Shown here: piece by piece, positions 1 to 64,000 of the stretch | Numbering within the stretch: position 1 is the stretch's first letter | How the letters are laid out: each line of letters starts with the position of its first letter | Source: Janthinobacterium sp. CG3 | GTDB lineage: Bacteria; Pseudomonadota; Gammaproteobacteria; Burkholderiales; Burkholderiaceae_D | Direction of reading: 5' to 3' | NCBI RefSeq assembly: GCF_000344615.1 | Contig: NZ_KB467824.1 | Coordinates: 1,763,741 to 1,827,740 of the forward strand | Length of the DNA stretch: 64,000 nucleotides | The notes under the pieces: model-generated | The model's input: only the letters and a program-made list of their open reading frames with translations | What the model was told of the DNA's origin: nothing | The model's database searches: none | Made by a program: the position numbers and the translations under genes

Positions 1-65
1 GTGGTGGCCACGGCGGCGGCAAAAAAGGCGGCGGTGCGCGCCGACCGGTACAGGGGTTCGTTCAT
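1..65 (-). CDS. N-terminus of a secreted or membrane protein (partial)
   Basis: Only about 21 codons are in the window; the gene continues past its left edge. Reading leftwards from an ATG at 65, the product begins MNEPLYRSARTAAFFAAAVA, a short polar start followed by a hydrophobic Ala/Phe stretch that looks like a signal peptide or first membrane helix. An AAGGA ribosome-binding site sits 5 bases before the ATG, which supports a real start. It lies in the same direction as, and downstream of, the amyloid-type operon. The family cannot be named from this fragment. Confidence 0.5.
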   Translation of the reverse strand, partial: MNEPLYRSARTAAFFAAAVAT

Positions 66-192
66 TGTTTTCCTTATCAAAATTACTGGACAATTCCACA
101 CTATATCGCTGAATGCGCGGCAACGCGGCGCCGCCATGCTGTGCGTGGAAAGGGACAAGGAAGCCGGGCCGGCGGCGGCGCCCGCCAGCGCC

Positions 193-423
193 TCAATGGC
201 GCGGCGCCGGCGCGCCGGTTTTGGCGGCCCGGCGTGCGCGCGACGTGCTCAGGATGCGTTGAATGACCGGCTCTGGCACGCGGTTTTCCTTGAAATACGC
301 GGTGGCGACGGTCTTGCCCAGCGTCTTGTTGAATTCGACGCCGCGCTCGACCAGTTCGGCGGTGGCGGCATCGGTCCTGGCGTTGCTGCCGACAAAGGGG
401 TCCGGCTCGCTGTAACTGTGCAT
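193..423 (-). CDS. small cytosolic protein at the end of the amyloid operon
   Basis: A 76-residue protein with no signal peptide or membrane segment. It is charged, with a short Arg/Ala-rich basic tail (RARRAAKTGAPAPRH). I chose the ATG at 423 because GGAG lies 8 bases upstream; a GTG at 432 would overlap that site. It follows the porin gene by 27 bases on the same strand, so it is probably the last gene of the transcript. I do not recognise the family. With no export signal it is unlikely to be a fibre component; a cytosolic accessory role is possible but unsupported. Confidence 0.55.
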   Translation of the reverse strand: MHSYSEPDPFVGSNARTDAATAELVERGVEFNKTLGKTVATAYFKENRVPEPVIQRILSTSRARRAAKTGAPAPRH

Positions 424-450
424 GGTTGACACTCCATAGGTTTATCTCTG

Positions 451-1806
451 TTAAAAGGTCATCGGCACGCGCACCGTCAGCGACACGTCGGGGGTGTCCC
501 GGGTCAAGCCGGCGCCGAGCGCGACATTCAATGACTTGTTGGCGTTCAGGCGGTAGGAGTAGCCGACCAGCAGGGTGCCCAGCTGCGTGCGCACCGAACC
601 GGGCACGACCGCGCCGTTCTGGCGCGTGCGCCCTACCGTGTTGTGGTCGTAACCCAGGCTGAGCGAGGCTTTTTCATTCAGCGCCAGGCCGATGCCGAAG
701 TTAAAGCCCAGCACCGCGCCCGGTTCCACCGTGCCCAGCGCTTCGGTGCCGCCGTTCAGCACCCTGCGGCTGACGTCCTTGCGCTTGAAGTTGTGCAGAT
801 AGCTGACGCTGCCGAAAAACACCGCGGGGTCGGACGGGAACAACCAGGTAAGGCTGGGCTGCAGCGAGTAGAACCCGGAGCCGGTGGGCAGGTCCAGCGG
901 CAGCCCGGTGCCGGTGGCGTTCAGGCCGATGCAGCGCTGCTGGCAGTCGGTGACGACCTCGAACGGGTCGCGCCCCGTGCGCGACTTGAAGCGCAGGCCG
1001 GCGACGTAATACGGTTTGTCGGCGCCGCCGTCGTTGAGTTGGTAGCGCGCCGCCAGTTCGACGTCGCCAAGGGCCTTGCCGCTGGTGTCGAAGACCCGTT
1101 CGACGGCGGTGCCGGTAAAGATTTCCCGGCTGACGGTGGCGTCGGAGCGGTACACATAGGGCAGCTTGGCCTCCACCTCGACACGGTTGCTGATGCCGGC
1201 ACGCCCGGTCAGCGCCGCCGTGAAGGTGTTGCGTTTGACCTCGCGCACGTCGATCAGGCCGATCAGCAGCGCCGGGATGACGGTGTAGCCGACCAGCGCA
1301 ACCCGGTTGCTCGACGCATAACCGAACTGCAGCGACGGTTCCAGCACAAATTTCCCCCTGGGCGTGAGCACGCCCGGTTGCTCGAACAGCGGCGCGACCT
1401 CGGGCGGACGGCCGCTGCGCACCGGCGGGCGCCCGACCGCGCCGGGGTTTTGCGCCAGCCCCAGTCCTTGCCCGGGCTCCTGCCCCTGGCTTGGCGCCGC
1501 CGGCCCGGGCGCAACCGGGTCGGCGCCGGTACCGCCCGGTCCGGTGCCGCGCTGGCCGGCCAACACCTCGCTGCCGACGCCGCCGGCACTGCGGCGCAGC
1601 TCGGCGATACTGCGGTTTTGCTCGCCGACCGAATGGCGCAGTGTTTCGAGCAATTGTTTTTGCTCGGCGAGCTGTTTTTTCATCGTTTCAAGCTGATCCA
1701 CCAGTTCGGCGCGGCTACCGTTGAATTGCTGGCCGTGCGCGGCCGCGCTCAGGAGCAGCGCCGACACGCCAGCGACACCGAAACGTACCATTTTTTTTCG
1801 TTGCAT
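451..1806 (-). CDS. fapF: FapF-like outer-membrane porin for amyloid export
   Basis: A 451-residue protein: signal peptide (about 1-25), a coiled-coil stretch (about 28-70, heptads such as LVDQLETMKKQLAEQKQLLE), a Gly/Pro/Gln-rich linker (about 75-130), then a beta-barrel with alternating hydrophobic strands ending in a C-terminal Phe. This coiled-coil-linker-barrel plan is that of FapF, the trimeric pore that exports Fap amyloid subunits in Pseudomonas. The start is the ATG at 1806, with GAGGAGA 5 bases upstream; a longer reading frame to 1866 lacks a ribosome site and would bury the signal peptide. Its place downstream of a C39 peptidase and secreted repeat proteins supports the call. A generic transporter barrel is the alternative. 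Confidence 0.7.
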   Translation of the reverse strand: MQRKKMVRFGVAGVSALLLSAAAHGQQFNGSRAELVDQLETMKKQLAEQKQLLETLRHSVGEQNRSIAELRRSAGGVGSEVLAGQRGTGPGGTGADPVAPGPAAPSQGQEPGQGLGLAQNPGAVGRPPVRSGRPPEVAPLFEQPGVLTPRGKFVLEPSLQFGYASSNRVALVGYTVIPALLIGLIDVREVKRNTFTAALTGRAGISNRVEVEAKLPYVYRSDATVSREIFTGTAVERVFDTSGKALGDVELAARYQLNDGGADKPYYVAGLRFKSRTGRDPFEVVTDCQQRCIGLNATGTGLPLDLPTGSGFYSLQPSLTWLFPSDPAVFFGSVSYLHNFKRKDVSRRVLNGGTEALGTVEPGAVLGFNFGIGLALNEKASLSLGYDHNTVGRTRQNGAVVPGSVRTQLGTLLVGYSYRLNANKSLNVALGAGLTRDTPDVSLTVRVPMTF

Positions 1807-1886
1807 TATTTCTCCTCGAGAATGAGTGCGAAAACCAATTACGAGCGCCGGCCAGCGCCGGCGCAACCGGGACCGGCCCGCGACGC

Positions 1887-2390
1887 TCAGCGCGCGCCGA
1901 TGGCGTTGCTAAGCGCGTTGCGCAGGCCGTCTTCAAAATTGATCATTTTTAATAACTCCAGGCTGTTGACGCTGGTGTTGATCACGGTATGGGTGCGCAG
2001 CACCTGGTCGTTCAGGCTGTTCTGTATCACCGTGCCGGCCGCCGTCTGCGTCATCGGCCCCGCAATAAAGGTATTGCCGGCGCCGTTTTGCAGCAGGTTC
2101 AGCGCGGCGGCCGCCTCGCCGACCAGCGCCGCCTCGCGCTGGCCCAGCCTGGACACGTCGGCAATGCTGAACGAGCTGCTGGAGACGACGGTACCGTTGA
2201 CGCTGGCCATGCGCTCGATGCCGAGCGACATCACCAGGCCGCCGCCCAGGTCGTAACCGCCGCGCGCCTCGTCGAGCACCGCCTCGGACACCGGGGTCCA
2301 GTCGTCGGCGACGCCGGCGGCCAGCGCCGGCGCGCCCAGGCCGGCCAGCCACAGCAGGCAAGCCGGCATACACCCTTGATTCATTCGCAT
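1887..2390 (-). CDS. secreted Fap-operon protein with a double-glycine-like motif
   Basis: A 167-residue protein with a signal peptide ending near ALAAG (about residue 25). Just after it is SEAVLDEARGG, which resembles the end of a double-glycine leader, the kind of site C39 peptidases cut; a C39 peptidase is encoded next door. The middle holds a Ser/Val-rich stretch and a GIERMASVNG motif, and the C-terminal half contains GTVIQNSLNDQVL, related to the IQNS motif of the two upstream secreted proteins. The start at 2390 has GGGAGG 4-5 bases upstream. The position between peptidase and porin matches FapE, but I cannot show homology, so treat it as an amyloid accessory or minor subunit. Confidence 0.6.
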   Translation of the reverse strand: MRMNQGCMPACLLWLAGLGAPALAAGVADDWTPVSEAVLDEARGGYDLGGGLVMSLGIERMASVNGTVVSSSSFSIADVSRLGQREAALVGEAAAALNLLQNGAGNTFIAGPMTQTAAGTVIQNSLNDQVLRTHTVINTSVNSLELLKMINFEDGLRNALSNAIGAR

Positions 2391-2402
2391 ACCACCTCCC
2401 GC

Positions 2403-3095
2403 TTAAAATTCCCCCTGGCCGTGCCTGGGGATCGTCACCGTGTCGAGGCCGTTGCGGTTGACCGCCGTGGCCAGCGGCGCCGTCGGCGCCACGCGCCAGT
2501 CGGCTGCGGCGTTGAAACGCGCCGGCCCGGCGCGCGCCGGCACGCCATGTATGACAAACAACAGTTTACTGCGCCACATAGCCTCGAAGCTGTCGCGGGC
2601 CATCGCCCGGGTGCCCCCGGCCGGGTCGCCCACCAGCACCCGGCTTTCGCTCAAGCCCTTGACGACAACGAAATGGTGGTAGCCGTGATCCGACAACAGC
2701 ACGATGGCGGGGAAACCGGCGTCAAGCAGCTTGTGCAACGGTAATTGAAAGCCGTCCGCGACGAAGCCGTGCGCCGCAAGAAAGCGTTTGATGTCGAGCA
2801 AAGAAAAGCCTTCTTTCTTGATCTTCGTCTGGTCGCCGAGCAAGTACATTTGCTCAAACACAAATTGTTCGCTGACGGGGTAGGCGTAGTGGTGGCTGAG
2901 CAGGGTCGCCACCGCCGCCGAGCCGCAGCTGAAATCGTATTGCTGGCGCAGCGTGGTGAGGAAACGCGCCTCCTTCAGGCTCGTCACCGGAACCTGGAAA
3001 CGCGCCCCGCCCAGACTACCGAACTCCATCGCCGTGGCGGCGGCGCCGTCGGCGAGCAGCGCCGCGGCCAGCAGGGTTGTCGACAGCGTGCCCAT
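2403..3095 (-). CDS. fapD: periplasmic C39-family peptidase (FapD-like)
   Basis: A 230-residue cysteine peptidase with an N-terminal hydrophobic signal (about 1-20). The papain-like C39 active site is complete: the oxyanion Gln and nucleophile in QQYDFSCGSAAV (Cys57), the His in GYHHFVVVKG (140/141) and the Asp in VLVGDPAGG (157). C39 enzymes cleave leader peptides after Gly-Gly; the stand-alone periplasmic version in Fap operons, FapD, is required for amyloid secretion. There is no ABC-transporter domain, which separates it from bacteriocin exporters. It starts 2 bases after the previous gene's stop, so translation is probably coupled. The neighbouring secreted proteins are likely substrates (inference). 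Confidence 0.8.
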   Translation of the reverse strand: MGTLSTTLLAAALLADGAAATAMEFGSLGGARFQVPVTSLKEARFLTTLRQQYDFSCGSAAVATLLSHHYAYPVSEQFVFEQMYLLGDQTKIKKEGFSLLDIKRFLAAHGFVADGFQLPLHKLLDAGFPAIVLLSDHGYHHFVVVKGLSESRVLVGDPAGGTRAMARDSFEAMWRSKLLFVIHGVPARAGPARFNAAADWRVAPTAPLATAVNRNGLDTVTIPRHGQGEF

Positions 3096-3097
3096 GG

Positions 3098-3613
3098 TCA
3101 GCGCAGCTGCAAATTAACGACGGTGGCGTTCTGGATCAGCACGTTCGCCCCCGAATTCTGGATCACCACCGGTATGCCGGCGGCGTTGCTGAACGCGGCG
3201 CCGTTGACGATGTTGTTGCCGGTACTGACGTTGACGGCCGCGTTGCCGCTGACCACGCCGCTCAGCCTGGCCTCGTTGCTGACGGTGTCGGCGCCGCCGC
3301 GCGACTGCTCGAGTTGCTCCAGCGCTACCGCCACGCTAAAGCCGTCCGCACCGCCGCCCAAGCGCACTTGAACGGGCGGCGGCGCGATCGCCATCAGCGC
3401 CGCCACCGACGCCGGCATCGGCTCGGCGATGGGCCCGGCTAAATTGCGCATTCTGCCGTCGGCGAGCGCCGGCGGGGTCCATCCCCAGTCCGCTGGCGCG
3501 GCAGGCTGCTCGGCAGCGCCGTCCAGCCACGCCGACGCGAGTTCGTCGCCCCGGGCCGGCACCGCCGCCGCCAGCGCCAGCACGCCGGCGCCCATGCATC
3601 GTATCCATCCCAT
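3098..3613 (-). CDS. secreted amyloid-like minor subunit candidate
   Basis: A 171-residue protein with a signal peptide (about 1-22, MGWIRCMGAGVLALAAAVPA). The C-terminal 60 residues are rich in Asn, Val, Ile and Gln, with evenly spaced Asn/Gln and Gly, ending in VIQNSGANVLIQNATVVNLQ. That tail strongly resembles the end of the upstream Gly-rich protein (ISQNSGLSSLIQQSVTVQAN). Asn/Gln-rich beta-prone tails suit amyloid cross-beta ladders. The start is the ATG at 3613, because AAGGAGG lies 4 bases upstream; the open frame runs further back to 3706 without a ribosome site. It may nucleate or cap fibres, as FapB does, but that is inference from context. Confidence 0.6.
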   Translation of the reverse strand: MGWIRCMGAGVLALAAAVPARGDELASAWLDGAAEQPAAPADWGWTPPALADGRMRNLAGPIAEPMPASVAALMAIAPPPVQVRLGGGADGFSVAVALEQLEQSRGGADTVSNEARLSGVVSGNAAVNVSTGNNIVNGAAFSNAAGIPVVIQNSGANVLIQNATVVNLQLR

Positions 3614-3638
3614 ATTGCCTCCTTGTCCTGTTACACCA

Positions 3639-3714
3639 CCCGGCGGCGGCACCCGGGTCGCGGGTGCCGCCGCCGGGCGGCTCGCTTCGTTCGGCGCGGC
3701 ATTCACGCCGCGCC
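3639..3714. other. tandem intercistronic hairpins
   Basis: Between the Gly-rich subunit gene and the next gene lie a perfect 17-bp stem with a 5-base loop (3639-3655 with 3661-3677) and an 8-bp stem with a 6-base loop (3693-3700 with 3707-3714). Neither is followed by a T-run, so they are not ordinary terminators. They could attenuate transcription or protect the upstream message and so give more Gly-rich subunit than downstream products. Confidence 0.5.
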
Positions 3715-3746
3715 CTACCCTGGCGGGAGGGGCGCGGCGGCGGCCA

Positions 3747-5234
3747 TTACCGTCCCAGCGACAAGTTCGCCTGGACCGTCACGCTTTGCTGGATCAACGA
3801 CGACAGGCCGCTGTTCTGGCTAATGACCAGCAGCCCGGCCGCCGACTGCGCCGTACCCGTCATGGTGTTCGCCATATTGAAACTGCCCGCGTTCACGCTG
3901 TTGCTACCACCGGCGCCGCCGGTGCCGCCCGCGGCCGCGCCACCGCTACCGGCGCCGCCGGTATTGGTGCCGCCCGCGCCGCCCGCGCCCGCGGTGTTGG
4001 TGCCGCCCGCGCCGCCGGCGCCGCCGGCGCCCGCGGTGCCGCTGCCGCCGGTGGCCGCGCCGCTGGTGGCGCTGCCGTTGGTGGAGGCGCCGCCAGCTGC
4101 GCCGCTACCGGCCGTGTTACTGGCGTTGCCGCTGGCGGCGCCTGCCCCGCCTGCCCCGCCCGCGGCGCCAGCGCCGCCGGTACTGGTGGCCGTCGCGCCC
4201 GCGCCCGCCGCGCCGCCGGCGCCGCCGGTGCCGGAAGCGCCCGCGCCACCGGTGCCGGTGACGGCCGCGCCGGCGCCGCCGGCGCCGCTGGTGCTGGTGC
4301 CGCCGGCGCCGCCCGCGCCGGCCGTGTCGGTAGAGGCGCCGCCAGCGCCGCCGTCAGGAGGCATGCCGGCGCTGCCGCCGGCGCCGCCAGTGGCGCCGCC
4401 GCTGGTGCCGCCCGCGCCGCCGGGGTTGCCCCCGGCCCAGCCACCGCGGGCGCCGTTGCCGCCGGCGCCGTCGCCGGCGCCGCCGTGACCGCCGTAGCTG
4501 TCGCCGGCGCTGCCGCCGTTGCCGCCGGCACCGCCCGTCGCGGCGCCGCCGTTGGCACCGCGGCTGCCGGCGCCGCCCATGCCGCCCATGCCGCCGGCGC
4601 CGGTGTTGGCGTCGCGCGCCGCGCCGCCGTCACCGCCGCGTCCGGCGAGGCTGTCGCCGACCGCCGCGCTGCCGCCGGTGCCGGCGCCGCCAGCGGCGTC
4701 GCCGCCGCGCGCGCCGCTGGCGCCGGCGGCGCCGCTGGCGTCGCCGCCGCGGGCGCCGACGCCGACCGCCAAGCCGCCCAGGCCGTGGCCGCCGGTGCCG
4801 CCGGCGCCGGCGCCGCCGTTGGCGTTGCCGAGGTTGGTCGCGTAGTTGCCGATATTGCTCACCATGTTACCCGTCACCGTGCCGGAGAGGCTGCTGACGG
4901 CGGTGGCGCTCGAGGTGTTAAACGAGTTGGTGAAGTTCGCCGTCGATACGCCGCCGTTGTTGGCGGCGGAAGCGCCGGAGCCCATTGCGGCGGCCTCGCC
5001 GGAACTGTTGTTTTGCCCGGTGCTCTTGTCGTTGTTCTGATCCGAGTAGTTGTCTTGCGTGGCGTACGAATTGTCGTACGCCGACGGACCGGCGCCGCCC
5101 TGCGTGGTGGTGTTGCTCGCAGTTTGGGTGTTGCTGCCCGGTGTGTCGTTGGCCGCGTTCACCGCCCCGTTCTGTGCCTGTGCAGTCAGGCTGAAGGCGA
5201 GGGCGATAGCTGCCGCTAGAAGAGTTTTTTTCAT
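3747..5234 (-). CDS. Gly/Ala-repeat secreted protein, candidate main amyloid subunit
   Basis: A 495-residue protein: a clear signal peptide (1-20, ending TAQA), an Asn/Ser/Thr/Gln-rich domain (about 21-135), a 300-residue low-complexity block of GGAGG/GGAGA/GGTNT-type repeats (about 136-440) with almost no bulky residues, then an Asn-rich C-terminal domain with SQNSGLSSLIQQSVTVQ. The Gly block resembles mycobacterial PE_PGRS or polyglycine-II proteins more than the repeats of Pseudomonas FapC, while the flanking domains look like fibre-forming segments. It is the first gene after the sigma-54 promoter and is separated from the rest by two hairpins, as expected for the most abundant product. 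AAGGA lies 6 bases before the ATG. Function as a fibre or matrix protein is inferred from the operon. Confidence 0.65.
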   Translation of the reverse strand: MKKTLLAAAIALAFSLTAQAQNGAVNAANDTPGSNTQTASNTTTQGGAGPSAYDNSYATQDNYSDQNNDKSTGQNNSSGEAAAMGSGASAANNGGVSTANFTNSFNTSSATAVSSLSGTVTGNMVSNIGNYATNLGNANGGAGAGGTGGHGLGGLAVGVGARGGDASGAAGASGARGGDAAGGAGTGGSAAVGDSLAGRGGDGGAARDANTGAGGMGGMGGAGSRGANGGAATGGAGGNGGSAGDSYGGHGGAGDGAGGNGARGGWAGGNPGGAGGTSGGATGGAGGSAGMPPDGGAGGASTDTAGAGGAGGTSTSGAGGAGAAVTGTGGAGASGTGGAGGAAGAGATATSTGGAGAAGGAGGAGAASGNASNTAGSGAAGGASTNGSATSGAATGGSGTAGAGGAGGAGGTNTAGAGGAGGTNTGGAGSGGAAAGGTGGAGGSNSVNAGSFNMANTMTGTAQSAAGLLVISQNSGLSSLIQQSVTVQANLSLGR

Positions 5235-5308
5235 TGCAGTTCCTTATTGAAAAAGTTAGCCGAGGATAAATCTGGCTTGGCGGACTCCGCTAAGCACAGA
5301 CTGTCAAT

Positions 5309-5323
5309 GCAAACTCAGTGCCA
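5309..5323 (-). promoter_or_regulatory. sigma-54 -24/-12 promoter of the amyloid operon
   Basis: Read on the minus strand the site is TGGCACTGAGTTTGC: a full -24 TGGCAC and -12 TTGC with the required ten bases between GG and GC. Transcription would start near 5297, giving a leader of about 60 bases before the ATG at 5234. The upstream neighbour encodes a sigma-54 activator, which makes chance unlikely. Confidence 0.8.
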
Positions 5324-5432
5324 GCCCCAACAAAATATCGCTAAGCTTTTGAATATTAAGGATTTTTATAACAATACCGGGTGCCGCCGGCGCACTCGGC
5401 GCGACAGCGCGGCCGGCAAATCGGCTGCGCCT

Positions 5433-5591
5433 GTCACACCGCTGTGACGGCGAGGCCGGCCGGCGTCTGCCGGGCGTTCGAACGGGTCAGGAAATATCGC
5501 GTAAAATCAATCACTTAAGCGGGCGGCGCATTGGCTTTTGCGCGCGCGAAAGGTGTATCAAGGTTGTGACCGGGGCCGCCCAGGCTGTGAC
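5433..5591. promoter_or_regulatory. TGTGAC/GTCACA boxes, candidate enhancer sites
   Basis: GTCACA-CCGC-TGTGAC (5433-5448) is a perfect 6-bp inverted repeat about 110-125 bases upstream of the -24 element. Two more TGTGAC copies lie at 5565-5570 and 5586-5591. Distance and spacing fit activator sites for a sigma-54 promoter. A CRP-like factor is an alternative, but the half-sites point the opposite way to the CRP consensus. The rest of 5235-5625 holds no gene. Confidence 0.4.
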
Positions 5592-5625
5592 AGCCGCGAC
5601 AGGCGCACGCGGCGGTGCCGGCGCG

Positions 5626-6954
5626 TCAGCAGTGGATGCCGTGCTTGGCCAGCAGGCGGTACAGGGTCATGCGCGAGACGCCCAGGTCGCGCGCGGCCTG
5701 GCTGATGTTCTTGCCGGCCCGGTCCAGGCTGGCGTCGATGGCGTCGCGCTCGGCGCGCAGGCGGATGCCGTCGAGCGCGTCGCCGTTGCTGCGCCGCAGC
5801 GGCGCCTCCAGCCCCAGGTCCTGCGGCGAAATCAGGCGCCCTTCGGCCATCACCATGGCGCGCCGCACCCGGTTGATCAGCTCGCGCACATTGCCGGGCC
5901 AGTCGTGCGCCTTGACCGCCTCCAGCGCCTTGCCGCTGAACCCCTTGACGCGCGGCGCCCGTTCGGCCGCGAACTGCGCGAAGAAATGGTTTGCCAGCAA
6001 AGCCAGGTCGTCCTTGCGCTCGCGCAAAGGCGGCACGTCCAGCGCCAGCACGTTCAGGCGGTAGTACAGGTCTTCGCGGAAGGCGCCCTTCGCCACCGCC
6101 TTTTGCAGATTCATATGGGAGGCGGCGATCACGCGCACGTCGAGTTCGATGCTCTGGGTCGAGCCGAGCCGGTAGATGGTCTTTTCCTGCAGGAAGCGCA
6201 ACAAATTCGATTGCAACTCCATCGGCAAGTCGCCGATCTCGTCGAGGAAGACCGTGCCGCCGGCGGCCGACTCGATCAGACCGCGCTTCTCGCGCGCCGC
6301 GCCGGTGAACGCGCCGCGCTCGTGGCCGAACAGCTCGGACTGGATCAGGCTGGCCGGAATCGCGCCGCAATTGATCGGCACGAAGGGCCCCCCGGCGCGC
6401 GCCGACTGCGCGTGGATGGCCTGCGCGGTGAGTTCCTTGCCGCTGCCGCTCTCGCCCCAGATCAATACCGGCGCGCTGGCCGAGGCAACCCGGCTGATTT
6501 GCCGGCGCAGGCGGCTGATGGCGCCGCCGTGGCCCTTCAACGCCGTCCCGCGCTGGGATGCCAACGCCGGCGCCTCGCGCAGCGTCGCGTAGCCGTGCGC
6601 GTGGCCCAGCGTGTGGCCCAGCCGCAGCGGGTCGATCGGCAGGGTATGGAAATCGCAGCAATGCTCGGCCACCAGGCGGCGCCAGTCCGGCAACTGCAGC
6701 GTGCTCGGATGGAACACCCCGACCCACTGGACGCCCCAGTGCTGGCGCAGGAAACTGTCGATGTCGTCGAGCGCGTCGGCGCGCGCCGTGCCGAGCAGCA
6801 ACCCGACCAGACACGGCTGTTCGCGCAACACGCGGGCCGCCTCGCGCAGGCCGGCAACGCGGTGGATGACCCAGTCATCCGCCCATGCCGGCGCCGCCTC
6901 GGACAGCGGCGGCGGACCGTCCAGCGTGACGTACAGCAGTTGCTTTTTGAGCAT
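5626..6954 (-). CDS. sigma-54-dependent activator, VpsR-like
   Basis: A 442-residue enhancer-binding protein. Residues about 1-125 form a receiver-like domain without a recognisable phospho-acceptor Asp. Residues about 135-365 are the AAA+ domain, with Walker A GESGSGKE, the sigma-54 contact loop GAFTGA, and Walker [14 protein letters not shown]. The C-terminus (about 400-440) is a Fis-type helix-turn-helix ([19 protein letters not shown]). The intact GAFTGA means it can drive sigma-54 promoters, and a perfect one lies immediately downstream at 5309-5323. The domain plan resembles VpsR, a c-di-GMP-responsive biofilm regulator; whether this protein binds c-di-GMP is unknown. GGAGG precedes the ATG. 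It most likely activates the amyloid operon. Confidence 0.85.
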
Positions 6955-7226
6955 GTCCCTGCCTCCAAGGTGAATCGGATTGATTTACATATAAGTAATA
7001 ATGATTAAAATACAATATTAAGCGCAAAAAAATAGCGCGGACGAATCCGGCGGGGCCGCGCCGCCGGCGGCGCCCCGGTCAGCGCGCATCTATCATGCCT
7101 TGGGCTGCGAAAAACTGCAAATCGATACGCGCGGGCATGTTGGGGGGGGAGCGAACCAAGGGCAAGGGCTGGGGTCCGACACCGCCGGCGCTTGAGCCGG
7201 TGGTTTTTTTCACGCGATGCGGCAGC
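6955..7226. other. intergenic region upstream of the activator
   Basis: No gene is seen. The part next to the activator (about 6975-7035) is unusually AT-rich for this genome and probably carries its promoter on the minus strand. The remainder, between the urease operon end and this promoter, shows no hairpin with a T-run and no convincing reading frame. Confidence 0.4.
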
Positions 7227-7274
7227 TTAGCGCAAGCCCAGCATGGCGCCGCCGCGCTTGGCGATGTGGGTCAT
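7227..7274 (-). CDS. 15-codon micro-ORF overlapping the ureG stop
   Basis: An ATG at 7274 overlaps the TGA of ureG in an ATGA junction, the arrangement used for coupled translation elsewhere in this operon. The frame encodes only [15 protein letters not shown] before a TAA. It may be the remnant of a further urease-operon gene, a chance overlap, or a real micro-peptide. There is no evidence of function. Confidence 0.2.
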
Positions 7275-7921
7275 GCCGTTTCCCCCGGGGTGAAATGGTG
7301 GTGTTGGTCCAGCAGGCCCTGCTCGCGGATGAACTTGATCACCGTCTCCACGCCGGCGCCGCTGCGCAGGTTGGTGAACACGACCGGCCGCTCGCCGCGC
7401 ATGCGCTTGGCGTCCTGCGCCATGACGTCGAGGTTGGCGCCGACGTAGGGCGCCAGGTCGGTCTTGTTGATGATCAGCAGATCCGAGCGGGTGATGCCGG
7501 GGCCGCCCTTGCGCGGTATTTTTTCGCCGCCGGCCACGTCGATGACGTAGATGGTCAGGTCCGACAGCTCCGGGCTGAAGGTGGCGGCCAGGTTGTCGCC
7601 GCCGGATTCGACCAGGATCAGGTCGAGGTTGGGGAAGTCGGCCTGCATGCGCGCGATCGCCTCCAGGTTGATCGAGGCGTCCTCGCGGATCGCCGTGTGC
7701 GGGCAGCCGCCGGTTTCAACGCCCATCAGGCGCTCGGCCGGCAGGGCGCCGGCGCGCAGCAGGATTTCCATGTCCTCCTTGGTGTAGATGTCGTTGGTGA
7801 TGACGGCCATGTCGTAGTGTTCGCGCATGCCTTTGCAGAGCATTTCGCACAGCGCGGTCTTGCCCGAACCGACCGGGCCGCCGATGCCCACGCGCAGCGG
7901 GTTGGATGTGTGGCTTGTCAT
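7271..7921 (-). CDS. ureG: urease accessory GTPase UreG
   Basis: A 216-residue SIMIBI-class GTPase that powers nickel delivery to apo-urease. The P-loop is [11 protein letters not shown] near the N-terminus, and the family signature [17 protein letters not shown], with the Cys-Pro-His nickel-binding motif, is intact. Length matches typical UreG (about 205-215). It is the last full gene of ureDABCEFG, 18 bases after ureF. It works in the cytosol with UreD, UreF and UreE. Confidence 0.97.
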
Positions 7922-7939
7922 AGTTGTCTCCTCATGATG

Positions 7940-8626
7940 TTAAGAACGGTAGAGCCGGCTGTACTGCACTTCGTGCTGCATCGACAGCAGCGCCAGCCCG
8001 GGCGCCCAGTTGCACATGTCGTCGTCCGGCACCTCTTGCGCGTAGCGCGCCGCCGCCTCCAGCTCGGCGCGCAGCGACAGCAGCAGGCGCTGCCCCGCCA
8101 CCTGCCCCAGCGGCACCGATTTGACGCACACCAGCACCTGGTTTTCGGCCCAGGCGAACAGCATCGCCAGCAGCGCGGCGTCGTGCGGGATCGCCAGCGC
8201 CACCACCGCGCAGGCGTAGGCGGTCGGCAGCGCCACCTCGGGCTGGCCCTGCAGCGTCTCGATCAGCGCGCCGTCGGCCACGCCCAGCCCGGCCAGCAGC
8301 TTGGTCAGCGAATAGCCCATCTGGATGGTCTCGGCGCGGAACTCGGCGCTGTCGCGCGAGGCGACGAAGCGCTCGCTCCAGCGCTGCACCGCCGCCACGT
8401 CGCGCACCTGGAAGGCGCGCATCAGGCGCCAGCACACGGCCGCCTCCCACGGCGCCACCACCTCGTGCAGGTGCCGCACGATCCAGTCGCGCGCGCCGGC
8501 GGCGTCGCGCACCGCGCCGCGCTCGAGCGCCGCCTCCAGCCCCTGCGAATAGCTGTAGGCGCCGATCGGCAGCGCCGGGCTGGCGAACTGCAGCAGGTGC
8601 AGCAGCGCGGACGCCTGCATCGTCAT
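7940..8626 (-). CDS. ureF: urease accessory protein UreF
   Basis: A 228-residue, Ala/Leu-rich all-helical UreF. It starts MTMQASALLHLLQFASPALPI and contains the conserved GAYSYSQGLE motif. UreF bridges UreD and UreG in the activation complex. The ATG at 8626 overlaps the ureE stop (ATGA), which fixes the start and indicates translational coupling. Open frame continues further upstream through ureE but is a shadow. Confidence 0.95.
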   Translation of the reverse strand: MTMQASALLHLLQFASPALPIGAYSYSQGLEAALERGAVRDAAGARDWIVRHLHEVVAPWEAAVCWRLMRAFQVRDVAAVQRWSERFVASRDSAEFRAETIQMGYSLTKLLAGLGVADGALIETLQGQPEVALPTAYACAVVALAIPHDAALLAMLFAWAENQVLVCVKSVPLGQVAGQRLLLSLRAELEAAARYAQEVPDDDMCNWAPGLALLSMQHEVQYSRLYRS

Positions 8627-9141
8627 GCCGGGTCGTGCGGACGGTGGATTTTCTGCCGCAGCGGGATCGGCGCCAGCGGATTGTGGCCGCCGTGGCCGCC
8701 GTCGTCGGCGTGGCCGTGGCCGCCGCCGTAGGCGCCCGCCTCCGGCTCGAACGGCGCGCTTTCCTCGGTGACGCTGGCCCGCAGCCCCTCCAGCATTTCC
8801 TTGAGCACCGGGTCGCGGCGGATGCGCAGGAAGCCGTCGCCGACGTGCGCCTGGGTATGCCGGTTGCCAAGGTGGAAGGCGCAGCGCAGCAGCGTGTGCG
8901 CGTCGGCGCAGCGCACCAGGTAGGTCGGCTCCCTGGCCGCGACGATGCGCACCACCCGGCCCGATTCGCCGGTCAACAGGTCGCCGTCGCGCAGCACGGT
9001 GCCGCGCACGGTGAACACGGCGACCTCCTCGCCGCTCGACAGGGTGGCGCGCAGGCGGCATTTCTCGCGCAGCTCGTAGGGCAGCACCAGCTCCGCCTCG
9101 ACCGCCTCGGCGCCCGTGATTTTGCTATGCAGGGTCAGCAT
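8623..9141 (-). CDS. ureE: nickel metallochaperone UreE
   Basis: A 172-residue UreE. The C-terminal domain has the nickel-binding HLGNRHTQAHV segment (about residues 91-101), and the tail is His-rich (GGGHGHADDGGHGGHN, about 139-154), typical of proteobacterial UreE that stores several nickel ions. It hands nickel to UreG for insertion into UreC. It overlaps ureF by 4 bases and follows ureC by 12. Confidence 0.96.
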   Translation of the reverse strand: MLTLHSKITGAEAVEAELVLPYELREKCRLRATLSSGEEVAVFTVRGTVLRDGDLLTGESGRVVRIVAAREPTYLVRCADAHTLLRCAFHLGNRHTQAHVGDGFLRIRRDPVLKEMLEGLRASVTEESAPFEPEAGAYGGGHGHADDGGHGGHNPLAPIPLRQKIHRPHDPA

Positions 9142-9153
9142 CGAACACTCCTT

Positions 9154-10854
<1,701 letters not shown>

Positions 10855-10855
10855 G

Positions 10856-11233
10856 TTATCCCTTCCCCCGCGGCGCGGCGGCGTCCGCCGCCGCCGGCGC
10901 ACCGGCCGGCGCGCCCGGCGCCACGTCCGCCAGCTTGCCCATGACGGCGCCGTTGAAGCCGTACACCACGCGATCGCCGGCCAGCGCCACCAGTTCCACG
11001 GTGCGCTGCTGGCCCGGTTCGAAGCGCACGGCGGTGCCGGCGGCGATATTCAGGCGCATGCCGTAGGCGCGCCAGCGCTCGAACGACAGCGCCGGGTTGA
11101 CCTCGAAAAAATGGAAATGCGAGCCGACCTGGATCGGCCGGTCGCCGCGGTTGGCCACCACCACCGTGGCGGTTGGGCGGCCCGTGTTCAGGCTCAATTC
11201 GCCCTCTTCCAGCTTGTATTCACCGGGGATCAT
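10856..11233 (-). CDS. ureB: urease beta subunit
   Basis: A 125-residue protein beginning [19 protein letters not shown], with the conserved [14 protein letters not shown] motif. It is slightly longer than the usual 101-110 residues because of an Ala/Pro-rich tail (about 105-125) ending in PRGKG. Structural subunit of the (UreABC)3 urease. Ten bases separate it from ureA. Confidence 0.96.
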
Positions 11234-11243
11234 GACGCGCTCC

Positions 11244-11546
11244 TTAAGGAATCGGGTTGTGGACGGTAACTAGCTTGCTGCCGTCGGGGAAAGTGGCTTC
11301 GACCTGGATGTCCGGGATCATCTCGGCGATGCCGTCCATGACGTCGGCCCGGCTGAGGATCTTGGCGCCGTCCGACATCAGCTCGGCCACCGAACGGCCG
11401 TCGCGCGCGCCCTCCATGATGGCGGCGCTGATCAGGGCCACGGCTTCCGGGTAGTTCAGTTTCAGGCCGCGCGCCAGGCGCCGTTCGGCCACCAAGCCGG
11501 CCGTGAAAATGAGCAGCTTGTCTTTTTCTCTGGGGGTCAAATCCAT
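11244..11546 (-). CDS. ureA: urease gamma subunit
   Basis: A 100-residue protein, exactly the family length, starting [20 protein letters not shown] and ending TVHNPIP. It contains [21 protein letters not shown], the UreA core helix. It is a small structural subunit of urease, lying between ureD (25-base gap) and ureB. Confidence 0.97.
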
Positions 11547-11571
11547 CGTGTTTATCCTGTACGGCTAGGTT

Positions 11572-12432
11572 TCAAGTGTTCCAGATGCGCAGCGCCGGGG
11601 CCGCGCGCTCAAGCAAAAAGGGGCGCAGGCGCTGCCAAACGGCCAGCATCACGCGGCGCGCCTGCTCGCTGTCGTCGCCCAGATAGCGCGCCGACAGCAC
11701 GCCCTTCATCTGCGTTACGCCGAACTTGCCGGCGCCGTCCAGGCCGGCCTCGCGCAGGCTCGCCAGCGCCGCCGCCGGCAGCACTTTGCCGACCGCCAGC
11801 AAGGTGGCGCAGACGCTGTGGCCGTCCAGCCCGAGCGGGCTGCGCAGCATCTCGCCGCCGCCGGCCAGCGCGCCCTGCTCCCACCAGACCAGCTTGCCGT
11901 CGCGGTGGATTTGCGTGCGCTGCGCGATTTTCCCGCTATTGAAGGTTTCGCCCGAGGCGCGCCGGCCCAGGCACAGGATCTCGCAGCCGATGTAACTGGC
12001 GTCGGCTTCGAGTACCACGGTTTGCTCCAGCGCCACGCGGGCCTGGTCGAAGAAGATGCTCTCCTGCGGCAGCCACTCGACGCTGGCGCCGGCCTGCGCC
12101 TGCAAATACACCTGCTGGCGCGACACCTTGCCGTTGGCCTTGTACCACTTGGCGGCGCCGGGCGATGTCAGCAAGGCGTGCGCGGCCGGGCCGACCCGCG
12201 CGCTGATCGACAGCTGGTCGCCGCCGACCACGCCGCCGGGCGGATGCACGACAATCGCGTGGCACACCGCCCCGCCCTCCGGATACAGCGGCTTTTGCAC
12301 GCGCAAGGGGCCGGCGTGGCTGCGCTCGACCAGCCGGGTGGTGCCGGCGTCGTCGGCAAAGCCCAGCGTCAGGCGGGCGTGCCAGGCGCTGTCGTTCGTG
12401 CTCGGGTGGTCGGTGGTAGCGCTATCGGGCAT
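11572..12432 (-). CDS. ureD: urease accessory protein UreD
   Basis: A 286-residue UreD, first gene of the operon; it forms the scaffold on apo-urease for UreF and UreG. The family features HPPGGVVGGDQL and LTSPGAAKWYK are present. Two nearby ATGs are possible: 12432, about 10 bases from GGAAG, and 12441, which lies too close to it. I prefer 12432, which also gives a 24-base leader from the predicted sigma-54 start. Confidence 0.92.
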   Translation of the reverse strand: MPDSATTDHPSTNDSAWHARLTLGFADDAGTTRLVERSHAGPLRVQKPLYPEGGAVCHAIVVHPPGGVVGGDQLSISARVGPAAHALLTSPGAAKWYKANGKVSRQQVYLQAQAGASVEWLPQESIFFDQARVALEQTVVLEADASYIGCEILCLGRRASGETFNSGKIAQRTQIHRDGKLVWWEQGALAGGGEMLRSPLGLDGHSVCATLLAVGKVLPAAALASLREAGLDGAGKFGVTQMKGVLSARYLGDDSEQARRVMLAVWQRLRPFLLERAAPALRIWNT

Positions 12433-12467
12433 GGCTGGCATTCTTCCAAAGATTACCTGCCTACTAA

Positions 12468-12482
12468 GCATATTTTGTGCCA
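12468..12482 (-). promoter_or_regulatory. sigma-54 promoter of the urease operon
   Basis: On the minus strand the site reads TGGCACAAAATATGC: a perfect -24 TGGCAC and a -12 ATGC (consensus TTGC) with ten bases between GG and GC. The predicted start near 12456 leaves a short leader to ureD. The NtrC-like palindrome upstream supports it. Confidence 0.65.
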
Positions 12483-12541
12483 GCGCGAGGGCCAGGCAGG
12501 CACTGCGTCGGCCTGTCCAATCCGCACCAGGCTATGCATTT

Positions 12542-12558
12542 TGCACCGCCTTGGTGCG
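12542..12558. promoter_or_regulatory. NtrC-type binding site
   Basis: TGCACC-GCCTT-GGTGCG is a palindrome matching the NtrC pattern TGCAC(C/T)-N5-GGTGCA in all but the last base. It lies about 85-100 bases upstream of the predicted ureD start point. A weaker half-related site, GCACCAGGCTATGC, is at 12524-12537. Both fit a nitrogen-limitation enhancer. Confidence 0.6.
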
Positions 12559-12623
12559 TAGGCACGCCACGCCAGCTCAATCTCGCGCCAGCCACCGGCC
12601 GAAGCCAACCCCGCCGCCGCATA

Positions 12624-12660
12624 AAAAAATGCCCGGCATGGTGCATGCCGGGCATTTTTT
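12624..12660 (-). terminator. rho-independent terminator after pullulanase
   Basis: A 17-base inverted repeat (12624-12640 and 12644-12660) has a GC-rich core (GCCCGGCATG) flanked by A-run and T-run, so it can terminate in either direction. It lies 33 bases after the pulA stop and upstream of the urease regulatory region, separating the two units. Confidence 0.9.
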
Positions 12661-12692
12661 ACGCTACCCGCGCGGCTCGCCCGCGCTTGCCG

Positions 12693-15600
12693 CTAGTCGG
12701 CCATTGCGCGCGCCGCGGGCTCGACAAACACCACCGCCGTGCGCGCCGGGATGCTGAACGCCCCCGTCGCGGCGTCGAAGCGCGCTTCCCGCGCGCGCAC
12801 GTCGCCGTTGGCCCGATGCAAAGTCTGCAGCTTGAACGACCTGCCGCGCAACTCCGCGACCGTAAGCGACTTGGCCACCTTGTCGACGTTGATCAACAGC
12901 GCCACGCTCTTGTACCTGGCGCCGGGATAAGGACGCGGGTGCTGGCCGTCGACGGTCATGGCGATCACGCCGGGCACCTGCTGCGGGCCGACGTTGTGGA
13001 ACCTCAGGCGCTCGCTGACGTCCTGCGCGGTGCGCAGGCGGAACAGCGAGCTGTCGTTGCGGATCGCCAGCATCTCGGCAAAGTAGTCGCGCGCGCCGCG
13101 GATCGCCGTCGAATCGGGCTTGATCAGCGGATTGCGCAGGATAGGCGCCATCAGCGGCCAGTTCTCCTGGTTGCGCTCGGCCATCGGCAAGCCAACGCCG
13201 AAGTTGTTGCTCTGATAGCTGTAGTCGAGCAGGTTGAACCAGTCGCCGGCGTTGTAACTGTCGCGGTCCAGCGATTTCGAGCGCAGCAACTCCTGCCCGG
13301 CGTGGATGAATGGAATGCCCTGCGACAGCACGGTGATGGCCGTGCCGAGGTTGTGCACCCGCACCCGGTCGGCCGGGCTGGTCGACACCGGCAGCTTGAA
13401 GGCGTTCAGGTCGAACAGGGTCTGGTTGTCGTGCGCCTCGACATAATTGACGCTTTCGGCCGGATCGGCGGTGAAGCCGGCCTGCTGGCCGGCGTAGTCG
13501 ATCTGCGAGTTCTTGCGCAGGACGCCGTTGCGGTCGGTGAACTGGTAGTCGCGCAAGGTGCCCGACAAGCCGACCTTGACCAGGTCGCCCAGCCGCAGCA
13601 GATCGTCCAGGGTTTGCGTCGACAGCGCGTTGGGGTCGTAATAGGCGCCATTGATGAAGCCCTGCTGGCTGATCAGCGCGTTGCCGCCGTCGCAGCAACC
13701 GCCGCCGCGCACCGCGTCGCGCAGGCGGTCGTTGAACGAGCCGATGCCGCTGCCGAACATATTCGCCTGGCGCGCGATCACAAAGCGGGCGTCGTTGGCG
13801 ACGCTGCCGAAATTCCACGCCTCGCCATAGTAGTAAAGTTCGCGGCCGGCGGCGCGGTTGACGGTGTCGCGCAGGCGGGTCATCAGCGCCAGCGGGGCAA
13901 AGCCCATCAGGTCGAAGCGGAAGCTGTCCACCTTGTACTGGCGCGCCCAGGTCGCCACCGAGTCGATCATCAGCTTGGCCATCATGGCGTTTTCGGCGGC
14001 GGTGTCGGAGCAGCAGGAGTCGGTGGTGATGGCGCCGCTGGCGTTGAGCCGGTAATAATAGGTCGGCACGATCTTGTCGAGCACCGACAACGGCCCCTGG
14101 CGCGCGTCGCTGGTATGGTTGTAGACCACGTCCATCGCCACGCGCAGGCCCTGGCCGTGCAGCGCCTGGACCATCTGGCGGAATTCGCGCACGCGCACCG
14201 CGCCGTCGTTGGCGTCGCTGGCGAAGGCGCCGTCCGGCGCCGTGTAGTGGACCGGATCGTAGCCCCAGTTGAAGCAGTCGCCCTGCGCGCCCGCCGCGAC
14301 GGCGGCCTGCTGCGCGCTCGAATCGGGCGCCGCCCGCGGCACCTTCGGCGTGCCGCAGCCGCTTTCGGCCACGCTGGCGATGTCAAAACTGGGCAGCAGG
14401 TGGATGTGCGTCAGGCCCGCGCGCTGCAAGCCCGACAGATGGCGCATGCCGTTCGAGCCGGCGTCGGTGAAGGCCAGGAACTTGCCGCGGTGCGCGCCAG
14501 GGACGGTGGCGTCGCTGGCGCTGAAGTCGCGCACGTGCAGCTCGTACAAGGCGATATCGCTGGGGTGCGCCAGCGGCGGAATCGACTGGCGGTCCCAGCC
14601 GTGCGGCTTCAGCGCTTCGCTGTCGAGATCGGCGACGAAGCTGCGCCGCCCGTTCGCGCTCAGGCTCAGCGAATACGGGTCGGTGACGACGTTGCTGACC
14701 AGCGCGTTGTCGGCCCAGCGCGACAGTACCTTCACCGTATAGGTGTAGTAGTAGCGGTTGACCCAGCCGGCGTCGCGCGCGGTGTACTGCCAGACGCCGC
14801 TGGCCGCCGCCCTGGTCATGGCCACGTGGACGCTGCTGGCGCCGTCGGCGTCGGGATACAGGTCGAGCGCCACCGACTTGGCCGTTGGCGCCCAGACGCG
14901 GAAGGTCGGCGCCCCGCCCGCCCCGATGGTGACGCCGAGCTTGCTATCGGCGGCCGCCGCCGCGTAGAGCGAATCGAGCATGCCGGCCGATTGCAGCGAC
15001 GTCAGTTGCAGCAGCTTGCCCGCCGCGTCGTATTGCGCCAGCGCGAACTGGCCGCTGATTTTGGCGGCGACGGCCGCCGCGTCGGGCGCCGACAAGGCCA
15101 GCGCCGTGGCGCCGGCGAGGTGCGGATACTGCGCCTTCAGCGCCGGCGGCAGCGCGCCCGCCACGGCCAGGTCGATGCTGGCGCTGGCGCCGGTGACGCC
15201 GTCGCCGTCCGCGCCGAGTCCACCGTCGGCGGCGTAAAACAAGGTGTACTTGCCGCTGGCCGGCACGCCGGGCCAGGCGATGGTCGCGGCGTTCAGCCAG
15301 TGCGCCGAGGCGTTGCCAAGGTTGCCCACGCTGACGGCGGGCGCCGCGTCGTAGACCTTGCAGTCGCCTTCGAGCAGCCAGATTTGCTGGCCCGCGCTGG
15401 CGACGTTGGCGGCGAACGCGGCCGACTGGTCGGCGCCGCAGTTCTTATTGCCGGCGCCGTCGGTGACGACGAAGGACATCGCGCTGCGGTCCAGGTTGAC
15501 CGGAATGTCGACGAAACCACCGAACGCGTCGGCGCCGGCGAACATGAAGCGGTCGCTGATCCAGGTCGAACTGGGCACTTGCGGGCCTTCCCACGCGTAC

Positions 15601-15821
15601 ACGCCCCACCGGGCGGCATCGCCCTGGGCGCGGTGGTAGTGGACGCGTATCGTCGCGGCCGCCTGCGCGGCGGCCCGCGGCGCAGCGACGCTGCTGGCGT
15701 GGTACTGCGGCGCCGGCACCGCGCCGGCGCCGTCGCCGCCGCCGCATCCGGCCAACAGCGCCAGTCCGGCCGCGGCCGTTGCCGCGCCCAGGTGTGAAAT
15801 AAAACTACGAATCAATTGCAT
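12693..15821 (-). CDS. pulA: lipoprotein type-I pullulanase
   Basis: A 1042-residue alpha-1,6-glucan debranching enzyme. The N-terminus is a lipoprotein signal with lipobox LLAGC (Cys about 25), so it is membrane-anchored or surface-exposed. A pullulanase-associated carbohydrate-binding region (HYHRAQGDAARWGVYAWEG) follows, then N-terminal beta-sandwich modules and the GH13 barrel. Conserved regions: MDVVYNHTS, the nucleophile in FRFDLMGF (Asp about 637), the acid in YYYGEAWNFG (Glu about 666), and EAHDNQT (Asp about 798). The ATG at 15821 has AAGGAGA 6 bases upstream; an in-frame start at 15839 would disrupt the signal peptide. It stands alone with its own terminator. Confidence 0.93.
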   Translation of the reverse strand: MQLIRSFISHLGAATAAAGLALLAGCGGGDGAGAVPAPQYHASSVAAPRAAAQAAATIRVHYHRAQGDAARWGVYAWEGPQVPSSTWISDRFMFAGADAFGGFVDIPVNLDRSAMSFVVTDGAGNKNCGADQSAAFAANVASAGQQIWLLEGDCKVYDAAPAVSVGNLGNASAHWLNAATIAWPGVPASGKYTLFYAADGGLGADGDGVTGASASIDLAVAGALPPALKAQYPHLAGATALALSAPDAAAVAAKISGQFALAQYDAAGKLLQLTSLQSAGMLDSLYAAAAADSKLGVTIGAGGAPTFRVWAPTAKSVALDLYPDADGASSVHVAMTRAAASGVWQYTARDAGWVNRYYYTYTVKVLSRWADNALVSNVVTDPYSLSLSANGRRSFVADLDSEALKPHGWDRQSIPPLAHPSDIALYELHVRDFSASDATVPGAHRGKFLAFTDAGSNGMRHLSGLQRAGLTHIHLLPSFDIASVAESGCGTPKVPRAAPDSSAQQAAVAAGAQGDCFNWGYDPVHYTAPDGAFASDANDGAVRVREFRQMVQALHGQGLRVAMDVVYNHTSDARQGPLSVLDKIVPTYYYRLNASGAITTDSCCSDTAAENAMMAKLMIDSVATWARQYKVDSFRFDLMGFAPLALMTRLRDTVNRAAGRELYYYGEAWNFGSVANDARFVIARQANMFGSGIGSFNDRLRDAVRGGGCCDGGNALISQQGFINGAYYDPNALSTQTLDDLLRLGDLVKVGLSGTLRDYQFTDRNGVLRKNSQIDYAGQQAGFTADPAESVNYVEAHDNQTLFDLNAFKLPVSTSPADRVRVHNLGTAITVLSQGIPFIHAGQELLRSKSLDRDSYNAGDWFNLLDYSYQSNNFGVGLPMAERNQENWPLMAPILRNPLIKPDSTAIRGARDYFAEMLAIRNDSSLFRLRTAQDVSERLRFHNVGPQQVPGVIAMTVDGQHPRPYPGARYKSVALLINVDKVAKSLTVAELRGRSFKLQTLHRANGDVRAREARFDAATGAFSIPARTAVVFVEPAARAMAD

Positions 15822-15923
15822 GCTTGTCTCCTTGAGCATGGGGTAAACCCATTGCGCGCCCGCGTTCTTGTGTCACACTTGGCGGATTCACGCGACAGGA
15901 TGATAATGATTGATACCCTTCGA

Positions 15924-15940
15924 TTGTAATTTTACTACAC
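15924..15940. promoter_or_regulatory. LacI-type palindrome upstream of pulA
   Basis: TGTAAT-TTT-ACTACA (15925-15939), an odd-centred palindrome with one mismatch, lies about 105 bases before the pulA start. Its shape suits a LacI-family operator of the kind that controls maltodextrin genes in Proteobacteria. No such regulator is in the window, so this is tentative. Confidence 0.35.
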
Positions 15941-16143
15941 AAATGTTTTTGAAAAAACATTGTTGAGGAGATATGGCGGAAATGCTGGGGGGGGGAATAC
16001 GCGTAGCGATGTTGAACTCATCAAAACCAAGGGCGCAACCCTCCGGGGCGGACCTGAAGGTCCGGCCCCGGCCCGTGCCTCGGATGGATGTTTAGCGTTA
16101 CCGGCGCGCCAACTTGACGCCATTAGCCGGCGATGGGCGCTTC
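15941..16143. other. non-coding stretch with one strong hairpin
   Basis: No gene is seen here. The half near pulA is AT-rich. At 16043-16071 there is a strong stem (CCGGGG-CGGACCT paired with AGGTCC-GGCCCCGG, one bulge) without a T-run. It lies just past the stop of the cyclic-nucleotide-binding gene and could act as a factor-dependent terminator or message-stabilising stem. Confidence 0.35.
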
Positions 16144-16593
16144 TTAGTTGCCGAGCAGGTCGGCCATGATGCCGGAGGCGCGGCGCAGCCGGCGCGACAT
16201 CAGGCGCGCCAGGCACAGCATGAAACTGTAAGCCACCGCCGCGTGCTCGTTCGACAGCTTTTTCAGGTTTTCACTGGTCAGCGTCAGGTAATCGCAGCCG
16301 CTTTCGGCGACGCAGGTGGCCGAACGCGGTTCCTGGTCGATCAGCGCCATTTCGCCGACGATGCGCCCGCGCCCTTCGTGCGCCAGCATCTGGTCGCCGT
16401 GCTCGCCGCCCTTCAGGATGGCGATGCGCCCTTCGATCAGGACCAGCATGTAGTCGCCGGCGTCGCCCTCGCGGAAGATCACCTCGCCCTTGGCCACCTG
16501 CTCCAGGTTCAAATAGCGCGCAATCGTTTCCAGGTCGGCGTAGGGGAAGTCCTGGAACAGGTCGAGTTCGTTAAGGATGTCGGCAATCTTCAT
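16144..16593 (-). CDS. cyclic-nucleotide-binding domain protein
   Basis: A 149-residue protein that is almost entirely one cNMP-binding beta-roll (about residues 10-125), with the hinge sequence VIFREGDAGDYMLVLIEGRIAIL and the phosphate-binding-cassette region GRIVGEMALIDQEPRSAT. In CRP the cassette is GELALIYGTPRAAT, so the key Glu and Arg are kept. There is no helix-turn-helix, so it is not a CRP-type transcription factor. It probably reports cAMP or c-di-GMP through protein contacts, and lies near two signalling genes. Function is otherwise unknown. Confidence 0.8.
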   Translation of the reverse strand: MKIADILNELDLFQDFPYADLETIARYLNLEQVAKGEVIFREGDAGDYMLVLIEGRIAILKGGEHGDQMLAHEGRGRIVGEMALIDQEPRSATCVAESGCDYLTLTSENLKKLSNEHAAVAYSFMLCLARLMSRRLRRASGIMADLLGN

Positions 16594-16730
16594 ACTAGGG
16601 CTCCGTGCGTGGGTGGACAGCCGGCCGGCGCTGCGCCGGCGGCCTTGGTGAATTCAGGCATTATCAAACAGGCCATGGTTAAATAGCATACACCAGAGCG
16701 CGCCGGCGGCCCCGCAATTTCCGTGCGCAA

Positions 16731-18485
16731 TCAAATCGCGCTCAGGTTTTTCTTCTCGCCCAGCAAGACCGTAAACGCCTCGGCGTCGATCGGCCGGCTG
16801 AAGAAGTAGCCCTGCATCTCGTCGCAGCCGTGCTCGCGCAAGAACGCCACCTGCTCGCGCGTCTCGACGCCCTCGGCGATGACGCGCATGTTCAGGTTGT
16901 GCGCCAGCGAGATCACCGACAGCGCGATGGCGGCGTCGTTGGTGCTGGTGGCAACGTCGTCGACGAAGGATTTGTCGATCTTCAGCACGTCGATCGGAAA
17001 GCGCTTCAGGTAGCCCAGGCTGGAATAGCCGGTGCCGAAGTCGTCGAGCGAAATGCCGACGCCGATGTCCTTGAGCCGCTTGAGCGCGGCGACCGCCTTG
17101 TCCGGGTCGCCCATGACGGTGCTTTCGGTGATTTCGATGCCCAGGCAGACCGCCTTGATGCGGTACTTGCGCAGCGTCGCCTCGACGAATTCGACGGTGC
17201 GGTCCTGGGCGAACTGGTTGCCCGACAGGTTGACCGCGACCTTGATCGCGCCCAGCCCGGCGCCCTGCCAGCGTTGGATCTGCGCGCACACGGTGTCCAG
17301 CACCCACTCGCCGATGGCGGTGATCAGGCCGTATTCCTCGGCCAGCGGGATGAACAGGCTGGGCGCGACCGTGCCCAGGGTCGGGTTGTGCCAGCGCAGC
17401 AGCGCCTCGGCGCCCAGCATGGCGCCGCTGCGCAGGCACATCTGCGGCTGGTAGTGGACCGCGAACTCGCCGCGGACGATGGCGCCGCGCAGCTGGTTTT
17501 GGACCGCCAGGCGGGCGCGCACGTCGACGTCCATGCGCTCGGTGAAGAAGGCGTAGTTGTCGCGCCCGGTCTCCTTGGCGCGGAACAGCGCCGTGTCGGC
17601 GTTGCGCACCAGTTCGTCGAAGCTGTCGCCGTCGCTCGGGTAGACGGCGATGCCGATGCTGGTGGTCAAGGTCAGGTGGCCGCCGTCCACGCGCAGGTCG
17701 TCGCGCAGCCCGAGCAGGATGGTTTGCACCGTCGCCAGCGTCGCCCCCAGCGCGGCGTCGTCCCCGAGGATGATCTGGAACTCGTCGCCGCCCTGGCGCG
17801 AGGCCGTGTCGCCCTCGCGCAGGCAGCCGCCCAGGAAGCTCGCCACCGCCTGCAGCGCCTTGTCGCCGACCGGCGGGCCGAACGAGTCGTTGATGTTCTT
17901 GAAGCGGTCCAGGTCGAGGCACATGACGACCACGCGCTGGCCGTCGCGCCCGGCCAGCGCGCGCGCCAGCTCGAAGCGCTCGCGCGCCAGCACCCGGTTG
18001 GGCAGCCCGGTCAGGGCGTCGTGGTGCGACAGGAAGGCGATCAGGTGCTGCTCGGCCTTGCGCTCGCTGATGTCGAGGAACACGCCGACGTAGTTGATCA
18101 CCGCGCCGTCCGGCCCGTGCACCGTCGACACGCTCAGCAGGCCCGGATAGGTGTCGCCGCTCTTGCGCCGGCTCAGCACCTCGCCCGACCAGTGGCCGCT
18201 CTCGCGCAGCACCTGCGCCATCGCCGTCAGCAGCGCCTGGTCGGCCGGCGTGGCGGCCAGGCGCACCACGTGCCAGCCCGCCACCTCCTGCGGCGCGTAG
18301 CCGGTGATGCGGCTGAAGGCCGGGTTGGTGGTGACGATGTAGCCGTCGGCGTCGGTGATCATGATGGCGTCCAGCGTGGCCTCGAAGACCTGCCCGGACA
18401 GGCGCAGGAATTCCTCGTTGGCGCGGCGCACCCGCACCTCGTCCTCGAGCGTGCGGGCGAGTTGTTCGAGTTCGGCGGTGCGCAA
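16731..18485 (-). CDS. PAS-GGDEF-EAL c-di-GMP protein (3' part of a split gene)
   Basis: This frame encodes a PAS domain (about 25-145), a GGDEF domain with an intact RQGGDEF active site, and an EAL domain with AEALLRW, the metal-binding ESTVMG and DDFGTGYSS. It could both make and degrade c-di-GMP. It has no good start: the only initiator near its front is a TTG at 18485 without a ribosome site. It is in frame with the receiver ORF upstream, divided from it only by a TAG at 18531-18533. The sequence between (QALAAERANLERRVNLR) is a normal coiled linker. It is therefore best read as the C-terminal part of one REC-PAS-GGDEF-EAL protein of about 734 residues, now broken or read through. Confidence 0.75.
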   Translation of the reverse strand: MRTAELEQLARTLEDEVRVRRANEEFLRLSGQVFEATLDAIMITDADGYIVTTNPAFSRITGYAPQEVAGWHVVRLAATPADQALLTAMAQVLRESGHWSGEVLSRRKSGDTYPGLLSVSTVHGPDGAVINYVGVFLDISERKAEQHLIAFLSHHDALTGLPNRVLARERFELARALAGRDGQRVVVMCLDLDRFKNINDSFGPPVGDKALQAVASFLGGCLREGDTASRQGGDEFQIILGDDAALGATLATVQTILLGLRDDLRVDGGHLTLTTSIGIAVYPSDGDSFDELVRNADTALFRAKETGRDNYAFFTERMDVDVRARLAVQNQLRGAIVRGEFAVHYQPQMCLRSGAMLGAEALLRWHNPTLGTVAPSLFIPLAEEYGLITAIGEWVLDTVCAQIQRWQGAGLGAIKVAVNLSGNQFAQDRTVEFVEATLRKYRIKAVCLGIEITESTVMGDPDKAVAALKRLKDIGVGISLDDFGTGYSSLGYLKRFPIDVLKIDKSFVDDVATSTNDAAIALSVISLAHNLNMRVIAEGVETREQVAFLREHGCDEMQGYFFSRPIDAEAFTVLLGEKKNLSAI

Positions 18486-18530
18486 GTTGACGCGCCGCTC
18501 CAGGTTGGCCCGCTCGGCCGCCAGCGCCTG

Positions 18531-18935
18531 CTACGCCCGCCCCAGCCGGACGTGGGCGTCGGTGCGCGCCAGGATCTCCTCGGCCTGGAAGGGCTTGGCG
18601 ATGAAGTCGACCGCGCCCAGCGCGAAGCCGCGCACCTTGTCGTCGGTGTCGTGCTGGGCCGACAGGAAGATCACCGGCACGCCGCGCAGCGCGGGCAGCT
18701 CCTTCAGGCGGCGGCACACCTCGAAGCCGTCGATGCCGGGCATGCGCACGTCGAGCAGGATCAGCTCCGGCGGGCGGGCCTGCGCGGTCCACAGCGCCAG
18801 TTCGCCGTTGGGCGCCTGGCGCACCGCGTAGCCGGCCGCCGTCAGCAAGTCGCTCAGCAACTTCAGCGAGGCCGGCGTGTCTTCGACGATCAGCACCTCG
18901 CCTTTGGTATGGGGTTCCGACAAGTCGCGATACAT
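18531..18935 (-). CDS. response-regulator receiver (5' part of a split gene)
   Basis: A 134-residue REC domain. The acidic pocket is in VLIVEDT, the phospho-acceptor Asp in LILLDVRMPG, the Thr/Ser position in VIFLSAQ, and the Lys in FIAKPF. It ends VRLGRA followed by TAG, after which the same frame continues through a linker into PAS-GGDEF-EAL. As it stands it would be a free-standing CheY-like protein. Its partner kinase may be the hybrid kinase encoded directly upstream at 19081-21648, about 145 bases away on the same strand. Confidence 0.85.
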   Translation of the reverse strand: MYRDLSEPHTKGEVLIVEDTPASLKLLSDLLTAAGYAVRQAPNGELALWTAQARPPELILLDVRMPGIDGFEVCRRLKELPALRGVPVIFLSAQHDTDDKVRGFALGAVDFIAKPFQAEEILARTDAHVRLGRA

Positions 18936-19080
18936 GGAGCCGCTCTCTTAGCTTTGTCAATGAATACATTTTAATGCCGTACTGCAAATTATGCGGCATT
19001 TCGGCGCCGGTGTCGCGCCTTTAGCGCTTGCGCGGCGCCGCTGTCGCGCTTGCGCAAGTGCGGGCCGCCGCCGCGCAGGC

Positions 19081-21648
<2,568 letters not shown>

Positions 21649-21833
21649 AGGGGGATCGCCTCATGGCAGCCGCGCTCTACGGGCCGGCGCCGGCCCGCGC
21701 GCGCGCCCTGGCGCGCCCGCGCCGCGCCTGTCGCCTTGTCATCAGTGCTCATCTCCGCCTTCGCTCGTATCGGCCCGCTTGACGCGCGGCGGCCGGTCCG
21801 GCCGCGGCTGTGTCTGGAACATGATAGCGCCGC

Positions 21834-21876
21834 GCGCCCTGGCCGTCCATGCCTGCGGGCATCATTTCCAGGGCGC
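21834..21876. other. hairpin between SulP transporter and kinase genes
   Basis: GCGCCCTGG (21834-21842) pairs with CCAGGGCGC (21868-21876) around an inner stem ATGCC-TGCG-GGCAT. There is no T-run. It lies 20 bases past the transporter stop and may help end that transcript. The rest of 21649-21895 holds no gene. Confidence 0.35.
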
Positions 21877-21895
21877 CCCGGGCTTGTTGCGCGGT

Positions 21896-23536
21896 TTACG
21901 CGCCGTCCTTGTCGAGGTCCTGGCAGGCCAGCGCGGTGCTTAGGTAGACCGGGCCGCGCAGTTCCTGCAACAAGGTGCTGTGCTTGAGCCGGTCCATCAC
22001 CGGCCCCTTCACCTCGGCCAGGTGCAGCGCCACGCCGCGCGCCGCCAGCGCCCGGTTCAGCTCGGCCAGGCCGAACAGCGCGGTGCTGTCGATCTGGTTC
22101 ACCGCCGACAGCACCAGTACCAGGTCGCGGCTGGCCGGGCGCGCGCGCAGCTCTTCTTCGACGCGCACGCAGACGGCGTCGACGTTGCCGAAGAACAGGC
22201 CGGCGTCGATGCGCAGCACCAGGATATGCGGCAGCGTCACGGCGGCGTGGCGCTCGATGTTACGGTAGTGTTCGCTGCCGGGGATGCGCCCGAGCACCGC
22301 GATGTGCGGCCGGCTGGCGCGCCAGATCAGCGCGCCCATCGACAGCAGCACGCCGATGACGACGCCGGCCTCGACGCCCAGCAGCAGCACGCCGGCGCTA
22401 GTCGCCAGCAGCGCCAGCGCGTCGCTGCGGTCGTAGCGCCAGGCGTCGCGCAGCGTGGCCGCGTCGAGCATGCCGGCGACGGCGAAGATGATGGTGGCCG
22501 CCAGCACCGGCAGCGGCAGCAGCGCCAGCCAGCCGGTCGGCGCCACCAGCGCCAGCGCCAGCAGCGCCGCCGTGACGATGCTGGCCAGCGGTGTGTGGGC
22601 GCCGGCCGAGAAGTTCACCGCCGAGCGCGACATGCTGCCGGTGACCGGGAAGCCGCCCGAGACGGCGCTGGCCAGGTTGGCCGCGCCCAGTCCCAGCAGT
22701 TCGCGGTTGGTCAGCAGCTTCTCGCCGCGTTTTTGCGCCAGCGTTTGCGCCGCCGACATGCTCATGAGGAAGACGATGAAGGCGATCAGCAGCGCCGGCG
22801 ACAGCAGCGTGCGCCAGTGCGCCGGCGAGGCCGCCAGGCCCAGCGTGGGCAGGCCGGACGGCACGTGGCCGGTGGTGCGCACGCCGGCGCCGGCCAGGTC
22901 GAACGCGGCCACCAGCGCGGTGGCGCCGATCACCAGCAGCATCGGCGCCATGCGCGCGCCGGTGTCGGCGGCGGCCGCGCCGCAACCGCCGCGGCGCAGC
23001 AGCGCGGCGCCGTAGCGCTTGGCCAGCCACAGCAGCAGCAGGCTGCCCAGGCCGAGCAGCGCGCTGGGGCCGTGCCAGCGCGGCAGGCTGGCGCCCAGCA
23101 GCGCCGGCACTTGGCCGACGACGATGACGATGGCGGCGCCGTTGCTAAAGCCCGAGATCACCGGGCGCGACAGGAAGCTGGCTAGAAAGCCCAGCCGCAG
23201 CACGCCGCACAGCAGCAGCAGCGCGCCGCTGATCAGCGCCAGTTGCGCCGCCAGCGTGAGGTACAGCGCCGAGCCCGGGTCGGCCATCGGCGCCAGCGCG
23301 GCGGCCGTCATCAGCGAGACGATCGCCATCGGTCCGACCGACTGCGTCATGCTGCTGCCGAACAGCGCGTACAACACCGGCGGCAGGATGCTGGCGTAAA
23401 TCCCGGCCACCGGCGGCAAGCCCGCCACCAGCGCGTAGGCCATGCCCTGCGGGATCATCATCATCGCCACCACGACACCGGCCGTGAGGTCGCCGGCAAG
23501 CAGCGCGCGCCGGTATTGCCTGAGCCATAGCAGCAT
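21896..23536 (-). CDS. SulP-family anion transporter with STAS domain
   Basis: A 546-residue inner-membrane protein. The opening (GVVVAMMMIPQGMAYALVAGLPPVAGIYASILPP) matches the SulP signature, then about ten more hydrophobic helices (to about residue 415) and a cytoplasmic STAS domain (about 430-540, with LVLVLSAVNQIDSTALFGL). SulP proteins carry sulfate, bicarbonate or dicarboxylates; the substrate cannot be read from sequence. There is no fused carbonic anhydrase. It is monocistronic, flanked by gaps of about 90 and 250 bases. Confidence 0.9.
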   Translation of the reverse strand: MLLWLRQYRRALLAGDLTAGVVVAMMMIPQGMAYALVAGLPPVAGIYASILPPVLYALFGSSMTQSVGPMAIVSLMTAAALAPMADPGSALYLTLAAQLALISGALLLLCGVLRLGFLASFLSRPVISGFSNGAAIVIVVGQVPALLGASLPRWHGPSALLGLGSLLLLWLAKRYGAALLRRGGCGAAAADTGARMAPMLLVIGATALVAAFDLAGAGVRTTGHVPSGLPTLGLAASPAHWRTLLSPALLIAFIVFLMSMSAAQTLAQKRGEKLLTNRELLGLGAANLASAVSGGFPVTGSMSRSAVNFSAGAHTPLASIVTAALLALALVAPTGWLALLPLPVLAATIIFAVAGMLDAATLRDAWRYDRSDALALLATSAGVLLLGVEAGVVIGVLLSMGALIWRASRPHIAVLGRIPGSEHYRNIERHAAVTLPHILVLRIDAGLFFGNVDAVCVRVEEELRARPASRDLVLVLSAVNQIDSTALFGLAELNRALAARGVALHLAEVKGPVMDRLKHSTLLQELRGPVYLSTALACQDLDKDGA

Positions 23537-23627
23537 GGTCGTGTTCCGTTTTTGAAAGGCGCAAGCCTACCACGCGGCGCGCCACGGCGACAGCCCCGGC
23601 CGGGGCTAAGCGGCAAACGCCTATCCC

Positions 23628-24371
23628 TTATTTGCCGACCTTGCCGGGCAACGTCAGCGTGCCGGACGCGACCTTGAAGACGTCGACGACGCACAGCAAG
23701 GGGCTATGCACGCTCGCGTTGACCCGAAGCGCCGCTGCCACGCCATCGAAAGCGGATTCGGCAACGACACCGATATCGTCGAACGGCACCCGGACTTCAA
23801 GCGTATTGCCTTTGAATACGGGACTGTAGCCCGGGCTATCGATAAGCAGAGGAAGCCCGGGCCAGGTCTTCGGCAGCGCCGGCTTCGCCCCTTCAGGAAT
23901 GTCGATGACTTTGAGAGCCCCCTTGCCGCAGGCATCATCCGTTTGGAGCACCACCCAATGCGAGTGCCACAGATCGCCGTCGTTAGCCAGGTCGCCGTCG
24001 CCATTTTCATCGTACAGTGGGGTATCGTCAAAATCCGGGTGCGAGGTCACGGCAAAGGCAAGTATACCCGCGCCCTTGTCGAACCCGACGACCGACGGAT
24101 CCATGGTAGTTGGCCAAACATACGAAAAAACGCTGCTGCCGGCCAATTTCCCAACCTTGGTGGGATGCGACTTGCCGGCTTTGCCCGATACCGCAATATG
24201 AAAAACCGCCGTGTTTCCTTCCTTGGCGATCCGCGTATGGACGATGTCGAACGAGGCGTTGACACCTTTGGCGGAAGCGGTTTGAATGCCGCCCGCGTGG
24301 CCCTGGTGGGCTTGGGCGGTGCAGACGCAAAGGAACAGCGTTGCGGCGATTACGGGTGTGAAAAATGTCAT
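23628..24371 (-). CDS. periplasmic protein of unknown function
   Basis: A 247-residue protein with a signal peptide (1-21, ending AQAH) and a short His motif (HQGHAG) at the mature N-terminus that could bind metal. It contains one EF-hand-like acidic loop (DENGDGDLANDGD, about 122-134), suggesting Ca2+ binding. The rest is beta-rich with no recognised family. It is the last gene of a three-gene operon with a redoxin and an AhpD-like gene, 30 bases after the redoxin. Codon use is less GC-biased than its neighbours. A role in periplasmic redox or metal stress is a guess from context only. Confidence 0.6.
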   Translation of the reverse strand: MTFFTPVIAATLFLCVCTAQAHQGHAGGIQTASAKGVNASFDIVHTRIAKEGNTAVFHIAVSGKAGKSHPTKVGKLAGSSVFSYVWPTTMDPSVVGFDKGAGILAFAVTSHPDFDDTPLYDENGDGDLANDGDLWHSHWVVLQTDDACGKGALKVIDIPEGAKPALPKTWPGLPLLIDSPGYSPVFKGNTLEVRVPFDDIGVVAESAFDGVAAALRVNASVHSPLLCVVDVFKVASGTLTLPGKVGK

Positions 24372-24401
24372 GTATTCTCCTATTCGGTGGGTTTGATGTG
24401 A

Positions 24402-24917
24402 TTAAAGCCGGCAAGCGCCATCGTCGCAGTGAGGGCCATCGGCCGTCTCGGCGACTAGTTGAGCGACGAGGGCGCCGATCCGCATGTCGTCGGCGATGCC
24501 GAAGATCTTCTGGCGCAGCACGCCGCTTCGATCAAACAGGAGCAGCGTCGGCGTGCCGCGCAACTGATACCTGTCCATCGTCTGCGGCACCGGCCCCTTA
24601 TCCGACGGCCGGTCTATACCGATCGGAAAATCGATCCGGTATTCGTGGATGAACACCCCCAGTGCCGCAGGGGTCATCACGGCATGATGTTCGAAAACGG
24701 TATGCAGACCCAACACTTCGACGTCGTCCCGCGCAAAGGTTTCCCGTACCTTCTTGGCCTGGGGAATACCGTGCGACACACAAGCCGGGCACAACATCTG
24801 GAACGCATACACCGCCACGACCTTGCCGCGCAAGGCGGCAAGGCTGACCGGGCCGTGGGCGTTGAGCCAGGCCGCCACCTCGAATTCCGGCGCGGCGTTC
24901 ACGCTGAGCGGGATCAT
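24402..24917 (-). CDS. thioredoxin-fold (TlpA/AhpC-TSA-like) redoxin
   Basis: A 171-residue thioredoxin-fold protein. It has the strand-plus-active-site segment VVAVYAFQMLCPACVSHGIP, where the CxxC (Cys-Pro-Ala-Cys) sits at about 43-46, and the cis-Pro segment LRGTPTLLLFDRSG. A C-terminal HCDDGACRL carries two more Cys that may resolve disulfides or bind metal. No signal peptide is seen, so it should be cytosolic, unlike classical TlpA. Its ATG overlaps the preceding AhpD-like stop by 4 bases, so they are translated together. Confidence 0.8.
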   Translation of the reverse strand: MIPLSVNAAPEFEVAAWLNAHGPVSLAALRGKVVAVYAFQMLCPACVSHGIPQAKKVRETFARDDVEVLGLHTVFEHHAVMTPAALGVFIHEYRIDFPIGIDRPSDKGPVPQTMDRYQLRGTPTLLLFDRSGVLRQKIFGIADDMRIGALVAQLVAETADGPHCDDGACRL

Positions 24918-25207
24918 TTGGCGCGCAGCGTCACGTGTGGAAAGTCGAGCGGAACGGCGAAGGCGACGTTCACATAGTTGGTGAACAGGTTCAGCGCGAT
25001 ATGTCCCATCATTTCCATGACGTCGCCATCCGTGAAACCGACGTTGCGAAGCGACTCGACGTCGGCGCCCTGGATCCGCGCCGCGGGGGAATTGGCAACG
25101 GCCCGGAACATGTTCGGCGTCGCGCCGAACGCGGCGTGGACTTGCTCAAGCAATGGACGCGCTTCGGCGCGTGCGCCGTCCTGGGTCAGAAGTTCAATGC
25201 GGGACAT
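24914..25207 (-). CDS. AhpD/CMD-family protein with internal deletion
   Basis: A 97-residue protein whose two ends match a carboxymuconolactone-decarboxylase/AhpD-like family normally near 180 residues. The start (MSRIELL...LLEQVHAAFGATPNMFRAVANSPAA) joins directly to the normal C-terminal part (VESLRNVGFTDGDVMEMMGHIALNLFTNYVN). The middle 80 or so residues, which carry the CxxC and the catalytic His, are missing without loss of frame. It cannot act as a peroxidase by the known mechanism. It is still in an operon, overlapping the redoxin gene by 4 bases, so it may be a decayed gene kept for coupling or a repurposed binding protein. Confidence 0.65.
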   Translation of the reverse strand: MSRIELLTQDGARAEARPLLEQVHAAFGATPNMFRAVANSPAARIQGADVESLRNVGFTDGDVMEMMGHIALNLFTNYVNVAFAVPLDFPHVTLRAK

Positions 25208-25269
25208 AATTTTTCCTTTTTAAATGGCCGGAGACAAAATGAGGAGAGCGGCCACGTCGCCCCATAAAA

Positions 25270-25280
25270 TAGGAGTCCTA
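25270..25280. promoter_or_regulatory. palindrome TAGGAGTCCTA, candidate MarR operator
   Basis: A perfect 11-base palindrome lies 63 bases upstream of the AhpD-like gene and just past the MarR stop, in an AT-rich promoter stretch. Its right half (GAGTCCTA) recurs upstream of the MarR gene, suggesting that one regulator controls both. Confidence 0.4.
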
Positions 25281-25301
25281 ACTATATAGCGCAAAAAAAA
25301 A

Positions 25302-25955
25302 TCAGGCGAACACGTCCCAATTGCGGCGCTCAGCCGCCGCATCCGTGGGTAGATGCTCCGCGCAATCAATTCTTAAAAACGCGATGGGCAACGGCGCCTT
25401 GACGAGGGCGCAGTGATGCGGCGCCGGGGCGCCTGGATAGACGTTAGGCTCAAAGTAACGGCACGACAGGCAAGCGCGCAATGCGGGAAAGCGTTCACTC
25501 TTTTGTAACTGCGCAATCAACTTGAACAGCCCCACCAGCAGTTGGCCCTGCACTTCGGCATCCAGTGCGGCGGCGGCATCGTCCGCAAAACTGACGGCCG
25601 TCGTCATTCTCTCGACCAGACCTTTCCCCTGCTCGGTCAGCCAGAGCGCACTTGCACGACCGTCGTCTTCGGCGCGGGCCTTCCTCACCAATCCTTTCTT
25701 CTCCAACGCGGCGACGGAATCGCTGGCGCTAGCGGCGGAAACGGATAACTGGGCGGCAAGCCAGGAAAGACGCACGCCCTGCGTGCGCCCATTCAACAGT
25801 TGCAAAATTTCGGCTTGGGCCGGATTGAGATTCTCGGCGGTCGCAAATTCCCACATTCCCGCCCGCAACACACTGGAGACGCGGCTAATCGCGGCAATGA
25901 TGCGGGCCGAAATGTCCGGCGTGCCGTCCCAAGGGGTTTCAGGTTTGATGTCCAT
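25302..25955 (-). CDS. MarR-family regulator with C-terminal Cys cluster
   Basis: A 217-residue winged-helix repressor. The MarR core (about 15-145) has the recognition region VRLSWLAAQLSVSAASASDSVAALEKKGLV and the wing KARAEDDGRASALWLTEQG. It is followed by a C-terminal extension with CLSCRYF, HHCALV and RIDCAEH, four Cys (CxxC, then two single) that could bind iron-sulfur or zinc. That makes it a plausible redox or metal sensor for the redoxin operon it precedes (94-base gap). A GAGTCCTA element lies 35 bases upstream of its own start. Confidence 0.85.
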   Translation of the reverse strand: MDIKPETPWDGTPDISARIIAAISRVSSVLRAGMWEFATAENLNPAQAEILQLLNGRTQGVRLSWLAAQLSVSAASASDSVAALEKKGLVRKARAEDDGRASALWLTEQGKGLVERMTTAVSFADDAAAALDAEVQGQLLVGLFKLIAQLQKSERFPALRACLSCRYFEPNVYPGAPAPHHCALVKAPLPIAFLRIDCAEHLPTDAAAERRNWDVFA

Positions 25956-25989
25956 GGCCGCATCATAGCACGGCCGAGCAATTAATCAA

Positions 25990-25997
25990 GAGTCCTA
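25990..25997. promoter_or_regulatory. second GAGTCCTA element, upstream of the MarR gene
   Basis: GAGTCCTA followed by CGTA mirrors GAGTCCTA-ACTA at 25273-25284. It lies where an autoregulatory operator would be expected, in the AT-rich region before the MarR gene. The remainder of 25956-26138 shows no gene. Confidence 0.35.
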
Positions 25998-26138
25998 CGT
26001 AATTTTATCGCATCAACGGCATCTGGCCTATTCGCGCGAGAACGGCATGCCTCAGGCTGCCACCGTCGCGTTGGCGGTGCCAATGGCCGCGCACCAGCAG
26101 GCGCTGTGGTGCCCGTACCATGCCGCCGCCGGCGACGC

Positions 26139-27617
26139 TTACGGCGCGGCCAGTTGCACGCGGTTGCGGCCGCCGTTTCTGGCCTGCTCCAGCGCCCCGG
26201 CCAGGCGCGCCAGCAAGGCCCCGCCGTCCTCCTCGCCGCGCAATTCGGCCACGCCGACGCTAATGGTAGCGCCCTCGCCGCCCGGCATCTGCGCCGCCGT
26301 CGCGGCGGCGCGGATTTTTTCGGCCATGGCGGCCGCGCCGGGCGCCTCGGTGTGCGGCGCCAGGACCAGGAAGGTGGCCGCGCCGACGCGGGCCAGCGCG
26401 TCGGCGCCGCGCAGCGTCGCCTGGGTCGCTTCGGCCAGCGCCTTCAGCGCCAGCTCGGCGTGCGGGCGGCCGTGGCGCGCGGTAATGTCGTCGAAGCCGT
26501 CGAGTTCGAAGCTGATCAGGCTCAGCGGCACGACGTAGCGGCGCGCCCGGCCGATCTCCCGCGCCAGCCAAAACTCGCCCTGGCGCGCGTTGCCCGCGCC
26601 GGTCAGCGGATCGGTACCACTGGCTTGCTCCAATTGCCCGTGCAACTCGTCGTTGCGGCGTTTCAGCTCGCCCATCGCCAGCCCAAAGTTGATCAACTGC
26701 GCCAGGCTGGCGAAGCAGGCGAACTGCTCGCGCGAAAACGGCATGCGCCGGTCGAACATCAGGCACAGCGCGCCCTGCGCGGCGGCGCCGGCGTCGGGCG
26801 CCAGCGGCAGCCCCAGCACCATCTGCACGTCCTTGTCGTACAGGCTCACCGCCAGCTCCGGGTCGCCGCACTTTTCCGGCGCGTCCAGCAGCGCCAGCGC
26901 GCCGTTGGCGGCCGCCAGCAACGGCGGGAAGAGCTCGCGCAGCGGCGACTGCAGCAAGCGGTCGCCGCGCTGCAGCAGGCGGCGCAGGTCGAGGTGGTTG
27001 CGCGACTCCTGCGCCAGCAGTTGCAGGTCGCCGCGCGCGCGCAGCTGGAACAACGCGCTGTGGCGCACGCCGGGGAAGGCGCACAGCGCCAGGCAGATCT
27101 GTTCGGCCACCCGCGACGGGTCGGCCGCGTCGGCCAGCACGCGCTGCACGCTGCGCTGGATCGCCAGCAGCTCGCGCAGCTCTTTTTCCTTGGTCTGCAA
27201 CTGGAACTGGATCAGTTCCGGCCCCGGCGCGCGCTCGATTTGCTGCAGCGCCTGCCGCACGCACTGTTGCAATTCGCTGCCGTTGGCCGGCGTGATCAGG
27301 TATTGCAGCGGCCCGTAGGCCATCAGCTCCGGGATCCAGGCGGCGCCCGCGAACGGGCACAGCAACAGGGTCGGCGCGCCGCCGCGACTACGCACCAGCT
27401 CGCCGACGCCGGCCAGGTCGGCCGCGCGGTCGAGCTGGCCGACGTCGACCACCAGCAGGTCGACGCGGCGCCGTACCAGCTCGGCCGCGCCCTCGCCGGC
27501 GCTGTCGCACAGGCACAGGCGTTCGAACAGCTCGCCGCACTCGCGCTGGAACTCGGCGCGACGCGCGCCGTCGGGGTGCACAAACATCGCCACGTTTTTC
27601 GGCTGCCACTGCGCCAT
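26139..27617 (-). CDS. REC-like/GAF/degenerate GGDEF protein
   Basis: A 492-residue cytosolic protein. The N-terminal 120 residues resemble a receiver (VDLLVVDVGQL), followed by a helical linker, a GAF-like domain (about 160-320) and a GGDEF-fold domain (about 330-490; GTDPLTGAGNARQ marks its start). The GGDEF signature is replaced by RVGAATF, losing the metal- and substrate-binding residues, so it should not make c-di-GMP. It may sense nucleotides or signals allosterically. GGGAGG precedes the ATG at 27617. Confidence 0.8.
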   Translation of the reverse strand: MAQWQPKNVAMFVHPDGARRAEFQRECGELFERLCLCDSAGEGAAELVRRRVDLLVVDVGQLDRAADLAGVGELVRSRGGAPTLLLCPFAGAAWIPELMAYGPLQYLITPANGSELQQCVRQALQQIERAPGPELIQFQLQTKEKELRELLAIQRSVQRVLADAADPSRVAEQICLALCAFPGVRHSALFQLRARGDLQLLAQESRNHLDLRRLLQRGDRLLQSPLRELFPPLLAAANGALALLDAPEKCGDPELAVSLYDKDVQMVLGLPLAPDAGAAAQGALCLMFDRRMPFSREQFACFASLAQLINFGLAMGELKRRNDELHGQLEQASGTDPLTGAGNARQGEFWLAREIGRARRYVVPLSLISFELDGFDDITARHGRPHAELALKALAEATQATLRGADALARVGAATFLVLAPHTEAPGAAAMAEKIRAAATAAQMPGGEGATISVGVAELRGEEDGGALLARLAGALEQARNGGRNRVQLAAP

Positions 27618-27776
27618 GATGCCTCCCTATCAATGTTTTACCGCCATGCCCGTAGTGTGCCATAAGTACAAAAAAAACAAGGCTCTAGCGCGTCATTATT
27701 TGCGCTTTGTGAGGAAGCGCACCGTCCGTTCGGCGCTCTAGGCCAATACTGGACCCCTCAGTCCAAGGAGAACGAG

Positions 27777-28781
27777 ATGAGCACATCGGAGAACAAGACG
27801 CCCGACGCGGCCGCCAACAAGCAGCGCGCGGTGCAGCACGAACAGGACAGCCGCGACGCCCAGGCCCAAGCGCAGACGCGCCAGGGCGGACGCGAGCGCG
27901 CCAGGGCGCCGGTGCAAACCGGCGTGCGCGACTACCCGACCGGGCCGCTGCCGGCGCAGCACCTCGACAAACCCGGCATCGAGGCGCAGATGCAGCTGCG
28001 GCCGCAGTTCCTGGCGCCCGACTACTGCGGCAGCGGCAAGCTGACCGGCCAGGTGGCGGTGATCACCGGCGGCGACTCCGGCATCGGCCGCGCGGTGGCG
28101 GTACTGTACGCGCGCGAGGGCGCCGACGTCGCCATCATCTACCTCAACGAGCACGAGGACGCCAACGAGACCAAGCGCTACGTGGAGGCCGAGGGCCAAA
28201 GCTGCCTGTTGCTCGCCGGCGACGTGCGCGATCCGCAGTTTTGCCACAACGCCTGCGCCCAGGCGGCCGCGACGTTCGGGCGCATCGACATCCTGGTCAA
28301 CAACGCCGCCTTCCAGGAGCACGCCGAGTCGCTGCTGGAACTGAGCGAGGAGCGCTTCGACCTGACCATGAAGACCAACGTCTACGGCTACTTCCACATG
28401 GCCAAGGCGGTGCTGCCGCACCTCAAGCGCGGCGCGGCCATCATCAACACCGGCTCGGTGACGGGGCTGAAGGGGTCGAAGAAGCTGCTCGACTATTCGA
28501 CGACGAAGGGGGCGATCCACGCGTTCACGATGTCGCTGGCGGCCAACCTGATCGACCAGGGCATCCGCGTCAACGCCATCGCGCCGGGGCCGGTGTGGAC
28601 GCCGCTGAATCCGGCCGACCAGAGCGCCGAGAAGATCGCCAAGTTCGGCCAGGACACCAGCATGCACCGTCCGGCCCAGCCGGAGGAGCTGTCGCCGGCC
28701 TACGTTTTTCTGGCCTCGGCGGCCTGTTCCAGCTATATCACCGGCATCGTGCTGCCGATTACCGGCAGCATCGGGGAGTAG
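27777..28781 (+). CDS. SDR-family oxidoreductase (YghA-like)
   Basis: A 334-residue short-chain dehydrogenase. It has a 60-residue hydrophilic, Gln/Ala/Arg-rich N-terminal extension, the NAD(P)-binding TGGDSGIGRA (about 99-108), NNAA, and the catalytic Ser/Tyr/Lys in INTGSVTG and YSTTKGA. The extended type is often annotated as glucose/ribitol dehydrogenase or YghA and occurs with stress genes. A GGAGAACGAG ribosome site precedes the ATG. Its stop is 3 bases before the Ku gene, so they form an operon. Confidence 0.9.
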   Translation: MSTSENKTPDAAANKQRAVQHEQDSRDAQAQAQTRQGGRERARAPVQTGVRDYPTGPLPAQHLDKPGIEAQMQLRPQFLAPDYCGSGKLTGQVAVITGGDSGIGRAVAVLYAREGADVAIIYLNEHEDANETKRYVEAEGQSCLLLAGDVRDPQFCHNACAQAAATFGRIDILVNNAAFQEHAESLLELSEERFDLTMKTNVYGYFHMAKAVLPHLKRGAAIINTGSVTGLKGSKKLLDYSTTKGAIHAFTMSLAANLIDQGIRVNAIAPGPVWTPLNPADQSAEKIAKFGQDTSMHRPAQPEELSPAYVFLASAACSSYITGIVLPITGSIGE

Positions 28782-28784
28782 CGC

Positions 28785-29609
28785 GTGGCCCGCACGCTGT
28801 GGAAGGGCGCGATCAGCTTCGGCCTGGTACACATCCCGGTCGAGCTGTACTCGGCCGTCAAGGAGAACGAACTCGACCTGACGATGCTGGACCGGCGCGA
28901 CTTCGCCCCGGTCGGCTTCAAGCGCTATAACAAGCAGAGCGGCCAGGAGGTCGGCTGGGACAACATCGTCAAAGGTTACGAGTATAGCGAGGGCGAATTC
29001 GTCGTGCTGTCGGACGAGGATTTGAAGCGCGCCAACATCGAGGCCACCCAGACCATCGACATCCTGGCCTTCGTCCACGCCGAGGAGGTGCCGCTGATTT
29101 ACTACGAGCATCCGTACTACCTGGCGCCGTCGCGCGGCGGCGACAAGGTGTATGCGCTGCTGCGCGAGACGCTGCGCCGGGGCGGCAAGATCGGCATCGC
29201 CAACGTTGTCATGCGCACCAAACAGCACCTGTGCGCGCTGGTGTGCATCGGCGAGGCGATCGTCCTCAACACGCTGCGCTACCATGACGAGATCCGCGCC
29301 GCCGACGAGCTGAAGCTGCCGGCGGCGACGTCGAAGGCGGCCGGCATTTCCGACAAGGAGCTGCAGATGGCGCTGTCGCTGGTGGACGGCATGACCGAGG
29401 CCTGGCAGCCGGAGCAATATCGCGACACTTACCGGGAAGACATTCTGGCGCTGGTGGAGCGCAAGATCGCGGCCAAACAAACCAAAACGATCACGGCGGC
29501 GGCGCCGGCGAAACGCCAGGCCGGCTCCGGCAACGTTATCGACCTGGTCGCGCTGCTGCAGCAAAGCCTGGGCAAGAAGGCGGGCGCGGCGCGCGCGCGG
29601 CGATGGTGA
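28785..29609 (+). CDS. ku: Ku, non-homologous end-joining protein
   Basis: A 274-residue bacterial Ku that binds DNA ends and recruits LigD. It starts with GTG as MARTLWKGAISFGLVHIPV, and the core beta-barrel and bridge (DILAFVHAEEVPLIYYEHPYYLAP) are intact. Ku usually ends in a Lys/Ala/Pro-rich tail that binds DNA. Here the frame stops at 29609 after ARARRW, but such a tail is encoded in the +1 frame directly after (to 29718). A single-base slip in a GC-repeat (29590-29600) would explain it. LigD is encoded nearby on the opposite strand. Confidence 0.95.
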   Translation: MARTLWKGAISFGLVHIPVELYSAVKENELDLTMLDRRDFAPVGFKRYNKQSGQEVGWDNIVKGYEYSEGEFVVLSDEDLKRANIEATQTIDILAFVHAEEVPLIYYEHPYYLAPSRGGDKVYALLRETLRRGGKIGIANVVMRTKQHLCALVCIGEAIVLNTLRYHDEIRAADELKLPAATSKAAGISDKELQMALSLVDGMTEAWQPEQYRDTYREDILALVERKIAAKQTKTITAAAPAKRQAGSGNVIDLVALLQQSLGKKAGAARARRW

Positions 29610-29718
29610 CGCCGATGGCGACGCCGCGCCGGTCAAAGTCAAAAAGCCGGCCGCGAGGAAGGCCGCGGCCAAGACGCCCGCGGCAAAACCGCGCACCGCA
29701 AGCCGTAAAACCGGGTAA
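29610..29718 (+). other. out-of-frame Lys-rich tail of Ku
   Basis: The frame one base off from Ku encodes DGDAAPVKVKKPAARKAAAK and further Lys/Pro/Ala residues, ending at a TAA at 29716-29718. This is a typical Ku C-terminal extension. It looks like coding sequence cut off by a frameshift at the GC tract just before. Confidence 0.6.
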
Positions 29719-29892
29719 GGCCGGCGACGTCAATTGAAACAACGACAAGCAGTGCGAATGAAATCGACAGACCCATCGCGCGGACCGCGCGTCGAATTAC
29801 AACAACAGAAACTATATTATGATTACAATCGGGCGCATGCGGCGCCGCACGCGGCGCCGCCCACATGACAATTACATAAAGACTACGACTAC

Positions 29893-30087
29893 ATGCGCCT
29901 CCTCATTTCCCTGATTTTTCCGTGGCTGACCTTCTTCACCATCGGCCGTCCGATAGCCGGCATCATCTGCCTGATTTTGCAGATCACCCTGATCGGCTGG
30001 ATTCCAGCGGCGATCTGGTCGGTCTACGCGCTGAGCCAGTACAACACCGACAAGAAGATCGCCGAGGCGCTGCAACAGCGCAGCTAA
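29893..30087 (+). CDS. Pmp3/YqaE-like small membrane protein
   Basis: A 64-residue protein with two membrane helices (about 4-30 and 32-50) and a charged tail (NTDKKIAEALQQ). The order of motifs (FPWLTFFTIGRPIAGIICLI, then QITLIGWIPAAIWSVYAL) fits the YqaE/Pmp3 family, which affects membrane potential and is often stress-induced. The preceding 170 bases are AT-rich and may hold its promoter. It lies between Ku and LigD but has no shown link to end joining. Confidence 0.75.
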   Translation: MRLLISLIFPWLTFFTIGRPIAGIICLILQITLIGWIPAAIWSVYALSQYNTDKKIAEALQQRS

Positions 30088-30220
30088 GGCCACTGCGGCG
30101 TAGCGGCCGCAACGCCAGCACCCCGTTATTTGGAATGATACGTTGCTCTTTTCACAATTCCCTATACGCTCTAGGCCGCAGTGGGGTGCCAAGGCCCCGT
30201 TCGGCCAGCTCAATACCGGC

Positions 30221-32740
30221 TTAATCGCCCTTGTGTTGGCGCGGATCGAAACCCAGCCTTTTCATCGCTGCCGTCAGACTGCGCGCGCTCTTGGCGTAGG
30301 CGGCCCACGGCTCGTTGCCGCGGTCCAGGCGGGTATGCACGGTGGCCACCGTCCACTGGTCGCCCCGTTTGACGGCGGCCAGCTCGTCCCAGTCCAGCGG
30401 CACCGAAATGCCCAACCCCGGCCGGGCCCGCGCCGACCAGGCGCACACCGTGGTCGCGCCGCGGCCGTTGCGCAGATAGTCGATAAAAATTTTGCCGACC
30501 CGGTTGGACGGGCCGCTTTTCAGCACGAAACGCTCCGGTATGGTCTGCGCCATGTGCGCCACGACCGCTTGCGAAAACGCCTTCACCACGTCCCAGCCGT
30601 AAAACGGTTTGATCGGCACCACCACGTGCAAGCCCTTGCCGCCGCTGGTTTTCAGGAACGACTGCAAGCCCAGTTCGTCGAGCATCGCCCGCATCAGCCG
30701 CGCGCCCTCCTGGATCGCCTTCCACTCGACGTCCTTGCCGGGGTCGAGGTCGAAGACGATGCGGTTCGGCGTCTCGTAGCGCGCGGCGAAGGCGTTCTGG
30801 GTGTGGAACTCGACCACGTTCCACTGCGCCGCGCCGAGCAGGCCCTGCAGCGTCGCCACCTCCAGCATCTGCGCGTGTTCCGGGTCGAGCGCCGCGTCGA
30901 GCTGCGTGACGCCGGGCAGCTTGCCGCTGTCGGCGTGCTTCTGGAAAAACAGCTCGCCGCCGACGCCCGACGGCGCCCGCACCAGCGACACCGGGCGCGC
31001 CTTCAAATGCGCCAGCATCAGTTGGCCGACCAGCGCGTAGTAGCGCACCAGGCCGATCTTGGTGGTGCCGCTGTCGGCGTCGATAAGGCGCTCGGGGTTG
31101 CTCACCTTCAGGCCGGGCGGCAAACTGCCCTTGACGCCCGGCCGGTCGACACTGTCCATGCCATCCTCCATATGCAAGGGAATTTCGCGGGTGATCGCGC
31201 TCGGCTTCTTGTCGGCGCGCAGGCCATGGAATACCGCGTGGCGCAGCGAGCCGCCCCGGGTCCACTCGGAAAAGCTGACCTCGGCCAGCAATTGCGGCTT
31301 GACCCAGTGCGATTTCCTGGCGATCTCGGCACAGGCTTCGAACGGGCATTGCTCGCTGTCGAGCCGCGCCAGGCGCCGCTTCAAGTCGCGCAGCGCGGCC
31401 TCGTTGAAGCCGCTGCCGACGTTGCCGGCGTAGCGCAGCCGGCCGCGCTCGTCGTACGTGCCCAGCAGCAAAGAGCCGATGCCGGTGCGTCCGCCCTGCG
31501 GATCGGTGTAGCCGCCGATGACGAACTCCTGGCGCTGGCCGCATTTGAGCTTGATCCAGTCCGCCGAGCGCCGCGTCACGTAGGGCGAACCGCGGCGCTT
31601 GCCGATCACGCCCTCCAGCCCCAGCTTGCAGGCGGCGGCGACGATGTCCTGCGGCGCGGCGTCGAGCTGGACGCTGAAGCGCACCGCCGGCTGTTGCGGC
31701 GCCCGTTCCAGCGCGCCCTGCAGCAAGGCGCGGCGCGTCTCCAACGGCAGCGGGCGCAGGTCGCGGCCGTCGAGGAAGGGCGCGTCGAACAAAAAATACA
31801 CGATCTCGGCGGTGGACTCGTCGTCGAAGGCTTGCTGCAGCAAGCCGAAGTCGGGCCGCCCCTGCTCGTCGTGGACGACGATTTCGCCGTCGTACCAGCC
31901 GCACGGCAGCCCCATCCGCGCCAGCGCCGCGCGCAAGGGTTCGAGCTTGCGGCTCCAGTCGTGGCCGTTGCGGGTGAATAATTGCACGCGCTCGCCGTCG
32001 ATGCGGCTGAGGATGCGGTAGCCGTCGAATTTCAGTTCGAACAGCCAGTCCTCGGCCGACGTCGGCGCAGCGTCCACCAGCGTCGCCAACTGCGGCGCCA
32101 GCGTGGCCGGCAACGCCACCGGTTCCAGCTCCGCCGGCGGCGCGGCGGCGCCCTGCCGAGCCGCGGCCGGGCCGGCCGCTTGGGCGCGCGTCGGCGGCGG
32201 CAGCGCCTTGACGCTGTCGGGCATTTCATCGACCACGCTGAACTCGGCCGCCGGGCGGGCGAAACCGTCCTTCTCTTTGATCAGCAACCAGGGTTGCTGT
32301 TTTTCGCCCTTGCCCTTCATGCGCACCAACACCCATTTGCCGTGCATCTTGTGTCCGTGCAGCTCGAACTTCAGATTGCCGGCGGCGTAAGCCTGGTGCG
32401 GTTCCTCCAGCGGCTGCCAGGTGCCCTTGTCCCAGATGACCACCTTGCCGGCGCCATATTGATGCTCGGGGATCGTGCCCTCGAAACTGGAGTAGGAAAT
32501 CGGATGATCCTCGACGTGTACCGCCATCCGCTTATCCTTGGTGTCGTAGCTCGGTCCCTTGGGCACCGCCCAGCTCTTCATGGTGCCGTCCAGTTCCAGG
32601 CGGAAATCATAGTGCAGACGGCTGGCCCAGTGCTTTTGAATCACGAACGACAAGCTGGCGCCCTGCTCGCCGCCGTCGGCCGGCTCGGGCGTGACGTCGA
32701 AGTTGCGCTTGGCTTTATAGGTTTTCAGTGCGTCCGTCAT
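30221..32740 (-). CDS. ligD: multifunctional DNA ligase LigD
   Basis: An 839-residue ATP-dependent ligase for end joining, with domains in Pseudomonas order. The 3'-phosphoesterase is at about 20-165 (LHYDFRLELDG, HVEDHPISYSSFEGTIPEHQYGAG). The ligase is at about 205-510, with the adenylated Lys in ELKFDGYRI (Lys237). The polymerase/primase is at about 540-830, with the catalytic acids in FDLDPG. All catalytic motifs look complete. It is transcribed towards Ku, leaving the Pmp3-like gene between. Confidence 0.97.
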   Translation of the reverse strand: MTDALKTYKAKRNFDVTPEPADGGEQGASLSFVIQKHWASRLHYDFRLELDGTMKSWAVPKGPSYDTKDKRMAVHVEDHPISYSSFEGTIPEHQYGAGKVVIWDKGTWQPLEEPHQAYAAGNLKFELHGHKMHGKWVLVRMKGKGEKQQPWLLIKEKDGFARPAAEFSVVDEMPDSVKALPPPTRAQAAGPAAARQGAAAPPAELEPVALPATLAPQLATLVDAAPTSAEDWLFELKFDGYRILSRIDGERVQLFTRNGHDWSRKLEPLRAALARMGLPCGWYDGEIVVHDEQGRPDFGLLQQAFDDESTAEIVYFLFDAPFLDGRDLRPLPLETRRALLQGALERAPQQPAVRFSVQLDAAPQDIVAAACKLGLEGVIGKRRGSPYVTRRSADWIKLKCGQRQEFVIGGYTDPQGGRTGIGSLLLGTYDERGRLRYAGNVGSGFNEAALRDLKRRLARLDSEQCPFEACAEIARKSHWVKPQLLAEVSFSEWTRGGSLRHAVFHGLRADKKPSAITREIPLHMEDGMDSVDRPGVKGSLPPGLKVSNPERLIDADSGTTKIGLVRYYALVGQLMLAHLKARPVSLVRAPSGVGGELFFQKHADSGKLPGVTQLDAALDPEHAQMLEVATLQGLLGAAQWNVVEFHTQNAFAARYETPNRIVFDLDPGKDVEWKAIQEGARLMRAMLDELGLQSFLKTSGGKGLHVVVPIKPFYGWDVVKAFSQAVVAHMAQTIPERFVLKSGPSNRVGKIFIDYLRNGRGATTVCAWSARARPGLGISVPLDWDELAAVKRGDQWTVATVHTRLDRGNEPWAAYAKSARSLTAAMKRLGFDPRQHKGD

Positions 32741-32897
32741 AGCTGGCCCGTGGTTGGCGACGATTCCAGTCTACGGCGCGGCGCCGGGGCGCACGGTACG
32801 CCAGCTAACAGAGCGGTGCGGCGGATTAAGCGCGCGACGGAGTGCGCGGCTTCGGGCGAGCGTGGCCGACAATCGCGCGTCCACCTTCTCCGGCGCC

Positions 32898-32926
32898 GAT
32901 TGTAAGCGGATGTAATAGCCGTCAAC
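32898..32926 (+). repeat. promoter repeat, copy 1
   Basis: TTGTAAGCGGATGTAAT followed 4 bases later by GTCAAC, 110 bases before the first Lys/Ala-rich gene. It contains two TGTAA half-sites ten bases apart, the spacing used by OmpR/CpxR-type regulators. Almost identical to the copy at 33415. Confidence 0.65.
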
Positions 32927-33007
32927 GCGGCGGACTCGGCCCGCGTTCTTTGCTCATGAGACGGGAATTGACCCGCTTGATGAACACCACCACTTGAGGC
33001 CTGCAAC

Positions 33008-33370
33008 ATGAAAAAAGTAATCGCTACCCTGATCGCCGCACTGTTCGCAACCGCCGCGTTTGCCACGACGCCGGCACCGGCTGCGGCGCCTGTCGCCGTC
33101 GCCTCCGCCCCGGCCGTTGCCGTCGTCAAGGCCGACGCCAAACAAGCCAAGGAAGTGGCCAAGGCGGACGCCAAGGAAACCAAGGCTGTCGTCAAGGCAG
33201 ACGCCAAAGAAGCGGTAGCCGTGGCCGGCGCGACAGCGGACGTCGCCGGCGCCAAGGCCGACGCCAAAGTCAGCAAGGCCAAGGCCCACCGCAAGGCATC
33301 GAAAGCAAAGGCAAAAGCCCACGCCGATGCGGCGAAAGTCGAAGCCAAGGAAGCCGCGCCTGCGCAGTAA
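33008..33370 (+). CDS. secreted Lys/Ala-rich repeat protein 1
   Basis: A 120-residue protein. The signal peptide (1-19, MKKVIATLIAALFATAAFA) is followed by a Pro/Ala spacer and then repeated KADAK(E/Q) units (KADAKQAKEVAKADAKETKA) to the end. The mature part is nearly all Lys, Ala, Asp, Glu and Val and should form a long charged helix, as in histone-H1-like or LEA-like proteins. It is one of three tandem paralogues sharing the signal peptide, repeats and promoter element. The role is unknown; binding to polyanions or envelope protection are possibilities. Confidence 0.75.
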   Translation: MKKVIATLIAALFATAAFATTPAPAAAPVAVASAPAVAVVKADAKQAKEVAKADAKETKAVVKADAKEAVAVAGATADVAGAKADAKVSKAKAHRKASKAKAKAHADAAKVEAKEAAPAQ

Positions 33371-33414
33371 GCCCGGGCTTTCGCAGCACCGATACACGGG
33401 CCGGCGCAGTCAAC

Positions 33415-33443
33415 GATTGTAAGCGGATGTAATACAGGTCAAC
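33415..33443 (+). repeat. promoter repeat, copy 2
   Basis: Same 17-base core as copy 1 and the same trailing GTCAAC, 107 bases before the second paralogue. Conservation of non-coding sequence at a fixed distance points to a regulatory site or a recent duplication. Confidence 0.65.
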
Positions 33444-33521
33444 CCGCCGCGCCGGCCAAACGTTTTTAGCTCAGCAGCACCGAATTGCACAACAACTCAC
33501 TTACCGCCAAAGGACTACACC

Positions 33522-33938
33522 ATGCATAAAGTAATCGCCACCTTGATCGCCTCCCTGTTCGCAACCGCAGCGTTCGCCGTCACGCCAGCGCCTGCCGCGG
33601 CGCCTGTTGCAGTCTCCGCCGCCGTCTCCGCGCCTGGCGTTCCTCTGCTCAAAGCCGAAGCGAAACAAGCCAAGGAAGCGGCCAAGGCCGACGCCAAGGA
33701 AACCAAGGCGGTCGTCAAGGCCGACGCCAAAGAAGCGGTAGCTGTCGCCGGCGCAAAAGAAGAAGTCGTCGCCGCCAAAGCCGACGCCAAGGTAAGCAAG
33801 GCCAAGGCGCATCACAAGGCAGCCGACACGAAAACAAAAGCCGCCGCCGACGTCGCCAAAGCCGACGCCAAAGAAGTCAAGGCCGACGCGCATGTCGCAG
33901 CGAAAGTCGACGCAACCGCGGCGACCCCGGCCAAGTAA
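33522..33938 (+). CDS. secreted Lys/Ala-rich repeat protein 2
   Basis: A 138-residue paralogue of the preceding protein with a near-identical signal peptide (ends TAAFA) and KADAKE-type repeats. It is longer by about 18 residues, with an extra repeat (VAKADAKEVKADAHVAAKVD) near the C-terminus. The leader (CAGCACCGAAT...AAAGGACTAC) is shared with the third copy, so the duplication included regulatory sequence. No Cys, Trp or Tyr is seen in the mature part. Confidence 0.75.
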   Translation: MHKVIATLIASLFATAAFAVTPAPAAAPVAVSAAVSAPGVPLLKAEAKQAKEAAKADAKETKAVVKADAKEAVAVAGAKEEVVAAKADAKVSKAKAHHKAADTKTKAAADVAKADAKEVKADAHVAAKVDATAATPAK

Positions 33939-33976
33939 CTCGCACCTTCAGCCACGACGCCATGGCCGGCAAAATG

Positions 33977-34006
33977 AATTGCAAACGGGACGTAATTGAT
34001 GTCAAC
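33977..34006 (+). repeat. promoter repeat, copy 3 (diverged)
   Basis: ATTGCAAACGGGACGTAAT followed by GTCAAC, 113 bases before the third paralogue. One extra base changes the half-site spacing to 11. Key bases (GTAAT, GTCAAC) are kept. Confidence 0.5.
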
Positions 34007-34089
34007 GCGCAGCGCCGGCCGAACGTTTTAGGCTGAGCAGCACCGAATCGAACACACAGCACAACCCTATCCCACTAAAGGACTACGCC

Positions 34090-34443
34090 ATGAAAAAAGT
34101 AATCGCTACCCTGATCGCCTCCCTGTTCGCAACCGCGGCGTTCGCCACCACCCCGGCCGCATCGACGCCTGCCGTGCCGGTCGTCAAAGCCGAAGCGAAA
34201 CAAGCCAAGGAAGTGGCCAAGGCCGACGCCAAAGAAACCAAGGCGGTAGTCAAGGCTGACGCCAAAGAAGCGGCGGCCGTGGCCGGTGCGAAAGAGGACG
34301 TTGCCAGCGCCAAAAGCGACACCAAGGTCAGCAAAGCCAAAGCCCATCGCAAGGCGGCCAAAACCAAGGCCAAAGCCAAAGCGCACACCGACGAAGTGAA
34401 AGCGGAAGCGGTGCCGGCGGTGCCAGCGGTGCCAGCGAAGTAA
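34090..34443 (+). CDS. secreted Lys/Ala-rich repeat protein 3
   Basis: A 117-residue third copy, with signal peptide MKKVIATLIASLFATAAFA and the same KADAKE repeats. Its C-terminus differs, ending in a short VPAVPAVPAK Pro/Val repeat. Low-complexity Lys codons and repeats make further recombination likely. A strong terminator follows 16 bases after the stop and closes the cluster. Confidence 0.75.
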   Translation: MKKVIATLIASLFATAAFATTPAASTPAVPVVKAEAKQAKEVAKADAKETKAVVKADAKEAAAVAGAKEDVASAKSDTKVSKAKAHRKAAKTKAKAKAHTDEVKAEAVPAVPAVPAK

Positions 34444-34458
34444 TTCTTCGGTAGGTGA

Positions 34459-34492
34459 ATGGAAAAAGACAGGTTCGCCTGTCTTTTTCCAT
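34459..34492 (+). terminator. rho-independent terminator
   Basis: A perfect 15-base stem (ATGGAAAAAGACAGG with its complement) around a TTCG tetraloop, with A- and T-runs inside the arms. It can serve both the Lys/Ala-rich genes and, in reverse, the LysR gene that ends at 34521. Confidence 0.9.
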
Positions 34493-34520
34493 TGGCGCGG
34501 GCGCTTGCTTGCGCCGCCGC

Positions 34521-35393
34521 TTACGAAGCGGCCTCGTCAAGCATCCAATCGCGCAGTTGCAGCGCCTCCGGGCGCGCCAGCGAGCGCTCGGGGTAGGCCA
34601 GGTAGTAGCCGAGCCGGCCTTTCATCGCCGCTGGGAATACCTGGACCAGCCTGTTCGCCGCCAGATCGGCGCTTACCAGCGCCAGCGGCGCCAGCGCCAG
34701 GCCGGCGCCGGCGCGCGCCGCCTCCAGCACCGCGTTCGACTCGACGAACACCGGTCCGCGCGCCGCCAGCGCCGGCGCAAAACCGGCCTCCGCCAGCCAT
34801 ACGCGCCAGTCGCCGCGGTGCTCGTCGTGCAGCAGCACGCACGCCCCCATCTGTTCGGCGTTGCGCGGCGGCGCCTGCGCCGCCGCGGCCACCACCACCA
34901 AGTCGTCGTCAAACAACTTGTGCACGCGCAGTTCGGGATACTCGCCCACCCCGTGCCGCACCGCGAAGTCGATGCGCTCGCGGGCCAGGTCGGACACCCG
35001 GTTCGACGCCTTGATGCGCACGTCGACGTGCGGCGAGATCGCCTCGAACCGCGCCAGCCGCGGCACCAGCCATTGCGCCGCGAAGCCGGGCGTGCAGCTG
35101 ATCGTCAGTGGTAAACCCGCCGGCCCGCCGCGCAATTGCGCCGTTGCCTGCGCAATACCATGCAAGGCCCGCTGCACGGCGGCGAAATAGGCCTCGCCCT
35201 GCGCGCTCAACGCCAGACGGCGGGCGCCGCGCTCGAACAGCGCGACGCCGACGCTTTCCTCCAGCCGCTTCAACTGCAAGCTGACGGCGCCTTTCGTCAC
35301 GTGCAGCTCGTCGGCCGCCGCCGACAGGTTCAGGTGGCGCGCCGCCGCCTCGAAGGCGCGCAGGCTGTGCAACGGAGGTAGTGGCAATTTCAT
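34521..35393 (-). CDS. LysR-family regulator (GcvA-like)
   Basis: A 290-residue LysR-type regulator. The helix-turn-helix lies at about 5-65 (LRAFEAAARHLNLSAAADELHVTKGAVSLQLKRLEE), followed by a periplasmic-binding-protein-like effector domain (about 90-290). The pattern resembles GcvA and AmpR. I chose the ATG at 35393 (MKLPLPPLHSLRAFE); the frame extends to 35438, but the family begins near here. It is divergent from the decarboxylase at 35534, which it most likely controls. Confidence 0.9.
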   Translation of the reverse strand: MKLPLPPLHSLRAFEAAARHLNLSAAADELHVTKGAVSLQLKRLEESVGVALFERGARRLALSAQGEAYFAAVQRALHGIAQATAQLRGGPAGLPLTISCTPGFAAQWLVPRLARFEAISPHVDVRIKASNRVSDLARERIDFAVRHGVGEYPELRVHKLFDDDLVVVAAAAQAPPRNAEQMGACVLLHDEHRGDWRVWLAEAGFAPALAARGPVFVESNAVLEAARAGAGLALAPLALVSADLAANRLVQVFPAAMKGRLGYYLAYPERSLARPEALQLRDWMLDEAAS

Positions 35394-35533
35394 GTTGAGT
35401 TTTACTAAACCTGGGCGAGTGAATAAATCGGTGTCCACGGTATCGGGGCGGCGTTACACTGCCATCGAACATCCCGGCGCGCGGCGCTTCGCTCCATGCC
35501 GCGGCCAAGTCCCTTATCGTATAGGAAAAATAT

Positions 35534-36961
35534 ATGTCCGAACATCAGCAATCCGACGATTTATTGCGCCGCACGATGGCGCACGCGCAGACTTATCTGC
35601 ACGGCCTGGCCGATTCGCGGGTCGCCGCGACGGCTTCGCTGGAGCAACTGCGCGCCCGCCTGCACACGCCGCTGCCGCGCCACGCCTCCGACCCCGCCGC
35701 GGTGATCGACCAGTTGGTCAGCGACACCGCCGACGGCCTGGTCGGCAGCGGCGGCGGACGTTTCTTCGCCTGGGTCATCGGCGGCACGCTGCCGGCGGCG
35801 CTGGCGGCCGACTGGCTGACGTCGACCTGGGACCAGAACGCCGCCATCCACGCCTGCAGTCCGGCCGAGGCGGTCATCGAGGAGGTTTGCGGCGCCTGGC
35901 TCAAGGAGCTGTTGGGCCTGCCGGCGCAGGCCAGCTTCGCCTTGACCACCGGCTCGCAGATGGCCCACACGACTGCGCTGGCGGCGGCGCGCCACGCCCT
36001 GTTGGCTCGCCGCGGCTGGGACGTCGAGGCGCTGGGCCTGCACGGCGCGCCGCGCATCCGCATTATCACCAGCGACCAGCACCACGGCTCGATCGCGCGC
36101 AGCGCCCGGCTACTGGGTTTCGGCACCGCCGCCATTACCGTGCTGGCGTCGGACGCCGACGGCAAGCTGGCGGCGCCGGCGCTGCTGGCCGCGCTGGAGC
36201 GCGAGCCAGCCACCGCGACCATCGTGGCGCTGCAGGCGGGCGACCTGAACACCGGCGCCTTCGACGACTTCGCGACGCTGATTCCGCTGGCGCGTTCGCG
36301 CGGCGCCTGGGTGCATATCGATGGCGCGTTTGGCTTGTGGGCGGCGTCCAGCGCGTCGTTGCGGCACCTGACGGCGGGCCTGGAGCAAGCCGATTCCTGG
36401 GTCACCGACGGCCACAAGTGGCTGAACGTGCCCTACGACTGCGGTTACGTGTTCGTTGCCGACAGCGCGGCGCACTTCGGCGCCACCTCGCACCGCGAAA
36501 GCTATATGATCGACGTCGAGGGCGCGCGCGACCAGATCGACTGGAGTCTGGAATGGTCGCGGCGCGGGCGCGGCGTCGCCACCTACGCGGCGCTGCGCCA
36601 GCTGGGCCAAAGCGGCGTCGCCGATTTGATCGAGCGCACCTGCCGCCACGCCCGGGCGCTGGTGGCCGGCATCGGCGCGCTCGCCGGCGCGCAGGTGGTG
36701 TGGAGTTCGCAGGTCAACCAGGGGCTGGTACGCTTTCTCGACAGTCGCGCCGGCGCCGGCGAGGACGACCACGACCGCTTCACCGACGCCGTCGTCGCGG
36801 CGATCACCGACGGCGGCGAGGCGTTTTTCGGCGGCACCACCTGGCGCGGCAGGCGCTGCATGCGCGTGTCGGTGTGCAACTGGCGCACCGGCGCGGCCGA
36901 CGTCGAACGCACCGTGCGCGCGGTGGCGCGGGTTCTGGCGGCAATGCGCCAGGCGGGCTAG
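35534..36961 (+). CDS. PLP-dependent group II decarboxylase-like enzyme
   Basis: A 475-residue fold-type I PLP enzyme of the aromatic-L-amino-acid/glutamate decarboxylase group. The PLP Lys is in TDGHKWLNVPYDCG (Lys295); HIDGAFGLWA carries the Asp that contacts the pyridine nitrogen, and SDQHHGSIARSARLLGFG carries the stacking His. Length is normal. Substrate (aromatic amino acid, aspartate or other) cannot be decided. GGAAAAATAT precedes the ATG. Confidence 0.88.
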   Translation: MSEHQQSDDLLRRTMAHAQTYLHGLADSRVAATASLEQLRARLHTPLPRHASDPAAVIDQLVSDTADGLVGSGGGRFFAWVIGGTLPAALAADWLTSTWDQNAAIHACSPAEAVIEEVCGAWLKELLGLPAQASFALTTGSQMAHTTALAAARHALLARRGWDVEALGLHGAPRIRIITSDQHHGSIARSARLLGFGTAAITVLASDADGKLAAPALLAALEREPATATIVALQAGDLNTGAFDDFATLIPLARSRGAWVHIDGAFGLWAASSASLRHLTAGLEQADSWVTDGHKWLNVPYDCGYVFVADSAAHFGATSHRESYMIDVEGARDQIDWSLEWSRRGRGVATYAALRQLGQSGVADLIERTCRHARALVAGIGALAGAQVVWSSQVNQGLVRFLDSRAGAGEDDHDRFTDAVVAAITDGGEAFFGGTTWRGRRCMRVSVCNWRTGAADVERTVRAVARVLAAMRQAG

Positions 36962-37164
36962 CCTGCCCGCGGCGCCTGCCAGGCCGCCTTGTAGGCGCCG
37001 CGGGCGACGTAGAGGTCGTCGAGCCGCTCGACAGAGGTGCTCTTTGGCTCCAACCGGCCGGACGACGCCCTGGCGCGCCGCGCATGTTGTTGGCACCACG
37101 ACCGATGCGATACCCGTGGTCCGGCAACCGGCAAGCGAAGCGTGCGCCCGCGCAACACCTTGTC

Positions 37165-38109
37165 TTACTTCCCAGTGTCGAGCCAATGCACCAGCCCCTG
37201 CGTGTTCAACTCCAGATCGGTCTCCCAGAACGCCAGCATGGCCATGTCGGCCAGCGCGCAGCCGTGCGCGCGCGTCTCGTCCAACAGATAGCCGGCCATG
37301 GCCGCCTTGATCCGCGCGTGCCGGGCGGCGCCCGCCCCTTGCTCGGCCAGCGCCAGCGCGACCAGGACGTCAAGGCGGCGGCGCAGGTCGGCGCCGGCTT
37401 GCGCAACGCCCGTCAATTGGCCGTAATGGGTCAGGTACAGCGCCGGCGGCGCCAGGCTCAGCAGGCGGGAAATCGAGGCGCGCATCGGCCCCGGCTCAAA
37501 CTGGCTCGGCGTGGTGGTCGGAAAAATGAACTGGCGGCCGTCGACGTCGAGCTGGCGATACGACAGGCCGAACATGTCGCCGGTAAAGATGGCACCGGTG
37601 CGCTCGTCGACGATGCAGATGTGGTGGCGCGCGTGGCCCGGCGTGTCGAGGCAGCTCAGCCGGCGCCCGGCCAGGGACAGCGCGTGGCCGTCGGCCGCCT
37701 CGACGATGCGCTGCGGCGGCACCGGCACGATTTCGCCGTAGACCCGCTGGACATAGTCGGCGCCGTACACCGCCGACACGCCGGCGACCAGCTTGGACGG
37801 CTCGGCCATGTGCCGGGCGCCGCGCGGATGCACCACCAGCGTGGCGTTGGGAAAGGCGCGCATCATGGCGCCGGCCCCGCCGGCGTGGTCCAGATGGATA
37901 TGCGTCAGGATGACGTAATCCACCGCGGCGGCGTCCAGCCCGACCCTGGCCAGGGCAGCCAGCGCGGTCGGCAGCGATGCGTTGGTGCCGGTGTCGATGA
38001 AGGCGGCGCGGCCGTCCTCGACCAGCAGGTGGATGGCCGCCAGCAGCGGCCGCACATAGCCGGAATCGAACGCGGTAATGCCGTTGCCGTAATCTCTCCA
38101 GTCGTACAC
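37165..38109 (-). CDS. metallo-beta-lactamase-fold hydrolase
   Basis: A 314-residue MBL-fold protein. The zinc motif is THIHLDHAGG (HxHxDH), with further ligands in VVHPRGARHM, DTPGHARHH and FTGDMFG. The C-terminal 90 residues are helical. I chose the GTG at 38109 because AGGAGG lies 6 bases upstream; the open frame runs to 38208 without another good site. It could be a thioesterase, lactonase or glyoxalase II-like hydrolase. The 203 bases after it (36962-37164) hold no convincing gene. Confidence 0.85.
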   Translation of the reverse strand: MYDWRDYGNGITAFDSGYVRPLLAAIHLLVEDGRAAFIDTGTNASLPTALAALARVGLDAAAVDYVILTHIHLDHAGGAGAMMRAFPNATLVVHPRGARHMAEPSKLVAGVSAVYGADYVQRVYGEIVPVPPQRIVEAADGHALSLAGRRLSCLDTPGHARHHICIVDERTGAIFTGDMFGLSYRQLDVDGRQFIFPTTTPSQFEPGPMRASISRLLSLAPPALYLTHYGQLTGVAQAGADLRRRLDVLVALALAEQGAGAARHARIKAAMAGYLLDETRAHGCALADMAMLAFWETDLELNTQGLVHWLDTGK

Positions 38110-38339
38110 CCGCAACCTCCTGTCGTGAATCAATCGATGCACCGCCAGCCCGGGCGATGCGCTCCGGGCATGCTGCGCTGATATTACAGCGAAATTGAGG
38201 GGTATCAACTAAAGCCGGCGCCGCTTGCCGCAAAATACACACTGGCGGCTTAGGCACGGCGGCCGCAGCTCCCTTGCGCGTCGCTAGCGCCCCACCCGCC
38301 CGGCACCCTTTGATGGCCCCTCCTTCAGGAGACGCAGCA

Positions 38340-38420
38340 ATGATCGGTCTGAAAACAGTCGCAGCGGTCCCCGGCGCGGTGCAATCGATGCGTCCGCCGC
38401 CATCACCGGGCATCCCATGA
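38340..38420 (+). CDS. 26-codon leader ORF before the first glycosyltransferase
   Basis: An ATG at 38340, with AGGAGAC about 6 bases upstream, opens a frame for MIGLKTVAAVPGAVQSMRPP and six more residues. Its TGA overlaps the ATG of the glycosyltransferase (ATGA). The transferase itself has no ribosome site, so translation of this leader may feed it. Coding of a functional peptide is unproven. Confidence 0.35.
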   Translation: MIGLKTVAAVPGAVQSMRPPPSPGIP

Positions 38421-39544
38421 CGCCGGCGGATACGCCGGGGCCGGGCCGCAAGCGGCGCGCCGTCGTGTGCGGCGACGGCATCGGCATCTTTCCGCCGCTG
38501 ATGCAGCTTTTCCGCGACGAATTCGACATTGTCGCCGCGCTGCACCCGCGCCTGCCGCCCTGGTACGCCTGGTGGCACCGGCTGGCGTCGGCGCGCTGGC
38601 CGCGCCAAGCCTGGTATCGGCAATGGCGCTACCGCCTCGAAAAGACGCCGGCCGCGTTTCGCAGGCTGAGCCGCGACTGCGCCCGCCAACTCGACGCGCT
38701 GGAAGGCCGCTACGACGTCGTGCTGTTTTTCGGCGCCATGCACTCGCCGGGCGCCTGCCCGGGCAAGCACCTGTTTGTCTTCTCCGATTCGTGCCGCTGG
38801 CTGTCCTCGCGCAACGCCCATGACGACATCTCGCATTTCCGCGACCACCGCGACGAGGCCGAATGGCTGGCGCTGGAGGGCGAGGTGTACCGCTCGGCGG
38901 CGCGGATTTTCGTCGGCAGCGATTTCGTGCGCGACGCCTTGCTGGCGCATTATGACGTGGCGCCGGGGCAGGCGGTGACGTCCGGCTTTGGCGCCGGCAA
39001 CGCCTTTGGCGAAGCCTATGAAAAGGTGTTCGACGGAAAAACCATCCTCTACATCGGCAAGGGCGACTTCGAGAAAAAGGGCGGCGTCGTGCTGCTGGAG
39101 GCCTTCGCCAAGGTGCGCAGGGAGTTGCCGCGGACGCAGTTGCATATCGTCGGCCAGGAACGCCTGCCGGCCGCCGCCGGGGTCGTCAACCACGGCTTCG
39201 TGCGCGAGCGCGAGCGCCTGGTCGCCTTGATGCGCGCGGCGCACGTGTTCGCGCTGCCATCGCTGGTCGACCGCAATCCCATCAGCCTGCTTGATGCGAT
39301 GGCGGCGGCGACCCCCTGCGTCGCCTCGGACTATGGCGCCATGCCCGGCATGCTCGGCGACGCCGGCATCATCGCCCCCTGCAACGACGTCGACGCGCTG
39401 GCGGCGGCGCTATTCAAGCTGCTCACCAACCAGCGCCTCGCCCGCGCGCTGGGCGAGCGCGGAAGGCGCCGCTTCCAGGAACGCTACAACTGGCACAGCG
39501 TATGGCAGGTGATCCAGCGCGAAATGCGCGAGGCGCTGGCATGA
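38417..39544 (+). CDS. GT4-family glycosyltransferase
   Basis: A 375-residue GT-B fold enzyme. The C-terminal Rossmann domain starts at TILYIGKGDFEKKGG and includes the nucleotide-sugar site ALPSLVDRNPISLLDAMAAATPCVAS, the GT4 motif in which a Glu is usual in E-x7-E; here ILE-type acids are replaced by RNPISLLD. The N-terminal domain is short and Trp/Arg-rich. It heads the plus-strand polysaccharide block and is coupled to the next gene by ATGA. Confidence 0.85.
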   Translation: MTPADTPGPGRKRRAVVCGDGIGIFPPLMQLFRDEFDIVAALHPRLPPWYAWWHRLASARWPRQAWYRQWRYRLEKTPAAFRRLSRDCARQLDALEGRYDVVLFFGAMHSPGACPGKHLFVFSDSCRWLSSRNAHDDISHFRDHRDEAEWLALEGEVYRSAARIFVGSDFVRDALLAHYDVAPGQAVTSGFGAGNAFGEAYEKVFDGKTILYIGKGDFEKKGGVVLLEAFAKVRRELPRTQLHIVGQERLPAAAGVVNHGFVRERERLVALMRAAHVFALPSLVDRNPISLLDAMAAATPCVASDYGAMPGMLGDAGIIAPCNDVDALAAALFKLLTNQRLARALGERGRRRFQERYNWHSVWQVIQREMREALA

Positions 39545-40689
39545 GCGCGCGGGCCGGCGACGGCGCCGCGGCGGCGCGCGGCGCCCGCCTGGTCTGCCTC
39601 GACGGCTTGCGCGGCTGGGCCGCCGTCATGGTGGTGCTGTCGCACCTCTGGGGCCAGTTCGCCAGGCACCTCGCGCCGTTCTACGACCAACCGCTGCTGC
39701 GCCTGGTCTCCGACGGCCACCTTGCCGTGCTGATCTTTTTCGTGCTCTCCGGCGTCGCGCTGAGCCTGCGTTTTGTGCGGCGGCCGCAGCGCGTCTCCCT
39801 GGTCGGGCTGGTCGCCGCGCGCTACGTGCGGCTGATGGTGCCGGTCCTCGCCACCACGCTGCTGGTCTATCTGTTGATCGCGTTGCGCCTGGCCGGCAGC
39901 GCCGACGCGGCCCGCGCCGGCAACTCGGCGATCTTCCTCGGCGCCCGGCACGGCCAGGACACCACGCTGGCGGACGCCTTGGCGTTCTCCTTCTATTCGG
40001 TGTTTTTCGACTACGACGAAGGCAGCACCTTTAACTGGAGCCTGTGGACCATGCACATCGAGCTGCTCGGCTCGCTGCTCATTTTTACGTTGTTGTTCCT
40101 GTTTTCGCGGGCGCACGGCCTCACGCGGCGGCACCGGATGGCGCTGGCGGGCGCGCTCGCCTTCGCCTTCCTTTTGATGCAAAAGCAATTCGGCGCCTGC
40201 TTCGCGGCCGGTTACGTGCTGGCCGAACTGGCGCACGCCGCGCCCGCCGCGCGCACATGGCTGCGCTGGGCGCCGCCGGCGCTGGCGGCGGCAGCCGCCG
40301 CGGTCGCGGCCTGGGCCGGCCGACGGCACGACAGCAGCGGCGCCCTGCTGGCCGTTGGCATCGTCATGGCGGCGCTGTTCTGGCCGGTGGCGCGGCGCTT
40401 CCTGGCGAGCCCGGTGTCGGCCTGGTTGGGCCGCATCTCGTTTCCGCTTTACCTGATCCACGTGCCGCTGATTGGCGCCGCCGGCGAACTCTACCTGGCA
40501 CTGCTCAACGGCGGCGTAGCGGTGCAGCCGGCCACGCACGCAACGGTGGTCCTGGCCTTCTGCGCCTGTCTGCTGTCGGCCGCCTTGCTGATGCCGCTCG
40601 AGCGCCTGAGCATGCGCTTGAGCACGGCCGCCGGCACCCTGCGGCTGGCGCGCCGGCGCGCGCTGCCGGCGCCCCCGCGTGGCGAATGA
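39541..40689 (+). CDS. acyltransferase family 3 (OafA-like)
   Basis: A 382-residue integral membrane protein with about ten helices. The opening CLDGLRGWAAVMVVLSHLWGQF contains the family DGLRG and the catalytic-type His, and WSLWTMHIELLGSLLIF is the second signature. Such enzymes O-acylate polysaccharides using acyl-CoA. I chose the ATG at 39541, which overlaps the previous stop. It probably decorates the exopolysaccharide encoded here. Confidence 0.88.
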   Translation: MSARAGDGAAAARGARLVCLDGLRGWAAVMVVLSHLWGQFARHLAPFYDQPLLRLVSDGHLAVLIFFVLSGVALSLRFVRRPQRVSLVGLVAARYVRLMVPVLATTLLVYLLIALRLAGSADAARAGNSAIFLGARHGQDTTLADALAFSFYSVFFDYDEGSTFNWSLWTMHIELLGSLLIFTLLFLFSRAHGLTRRHRMALAGALAFAFLLMQKQFGACFAAGYVLAELAHAAPAARTWLRWAPPALAAAAAAVAAWAGRRHDSSGALLAVGIVMAALFWPVARRFLASPVSAWLGRISFPLYLIHVPLIGAAGELYLALLNGGVAVQPATHATVVLAFCACLLSAALLMPLERLSMRLSTAAGTLRLARRRALPAPPRGE

Positions 40690-40751
40690 GCGGCCGGCGC
40701 GGCCGGACCCGCCGCACTGCCCCGAACCTGCCATCAACCGACCCCAGCCCC

Positions 40752-41939
40752 ATGCGCGTCCTCTACCACCACCGAACCCAGGGCGAAGAGCCCGAGTCGA
40801 TCCACATCGCGGCCATTGTCGAGGCCTTGCGCGCGCTCGGCCACGAGGTGCGCGTGGTCGGCCCCGCCGCGGCGCGGCCGCACGCGACGCTGCCGCGGCG
40901 GCCCTCCGTGCTGGGCAGAATCAAGCGCGCCGCGCCCGGCCTGCTGTTTGAACTGCTGCAACTGGCCTACAACCTGGTCGTCGACCGGCGCATCGCCAGG
41001 GCGATCGAGGAATTCCAGCCCGACCTGGTGTACGAACGCTACGCCTTGTTCAACTACGCCGGGGTACGCCGCGCCAGGCAGCGCGGCATCCCGCTGATCC
41101 TCGAAGTCAATACGCCCTACGCCCAGGCCTGGGCGACGTATTTCGGCCTGCGCCTGAAGCGGCTGGCGCGCTGGCTGGAGCGGCGCACCTGGTCGGCGGC
41201 CACGCATATCATCACCGTCACCGAGGCGCAGCGCGACATGCTGGTGCGCGAAGGCGTCGCCGCCCACGCCATCAGCGTCTGCCACAACGCCATCGACCCG
41301 GACTGGTTCGACCCGCAGCGCCAGCGCCGGCCGCAACTGGCCGCCGCGTTGGGCCTGGCCGCCACGGTGGTCGGCTTCGTCGGCACCATGAACCGCTGGC
41401 AGGGCATGCCGGCGTTTACCGCCGTGTTGCGCGCCGTCTTCGCCCGCTGCGCCGAGGTCAGCTTCCTGTTCGTCGGCGACGGCGAATTCCGCCGTGCCAT
41501 CGAGGATTTTTGCCGCGCCGAGGGCTACGCGGGGCGCGTCGTGTTTACCGGGCGCAAGCCGCACGCGGAGATCCCGCCGCTGCTGGCCTTGATGGATATC
41601 GCGGTATTGCTTGATTCAAACGCCTACGGGTCGCCGATGAAAATATTCGAATACATGGGGATGGCCAAAGCCATCATTGCGCCGCGCGTCGGCCCGGTCA
41701 TGGAGGTGCTGCGCGATGGCCAGACCGGGCTGCTGATCGACGCCGGCGACGCCGCCCAGATGGCCGAGCAGATCGTCCGCCTGGTCAACGACCCGGCCTT
41801 GCGCCTGCGCCTCGGCGAAGCCGGCCGGCAGTACGTCACCAACCACCACACCTGGCGCCAGAACGCGCTGCGCATCGAAGCGATCTACGCCGCCATCCTG
41901 GCGCCGCCACGGGCCGGCAACGCGGCGGACCCATGCTGA
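40752..41939 (+). CDS. GT4-family glycosyltransferase
   Basis: A 395-residue GT-B enzyme. It begins MRVLYHHRTQGEEPESIHIA, an opening seen in polysaccharide GT4s, contains YERYALFNYAG and VCHNAIDPDWF, and has the donor site IAVLLDSNAYGSPMKIFEYMGMAKAIIAP with the catalytic Glu in KIFEYM. The start at 40752 lies 62 bases after the acyltransferase stop; the much longer open frame from 40044 is a shadow of that gene. It overlaps the next gene by 7 bases. Confidence 0.9.
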   Translation: MRVLYHHRTQGEEPESIHIAAIVEALRALGHEVRVVGPAAARPHATLPRRPSVLGRIKRAAPGLLFELLQLAYNLVVDRRIARAIEEFQPDLVYERYALFNYAGVRRARQRGIPLILEVNTPYAQAWATYFGLRLKRLARWLERRTWSAATHIITVTEAQRDMLVREGVAAHAISVCHNAIDPDWFDPQRQRRPQLAAALGLAATVVGFVGTMNRWQGMPAFTAVLRAVFARCAEVSFLFVGDGEFRRAIEDFCRAEGYAGRVVFTGRKPHAEIPPLLALMDIAVLLDSNAYGSPMKIFEYMGMAKAIIAPRVGPVMEVLRDGQTGLLIDAGDAAQMAEQIVRLVNDPALRLRLGEAGRQYVTNHHTWRQNALRIEAIYAAILAPPRAGNAADPC

Positions 41940-43345
41940 AAAGACGCCTCGACCTCTGGCTGCCCTCGTATATCGCGTCGGCGCCGCAACGGGCCTACCA
42001 GCGCATCGCGCGGGCCGGGCGCACCACCCACATCCTGTTCCTGGTGTGCGACCATTTCGAGCCGAAGCACAGCGAGTCGCCGCATCCCGTCAGCGCCGAG
42101 CAGGCGGTGCGTCTGGTGCAGGCCTGGCACGCGGGCTACGCCAGTTTCCAGCAGCGCTGCCGCAGCGCCTTCGGCACGGCGCCGCTGCACACCTGGTTCT
42201 ATCCGCCCCACCACGGCGTGGAGGCGCTGGCCAGCTTGGCGGCGATGGCCCACGCCGGCCTGGGCGAAGTGGAATTGCACTACCACCACGACGGCGACAC
42301 CGACGCCACGCTGGAGCGCGACCTGCGCGCCGTGCTGGCCGAATACAACCGCTGGGGCCTGCTGCTCGAATCGGGGGCGGCGCCGCGCACGGCATTCGGC
42401 TTCGTCCACGGCGACTGGGCCCTGGGCAATTCCGGCGGCGGCCGCTTTTGCGGCGTCAACGACGAGCTGAGCATTTTACAAAAGCTCGGTTGCTGGGCCG
42501 ACCTGACCATGCCCTCGGGCGAAAAATACCAGACGCGCAAGATCAATTCCGTCTACTACGGCAAGGGCGACCCGCACCGCGCCAAGGCGCACAACTGGGG
42601 GCCGGACGCGCGCGTCGGCCAGCGCGCCGCCGAGGGCCTGATGTTGATCCAGGGGCCGCTGGGCATCAACTGGGGCGCGCCGTCCTATCCGCGGATTGAA
42701 AACGCCAGCCTGACCAGCGAAAACTGGGGCCGGCCCGACCGCATCCGCAAATGGATCGACTGCAACGTGCACGTCGCCGGCCGGCCCGAGTGGCTGTTCG
42801 TCAAACTGCACACCCACGGCGCCGTCGAGCGCGACCTCGACGCCCTGTTCGGCGAGCGGGCCATGCGCATGCACCGCACCCTTAACGAGCACTACAACGA
42901 CGGCCGGCGCTACCGCCTGCACTATGTGACGGCGCGCCAAGCCTACAATATCGCCAAGGCGGCCGAGCACGGCCACAGCGGCGATCCGGCCGATTACCTC
43001 GATTTCCACATCGCCGAACCGGCCACCGCCCATTACACCGCCAACGCCCGCCACGTGCTCGGGCATTGCAGCGCCGAGCGACTCAGCATCGGCGCGTTCG
43101 AAGCCGGCAGGCTGGTGCAGATCCGCAGCCGCATCGGCCCCTTCGCCAGCCTGAACGGTCCGATCGGCGCCTACGAGGTCGACGCGCGCCAGCGCCGCGT
43201 GCGTATCGAAGCGAACGGCACGGTGGAACTCTGGTTGCGCGGCGACGCCAGCGCCGAGGTCGTCGAGGGCGCCGGCGCCGTCCTCGGGAACGGCCCGGTG
43301 CGGCACCTGGAGGTCGAGCGCTACTGCGTCCTCGGTTATCGCTGA
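41933..43345 (+). CDS. unrecognised protein of the polysaccharide locus
   Basis: A 470-residue protein without signal peptide or membrane helices. Features include ILFLVCDHFEPKHSE, HTWFYPPHHGVEAL, VELHYHHDGDTDATLERDL, GFVHGDWALGNSGG and CNVHVAGRPEWLFVKLHTHGA. These His/Asp-rich strands look like a metal-dependent barrel enzyme, perhaps related to NodB-type deacetylases or PIG-L-like enzymes, but none of their signatures is complete. A C-terminal beta-rich domain follows (about 370-470). It is coupled to the GT4 before it (7-base overlap). A sugar-modifying role is plausible; identity is open. Confidence 0.7.
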   Translation: MLKRRLDLWLPSYIASAPQRAYQRIARAGRTTHILFLVCDHFEPKHSESPHPVSAEQAVRLVQAWHAGYASFQQRCRSAFGTAPLHTWFYPPHHGVEALASLAAMAHAGLGEVELHYHHDGDTDATLERDLRAVLAEYNRWGLLLESGAAPRTAFGFVHGDWALGNSGGGRFCGVNDELSILQKLGCWADLTMPSGEKYQTRKINSVYYGKGDPHRAKAHNWGPDARVGQRAAEGLMLIQGPLGINWGAPSYPRIENASLTSENWGRPDRIRKWIDCNVHVAGRPEWLFVKLHTHGAVERDLDALFGERAMRMHRTLNEHYNDGRRYRLHYVTARQAYNIAKAAEHGHSGDPADYLDFHIAEPATAHYTANARHVLGHCSAERLSIGAFEAGRLVQIRSRIGPFASLNGPIGAYEVDARQRRVRIEANGTVELWLRGDASAEVVEGAGAVLGNGPVRHLEVERYCVLGYR

Positions 43346-43735
43346 GGCACACCCGGACGGCGCCCGCACCGGTCCACGCCGCGGCGACATTTTGACATGC
43401 CACAATGCGCGATCTTATCAATACGTCATCATAACCATGTCGTGCCGCGTTGTGTAACGCCAGCAGCGCACGCGATTTGCACGCAACGCCGCGGTTGACC
43501 GGCGCCGTGCAAGCCCGGCAAAAGAGCGCCGCCGCAAACGGCTATACCGAACGGCGACAGGTCAGACGACACAGGGGGCAACACGGTGTACCATCGCGGC
43601 GGCGGGTGGCACGCCGGTCGCGCGGCGGGCAAGCGGCCGCCGTCGCCCGTACCGTTCGTCCAAGGCGGCGCGCACCCATTACTTGCCATCCGCACGCCGG
43701 CGCCCGGAGTGTGAACGGCCACGGACCCAATTGCC
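43346..43735 (+). promoter_or_regulatory. 390-base gap with a possible weak sigma-54 site
   Basis: No gene is seen. At 43607-43621, TGGCACG-CCGG-TCGC has a perfect -24 element, but the -12 element is TCGC instead of TTGC. It would start transcription about 100 bases before the GT2 gene. The rest has no strong hairpin or repeat. The length suggests a promoter for the GT2 gene. Confidence 0.25.
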
Positions 43736-44875
43736 ATGAAAACCGTTTTTTGGACCTCCCTTTTCTTGATCGTGTATCCCTACCTGGTCTATCCCCTCGT
43801 CATGTTAGCGATAGGGAAAATGCGCCCGCGCAAGGTCGCGCGCGCCCCCTGCCTGCCGACGATGACGATTCTGATCCCCGCCTACAACGAAGTGGCCATG
43901 ATCGGCGCGACGATCCAAAACAAGCTCGACCAAGGCTACCCCGCTGACAGGCTGCAAATCATCGTCATCTCCGACGGTTCCGCCGACGGCACCGACGACG
44001 TGGTGAAAGGCTTCGGCCGGCACGCCGTGAAGCTGCTGCGGCGCGAGCGGCGCGAGGGCAAGGCCGCGGCGCTCAACGAGGCGGTGCGCCTGGCAAGCGG
44101 CGACATCATCATCTTCAGCGACGCCAACACCCTGTTCGGCGCCAACGCCTTGCAGCGGATCGCGGCCAACTTCGCCGACCCGGAAATCGGCTACCTGACC
44201 GGATCGCTGCAATTCGTCACCGACGGCGGCAATGCCAGCGGCGCCGGCGCGCGGGCGTATATGCGCTACGAAAACCTGGTGCGCGGCATCGAAACCGCGG
44301 CCGGCTCCATCATCGGCGTCAACGGCGGCGTCGACGCGATCCGCCGCCGGCTGTACGTCGACACCCCGCCGGCGCTGATTACCGACCTCATCCTGCCGCT
44401 GTCGGTGATCGCCGGCGGACACCGCGTGATCTTCGACCCGCAGATCGACGCGTTCGAGACGCCCAACACCGACGTTTCCTGCGAATTCAGGATGCGCGTG
44501 CGGGTCGCCTTGCGCGCGCTGCAAGGACTCACCTATATGCGCAAACTGCTCAACCCGCTGCACTACCCGCTGGTGTCGTTCAGCCTGTTTTCCCACAAGG
44601 TGCTGCGTTATCTCGGCTTTGTGTTCATGCCGGCAGCCCTGGCCAGCAATATAGCGCTGGCCCCCACGCAGGCGCTGTACCGGGTCTTGCTGGTGCTACA
44701 GCTCGGCGTGTATTGCCTCGCGGCCCTCGGCCTGATGCACAATTTACCCGGCTGGCTGAGGAAAATCACCACCGTGCCCAGTTACTTTGCGCTCTCCAAC
44801 GCCGCGTTCGCCGTCGCGGCCTACCGTTTTCTGCGCGGCGACACGCTGGCCGTCTGGCAACCGCGCGCAGGTTGA
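43736..44875 (+). CDS. GT2-family membrane glycosyltransferase
   Basis: A 379-residue processive-type GT2. It has an N-terminal helix, then a GT-A domain with ILIPAYNE, VISDGSADGT, DANTLF (DxD-like) and a C-terminal TDLILPLSVIAGG (TED-like), then three or four membrane helices. The architecture is like hyaluronan or N-acetylglucosamine synthases; it may start or extend the chain on lipid. Its stop is 6 bases from the convergent ATPase stop, so it ends the plus-strand block. Confidence 0.88.
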   Translation: MKTVFWTSLFLIVYPYLVYPLVMLAIGKMRPRKVARAPCLPTMTILIPAYNEVAMIGATIQNKLDQGYPADRLQIIVISDGSADGTDDVVKGFGRHAVKLLRRERREGKAAALNEAVRLASGDIIIFSDANTLFGANALQRIAANFADPEIGYLTGSLQFVTDGGNASGAGARAYMRYENLVRGIETAAGSIIGVNGGVDAIRRRLYVDTPPALITDLILPLSVIAGGHRVIFDPQIDAFETPNTDVSCEFRMRVRVALRALQGLTYMRKLLNPLHYPLVSFSLFSHKVLRYLGFVFMPAALASNIALAPTQALYRVLLVLQLGVYCLAALGLMHNLPGWLRKITTVPSYFALSNAAFAVAAYRFLRGDTLAVWQPRAG

Positions 44876-44881
44876 GCGCCG

Positions 44882-45919
44882 TCAGGGTCGCTGCGCGTCG
44901 TCGCCGGCAGCTTGCTGGATCGCCGCGACCAGGCGGCCGAGCAGGCTCAGCGCGCTGGCGTTGTTGCGCGACAGGCCGTCCAAGGCCGCCTCCAGGCGCG
45001 CCATCCGCGCCTCCAGTTCGGCCGGCGCCGCCGCCGCGCCCTGCTGTCCGGGGCCGCCCTGCCGCTCCGGCGGCGCGGGGCCAGCGGCGTCGGGGCGGGC
45101 CGGCGCGGCCGTCTCGGCGGCCATTTCCGACGCCAGCTCCAGCACGTCGTCGCCGCCGATGGCGCGGCTATTGGCAAGAAAGCCCATCAGCAGCAAGCGG
45201 TCGCAGAGGGCGTTGATGCGCCGCGGAATGCCGGCGCTGGCCGCATGGATGGCCGCGAAGGCCTGTTCCGCGAACAGCGGCGCATTGTCCCAGCCGACGT
45301 GGCGCAGCCGGTGTTCGATGTAGCGCCGGGTTTCCGCGCCGTCGAGCGGGCCGATGTGGCAGGCGGCAATCACGCGCTGGCGCAATTGGGTCATCTGCGC
45401 GCTCTGCAGCGTGTGGCGGAACTCCGGTTGGCCGATCAGGAAGCTTTGCAGCAAGGCATGGGTGTTGAGCTGGAAATTCGATAGCATGCGCAACTCCTCG
45501 ACCGCCTGCATGCTCAAGTTCTGGGCCTCGTCCACCACCAGCATGCAGCGCTTGCCGGCCCGGTAGGCGCTGCCGAAGAAGGCCTCGAGCGCGATCAACA
45601 ATTCGGCCTTGCTGGCCCGCACCACCGGCAGGCCGAAGGCCGTGCCGACCAGGCGTAGCGCGTCGTCCGCCCCCAGTTGCGTGCTCACCAGGTGGGCGCA
45701 CAGGTATTTTTCGGGATCCAGCTTGCCGAACACGTTGCGCACCAGCGTGGTCTTGCCGGCACCGACCTCACCGGTGATGACGATGAAGCCCTCGTTGCGG
45801 TGCATGCCGTAGACCAGGTAATCCATGGCGCGCCGGTGCTGCAGGCTGCCGAAATAAAACGCGGGATCGGGATTGGTCTGGAAGGGCTTGCCGGTAAAGC
45901 CGTAGAATTGTTCGTACAT
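44882..45919 (-). CDS. XrtA-associated ExeA-like secretion ATPase
   Basis: A 345-residue AAA ATPase. It starts MYEQFYGFTGKPFQTNPDPAFYF, typical of ExeA/GspA-like ATPases in PEP-CTERM loci, with Walker A GEVGAGKTTL and Walker B CMLVVDEAQNL. The C-terminal 70 residues are a Pro/Gly-rich linker and a coiled coil. Start chosen at 45919; the frame to 45961 lacks the family sequence. These ATPases occur with exosortase-type exopolysaccharide genes and probably aid assembly or export. Confidence 0.88.
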   Translation of the reverse strand: MYEQFYGFTGKPFQTNPDPAFYFGSLQHRRAMDYLVYGMHRNEGFIVITGEVGAGKTTLVRNVFGKLDPEKYLCAHLVSTQLGADDALRLVGTAFGLPVVRASKAELLIALEAFFGSAYRAGKRCMLVVDEAQNLSMQAVEELRMLSNFQLNTHALLQSFLIGQPEFRHTLQSAQMTQLRQRVIAACHIGPLDGAETRRYIEHRLRHVGWDNAPLFAEQAFAAIHAASAGIPRRINALCDRLLLMGFLANSRAIGGDDVLELASEMAAETAAPARPDAAGPAPPERQGGPGQQGAAAAPAELEARMARLEAALDGLSRNNASALSLLGRLVAAIQQAAGDDAQRP

Positions 45920-46030
45920 GATTTGTCCAGGCTCCAGGGACGCTGTGTCGGATAGCGGCAACCGCCCGCTCGCGGAGCGCGCGCGCCCAAGCGCGCGAAG
46001 GCGCGCGAACGCGCACCGCCAGCCGGGACG

Positions 46031-46906
46031 CTAGCGCGCATAACCGTAGCCGTAAGCGGGGCCGTACTGATAGCCGTGGGCAAGGCGGCCAAGCGGACGC
46101 GCCCGGTTCAACACCAGCAACTTGACCGGGCAAGAGGCAATCGTGGCCAAGGCGTCGCGGGTGGCGCTGTGCAGGCTTTCCTCCGCCTGCAGCACGAACA
46201 CGATCTGCCCCATGTGGGTCGCCAGCACCTGCGCTTCCGTGGTCATCAGCAGGGGCGGCGAGTCGAAGACGATGATACGGTCGGCGTAGCGGTTGGCCAT
46301 TTCGTCCAACAGGCGCGCCATCGCCTCGCTGGCCAGCATTTCCGTTGCCTGGGCGGCGCGGGTGCCGGCCATCAGCAGATTGAGTTTTTCTACGTTGGTG
46401 CGCAACAGTACCTCGCCCAATGGCAAGGATCTGTTGTGCAGCATGTCAAGCAAACCGCTTTGCGCCGGCACGCCCAGCATGGACGGCAGCGAGGGCCGGG
46501 CCACGTCTGCGTCCACCAGCAACACGGTGCGCTCGAGTTCCATGGCGATACTCAGCGCCAGGTTGAGCGCGGTGAAACTCTTACCCTCCCCCGCCAGCGC
46601 GCTCGTCACCATGATCAAGTTGGCGTGGCGCACGGCGCTGCCGGCGCGCGCGTTGGCCAGCAGCGGGCGTTTAATCACGCGCAACTCCTCGGCCAGCAGC
46701 GAACTCGGTTGGCCGGGCATGATGAAGCCGGCGGCGGCCAGCCCGGCCAGGTCGATGTCCACCCGCGGCGCCATGGCCGGCCCGGCGCCGGCGGGATCGC
46801 CGCCGGCGCCGCGGGCGGCGCCCCGCGGCGGCGCCTCCGGCCTGCCATCGGGCCGCTCCCGGCCGGGCAGCTTGAGGTAGGCGGCGGCTTTTTCGATGAG
46901 ACTCAT
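46031..46906 (-). CDS. tyrosine autokinase (CpsD/EpsG type)
   Basis: A 291-residue cytosolic bacterial tyrosine kinase. Walker A is TSALAGEGKSFTALNLA, Walker A' VLLVDADVARPS and Walker B IIVFDSPP. The C-terminus carries a Tyr cluster (GYQYGPAYGYGYAR) for autophosphorylation. It pairs with the chain-length protein just upstream (10-base gap) to control polymer length, and matches the PEP-CTERM-locus autokinase type. Confidence 0.9.
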   Translation of the reverse strand: MSLIEKAAAYLKLPGRERPDGRPEAPPRGAARGAGGDPAGAGPAMAPRVDIDLAGLAAAGFIMPGQPSSLLAEELRVIKRPLLANARAGSAVRHANLIMVTSALAGEGKSFTALNLALSIAMELERTVLLVDADVARPSLPSMLGVPAQSGLLDMLHNRSLPLGEVLLRTNVEKLNLLMAGTRAAQATEMLASEAMARLLDEMANRYADRIIVFDSPPLLMTTEAQVLATHMGQIVFVLQAEESLHSATRDALATIASCPVKLLVLNRARPLGRLAHGYQYGPAYGYGYAR

Positions 46907-46916
46907 AGTATTTCCT

Positions 46917-48494
46917 TCACGCCTGGGATCTGCTCAGCAGCGCACCCGCGATGACGACGCCGATGTAGACGGCGAACAAAACGGCGCCGGTCAGCGCGAA
47001 GCGCGCCAGGCGCAACTGCTGCTCGTCCGTGGCGGCGGCGCTGGGCACCACGGAAATCACGCCCAGTACGCGTAATCCGGTCAGCTCGGCCACCTGGGAC
47101 CGGTCATAGAAGCGCGCGCGCAATTCCTTGGCCAAAAACATCGCGCCGAGCCCGGCCAGCAGCGCGCCGACCAGGCCGGCGGCCAGCGCCAGAAGGCGCG
47201 ACGTCGACGACGCCGGCGCCACCCGCGGCGGGTCGATCAGGCGGAAGTCGCCAACCCCGGCGACCGATTGCATGTCCCCGGCGATGCTGGCGGACTCGCG
47301 CCGTTTGGCCAGTTCGTCATAGTTTTTCTTGTTGATCTGGTAGTCGCGGTTGAGCTGGGCCAGGTGCACCTCGTATTCCGGCATGCGCCGCCCCAGTTCG
47401 AGCAACGCCTGGTGGCGCGCGGCGTACTGCGCGACCCGGGTCTGCAGCGACGCCACCGCGGCGTCGGCCTGCGCCAGCGCCACCCGCAACGGGTCGGCGG
47501 CGGCGCGCGCGTCCCCCGCCGCGGCCTGGGCCCTGGCGAGCGGCCTGGGCCTGGCGGGATCGGCCGGCGGCAGTTGCCGGCGTTGCTCCTTGAGACCGGC
47601 CAGGGCGCGGCGCGCGTCGCCGACGTCGGGATGCCTTTCCGTGTACTTTTGCAGCAAGCCGTCCAGCGCCAGCTGGCCGGCCTCGATGCGGGCGTCGAGG
47701 TCGGCCGCCGCCACGCCCGCACGGCCGCCGCCGGCCGCCGCCGCCGCGGCGCCGTTCTCCAGCGCCAGGCTGCGCCGGTAGGCGTCGCGGCTGTTCTCGG
47801 CCTCGCGCAGTTGCAGTTCGGCGGCGCCGAGTTGCTCCTTCACCGCCGCGAGCTGGACCTGGTAGCCGCTGCCCTCCTCCGTCACCGCGCCGGCCCCGGC
47901 CATGTGCTGGGCCTTGAACTCGCGCAGACGCGCGTCGGCTTCCTGCAACTTTTCTTCATAGGCGTTGGCCTGCTGGTCGAGGAATCGCCTGGCCGCATCG
48001 TTGTCGGTGGCGCGTCCGCCCTTGCTGGAGTCGATGAACTTGGTCACCAACAATTCCACCATGCGTTTCGCGCGCTGCGGCTGGGTATCGCGGTAGCGCA
48101 GGATATAGGTATTGCTTTTCTCGCCGGCCGCTTCGATCGCCAGCACGTCGCCGACCTCGTCGATCAGGCGCTCGCGTTGCTCGGCGCTCATGTGCCGCAC
48201 GTCTAAACCGACCTCGTCAATCAATTGCGTGACGTTGGGCCGGCTGATCATCAGGCGGCTGAGCATGGCGACGCGCTGGCCGTTGTCCGGCGGCACGGTC
48301 ACCCCTTCCATCAGCGGCTTCAGGATCGAGTCGGTATTGACGAACAAGCGCGCCGACGCCTCGTATTTTTTGGGAATTGAAAACACCAGCATGGCGCTGC
48401 CCATCGCCACGGCCCAGGCCGTGAACAGCCCGAGCCCGCGGTAGCGCCACATTGCCCGCAGGTGCCACAAGACCCCTGTGATTATCTTATCCAT
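46917..48494 (-). CDS. polysaccharide chain-length determinant (Wzz/EpsF-like)
   Basis: A 525-residue inner-membrane protein. An N-terminal helix is at about 20-38 and a second membrane segment near 430-450, around a long periplasmic coiled coil (about 150-410, rich in Ala, Gln and Leu), with GNP-type residues replaced. The motif KKYEASARLFVNTDSILKPL is typical of XrtA-associated chain-length proteins. A further helix ends the protein. Start at the ATG 48494 (MDKIITGVLWHLRAMWRYR); the longer frame to 49223 overlaps the deacetylase. Confidence 0.88.
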   Translation of the reverse strand: MDKIITGVLWHLRAMWRYRGLGLFTAWAVAMGSAMLVFSIPKKYEASARLFVNTDSILKPLMEGVTVPPDNGQRVAMLSRLMISRPNVTQLIDEVGLDVRHMSAEQRERLIDEVGDVLAIEAAGEKSNTYILRYRDTQPQRAKRMVELLVTKFIDSSKGGRATDNDAARRFLDQQANAYEEKLQEADARLREFKAQHMAGAGAVTEEGSGYQVQLAAVKEQLGAAELQLREAENSRDAYRRSLALENGAAAAAAGGGRAGVAAADLDARIEAGQLALDGLLQKYTERHPDVGDARRALAGLKEQRRQLPPADPARPRPLARAQAAAGDARAAADPLRVALAQADAAVASLQTRVAQYAARHQALLELGRRMPEYEVHLAQLNRDYQINKKNYDELAKRRESASIAGDMQSVAGVGDFRLIDPPRVAPASSTSRLLALAAGLVGALLAGLGAMFLAKELRARFYDRSQVAELTGLRVLGVISVVPSAAATDEQQLRLARFALTGAVLFAVYIGVVIAGALLSRSQA

Positions 48495-48631
48495 CAGGAC
48501 CGTCCGTTGAGTTCGACCGCCGCCGGGGTGCGCTGTTCGTTTGCCGGCGACCCATGCGCCTGGCACCCGTCCAAGATAGGGCAAACTTCCCCGCGCGTAT
48601 TGGCTTGCGTCAAATTTGCGCGCGCCACCGT

Positions 48632-49291
48632 TCAGCGCGGCGCCGCCGCGCCACCGGGAATCGCCGCGAAGCCCAGGCCGCCGGCCAGCCATTCGGGTAT
48701 CAGGGCGCGCAACACGGCGAGCGTGTGTTCGTTGTGGTCGTGGAACAAGGCAATATCCCCGGCGCCGGGCGGAGTCGCGCGCACCCGCGCCAGCAGGCGC
48801 TCGGCGCCGTCGCGCCGGTAGTCGCCGTAGGTTTTGCTCCAGTGCACCATGCAATACCCGAGCATGGCGACATGGTGGATCGCCGCCAGGTCGACCCGGC
48901 CGCGGGGCGGCCGGAACAAGGCCGTATCGACGCCGCAGGCGGCGCCGATGGCCAACCGGCAGCGCTGCAAGTCGGCGCCCAGTTCGGGCCGCGAGCGCCC
49001 GACGATGTCGCGGTGGCTCCAGGTGTGGCCGCCGATGGCGTGGCCCTCGGCGGCGATGCGCCGCATCAGCGCGGCCTGCCCGCTTACCTTGTCGCCGATG
49101 ACAAAGAAGCTGGCCTTGACGCCGTGCGCCGCCAGCAGGTCGAGCAGCGCCGGCGTGTGCAGCGGGTCGGGGCCGTCGTCGAAGGTCAGCGCCATGGCGC
49201 CGTGCCCGGCCGGCAGGCGCCACAGGAAGCGCCGCGGCGAATAGCAGCGCTGCAGCAAGGCCTTGCCGGCGTCCCTAATGGCGAGCGTCAT
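48632..49291 (-). CDS. NodB-type polysaccharide deacetylase
   Basis: A 219-residue CE4 deacetylase. Motif 1 TFDDGPD, motif 2 GGHTWSHRD (HxxxH metal ligands) and motif 3 FRPPRGRVD are complete, so it should remove N-acetyl groups from a sugar polymer or intermediate. There is no signal peptide, so it would act in the cytosol or at the inner membrane. It overlaps the preceding GT4 gene by 17 bases. Confidence 0.9.
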   Translation of the reverse strand: MTLAIRDAGKALLQRCYSPRRFLWRLPAGHGAMALTFDDGPDPLHTPALLDLLAAHGVKASFFVIGDKVSGQAALMRRIAAEGHAIGGHTWSHRDIVGRSRPELGADLQRCRLAIGAACGVDTALFRPPRGRVDLAAIHHVAMLGYCMVHWSKTYGDYRRDGAERLLARVRATPPGAGDIALFHDHNEHTLAVLRALIPEWLAGGLGFAAIPGGAAAPR

Positions 49292-50474
49292 GCTGGTCCA
49301 GTATCGTTTGCAGGAAGACGCAATTGCGCTCGGCGATGGCCTGCCAGGTCAGCGCCGCCACCGAGGCGGCCACCGCCGCCGCGTCCCAGTCGCGCGCCAA
49401 GCCCCGTTCCAGGGCGTCGGCCAGCGCCGCGCTGTCGGCCGGCGCCACCAGCAGGCCGTTGACGCCGTCGCGCACCAGCTCGGGCACCCCGCCGACGCCG
49501 CTGGCGACCACCGGCACGCCGCTGGCCAGCGCCTCGACGACGACGTTGGGCGTGCCTTCGTTCAAGCTCGGCAGGCATAGCAGGTCGGCCGCGGCGATCC
49601 AGCGCGCCACGTCGGCCTGGCACACCGCGCCGGCGAAGTGGACGCCGCCGGCCGGCCCGGCCGCCGCCTGCCGCTCCAGCGCGGCGCGGCAGGGGCCGTC
49701 GCCCAGCAACACCAGCCGGTCGTGCGGACCGAGCCGGCCGCGCCTGGCCAGCTCGGCCCAGGCCTCGACGACGAAGCCGAGTCCCTTGACCGGCACCAGT
49801 TGGCCGACGCAGACGACGACGCGGGCCGGCGCCGGCAAGTCCAGCGCGGCGCGCGCCGGACCGCGCGGGCGCGGAAAGAACAGGCGCGGATCGAAGGCGG
49901 CGCAGGGGATGCGCGCCAGGCCGGTGGCGCCGGCGCCGAGCAGGCAGGCGATCTTCGCCTCCAGCGCGGCGCTGACGGCGATCACGCCGGCGGCGCGCCG
50001 CAACGCCCAGCGTATCTGCCAGCGCAACAGGCGCCGCTCGGCGTAGACGTTGATATCGCTGCCGTGCGCGGTGACCACGAACGGCAGCCCCAGCAAGCTC
50101 GCCGCCAGGGCCACGCCGACGCCGTCCGGATAGGCGCAGTGCGCGTGCACGACGGCGTCGCCGCCGGCGCGGGCGCCGCGCCGCAGCAGGCGCAGGATGC
50201 TGAGGAAATAGCTGAAGCCGGACACGCAGCCGAGTTTGGGCACGACCAGGAAGCGCGGATGCTCGACCGCCATGCCGTCGACGCTGTCGCAAGCCGGAAT
50301 GGCGCGTTGCGCGCGCCATTCCGGCTTGCGCGCCAGCGCCGGCACGTAGGCCACCGGGGCGATCATCTGCACCTGGCAACGCAGCCGCATGGCGCGCACC
50401 AGGTTTTGCACGAACACGGCGCGCTGCCGGTCGGCCGCGTTGGGGAAGTAGGTGGTGATCGTCAGCACGCGCAT
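49275..50474 (-). CDS. GT4-family glycosyltransferase
   Basis: A 399-residue GT-B enzyme. It starts MRVLTITTYFPNAADRQRAVF, with an acceptor-side TAHGSDINVYAER and the donor site LLCLPSLNEGTPNVVVEALASGVPVVASGVGG (E-x7-E). I chose the ATG at 50474, with GGAAAGGACC upstream. Similar enzymes occur in PEP-CTERM/XrtA polysaccharide loci. It lies between the methyltransferase (14-base gap) and the deacetylase. Confidence 0.92.
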   Translation of the reverse strand: MRVLTITTYFPNAADRQRAVFVQNLVRAMRLRCQVQMIAPVAYVPALARKPEWRAQRAIPACDSVDGMAVEHPRFLVVPKLGCVSGFSYFLSILRLLRRGARAGGDAVVHAHCAYPDGVGVALAASLLGLPFVVTAHGSDINVYAERRLLRWQIRWALRRAAGVIAVSAALEAKIACLLGAGATGLARIPCAAFDPRLFFPRPRGPARAALDLPAPARVVVCVGQLVPVKGLGFVVEAWAELARRGRLGPHDRLVLLGDGPCRAALERQAAAGPAGGVHFAGAVCQADVARWIAAADLLCLPSLNEGTPNVVVEALASGVPVVASGVGGVPELVRDGVNGLLVAPADSAALADALERGLARDWDAAAVAASVAALTWQAIAERNCVFLQTILDQHDARH

Positions 50475-50488
50475 GGCGGTCCTTTCCG

Positions 50489-51223
50489 TCACGCGGCGCG
50501 CGCGATGACGTAGGCGTGGGAACGGGCGAAGCCGGGCAGCAGGCGCGCCGCGTAGCGGCCCCAGCGCTCCACCGCGGCATACTCGTAGCCCGCCGCGCCG
50601 GGGGTGCCGCCGCGGCGCAGTTTCATTTGCAGTTTCTCCCACAGCGCCAGCGGTTTCAGATACAGCACCCCGCTGTCGACCAGCGCCAGTTCGCCGCCCA
50701 CCAGGGCGCCCAGTTGCTCGGCCGAAAAATACGGCGGCGCGGCGATCATCGACGATACCAACAGGCAACCGCCGGGGCGCAGCATGCCCTTCAACTGGCG
50801 CAGCGCCGCCAGCCTTTGCCGGGCCGGCAGGTAATACAGCACTTCCATGCAAGTGACCAGGTCGGCGGCGCCGGCGTATGCGCGGGCGCAGTCGTCCAGC
50901 GCCAGGCGCTCGAAGCGCAGATGCGGGTGGCGCGCGGCGGCGCGCGCCACCGCCGCCGCCGCAATGTCGACCCCGACCAGGCTGGCGCCGGCGGCGCCGC
51001 CGTTGAGTCCGGCCAACAGCGCCGTGAAGGTGCCGGTGGCGCAGCCGACGTCGACGATGGCCAGCGGCCGCGCCGCGCCGGCCAGCGCCGTCTCCAGCGC
51101 GGCCAGCATGCGCGCGTAGCGGTAGCGTTGCGAGGGCCGCCAATCCAGGCCCCAGGGGTCGTCCGCGCTGGCCGCGTAACGCGATTCGATCCAGGCGCGG
51201 GTGCCGTATTGCTTGTCGTCCAT
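50489..51223 (-). CDS. SAM-dependent methyltransferase
   Basis: A 244-residue class I methyltransferase. SAM motif I is AIVDVGCATGTFTALLAG, motif II has GVDIAAAAVARA, and the later YYLPARQRLAALRQLKGMLRPGGCLLVSSM is a typical motif III region. It resembles NodS-like or sugar O-methyltransferases. In this setting it probably methylates a sugar or lipid-linked intermediate. Ten bases separate it from the polymerase upstream. Confidence 0.88.
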   Translation of the reverse strand: MDDKQYGTRAWIESRYAASADDPWGLDWRPSQRYRYARMLAALETALAGAARPLAIVDVGCATGTFTALLAGLNGGAAGASLVGVDIAAAAVARAAARHPHLRFERLALDDCARAYAGAADLVTCMEVLYYLPARQRLAALRQLKGMLRPGGCLLVSSMIAAPPYFSAEQLGALVGGELALVDSGVLYLKPLALWEKLQMKLRRGGTPGAAGYEYAAVERWGRYAARLLPGFARSHAYVIARAA

Positions 51224-51233
51224 ATTCGCTCCT

Positions 51234-52442
51234 TCAGGCCAGGCCCGGTTTCAGTTGACTGGCGGCCAGCGCGTCGGCCGCGCCGCGGCGCTGCAACAGG
51301 ACGCAACTCAGGCCGATCGAACACAGGACGTAAAAGCTCCAGTCGTGCGGCTTGGCGTCCAACATGGCGCGAAACAGGATCGCGTAGAGCGCGACCAGCG
51401 TGGCGCGCCGGGCGGCGTCGAGCAGTGGCGGGCCGTGTGGCGGCGGCGCGCGGTGCAAGGCGCGCAACAGGCTGGCGAGCAACGCCAGGAAGCTGGCAAA
51501 GCCCAGCAGTCCGGTGCCGGTGAGCACTTCGAGATAGGTGTTGTGGGTGTTTTTGCCGCGGTTGTCGTAACTGATCTCGCCGTAGAAGCTGGCGTATTCG
51601 GCGAAGCGCAGGCTGCCCACGCCCAGCAGCGGTTTGTCGCGCACCAGCTTGGCGGCGGCGCGCCACAGCTCGAAGCGCGAATTCTCCGCGTCGGCGGCGG
51701 TGTAGCGGCTCTGGTTTTCGGCGCGCTTGGTCCACTGGTAGCCGACCGCCGCGGCGCCGACGATGGCCAGCACCGGCAACCACAGCAGGCGCTTGCGCCC
51801 CTGCATGCCGATCAGCACCAGCAGGCCCGCCTCCAAGACCAGCGCCAGCATGCCGCCGCGCGACAGCGACAGCGCGATGCCGGCGACGCAGGCCAGCAGC
51901 GCCGCGCCCAGCAGCAGGCGCACGACGGCGCCGTTGGCGAGCCGGCGGAACAGGTACAGGAAGGGCACGATCTGGATGATGATGAACGAGTAGTCGTTGT
52001 GGTTCTCGTACATGCCGTAGGCGCCGGCCCGGCCGCCCAGCGCCTCGGTCCAGGAAAACAGCACCGCGCAAATGCCGAAGACGACGATGACCATGCTTCC
52101 CGCCATCATGCCGTAGACATAGCGCAGCAACGCCGGCGGGTTCGGCATCAGGATGATCGACACCAGCACGAACAGCAGGTACATGCCCCAGAAGTGCAGG
52201 CCGACCAGGGCGCTGGCGACCCCGCTGTAGAGCTGGGAGAGCGGCTGGACCAGCAAAAACACCAGCAGCCAGCCGAACACCGGGTGGGCCAGGGCCGCGC
52301 GGCGGGAATAGTCCGACGCCCTGCTCAGGCCGAGCGCCAGGCCGAGCAGGGACAGCACCAGCATCGGCATGTACGGCGCCAGTGCCGGCCAGAAAATGCC
52401 GGGCTGGAAAAAATTCATGAAGGGCAGCAAAAAGCTCATCAT
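51234..52442 (-). CDS. O-antigen ligase/polymerase-like membrane protein (Wzy)
   Basis: A 402-residue membrane protein with about ten to twelve helices and a large periplasmic loop (about 225-300) containing NSRFELWRAAAKLVRDKPLLGVGSLRF and THNTYLEVLTGTGLLG, hallmarks of the Wzy_C/ligase family. It would polymerise repeat units or ligate polymer in the periplasm. The order next to flippase and chain-length genes supports a Wzy role. Confidence 0.88.
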   Translation of the reverse strand: MMSFLLPFMNFFQPGIFWPALAPYMPMLVLSLLGLALGLSRASDYSRRAALAHPVFGWLLVFLLVQPLSQLYSGVASALVGLHFWGMYLLFVLVSIILMPNPPALLRYVYGMMAGSMVIVVFGICAVLFSWTEALGGRAGAYGMYENHNDYSFIIIQIVPFLYLFRRLANGAVVRLLLGAALLACVAGIALSLSRGGMLALVLEAGLLVLIGMQGRKRLLWLPVLAIVGAAAVGYQWTKRAENQSRYTAADAENSRFELWRAAAKLVRDKPLLGVGSLRFAEYASFYGEISYDNRGKNTHNTYLEVLTGTGLLGFASFLALLASLLRALHRAPPPHGPPLLDAARRATLVALYAILFRAMLDAKPHDWSFYVLCSIGLSCVLLQRRGAADALAASQLKPGLA

Positions 52443-52470
52443 CGCTCCTCGATTGGTCCCGCCGCGCCCG

Positions 52471-53460
52471 CTAGCGCGTCCTCAACAGCAGCCACTCCAG
52501 CGTTTCGCCGCGGCCCGGCCCGGCCGGCGACAGCCGCTTCAATTCGAACAGGTCCTCGACGGTGGCGGCGCCGCGCTCGCTCGACAAGGCCGCCTTGAAA
52601 TGGCGCCGGCACACCTCGATCAACTCGACGCTGAAGTCGCTTCGTTTACCATTGGGGAAACAAAACGTCGAACTGCACTGCCCTGTTTCCCGTTCTATAC
52701 TGTCCTTGCTGCCCAGCATTTCCAACACCGCCTCGTCGAAGGGCAGGTTCGACAGGATCGGATGGGTCACCGTGTGCGCCCCCACCTCGAAGCCGGTACG
52801 CACCAACGCGCGCGCCTGGTCCCAGCACATGAAGCGATAATCGCCTTCGGCGCAGATGTCGGCGACGCCAAGCCGGCGGCTGATCTCCTTGGCGATTTCC
52901 TCGACCCGTTGGCTGGCCCGGAGCTTGAGCATGGCCTTGACGCTGATCAGGGCGCGGCGCTTGTCGGCCAGCGAGCGGGTCGGCAGGGTCGCGCCGCCCG
53001 GCAATTCCAGGCTGACCGCGTCGGTCCGGTCCAAGGCGATCTCCAGCCGGTCGGTCCAGATGCACGACTCGGTGCCGACCAAGCCGGTGGTGAGGAAAAA
53101 CGCCGCCGGCATGTTGAAATCGGCCAGCGCCGGCGCCGCGACGAGGGCATTGTTTTCATAGCCGTCGTCGAAGGTGATGACGACGGCGTTGCTCATGTCT
53201 TGCCGCTGCTCCAGCCCGGCAACCAGTTCGCTGAGCGGGATCACCCGGCGCGACCGGCGCAACAGGCGCAGATGCTTGATGAAAAACGCCAGCGCGAGCT
53301 GTTTACCGTCGTAATTGCGCAGGCCGTCGGGCGCGCCGCGGCGCGCCGACACGCCGTGGTACATCAGGATCAGCGGCACGCTGCGCTTGAGCGCCAGCGC
53401 CAGCGCCAGCGCCCCGCTGGCGGCGGCGGCGTCGATGAGCAGGCTAGCGATGCGCGCCAC
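52471..53460 (-). CDS. polysaccharide deacetylase, second copy
   Basis: A 329-residue CE4-type protein. It has LILMYHGVS, motif 1 VVITFDDGYENN, and GAHTVTHPILSNL (HxxxH). A longer N-terminus and insert distinguish it from the first deacetylase in the locus. An N-terminal hydrophobic stretch (about 5-24) may anchor it in the membrane. It overlaps the next upstream GT4 gene by 17 bases. Confidence 0.88.
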   Translation of the reverse strand: MARIASLLIDAAAASGALALALALKRSVPLILMYHGVSARRGAPDGLRNYDGKQLALAFFIKHLRLLRRSRRVIPLSELVAGLEQRQDMSNAVVITFDDGYENNALVAAPALADFNMPAAFFLTTGLVGTESCIWTDRLEIALDRTDAVSLELPGGATLPTRSLADKRRALISVKAMLKLRASQRVEEIAKEISRRLGVADICAEGDYRFMCWDQARALVRTGFEVGAHTVTHPILSNLPFDEAVLEMLGSKDSIERETGQCSSTFCFPNGKRSDFSVELIEVCRRHFKAALSSERGAATVEDLFELKRLSPAGPGRGETLEWLLLRTR

Positions 53461-54586
53461 GATGCCGCCCCGCGGAGGAAACGCTGGCCCGGTACAACTG
53501 CTCGTAACGGGCGATCATGGTCTGGAGGGAAAATTCCTGCACCGCGCGCGCGCGCGCCGCCGCGCCCAGCCGGCGCCGCAGGCCGGCGTCGTCGCACAGG
53601 CGCCGCACATGGCCGGCCAGCGCCGCCGCGTCGCCGCTGGCGAACAGGCAGCCGTGGCGCGCGTCGGCGATCAGCTCCGGGTTGCCGCCGATGTCGCTGG
53701 CGACGCAGGCGAGGCCGCTGGCCATCGCTTCGAGCAAGGTGTTGGAGACGCCTTCATTGGTCGACGACAACACGTAGACGTCCATCGCCGCCAGCCAGGC
53801 GGCGACGTCGTCGCGCTGGCCGGCGAAGCGCACCCGCCCGGCGATGCCCAAGGAACGGGCCAGTTCTTCAAGCGCCGCGCGGGCCGGCCCCTCGCCCACC
53901 AGCACGGCGACCCAGTCGCGCCGCGCCAGGGCGGCGAGCGCGGTCAACAGCAAGGCGTGGTTCTTCACCGCCACCAGCCGGCCGACGCTGCCGACCAGCA
54001 AGTCGGCGTCGCCCAGGCCCAGCTGGCGGCGCAGCGCCGCCCTGCCGCCCGCCCCGGCACCGGCGCAAAAACGCTCCAGGTCGACGCCGTTGCGCAGTAC
54101 CTGTATGCGTTGCGCCGGCATGCCGATATGCGCGACGAGCTCGCGCTTCAACTGCGCCGACACGGCGAACACGGCCTGGATATGCGCCGTCCACCAGCGT
54201 TGCAGATGGAAACGGATGGCCCGGTCGGTGAACGCGCGCCCGTGTTCGCTGTGGACGATGCAGTTGACGCCGGCCAGTTTGGCGCCGAGGAAGCCGTAGA
54301 AAAACGCTTCGGCGTTGCGCGTGTGGACGACGTCGGGGCGGGTTTCGCGAAACAGCCGCGCCAGACGCCACGCCAGGCGCAGGTCGTTGCCGCCGCGCCA
54401 GCCCATTTCGCGGATGGGTACGCCGGCGCGCACCCGCGGCGCGAAGTCGCCGGCGCGCTGCAGGCAGCAGATCGACGAGCGGAAAGCGTCCCCCGAGAGT
54501 CGGTTGACGACGTTGACGACGCCGTTCTCCAGCCCGCCCGGTTCCAGGCTGAGCAATACATGTTGGATGTGGATGGTCGCTTGCAT
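53444..54586 (-). CDS. XrtA-type GT4 sugar transferase
   Basis: A 380-residue GT-B enzyme with HVLLSLEPGGLENGVVNVVNRLS near its start, the acceptor motif VHTRNAEAFFYG, and donor site VYVLSSTNEGVSNTLLEAMASGLACVASDIGGNPE. This N-terminal signature is that of the PEP-CTERM/XrtA-associated sugar transferase family. It lies 6 bases after the flippase gene. Confidence 0.92.
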   Translation of the reverse strand: MQATIHIQHVLLSLEPGGLENGVVNVVNRLSGDAFRSSICCLQRAGDFAPRVRAGVPIREMGWRGGNDLRLAWRLARLFRETRPDVVHTRNAEAFFYGFLGAKLAGVNCIVHSEHGRAFTDRAIRFHLQRWWTAHIQAVFAVSAQLKRELVAHIGMPAQRIQVLRNGVDLERFCAGAGAGGRAALRRQLGLGDADLLVGSVGRLVAVKNHALLLTALAALARRDWVAVLVGEGPARAALEELARSLGIAGRVRFAGQRDDVAAWLAAMDVYVLSSTNEGVSNTLLEAMASGLACVASDIGGNPELIADARHGCLFASGDAAALAGHVRRLCDDAGLRRRLGAAARARAVQEFSLQTMIARYEQLYRASVSSAGRHRGAHR

Positions 54587-54592
54587 GCCGTT

Positions 54593-56074
54593 TCAACCAG
54601 GGGCAATCGGCAAGACCTTCGCCGCCCAGCGGCGGATCAGGCGCACGTCGTCGCGCGAAAACACGCCCAGGGGTATGGCCGCCAGGAAAAAGGTGACGCT
54701 GAACACGGCGCCCGCCAGCACCAGGTTCAGCAACGCCGACGGCGTCAAGTGGCCGGCCCGGGTCGATACCAGCGCCGCCAGCAGCGCCGCCAGGCCAACC
54801 AGGGCGATGTGCCGCAGCGGCAGCAAGCGCGCCAGGCTGGCCTTGGTCAGGCGCGTCACGACCAGCAGGTACAGCGCCGTCTGCACGTATTCGGCCAGCA
54901 GCATGGCGATGGCCGGACCGTAAAAGCCGACCGTCTTGAGCAGCGCGTACCCCAGCACCAGCAACAGCGTCATCGTTGCCAGCGCAATGTAGAGATTGAG
55001 CTTGGGCATGCCGAACACGTGCGGAACCGTGCTCAATACCAGCATGTGCAGCGGCATCAGCCACAGGTAAAGGCGAAAGACATGCACGCTGTCCTCGTAA
55101 CTGGAGGTAAACAACACCTGGATGAACTGCGCGGAATGGCAAAACAGGAACACAAAGCTGGGCAGGACAATGATCGACAGCTTGCGCGTGGCCTCGCGCA
55201 AGATGCGCACCACTTCCACGAGATTGCCGTCGCGCACCAGCGGCGGCAGCGACGCGCGCAGCACATTCGCCACCGAGGCCTGGAAAATGACGTCGAGCGG
55301 GATTTCCAGCGCGCCCACCGCGTAGACCGCATATTGCGCCGGTGAGAAGGACATCGCCAGGATGGCGCGGTTGAAAGTGGCGCCGACCAGCGTCGACAGG
55401 CTGACCAGCGCCACCGGCAGGCAGTAAGCGAGTTGCCGCCGCGCAAATGCGCGCCCGCGCCAGCCGGCGAAATCGAGGCCGCCGCGGCGCAACAGATAGC
55501 CGTTGCGCACGAGGAAGCGCAAGGCCGCATACAACACCACCCCCGCCACCAGGCCGGTCAAGCCGTAGCCCAGCCACAAGGGCAGCAACAAGGTCAGCAC
55601 CCGGACCACGGTTTCAATGATCTCGAACAGCACCGCCAGGCCGTAGCGGTCTTGGCTGATCATGACGTGCAGGCAATGCTCGCTGCCGATCGTCAGCGCC
55701 AGGCCGACCGCGTACAGCGGCAGCAGCGTCGCCAGCGCGGGATTGTTCAGCGACGCCGCGAAGTGGCGCGCGCCGGAAAACACCAGCAAGCTCGCCAGCA
55801 GGCCGGCCACGCACAACAGCAGCGTCGTTTGCGCGACCAGCGCGGCCACCCGCTGCCGCTCGACGTGGTGATAAAAGTAGTAGACCGAGGTCGGCAGGCC
55901 GAGCGTCAGCACGCCGATCGCGGCGCCGCCGATCAGTATCATCTGCTGGTAGCTGCCGTACTCGCTCTGACTCAGCAGGCGCACCAGGACCATCGGCATG
56001 ATGAAGCCGACGGCGTATTTGATGAGATTGGCGGCTACCAGAAAGCCAGCCCGGTCGGAAAGTGAGGTCAGCAC
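54593..56074 (-). CDS. polysaccharide flippase (Wzx/MVF-like)
   Basis: A 493-residue protein with about 14 hydrophobic helices. It starts VLTSLSDRAGFLVAANLIKYA, then LVRLLSQSEYGSYQQMI, typical of RfbX/Wzx-type flippases that move lipid-linked repeat units across the inner membrane. The start is uncertain: I chose a GTG at 56074, since the first helix begins just after and no ATG exists; its ribosome site is weak. The frame upstream to 58120 is a shadow of the divergent genes. Confidence 0.88.
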   Translation of the reverse strand: MLTSLSDRAGFLVAANLIKYAVGFIMPMVLVRLLSQSEYGSYQQMILIGGAAIGVLTLGLPTSVYYFYHHVERQRVAALVAQTTLLLCVAGLLASLLVFSGARHFAASLNNPALATLLPLYAVGLALTIGSEHCLHVMISQDRYGLAVLFEIIETVVRVLTLLLPLWLGYGLTGLVAGVVLYAALRFLVRNGYLLRRGGLDFAGWRGRAFARRQLAYCLPVALVSLSTLVGATFNRAILAMSFSPAQYAVYAVGALEIPLDVIFQASVANVLRASLPPLVRDGNLVEVVRILREATRKLSIIVLPSFVFLFCHSAQFIQVLFTSSYEDSVHVFRLYLWLMPLHMLVLSTVPHVFGMPKLNLYIALATMTLLLVLGYALLKTVGFYGPAIAMLLAEYVQTALYLLVVTRLTKASLARLLPLRHIALVGLAALLAALVSTRAGHLTPSALLNLVLAGAVFSVTFFLAAIPLGVFSRDDVRLIRRWAAKVLPIAPG

Positions 56075-56290
56075 GATATGCGGCTCAGGAAAATCCCAAA
56101 TGGTCAGCAACAGGGGAAGGACGCGATCGATGGGCAGCCGCGACGCCGAATTAAAACAATGACAATTTTGCGTCAATTTGCGCCGGTTTTTTTTGATTAT
56201 GCTCAAGACTTGGGCACTGCCTTGCCACGCCCGGATGGGCGCGGCACATAATCGCCTGCCACCGTCGTTCGCCGTCGAAAGGATTTGTCC

Positions 56291-58039
56291 ATGAAAGCCA
56301 ATGAGGCCCAGCATTTCCCGGGGCGCGTCCTGCTGCGCTGTGCGCTGGCGGCGCTGTGCGGCGGTGGCGGCGCCGTTGCCAGCCACGCCCACGCGGGCGC
56401 GCGGCAAGCGCCGCCATTGCTGGTGTATACCGACATCGTCTCGGGCCCGAATGACGGCGGCGAAAACAACAAGGGCATCTATCTCTCGCTGTTCGGCAAA
56501 AACTGGGGCAACGTCGGCCTGGGCAGCGCCTTGAAGGTGTTCATCGGCGGCGTCGAGGTGGACAATTACCGCAGCCTGGGGCGCGCCCGCGGCCGTCCCG
56601 ACATCCAGCAGCTGACGGTGCAAATTGGCGCGCTCGGTAAACCCAGGCCGGGCGCCGCGCTGCCGCTGAAGGTGGTGCTCAACGGCGTGGCGTCGAACGA
56701 CAACCTGACGTTTACCGTCAATCCCGGCCGCATCCTGTTCGTCGACAACGTCAACGGCAAGGACATGACGGCCGTAGCCGGCGACATCCGGCGCCCGTTC
56801 CGCCACGTCCAGACGGCGCGCCTGGACCAAGCCGCGTGGGGCCAGGCCGGCGCCGGCGATTTCATTGTCCTGCGCGGCACCGGCACGGCGTGGACCGACC
56901 GCGGCCACGACGGCTATTTCCTGCGCGTGCGCGACAAGTCCGGCACGGCACCGACCGGGGCACCGCGCAGCGGGCCGATCGGACTGATGGGCTACCCGGG
57001 CGAGGACGTCTACATCTACCAGGCGTATCAGGCCGACGCCCGCAACAATCCGCCGAAAGGCGCCATCTCGGCGATCAACGCCCAGGAGTACCCCGGCCTG
57101 GGCCAGTGGCTCAGCGTGTCCAACCTGCGCATCGAGGCCGGCGGCCCGGCCGGCGCCATCAACCTGCAAATCCTCGGCAGCCACTGGCGCATCGTCAACA
57201 ACGAGCTGAGCGCCGCCACCGCCGTGGGCAACAGCGACGCCAAGGCCGGCGGCATCGTCGGCAACGGCTTCGGCCAGGTCTGGCTCGGCAACCATATCCA
57301 CGATGTCTATTGCGGGCCGGCAAACCGCGGCCCGCTGCAAAATCACGGCATCTATATCGACGGCGACGGCGACTACGAAATCGCCTACAACGTCATTGAA
57401 AACATCCCCGGCGGCAGCGGCTTCCAGACCTATGCCAACGGCAGCAACGGCTCCGACACGACCGGCAACATCAACTTCCACCACAATCTGATCCGCGGCG
57501 TCGGCAAGCACGGCATCAACCTCGCCGACGGCAGCAGGGAGCGCATCAACATTTTCAACAACATCGTCGCCGATACCCGCTACGCCGGCCTGCGTTTCAA
57601 TTCGACCCAGTTGCGCCAGGCGCGCATCTACAACAACACCTTCTACCACACCAACACCGAGGGCAAGGCGGGCTACGCCGCGATCATGAACGATTGGCAC
57701 CTGCCGGCGCACGCCATCGACCTGCAAAACAACCTCGTCGTACCGTCGCCGGGCACCGACTACACCGGCGGCAGCGTCGGCTTCGCCCTCTCGGCCGGCG
57801 TGGTCAACCGCAATTTCTGGTTCGGCGGCAAGGGCGACACCGGGCTGGACGCCTATCCGCAGACCGGCGCGCACGGCTTCGCCGCCGCCGGCCGCGACTT
57901 CCACCTGCGCCCGGACAGCTGGGCCGTCGACGCCGGCTCGGCGGCGGTGGCCGGGCTGGTCACCAACGACTACGACATCAGCACGCCGCGCCCGCAAGGG
58001 CTGGGCTTTGACATTGGCGCCTACGAGCTGGCGCGCTGA
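56291..58039 (+). CDS. exported parallel beta-helix protein, possible polysaccharide lyase
   Basis: A 582-residue protein with a long signal peptide (about 1-35, ending SHAHA), an Ig-like IPT/TIG domain (about 45-145), then a right-handed parallel beta-helix (about 155-570) with repeated N-N ladder segments such as WRIVNNELSAAT, YEIAYNVIENIPGG and INIFNNIVADTRYAG. Such folds are typical of polysaccharide lyases and hydrolases. It is divergent from the flippase, so it may cut or trim the exopolysaccharide in the periplasm. No family catalytic triad is clear. Confidence 0.8.
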   Translation: MKANEAQHFPGRVLLRCALAALCGGGGAVASHAHAGARQAPPLLVYTDIVSGPNDGGENNKGIYLSLFGKNWGNVGLGSALKVFIGGVEVDNYRSLGRARGRPDIQQLTVQIGALGKPRPGAALPLKVVLNGVASNDNLTFTVNPGRILFVDNVNGKDMTAVAGDIRRPFRHVQTARLDQAAWGQAGAGDFIVLRGTGTAWTDRGHDGYFLRVRDKSGTAPTGAPRSGPIGLMGYPGEDVYIYQAYQADARNNPPKGAISAINAQEYPGLGQWLSVSNLRIEAGGPAGAINLQILGSHWRIVNNELSAATAVGNSDAKAGGIVGNGFGQVWLGNHIHDVYCGPANRGPLQNHGIYIDGDGDYEIAYNVIENIPGGSGFQTYANGSNGSDTTGNINFHHNLIRGVGKHGINLADGSRERINIFNNIVADTRYAGLRFNSTQLRQARIYNNTFYHTNTEGKAGYAAIMNDWHLPAHAIDLQNNLVVPSPGTDYTGGSVGFALSAGVVNRNFWFGGKGDTGLDAYPQTGAHGFAAAGRDFHLRPDSWAVDAGSAAVAGLVTNDYDISTPRPQGLGFDIGAYELAR

Positions 58040-58189
58040 CGCCGCCGCTTCTATTATCTCTTCGACCATCGATTGATACCGGCCAAGATGCCCGCCCTTG
58101 GTTCCCCTACGCTGTATCAAGGCGCCGGCGAACCCGGCCAGCGCTTCCCGCCCCCGCCAACCGTTTTCGTTTTACAAGGACTATGCGCC

Positions 58190-61100
58190 ATGACGGCGAA
58201 CCACACCGCAAGCACTGTCAGCGAGCAGGACCACGAGGCCTTTTTCCGCCATCTGCTGGCGGGCGTCACCGAACCGACCGCGCCGTTCGGCCTGGTCGGG
58301 GCAGCCGAGGCCGTCCCCAACTGCGCCACGCTGGCGCTGGAGGCGCGATTGGCGCGCCGCCTGCGCGAGCGCGCCGGCGCGCTGGGCGTACGCGCCGCCA
58401 GCCTGGTCCACCTGGCCTGGGCGCAAGTGCTGGCGCAGGTCTCGGCGCGCCGCGACGTGCTGTTCGGCACGGTGCTATTCGGCCCCGCCACGGCGCATTC
58501 GGTCGGCGAGCCGGTCAACACGCTGCCGGTGCGCGTCGACGGCGACGGGCAAAGCGCGGCGGACAGCGTGCGGCAAATGGACGCGCAACTGCGGCGCCTG
58601 CACCAGCACGCGCACGCGCCGGCGGCGCTGGTGCGGCGCTGCAGCGCGCTGGCGGCGGCGCTGCCGTTGTTCTCCGCGCTGCTGAGCTACCGCCGCACGT
58701 CGCCGACGCCGGACGACGCCGCCACCACGGCCGCGGCGGCGCCGGGCGCCGCGCCGTTCGCCCCGCCGCCGTGCCCGCTGCTGTTGGAGGTGCACGAACG
58801 GGACGGGGAATTTGTCTTGACGACGCAAGTGAGCGCGCCCTTGCCGGCCGAACGGCTAGTCGCCTACATGCTGACGGCGCTGGAACAATTACTTGACGCC
58901 TTGGAGCGCGCCCCCGACACCCCGCTGCGCGTCATGTTCGACGCCGCCGGCGCCGAACCGCCAGCTCCGCCGGCCCCGCCGGCCGGACCCGCCGGCGCCG
59001 GCGCGCCCCCGTCCAGCACGCGCGGCGCCGCGGCGACCGCGCCGCTGTCGCCGATGCAGGAGCGGCTGTGGTACCGCGAACACATGGCCCCCGGCCGCCC
59101 GACCTACAACATGCCGTCGGCGCACCGCCTGCGCGGCAAGCTCGACGAGGCCGCCTTCCAGCTCGCCTTCGCCGACATGCTACGGCGCCAGGACGCGCTG
59201 CGCACCGGCGTCGCGGTCGTCGACGCCACGCCGGTGCAGTGCATTGCAGCGGCGCCGCGAGCCGACGCGCTGCCGCTGGAAGACCTGCGCGGCGACGTAG
59301 GCGGCGGCGCCGACGCCGACGCCCGCGTGGAAGCGCTGCGCGCGCGCATCGAGGCGCTCGCCGCCCAGCCACTCGAACTGGGCGAGGCGCCGCTGTTCCG
59401 CGCGCGCCTGTGGCGCACCGGGGACGAGGAACACGTATTTTATTTCGCGCCGCACCACATCATCTGGGACGGCTGCTGCGACGCCATCCTCGAGGCCGAA
59501 ATGGCGGCGCTATACCAGGCGCGCCGCAGCAACACGCCCTGCGCGCTGCGCGAGCCGCCGCCCGCCCCGCCGCGCGCGCGCATGAAGGGCGAGGCACTGG
59601 CGGCCCGGCTGGCGCACTGGCGCCCGCGCCTGGACGGCACGCTCGAACCGCTGGCCGTCCCGACCGACCGGCCCCGTCCGGCCGAACTGTCGGGCCGCGC
59701 CGCCGCCTGCCGCGTCGCTGTCGCCGCCGCCCAGGTCGAGGCGGCGCGCGCGCTCGCCGGCCAGGCTGGCGCCAGCCTGTCCACGGCGATGCTGGCGACC
59801 TATGCGCTGAGTCTGCACCAACTGAGCGGGCAAGCCGCGGTGAGCATCGGCGTGCCGGTGCGCGCGCGCCACGACGACGCCGCCGACACGCTGATGGGCA
59901 TGTTCGCCCATGTCCTGCCGCTGCGACTGTCGATCGATCCGCAACAGAGCTTCATGCACCTGCTGGGCACGGTGCGCGACGCCGTCGGCGACGCGCTCGC
60001 GCATGCCGACGTGCCCTTCGACGAACTGGCGCGCGCACTCGGCGCGCCGCGCGACGCCAGCCGCTTTCCGCTCTACCAGGCGAGCTTTTCGTTCCAGGAT
60101 GCGCGTGCCCTCGCGCCACGCTGGGGCAACCTCGAGCACACGCCGATCGAGGTCGCGCAACCGGGCCTCGAACAGGACCTCGGACTGTGCCTGGTCGAGC
60201 GGCCGGACGGCCTGGTCGGCGCGCTCAACTACAGTAGCGATCTGCTCGAGGCGGCCAGCGGCGAATTGCTGGCGCGGCGCTTCGAGCACCTGGTCGGCGC
60301 CGTGCTGGAGCAACCGCAGGCGCCGCTGGCGCAACTGCCGCTCGCCGCGCACGAGCTGCGCCGGCTGGCCGACTACAACGCCACCGCCACGGCCTATCCG
60401 CGCGACGCCACCATCGACGCGCTGATCGCCCCGCAGGTGCGCGACGGGCCGCAGCGCACCGCGCTCAGCTTCGGCGACGCCAGCCTCAGCTACCGAGAAC
60501 TGGACCAGCGCGCCAACCGCCTCGCCAATCTGCTGCGCGCGCGCGGCATCGGCCGCGGCCAGCGGGTCGGCCTATGCGTCGAGCGCGGCCCCGCCATGGT
60601 GGTGGCGCAACTGGCGGTGCTCAAGAGCGGCGCCGCCTACGTCCCCTTCGATCCCGCCTATCCGGTCGAGCGGCTGCGCTTCATGGCCCGCGACGCCGGC
60701 CTGGCCGCGCTGGTCAGCGAAGCGGCGCTGGGCGCCTTGCTGGCCTGGCCGCGCGCCTGCAGCGTGCTGCTCGACGCCGACGCCGAGGCCATCGCCGCCG
60801 CGCCGGACACCCCGCCGCCCGACGACGCGCTGGCGGCCGACGCCGACAGCGTCGCCTACGTTATCTACACCTCCGGCTCGACCGGCAAGCCGAAGGGGGT
60901 ACAGGTGCCGCAGCGCGCCGTCGTCAATTTCCTCACCAGCATGCGCGACACGCCCGGCATGCTTGCCGGCGACCGCCTGCTGGCCGTCACCACGCTGTCG
61001 TTCGACATCGCCGTGCTGGAACTGCTGCTGCCCCTGTGCGTGGGCGCCGAAATCGTCCTGGCCAGCCGCGAGCAGGCGCTCGACGCCGGCGCGCTGGCGC

Positions 61101-62224
61101 AACTACTGGCGCGCAGCGGCGCCACCATGCTGCAGGCGACCCCGGGCACCTGGCGCATGCTGCTCGACTCCGGCTGGCGCGGCGCGCCCGGCTTCAAGGC
61201 CCTGATCGGCGGCGAGGCCCTGCCGCCCGACTTGGCGGCGCGCCTGCTGGCGGGCGGCGCGCAGCTGTGGAATATGTACGGCCCCACCGAAACCACGGTC
61301 TGGTCGAGCTGCTGGCGCGTCACGCCGGACGCGCCGGCCATCAGCATCGGCCGGCCGATCGCCAACACGGTAATCCGGATACTCGACGAGCAACGCCGCC
61401 CCTGCCCGCTCGGCGTTCCCGGCGAAATCTGGATCGGCGGCGACGGCGTCGCGCTGGGCTACCTGCACCGCCCCGCCCTGAGCGCCGAGCGCTTCATCAC
61501 CGACCCGTTTATCGGCGCCGGCGCGCCGGGCGGTCGGCTGTACGGCACCGGCGACCGCGGCCGCTGGCGCGCCGACGGCCTGCTGGAACACCTCGGGCGC
61601 AACGATTTCCAGGTCAAAGTGCGCGGCTTTCGCATCGAACTGGGCGAAATCGAGGCGGCGCTCGACGCCCACCCCGGCGTGGCCCACAGCGTCGCCCTGG
61701 CGCGCGAGGACGTACCCGGCGACGTCAGGCTGGTCGCCTATTTCGCCGCGCGCGGCGACGCGCCGGACGACGCCGCCCTGCGCGCGCATGTGCGCGCCCT
61801 GCTGCCGAACTACATGCTGCCGCAGCATTTCGTCGCGCTCGAACGCTTGCCGCTGCTGCCCAACGGAAAAATCGACCGCAAGGCCCTGCCGCCGCCGACA
61901 AGTGCCGCGGCGCCGGCGGCGCGCGGCGCGGCGCCGCACAGCGCGACGGAACAGCTGCTGGCGTCGATCTGGAGCGAGTTGCTGGGCAGCACCGGCATCG
62001 GCGCCGACGACAATTTCTTCGACGCCGGCGGCCACTCGCTGTTGGCCATGCAAGCCATCCTGGCGATGGAGACGCGCACCGGCAAGCGCCTGAACCCGCG
62101 CCGCTTCATCTTCGAGAACCTGCGCCAGATCGCCCGCGCCTACGACGAGGCGGCGCCCGACGCCGTTAAACCGGGCATGCTGAACCGGCTGGTATCCGGC
62201 CTGCTCGGCAAGGCAGCGCGATGA
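58190..62224 (+). CDS. single-module NRPS with a half condensation domain
   Basis: A 1344-residue protein. Residues about 1-285 look like the C-terminal lobe of a condensation domain (VGEPVNTLPVRV) without HHxxxDG. A full condensation domain follows (about 320-755) with HHIIWDG (His422/423), then an adenylation domain (about 780-1235) with YTSGSTGKPKG, NMYGPTETTVW and the last Lys in NGKIDRK, and a carrier domain with the phosphopantetheine Ser in FDAGGHSLL (Ser1283). There is no thioesterase. Reading the substrate pocket gives D-I-L-Q-L-G-M-V-W-K, close to the glycine code. ATG 58190 was chosen over the frame to 58073. The setting suggests aminoacyl transfer onto the polysaccharide. Confidence 0.9.
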   Translation: MTANHTASTVSEQDHEAFFRHLLAGVTEPTAPFGLVGAAEAVPNCATLALEARLARRLRERAGALGVRAASLVHLAWAQVLAQVSARRDVLFGTVLFGPATAHSVGEPVNTLPVRVDGDGQSAADSVRQMDAQLRRLHQHAHAPAALVRRCSALAAALPLFSALLSYRRTSPTPDDAATTAAAAPGAAPFAPPPCPLLLEVHERDGEFVLTTQVSAPLPAERLVAYMLTALEQLLDALERAPDTPLRVMFDAAGAEPPAPPAPPAGPAGAGAPPSSTRGAAATAPLSPMQERLWYREHMAPGRPTYNMPSAHRLRGKLDEAAFQLAFADMLRRQDALRTGVAVVDATPVQCIAAAPRADALPLEDLRGDVGGGADADARVEALRARIEALAAQPLELGEAPLFRARLWRTGDEEHVFYFAPHHIIWDGCCDAILEAEMAALYQARRSNTPCALREPPPAPPRARMKGEALAARLAHWRPRLDGTLEPLAVPTDRPRPAELSGRAAACRVAVAAAQVEAARALAGQAGASLSTAMLATYALSLHQLSGQAAVSIGVPVRARHDDAADTLMGMFAHVLPLRLSIDPQQSFMHLLGTVRDAVGDALAHADVPFDELARALGAPRDASRFPLYQASFSFQDARALAPRWGNLEHTPIEVAQPGLEQDLGLCLVERPDGLVGALNYSSDLLEAASGELLARRFEHLVGAVLEQPQAPLAQLPLAAHELRRLADYNATATAYPRDATIDALIAPQVRDGPQRTALSFGDASLSYRELDQRANRLANLLRARGIGRGQRVGLCVERGPAMVVAQLAVLKSGAAYVPFDPAYPVERLRFMARDAGLAALVSEAALGALLAWPRACSVLLDADAEAIAAAPDTPPPDDALAADADSVAYVIYTSGSTGKPKGVQVPQRAVVNFLTSMRDTPGMLAGDRLLAVTTLSFDIAVLELLLPLCVGAEIVLASREQALDAGALAQLLARSGATMLQATPGTWRMLLDSGWRGAPGFKALIGGEALPPDLAARLLAGGAQLWNMYGPTETTVWSSCWRVTPDAPAISIGRPIANTVIRILDEQRRPCPLGVPGEIWIGGDGVALGYLHRPALSAERFITDPFIGAGAPGGRLYGTGDRGRWRADGLLEHLGRNDFQVKVRGFRIELGEIEAALDAHPGVAHSVALAREDVPGDVRLVAYFAARGDAPDDAALRAHVRALLPNYMLPQHFVALERLPLLPNGKIDRKALPPPTSAAAPAARGAAPHSATEQLLASIWSELLGSTGIGADDNFFDAGGHSLLAMQAILAMETRTGKRLNPRRFIFENLRQIARAYDEAAPDAVKPGMLNRLVSGLLGKAAR

Positions 62225-62261
62225 GCTTGGCGAACCCGGCCCGGCCCGGCTGGCGGCGGCC

Positions 62262-63074
62262 GTGACGCCGCTGCGCTTCGGCCCGGGCGCGCGGCAACTG
62301 TTCGCCGTCCACCACCCCGCCGAGGGCGAACGGCGGCGCCAATGCGTCCTCCTGTGCAACCCCTTCGGCCAGGAAGCGATCCGCAGCCACCGCCTGTTCC
62401 GCCTGTTGGCCGAGCAATTGACGCGGCACGGCTTCGACGTCATGCGCTTCGATTACTTCGGCACCGGCGACGCCGGCGGCGAGGACGGCGAAGGCGAACT
62501 GGAAGGCTGGTGCCGCGACGTGCTGGCGGCCGACGCCGAACTGCGCCGCCGCAGCGCCTGCGAACGCGTCTCCTGGGTCGGCCTCAGGTTGGGCGCGAGT
62601 ATCGCCGCGCTGGCCTCGCAAAGCGGCGCCCGCGCCGTCGAGCAAATCCTGCTGTGGGACCCGGTGGTCGACGGCACGGCCTATCTGGCCGCCTTGCTCG
62701 ACGCCCACGTCGCCGCCTGCCGCGACTCGTTCGGGGCGCGCTGGGCTATCGACGCCAGGCTGCGCGACATGGCGCTGGGCGAAGCGCAAACGGAAGCGCT
62801 CGGCTTCGCCCTGCCCGCCCTGCTGCGCAGGCAACTCGAACGCCTGTCGGCGCGCGGGCTGGCGCAGACGCGGGCCGACCGCATCAGCCTGCTCGCCGCA
62901 CCCGGCTCGGCCGCGCTGGCCGATCTGCAACAACGACTGGGCGCGCTGGGCAACACGCCGGCGCTGCGTTCGCTCCAGACCCACACCAACTGGCTGGCCA
63001 ACGAAACCATGGGCGCGTCCATCGCCCCCGGCGAGATAGTGACAAGCGTCGTTGCGCTGCTGGAGGCGGCGTGA
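62262..63074 (+). CDS. alpha/beta hydrolase of XrtA hydrolase-2 type
   Basis: A 270-residue alpha/beta-fold protein. It opens TPLRFGPGARQLFAVHHPA, then LLCNPFGQEAIRSHR and RFDYFGTGDAGG. The nucleophile elbow reads GLRLGAS, with Arg where GxSxG has Ser, as I recall for exosortase-A-associated hydrolase 2. Hydrolysis by a Ser nucleophile is therefore unlikely. The start is a GTG at 62262; a 14-codon frame from an ATG at 62221 overlaps both the NRPS stop and this start. Confidence 0.8.
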   Translation: MTPLRFGPGARQLFAVHHPAEGERRRQCVLLCNPFGQEAIRSHRLFRLLAEQLTRHGFDVMRFDYFGTGDAGGEDGEGELEGWCRDVLAADAELRRRSACERVSWVGLRLGASIAALASQSGARAVEQILLWDPVVDGTAYLAALLDAHVAACRDSFGARWAIDARLRDMALGEAQTEALGFALPALLRRQLERLSARGLAQTRADRISLLAAPGSAALADLQQRLGALGNTPALRSLQTHTNWLANETMGASIAPGEIVTSVVALLEAA

Positions 63075-64000
63075 TCGAGGTGTCGCTCGGCTTCGGCGAC
63101 GGCCTGGTCGGCACCCTCTGCCTGCCGGTCACGGCCGGGGGCGCCGGGCACGGCGCCACGGCCGGCATCATCCTGTTCAACGCCGGCATCGTGCACCGCA
63201 TCGGCCCGCACCGCCTGAACGTGCGGCTGGCGCGCGCGCTGGCGGGCCGCGGCATCGCCTCGATCCGCTTCGACCTGGCCGGCCTCGGCGACAGCCGCCG
63301 CGCCGACGGCAGCGTCGGCTTCGAAGCGCAAGCGGTGGCCGACCTGCGCGCGGCCATGACGGCCCTGGGCCAGGCCACCGGCTTGCGGCGCTTCGGCCTG
63401 TTCGGCTTTTGCTCCGGCGGTTTCCACAGCTATAACGCGGCGCAACGCGATGAGCGCGTCGCCGGCATCCTGCTGTTCGAAGCCTATCGCTACGCCACCT
63501 TGAAAACCAAGCTGATCCGCCTCTCCATGCGCTTGCGCCAACACGGCGTAGCGCCGACCATTGCGCGCCTGGGCGCCGCGCTGCTGCGCCGCATGGCCGG
63601 CCGGCGCCCCGCCGCCGATAGCGCCGAGCCGCTGGCGCGGGCCTTGGGCGTCGGTTACACCGCCGACTCGCCAGCCAAGGCGGCGTTCGCGCAAGGCTTG
63701 CGCGTCCTGCTGGAGCGCCAGGTCGACGTCGGCTTGATTTACGCCGGTGACGGCTTCGAATTCTACAATTACGAAGCGCAATTTCGCGACGCCTTCAAGC
63801 GTTTCGGCATCACCGAACGGGTCAAGGCCACCTTCCTGCCCGATATCGACCATGTGGTGACGGGCAGCGCCGCCCAGCGGGCGTTGATCGAGCATGTCCT
63901 GCCTTGGTCGGCGATGGTCGCCGGGCTGGCGCCGGCGCCGCGGACGGCCGTTGCGTCCGCCCCGGCAACGGCAAAAAGCGCGGCGGCGGACCCGGCGGCG
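63071..64000 (+). CDS. alpha/beta hydrolase of XrtA hydrolase-1 type (partial)
   Basis: A GTG at 63071 overlaps the previous stop (GTGA), and the frame stays open to the window edge: 310 codons. It has IILFNAGIVHRIGPHRL, IRFDLAGLGDS, the elbow LFGFCSGGFHS, where Cys takes the usual Ser place (compare dienelactone hydrolase GFCFGG), and DHVV for the late His. It resembles exosortase-A-system hydrolase 1. The last 25 residues are an Ala/Pro linker, so a further domain may follow. Confidence 0.8.
   Translation, partial: MIEVSLGFGDGLVGTLCLPVTAGGAGHGATAGIILFNAGIVHRIGPHRLNVRLARALAGRGIASIRFDLAGLGDSRRADGSVGFEAQAVADLRAAMTALGQATGLRRFGLFGFCSGGFHSYNAAQRDERVAGILLFEAYRYATLKTKLIRLSMRLRQHGVAPTIARLGAALLRRMAGRRPAADSAEPLARALGVGYTADSPAKAAFAQGLRVLLERQVDVGLIYAGDGFEFYNYEAQFRDAFKRFGITERVKATFLPDIDHVVTGSAAQRALIEHVLPWSAMVAGLAPAPRTAVASAPATAKSAAADPAA

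Follow-up and report, generated by a model that had tools for sequence, protein, structure and literature searches.

A five-gene operon on the minus strand of the window (the whole 64,000-nucleotide stretch of DNA analysed), at positions 451-5234, encodes a Gly-rich subunit, a small subunit B, a C39 peptidase, an E protein and a FapF-type porin. It is probably a fibre-secretion operon homologous to Fap that belongs to a separate branch, in which the peptidase would cut E and B, the pore would export the subunits and the Gly-rich subunit would polymerise. Profile and fold comparisons strongly support homology with Fap secretion: they tie four of the proteins to FapB, FapD, FapE and FapF and bear out the Fap-like character proposed by an earlier sequence-only reading. 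A sigma-54 promoter and an activator lie upstream of the operon.

Operon organization and regulation

The activator, the Gly/Ala protein, two small secreted proteins, the C39 peptidase and the porin listed by the sequence-only reading are all present on the minus strand (Table 1). The interval assigned to them, 193-6954, contains the described genes; its last gene (423-193) probably does not belong to the system because tblastn recovered it in only one (L043) of 24 comparison loci (L008, L029-L051). Signal peptides of the operon proteins were judged by eye. For B, a 202-aa open reading frame (ORF) from 3706 opens upstream of the likelier ATG at 3613. Among 115 loci picked for a related porin, including the window, profiles detected the peptidase in 107, B in 104, E in 103, the activator in 78 and the C-terminal module of the Gly-rich subunit in 69, with some contigs incomplete; this recurrence argues that the gene grouping is not due to chance.

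Table 1. Features of the operon and its surroundings in window coordinates
Feature	Position	Strand	Description
Sigma-54 activator	5626..6954	-	442 aa; AAA+, Fis-type HTH, weak VpsR-like N-terminal domain
Candidate enhancer sites, 4 GTCACA/TGTGAC words	5433..5591 (5433, 5443, 5565, 5586)	.	Upstream of promoter
Sigma-54 -24/-12 promoter TGGCACTGAGTTTGCA	5308..5323	-	89 bases 5' of first gene
Gly-rich first subunit	3747..5234	-	495 aa; signal peptide, N-module, Gly/Ala block, C-module
Small subunit B	3098..3613	-	171 aa from ATG; signal peptide, variable pro-region, leader, conserved mature module
C39 peptidase, FapD homologue	2403..3095	-	N-terminus signal-peptide-like; Cys57, His141, Asp157
E protein, FapE homologue	1887..2390	-	167 aa; signal peptide, leader, Asn/Gln-containing later part
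Outer-membrane porin, FapF homologue	451..1806	-	451 aa from ATG; signal peptide, coiled coil 32-74, Pro/Gly linker, barrel
76-aa gene	193..423	-	Last gene of reported interval; probably outside system

The promoter fits the sigma-54 consensus at 11 of 11 positions. Of the 81 loci that remained once those with truncated or mis-started first genes were set aside, 78 carry a site that fits at least 9 of 11 positions, where mononucleotide shuffles predict 1.81, at a median distance of 85; among loci with distinct first genes the figure is 70 of 73. GTCACA/TGTGAC words, which are candidate enhancer sites, average 1.30 per locus, compared with 0.14 after mononucleotide shuffling, and occur in 57 of the 81, a set of related loci with some duplication. 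The activator matches Pfam Sigma54_activat (6.5e-69) and VpsR (9.5e-12), and its best NCBIfam match is PEP_resp_reg, at 380.6 bits below the cut-off of 502.6. Homologues of the activator adjoin canonical Fap loci in 9 of 11 cases and Fil-type stretches in none of ten, nine of these stretches spanning just 7-8 kb. Sigma-54 terms are absent from PMC3684753.

Gly-rich first subunit

The roughly 300-residue Gly block noticed in the first subunit spans residues 138-447 and contains 137 Gly and 78 Ala among 310 residues (44% Gly), between a conserved N-module at about residues 84-137 and a conserved C-module at about 448-495. Distinct first proteins number 73 among 81 loci, and every one of them has the C-module pattern at its end. 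Of the corresponding genes, all distinct and complete, 67 keep the block (≥20% Gly) and six do not, one of the six being an assembly gap; the upstream ORF was chosen by composition for 33 of the 73, a choice that favours low-complexity ORFs. The protein has no Pfam match up to E = 1 and one NCBIfam match, below cut-off, that covers its first 21 residues only; B and E likewise match no Pfam family. The C-module scores 27.4 against the B profile, a value reached by none of 100 column shuffles (maximum 20.8), and the N-module is linked to B only marginally, one of 100 shuffles scoring as high. Direct homology of these modules to FapB or FapC was rejected, with nothing above shuffles and a connection via B only. 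The idea that the subunit is B with an insert was also discarded: joined N- and C-module columns score 24.5 against B, the swapped order 24.4 and the best of 100 shuffles 25.2.

It is possible, if rather unlikely, that the same export machine secretes a non-amyloid product whose Gly/Ala block either remains disordered or adopts polyglycine-II or PGRS-like packing, with the terminal modules serving only as tethers to the surface. The block is the largest part of the protein, is rich in Gly and shows weak periodicity of three residues (autocorrelation of 0.24 at lag 3), and a single C-terminal Asn/Gln module is recognisable versus the three repeats given for FapC in the relevant part of PMC12822426. 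Against this, the C-module and B keep Asn/Gln-rich sequence across genera, and the block is dispensable to the system because relatives of the operon lack it (L074, L078, L080) or have it only weakly (L072, L073), with other low-complexity spacers found among relatives, such as SDN repeats in L080. Nor did AlphaFold2 offer a polyglycine-II or PGRS-like fold for the block: the Gly-rich subunit received no confident fold (mean pLDDT 36), and the polyglycine-II candidate was set aside.

Leader motif in E and B

The two small proteins, described from the sequence as Asn/Gln-rich, are both present and are more than that, being homologous families with a C39-type leader, L-x3-R-G-G, shared by E and B. 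In E the leader is LDEARGG at residues 39-45, followed by Tyr; in B it is LEQSRGG at residues 101-107, and the mature module ends VIQNSGANVLIQNATVVNLQLR. The L, R, G and G of the leader are invariant in all 17 rows of the E alignment. Among 91 distinct E proteins the site reads RGG in 89, RAG in one and CGG in one, so that GG or AG is present in every case; three that the pattern scan left unmatched read RGG followed by L or A. The 92 distinct B proteins have RGG in 71, G-K or G-R in 17 and HAG in four; the L030 protein reads RGG at this site, though the pattern scan gave TAK. As background, a looser leader motif occurs within the first 140 residues of 68 of 693 ORFs. Column identity in B rises from 0.38 before the motif to 0.68 after it, as expected if the preceding stretch is a pro-region; the step in E is small (0.45 to 0.58). 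Because Gly is the usual P1 residue for C39 enzymes, G-K and G-R sites would be non-canonical. Cleavage of E and B at the leader by the C39 peptidase is probable from these patterns.

E matches FapE at 6.3e-7 over 48 columns around the leader, with a profile score of 45.5 that none of 100 column shuffles equals (maximum 17.2); a FapE profile run on the window's genome gave nothing at E ≤ 1e-5. B matches FapB at 1.2e-4, with a profile score of 28.7 that is likewise above all 100 shuffles (maximum 22.5). In all 26 distinct canonical FapE proteins the aligned site reads [L/M]-x3-[RTH]-G-[KR]-[FY], and the leader motif thus predicts a specific FapD cleavage site in canonical FapE. FapE has already been suspected to be a FapD substrate in parts of PMC5557850 and PMC12822426, and passages of PMC5557850 report no peptides from the mature FapE N-terminus. 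No description of the FapD cleavage site was found in open-licence literature among titles and abstract starts of the best-listed entries. Mass spectrometry described in PMC5557850 found canonical FapB unprocessed, which would make cleavage of B a peculiarity of the Gly-rich branch.

Alternatively, L-x3-R-G-G could signal docking or export and be recognised by the peptidase or porin but left uncut, which we regard as improbable. Inactive C39-like domains are known as chaperones in type I secretion (as discussed in part of PMC5557850), and the G-K and G-R variants found there are non-canonical as sites of cleavage. Yet the Cys, His and Asp signatures are kept in 106 of 107 loci with a peptidase (104 by pattern, L078 and L080 by eye), the remaining one, L143, being a 118-residue truncated frame; the B motif lies at the boundary between a poorly conserved pro-region and the conserved sequence; and in the canonical system FapC secretion needs FapD Cys38, according to the relevant passage of PMC5557850.

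Peptidase, porin and relationship to Fap

Profile searches did not place the peptidase or porin in unrelated families. The peptidase matches NCBIfam FapD at 1.4e-36 (125.8 bits), FilB at 5.3e-33 (114.6 bits) and Pfam Peptidase_C39 at 1.3e-19, and its Cys, His and Asp align with those of 6mpz (4.9e-6), in agreement with a stand-alone enzyme with an intact catalytic triad. The porin matches FapF at 3.4e-42 (144.7 bits) versus 56.6 bits for FilC. Its model has the anticipated coiled-coil-plus-barrel form, with a predicted helix at 32-74 and a barrel, and resembles the FapF crystal structure 5o65 (Foldseek, 7.1e-21, TM 0.81 by target), and COG4313 (4rl8) ranked behind 18 FapF chains in the fold search. 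The window porin alone matches 5o67 at 2.9e-31 (phmmer), which is the fair figure; a PDB search that included five canonical FapF rows gave an inflated 1.5e-112. Both proteins miss curated cut-offs (FapD 125.8 of 330 bits, FapF 144.7 of 700 bits), which excludes little by itself because several canonical-looking FapF proteins also miss 700.

Separation from canonical Fap is evident in several respects. The suggested absence of a FapA-like chaperone agrees with a FapA profile that reached only E = 0.45 in the window's genome and matched 4 of 4 control genomes (G186 is in the profile). A FapB profile built in this analysis, which is not the published repeat model, gave nothing at E ≤ 1 in the same genome and matched 4 of 4 controls (G385 is in the profile). 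In place of the three imperfect repeats of FapB and FapC, there is one FapB-repeat-like module, in B. The conjectured distinct branch is recovered in both peptidase and porin trees, where the window's group forms one side of a branch (support 97/95 and 97/97) outside canonical Fap. The peptidase tree groups this branch with Fil-type peptidases (100/98) and the porin tree leaves the three groups unresolved (88/76), so the deeper histories of the two proteins disagree. The C39 tree drew on sequences in 64 of 65 loci (L049 had none), of which 62 were kept after a length filter, and the porin tree on sequences in 65 of 65, of which 61 were kept; rows L045 and L086 are identical. Two outliers labelled Fil (L051, L085) sit apart from the other Fil rows.

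The pairing of a C39 peptidase with a coiled-coil porin had been taken as the signature of Fap; both are Fap homologues here, but the signature covers too much, because the genome has a Fil-type locus elsewhere (L008) in which a C39 peptidase likewise accompanies a related porin, and because neighbouring fapD and fapF homologues occur in five further phyla, as stated in part of PMC6173800. That the operon itself encodes a Fil-type pilus or adhesin, or an uptake channel of the COG4313 type beside an unrelated peptidase, with its Fap likeness a deep family resemblance, is very improbable: FilB nearly equals FapD in score and the peptidase tree leans towards Fil, but the porin clearly favours FapF over FilC and over 4rl8, E and B match FapE and FapB, and L008 falls outside the window's clade in both trees.

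Proposed mechanism and implications

In the favoured Fap-homologous reading, all five proteins would reach the periplasm by Sec, where the C39 peptidase would cut E and B at L-x3-R-G-G, either after the second Gly or between both. Cleavage would free the mature modules of E and B and license the FapF-type pore to export unfolded subunits. At the cell surface, E may anchor and B may nucleate the fibre, with the Gly-rich subunit polymerising through its terminal Asn/Gln modules and the Gly/Ala block serving as an exposed, exchangeable spacer that would set the physical nature of the matrix. The equivalent cut in canonical FapE would fall at L-x3-R-G-[K/R]-[F/Y].

A broader proposal, about as likely as not, is that FapD-type peptidases are a general family of periplasmic double-Gly-leader proteases whose cargo signal, L-x3-[RTSH]-G-x, is hidden in FapE because its second Gly became Lys or Arg, and that the Gly-rich branch, where two cargo proteins retain the signal intact, is a separate class of matrix fibre likely missed by surveys based on FapB/FapC repeats, against the view of Fap as fixed. 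Intact leader sites suggest what the substrates of the protease are, a point unsettled for canonical Fap. A 2025 review, in the relevant part of PMC12822426, describes Fap as fixed in synteny and three repeats on the basis of surveys in which FapB/FapC repeats had to lie close to other fap genes; the Gly-rich branch departs from this design in its large-before-small order and unmatched FapB profile. Sampled genomes contain B-like sequence in 70 of 294 cases for the family and in 14 of 369 for the class, most counted on B-like sequence alone. No description of the branch was found among titles and abstract starts of the best-listed entries in open-licence literature. A secreted fibre with Gly/Ala spacers, if confirmed, would be of interest to materials and biofilm work.

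Comparison with known systems

Resemblance to mycobacterial PE_PGRS proteins is compositional only (GGA/GGX); the Gly-rich subunit has no PE domain and, as noted, no Pfam match. For curli (CsgG pore, CsgA/B repeats), no Csg family is among the listed Pfam and NCBIfam matches of the six proteins. Double-Gly leaders follow a rule of Leu at P7 and Gly-Gly at P2-P1. Peptidase-containing ABC transporters (PCATs) share with the operon this leader and the C39 fold with aligned catalytic residues, whereas the window's peptidase is stand-alone, signal-peptide-bearing, presumably periplasmic and partnered with an outer-membrane pore, and its putative substrates bear Sec-like signal peptides.

DUF6160 is the cargo of the Fil system (FilB peptidase, FilC porin; named a putative pilus system in NCBIfam), which likewise combines a C39 peptidase with a related porin. 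Six of ten Fil-type loci examined have at least one ORF with a leader-like L-x3-[RST]-G-[GQ]. FapD and FapF, rather than FilB and FilC, are the higher-scoring matches in the window, DUF6160-type cargo was not found there, the porin is much closer to FapF, the cargo differs and the clade is separate.

Fap remains the closest comparison. Both share a homologous pore, a C39 peptidase, an E protein, a FapB-like module, an adjacent sigma-54 activator and D-E-F gene order, and FapA is frequently missing from published Fap operons too, according to part of PMC3792158. The window's operon differs in placing the large subunit ahead of the small one, in its 310-residue Gly/Ala block, in the undetected FapA and unmatched FapB profile of its genome, and in keeping an intact double-Gly leader on E and on B also.

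Relationship to Fap and Fil systems

The operon is a real and widespread branch of Fap-type secretion, homologous yet separate, and its homology to Fap secretion is very probable. Against NCBIfam, the peptidase matches FapD at 1.4e-36 (125.8 bits; cut-off 330) and FilB at 5.3e-33, and the porin matches FapF at 3.4e-42 (144.7 bits; cut-off 700) and FilC at 2.7e-15. As sole query, the window porin retrieves the FapF crystal sequences (2.9e-31). Its AlphaFold2 model (mean pLDDT 77), for which the underlying alignment contains five canonical FapF rows, comprises a helix (32-74), a low-confidence linker and a barrel; a fold search with this model places FapF first (5o65, 7.1e-21), and the top 18 rows are all FapF chains. 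The sequence-only reading of a Fap-like operon held for FapD and FapF, albeit below their cut-offs. The FapB profile has no match at E ≤ 1 in the window's genome and matches 4/4 control genomes (one of them, G385, is part of the profile). The sequence-only reading had also described the operon as lacking a FapA-like chaperone, which is upheld: the FapA profile reaches only E = 0.45 in the whole genome and matches 4/4 controls, of which G186 is part of the profile.

Loci were labelled by neighbourhood and BLAST ahead of tree building. The window's group forms one side of a supported branch in the peptidase tree (40 rows; 97/95) and in the porin tree (39 rows; 97/97), in agreement with the earlier proposal of a distinct branch. 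Canonical Fap is a single group in the porin tree (100/99) and is not single in the peptidase tree, which unites the window's branch with Fil-type peptidases (100/98); the deeper order is therefore tentative.

Locus layout, occurrence and regulation

Coordinates of the operon and adjoining genes in the window
Feature	Position	Strand	Remark
Sigma-54 activator	6954-5626	minus	followed by five genes
Five genes, the last being the porin	5234-451	minus	downstream of activator gene
Urease gene cluster (named from the sequences)	7271-12471	minus	adjoins activator gene

The genome around the window is 6.27 Mb in size. At least 561 porin relatives were found, of which 80 named loci were kept; among these 80, the best relatives are from Janthinobacterium, the majority are from Massilia, Duganella, Pseudoduganella, Rugamonas or Telluria, and minor hosts are a few Rhodoferax and one Paucimonas. 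Of the genomes sampled, the B-subunit profile matches 70/294 from the family (8/44 genera) and 14/369 from the class (window's genome included; gene neighbourhoods were looked at for part of the matches). Eight genomes of the window's own genus match and 19 listed congeners do not. The distribution of matches is patchy. In L078, the cassette of first subunit, B, C39 peptidase and E occurs twice in tandem (1988-4506 and 4865-7370); B, C39 and E have the same length and terminal residues in both copies, and the first subunits differ in length and sequence. A second branch porin in one genome (L049), with no C39 peptidase found within the fetched 16-kb stretch, is perhaps an orphan.

A -24/-12 site (at least 9/11 positions) lies upstream of 78/81 first genes, with 1.81 expected from shuffles, and in 70 of the 73 loci with distinct first genes; its median distance to the start codon is 85 bases. 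GTCACA words are about ninefold enriched 95-420 bases upstream. Applied to ten canonical operons, the -24/-12 scan found one full match (L064) and two matches at 9/11 (L062 and L068). Activator homologues (43-58% identity) adjoin 9/11 canonical Fap loci, which is supporting evidence only because such activators are alike in general. The canonical locus L070 lies between two sigma-54 activators (L070 1-1068 and 8303-9613) akin to the window's.

Cargo proteins and their predicted leader

No Pfam family is matched by the Gly subunit, B or E. Profile comparisons relate E to FapE (6.3e-7), B to FapB (1.2e-4) and B to E (8.1e-10). The E/FapE, B/FapB and Gly C-module/B scores each exceed 100/100 column-shuffled controls, which identifies the small subunits as Fap-type and ties the Gly subunit to them through its C-terminal module; for Gly N-module/B, one of 100 shuffles scored higher. 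The E-FapE relationship is remote, the FapE profile having no match at E ≤ 1e-5 in the window's genome. We lean slightly towards an amyloid nature for the product.

In the classical C39 leader, P7 is Leu and both P2 and P1 are Gly. In E, L-x3-R-G-G is invariant in 17/17 alignment rows; across all loci, 91 distinct E proteins have RGG (89), RAG (L160) or CGG (L165), and 92 distinct B proteins have RGG (71), G-K/G-R (17) or HAG (4), with Met replacing Leu of the B motif in L072 and L073. Mean column identity in B is 0.38 ahead of the motif and 0.68 behind it, a contrast that is small in E (0.45 and 0.58). Motif presence alone is weak evidence because a looser form occurs within the first 140 residues of 68/693 background ORFs; the case for a predicted leader is conservation at one aligned place. 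Cleavage there is likely. B leader variants, S/T-G-K in L105, L111, L115, L117 and other Massilia/Telluria loci and H-A-G in Duganella loci L152, L154, L160 and L165, provide a natural series for peptidase specificity studies.

The window's genome also has a Fil-type locus (L008 8402-13747; C1, ~5.017 Mb) with a C39 peptidase, a FilC-like porin and, judged by eye, a FadL-like barrel. Nearby secreted-looking proteins carry LSTVSGQDG, LSHVRGQ and LSAVRGGDG; leader-like cargo thus accompanies each of the two stand-alone C39-porin loci in this genome. Among further Fil-type loci (L166-L174), five of nine (L167, L169-L172) have an ORF with L-x3-[RT]-G-Q in its first 90 residues, a third form of the motif, and L166, L168, L173 and L174 have none of this form.

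Comparison with known systems

A 2017 paper (PMC5557850) reports that FapD Cys38 is essential, that canonical C39 sequences are absent from Fap proteins, that FapA-FapD seemed unprocessed, that no peptides from the mature FapE N-terminus were seen and that the FapD target was unclear; according to a 2025 review, FapD is believed to process both the N-terminus of FapE and the periplasmic region of FapF (PMC12822426). FapE as a suspected substrate is therefore not new; a specific conserved FapD site found no mention in extracts of the open-licence literature on FapD processing. All 26 distinct canonical FapE proteins have [L/M]-x3-[RTH]-G-[KR]-[FY] at the aligned site (RGKF in L182). B of the window's branch alternates among GG, GK and GR in related genera, which supports equivalence of the FapE site and the leader.

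At least 20% Gly is encoded by 67/73 distinct complete first genes (75/81 loci with duplicates). Lower fractions occur outside the window's family in L072 (0.18), L073 (0.16) and L074, L078 and L080 (0.08-0.09); the low L162 value is uninformative because 237/768 residues fall in an assembly gap. Gly-rich first genes also occur beyond the family (L075, L077, L083), and relatives without the block have spacers of different low-complexity sequence (SDN repeats in L080, for example). L074 has two tandem first-subunit genes (4504-5148 and 5542-6123; ~200 residues) without the block. Conservation is confined to a short N-module and the C-module, and AlphaFold2 predicts no structure for the block, which we read as an exchangeable spacer. 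In this respect the block is comparable with the FapC linkers of the Fap system, described as variable in PMC3792158.
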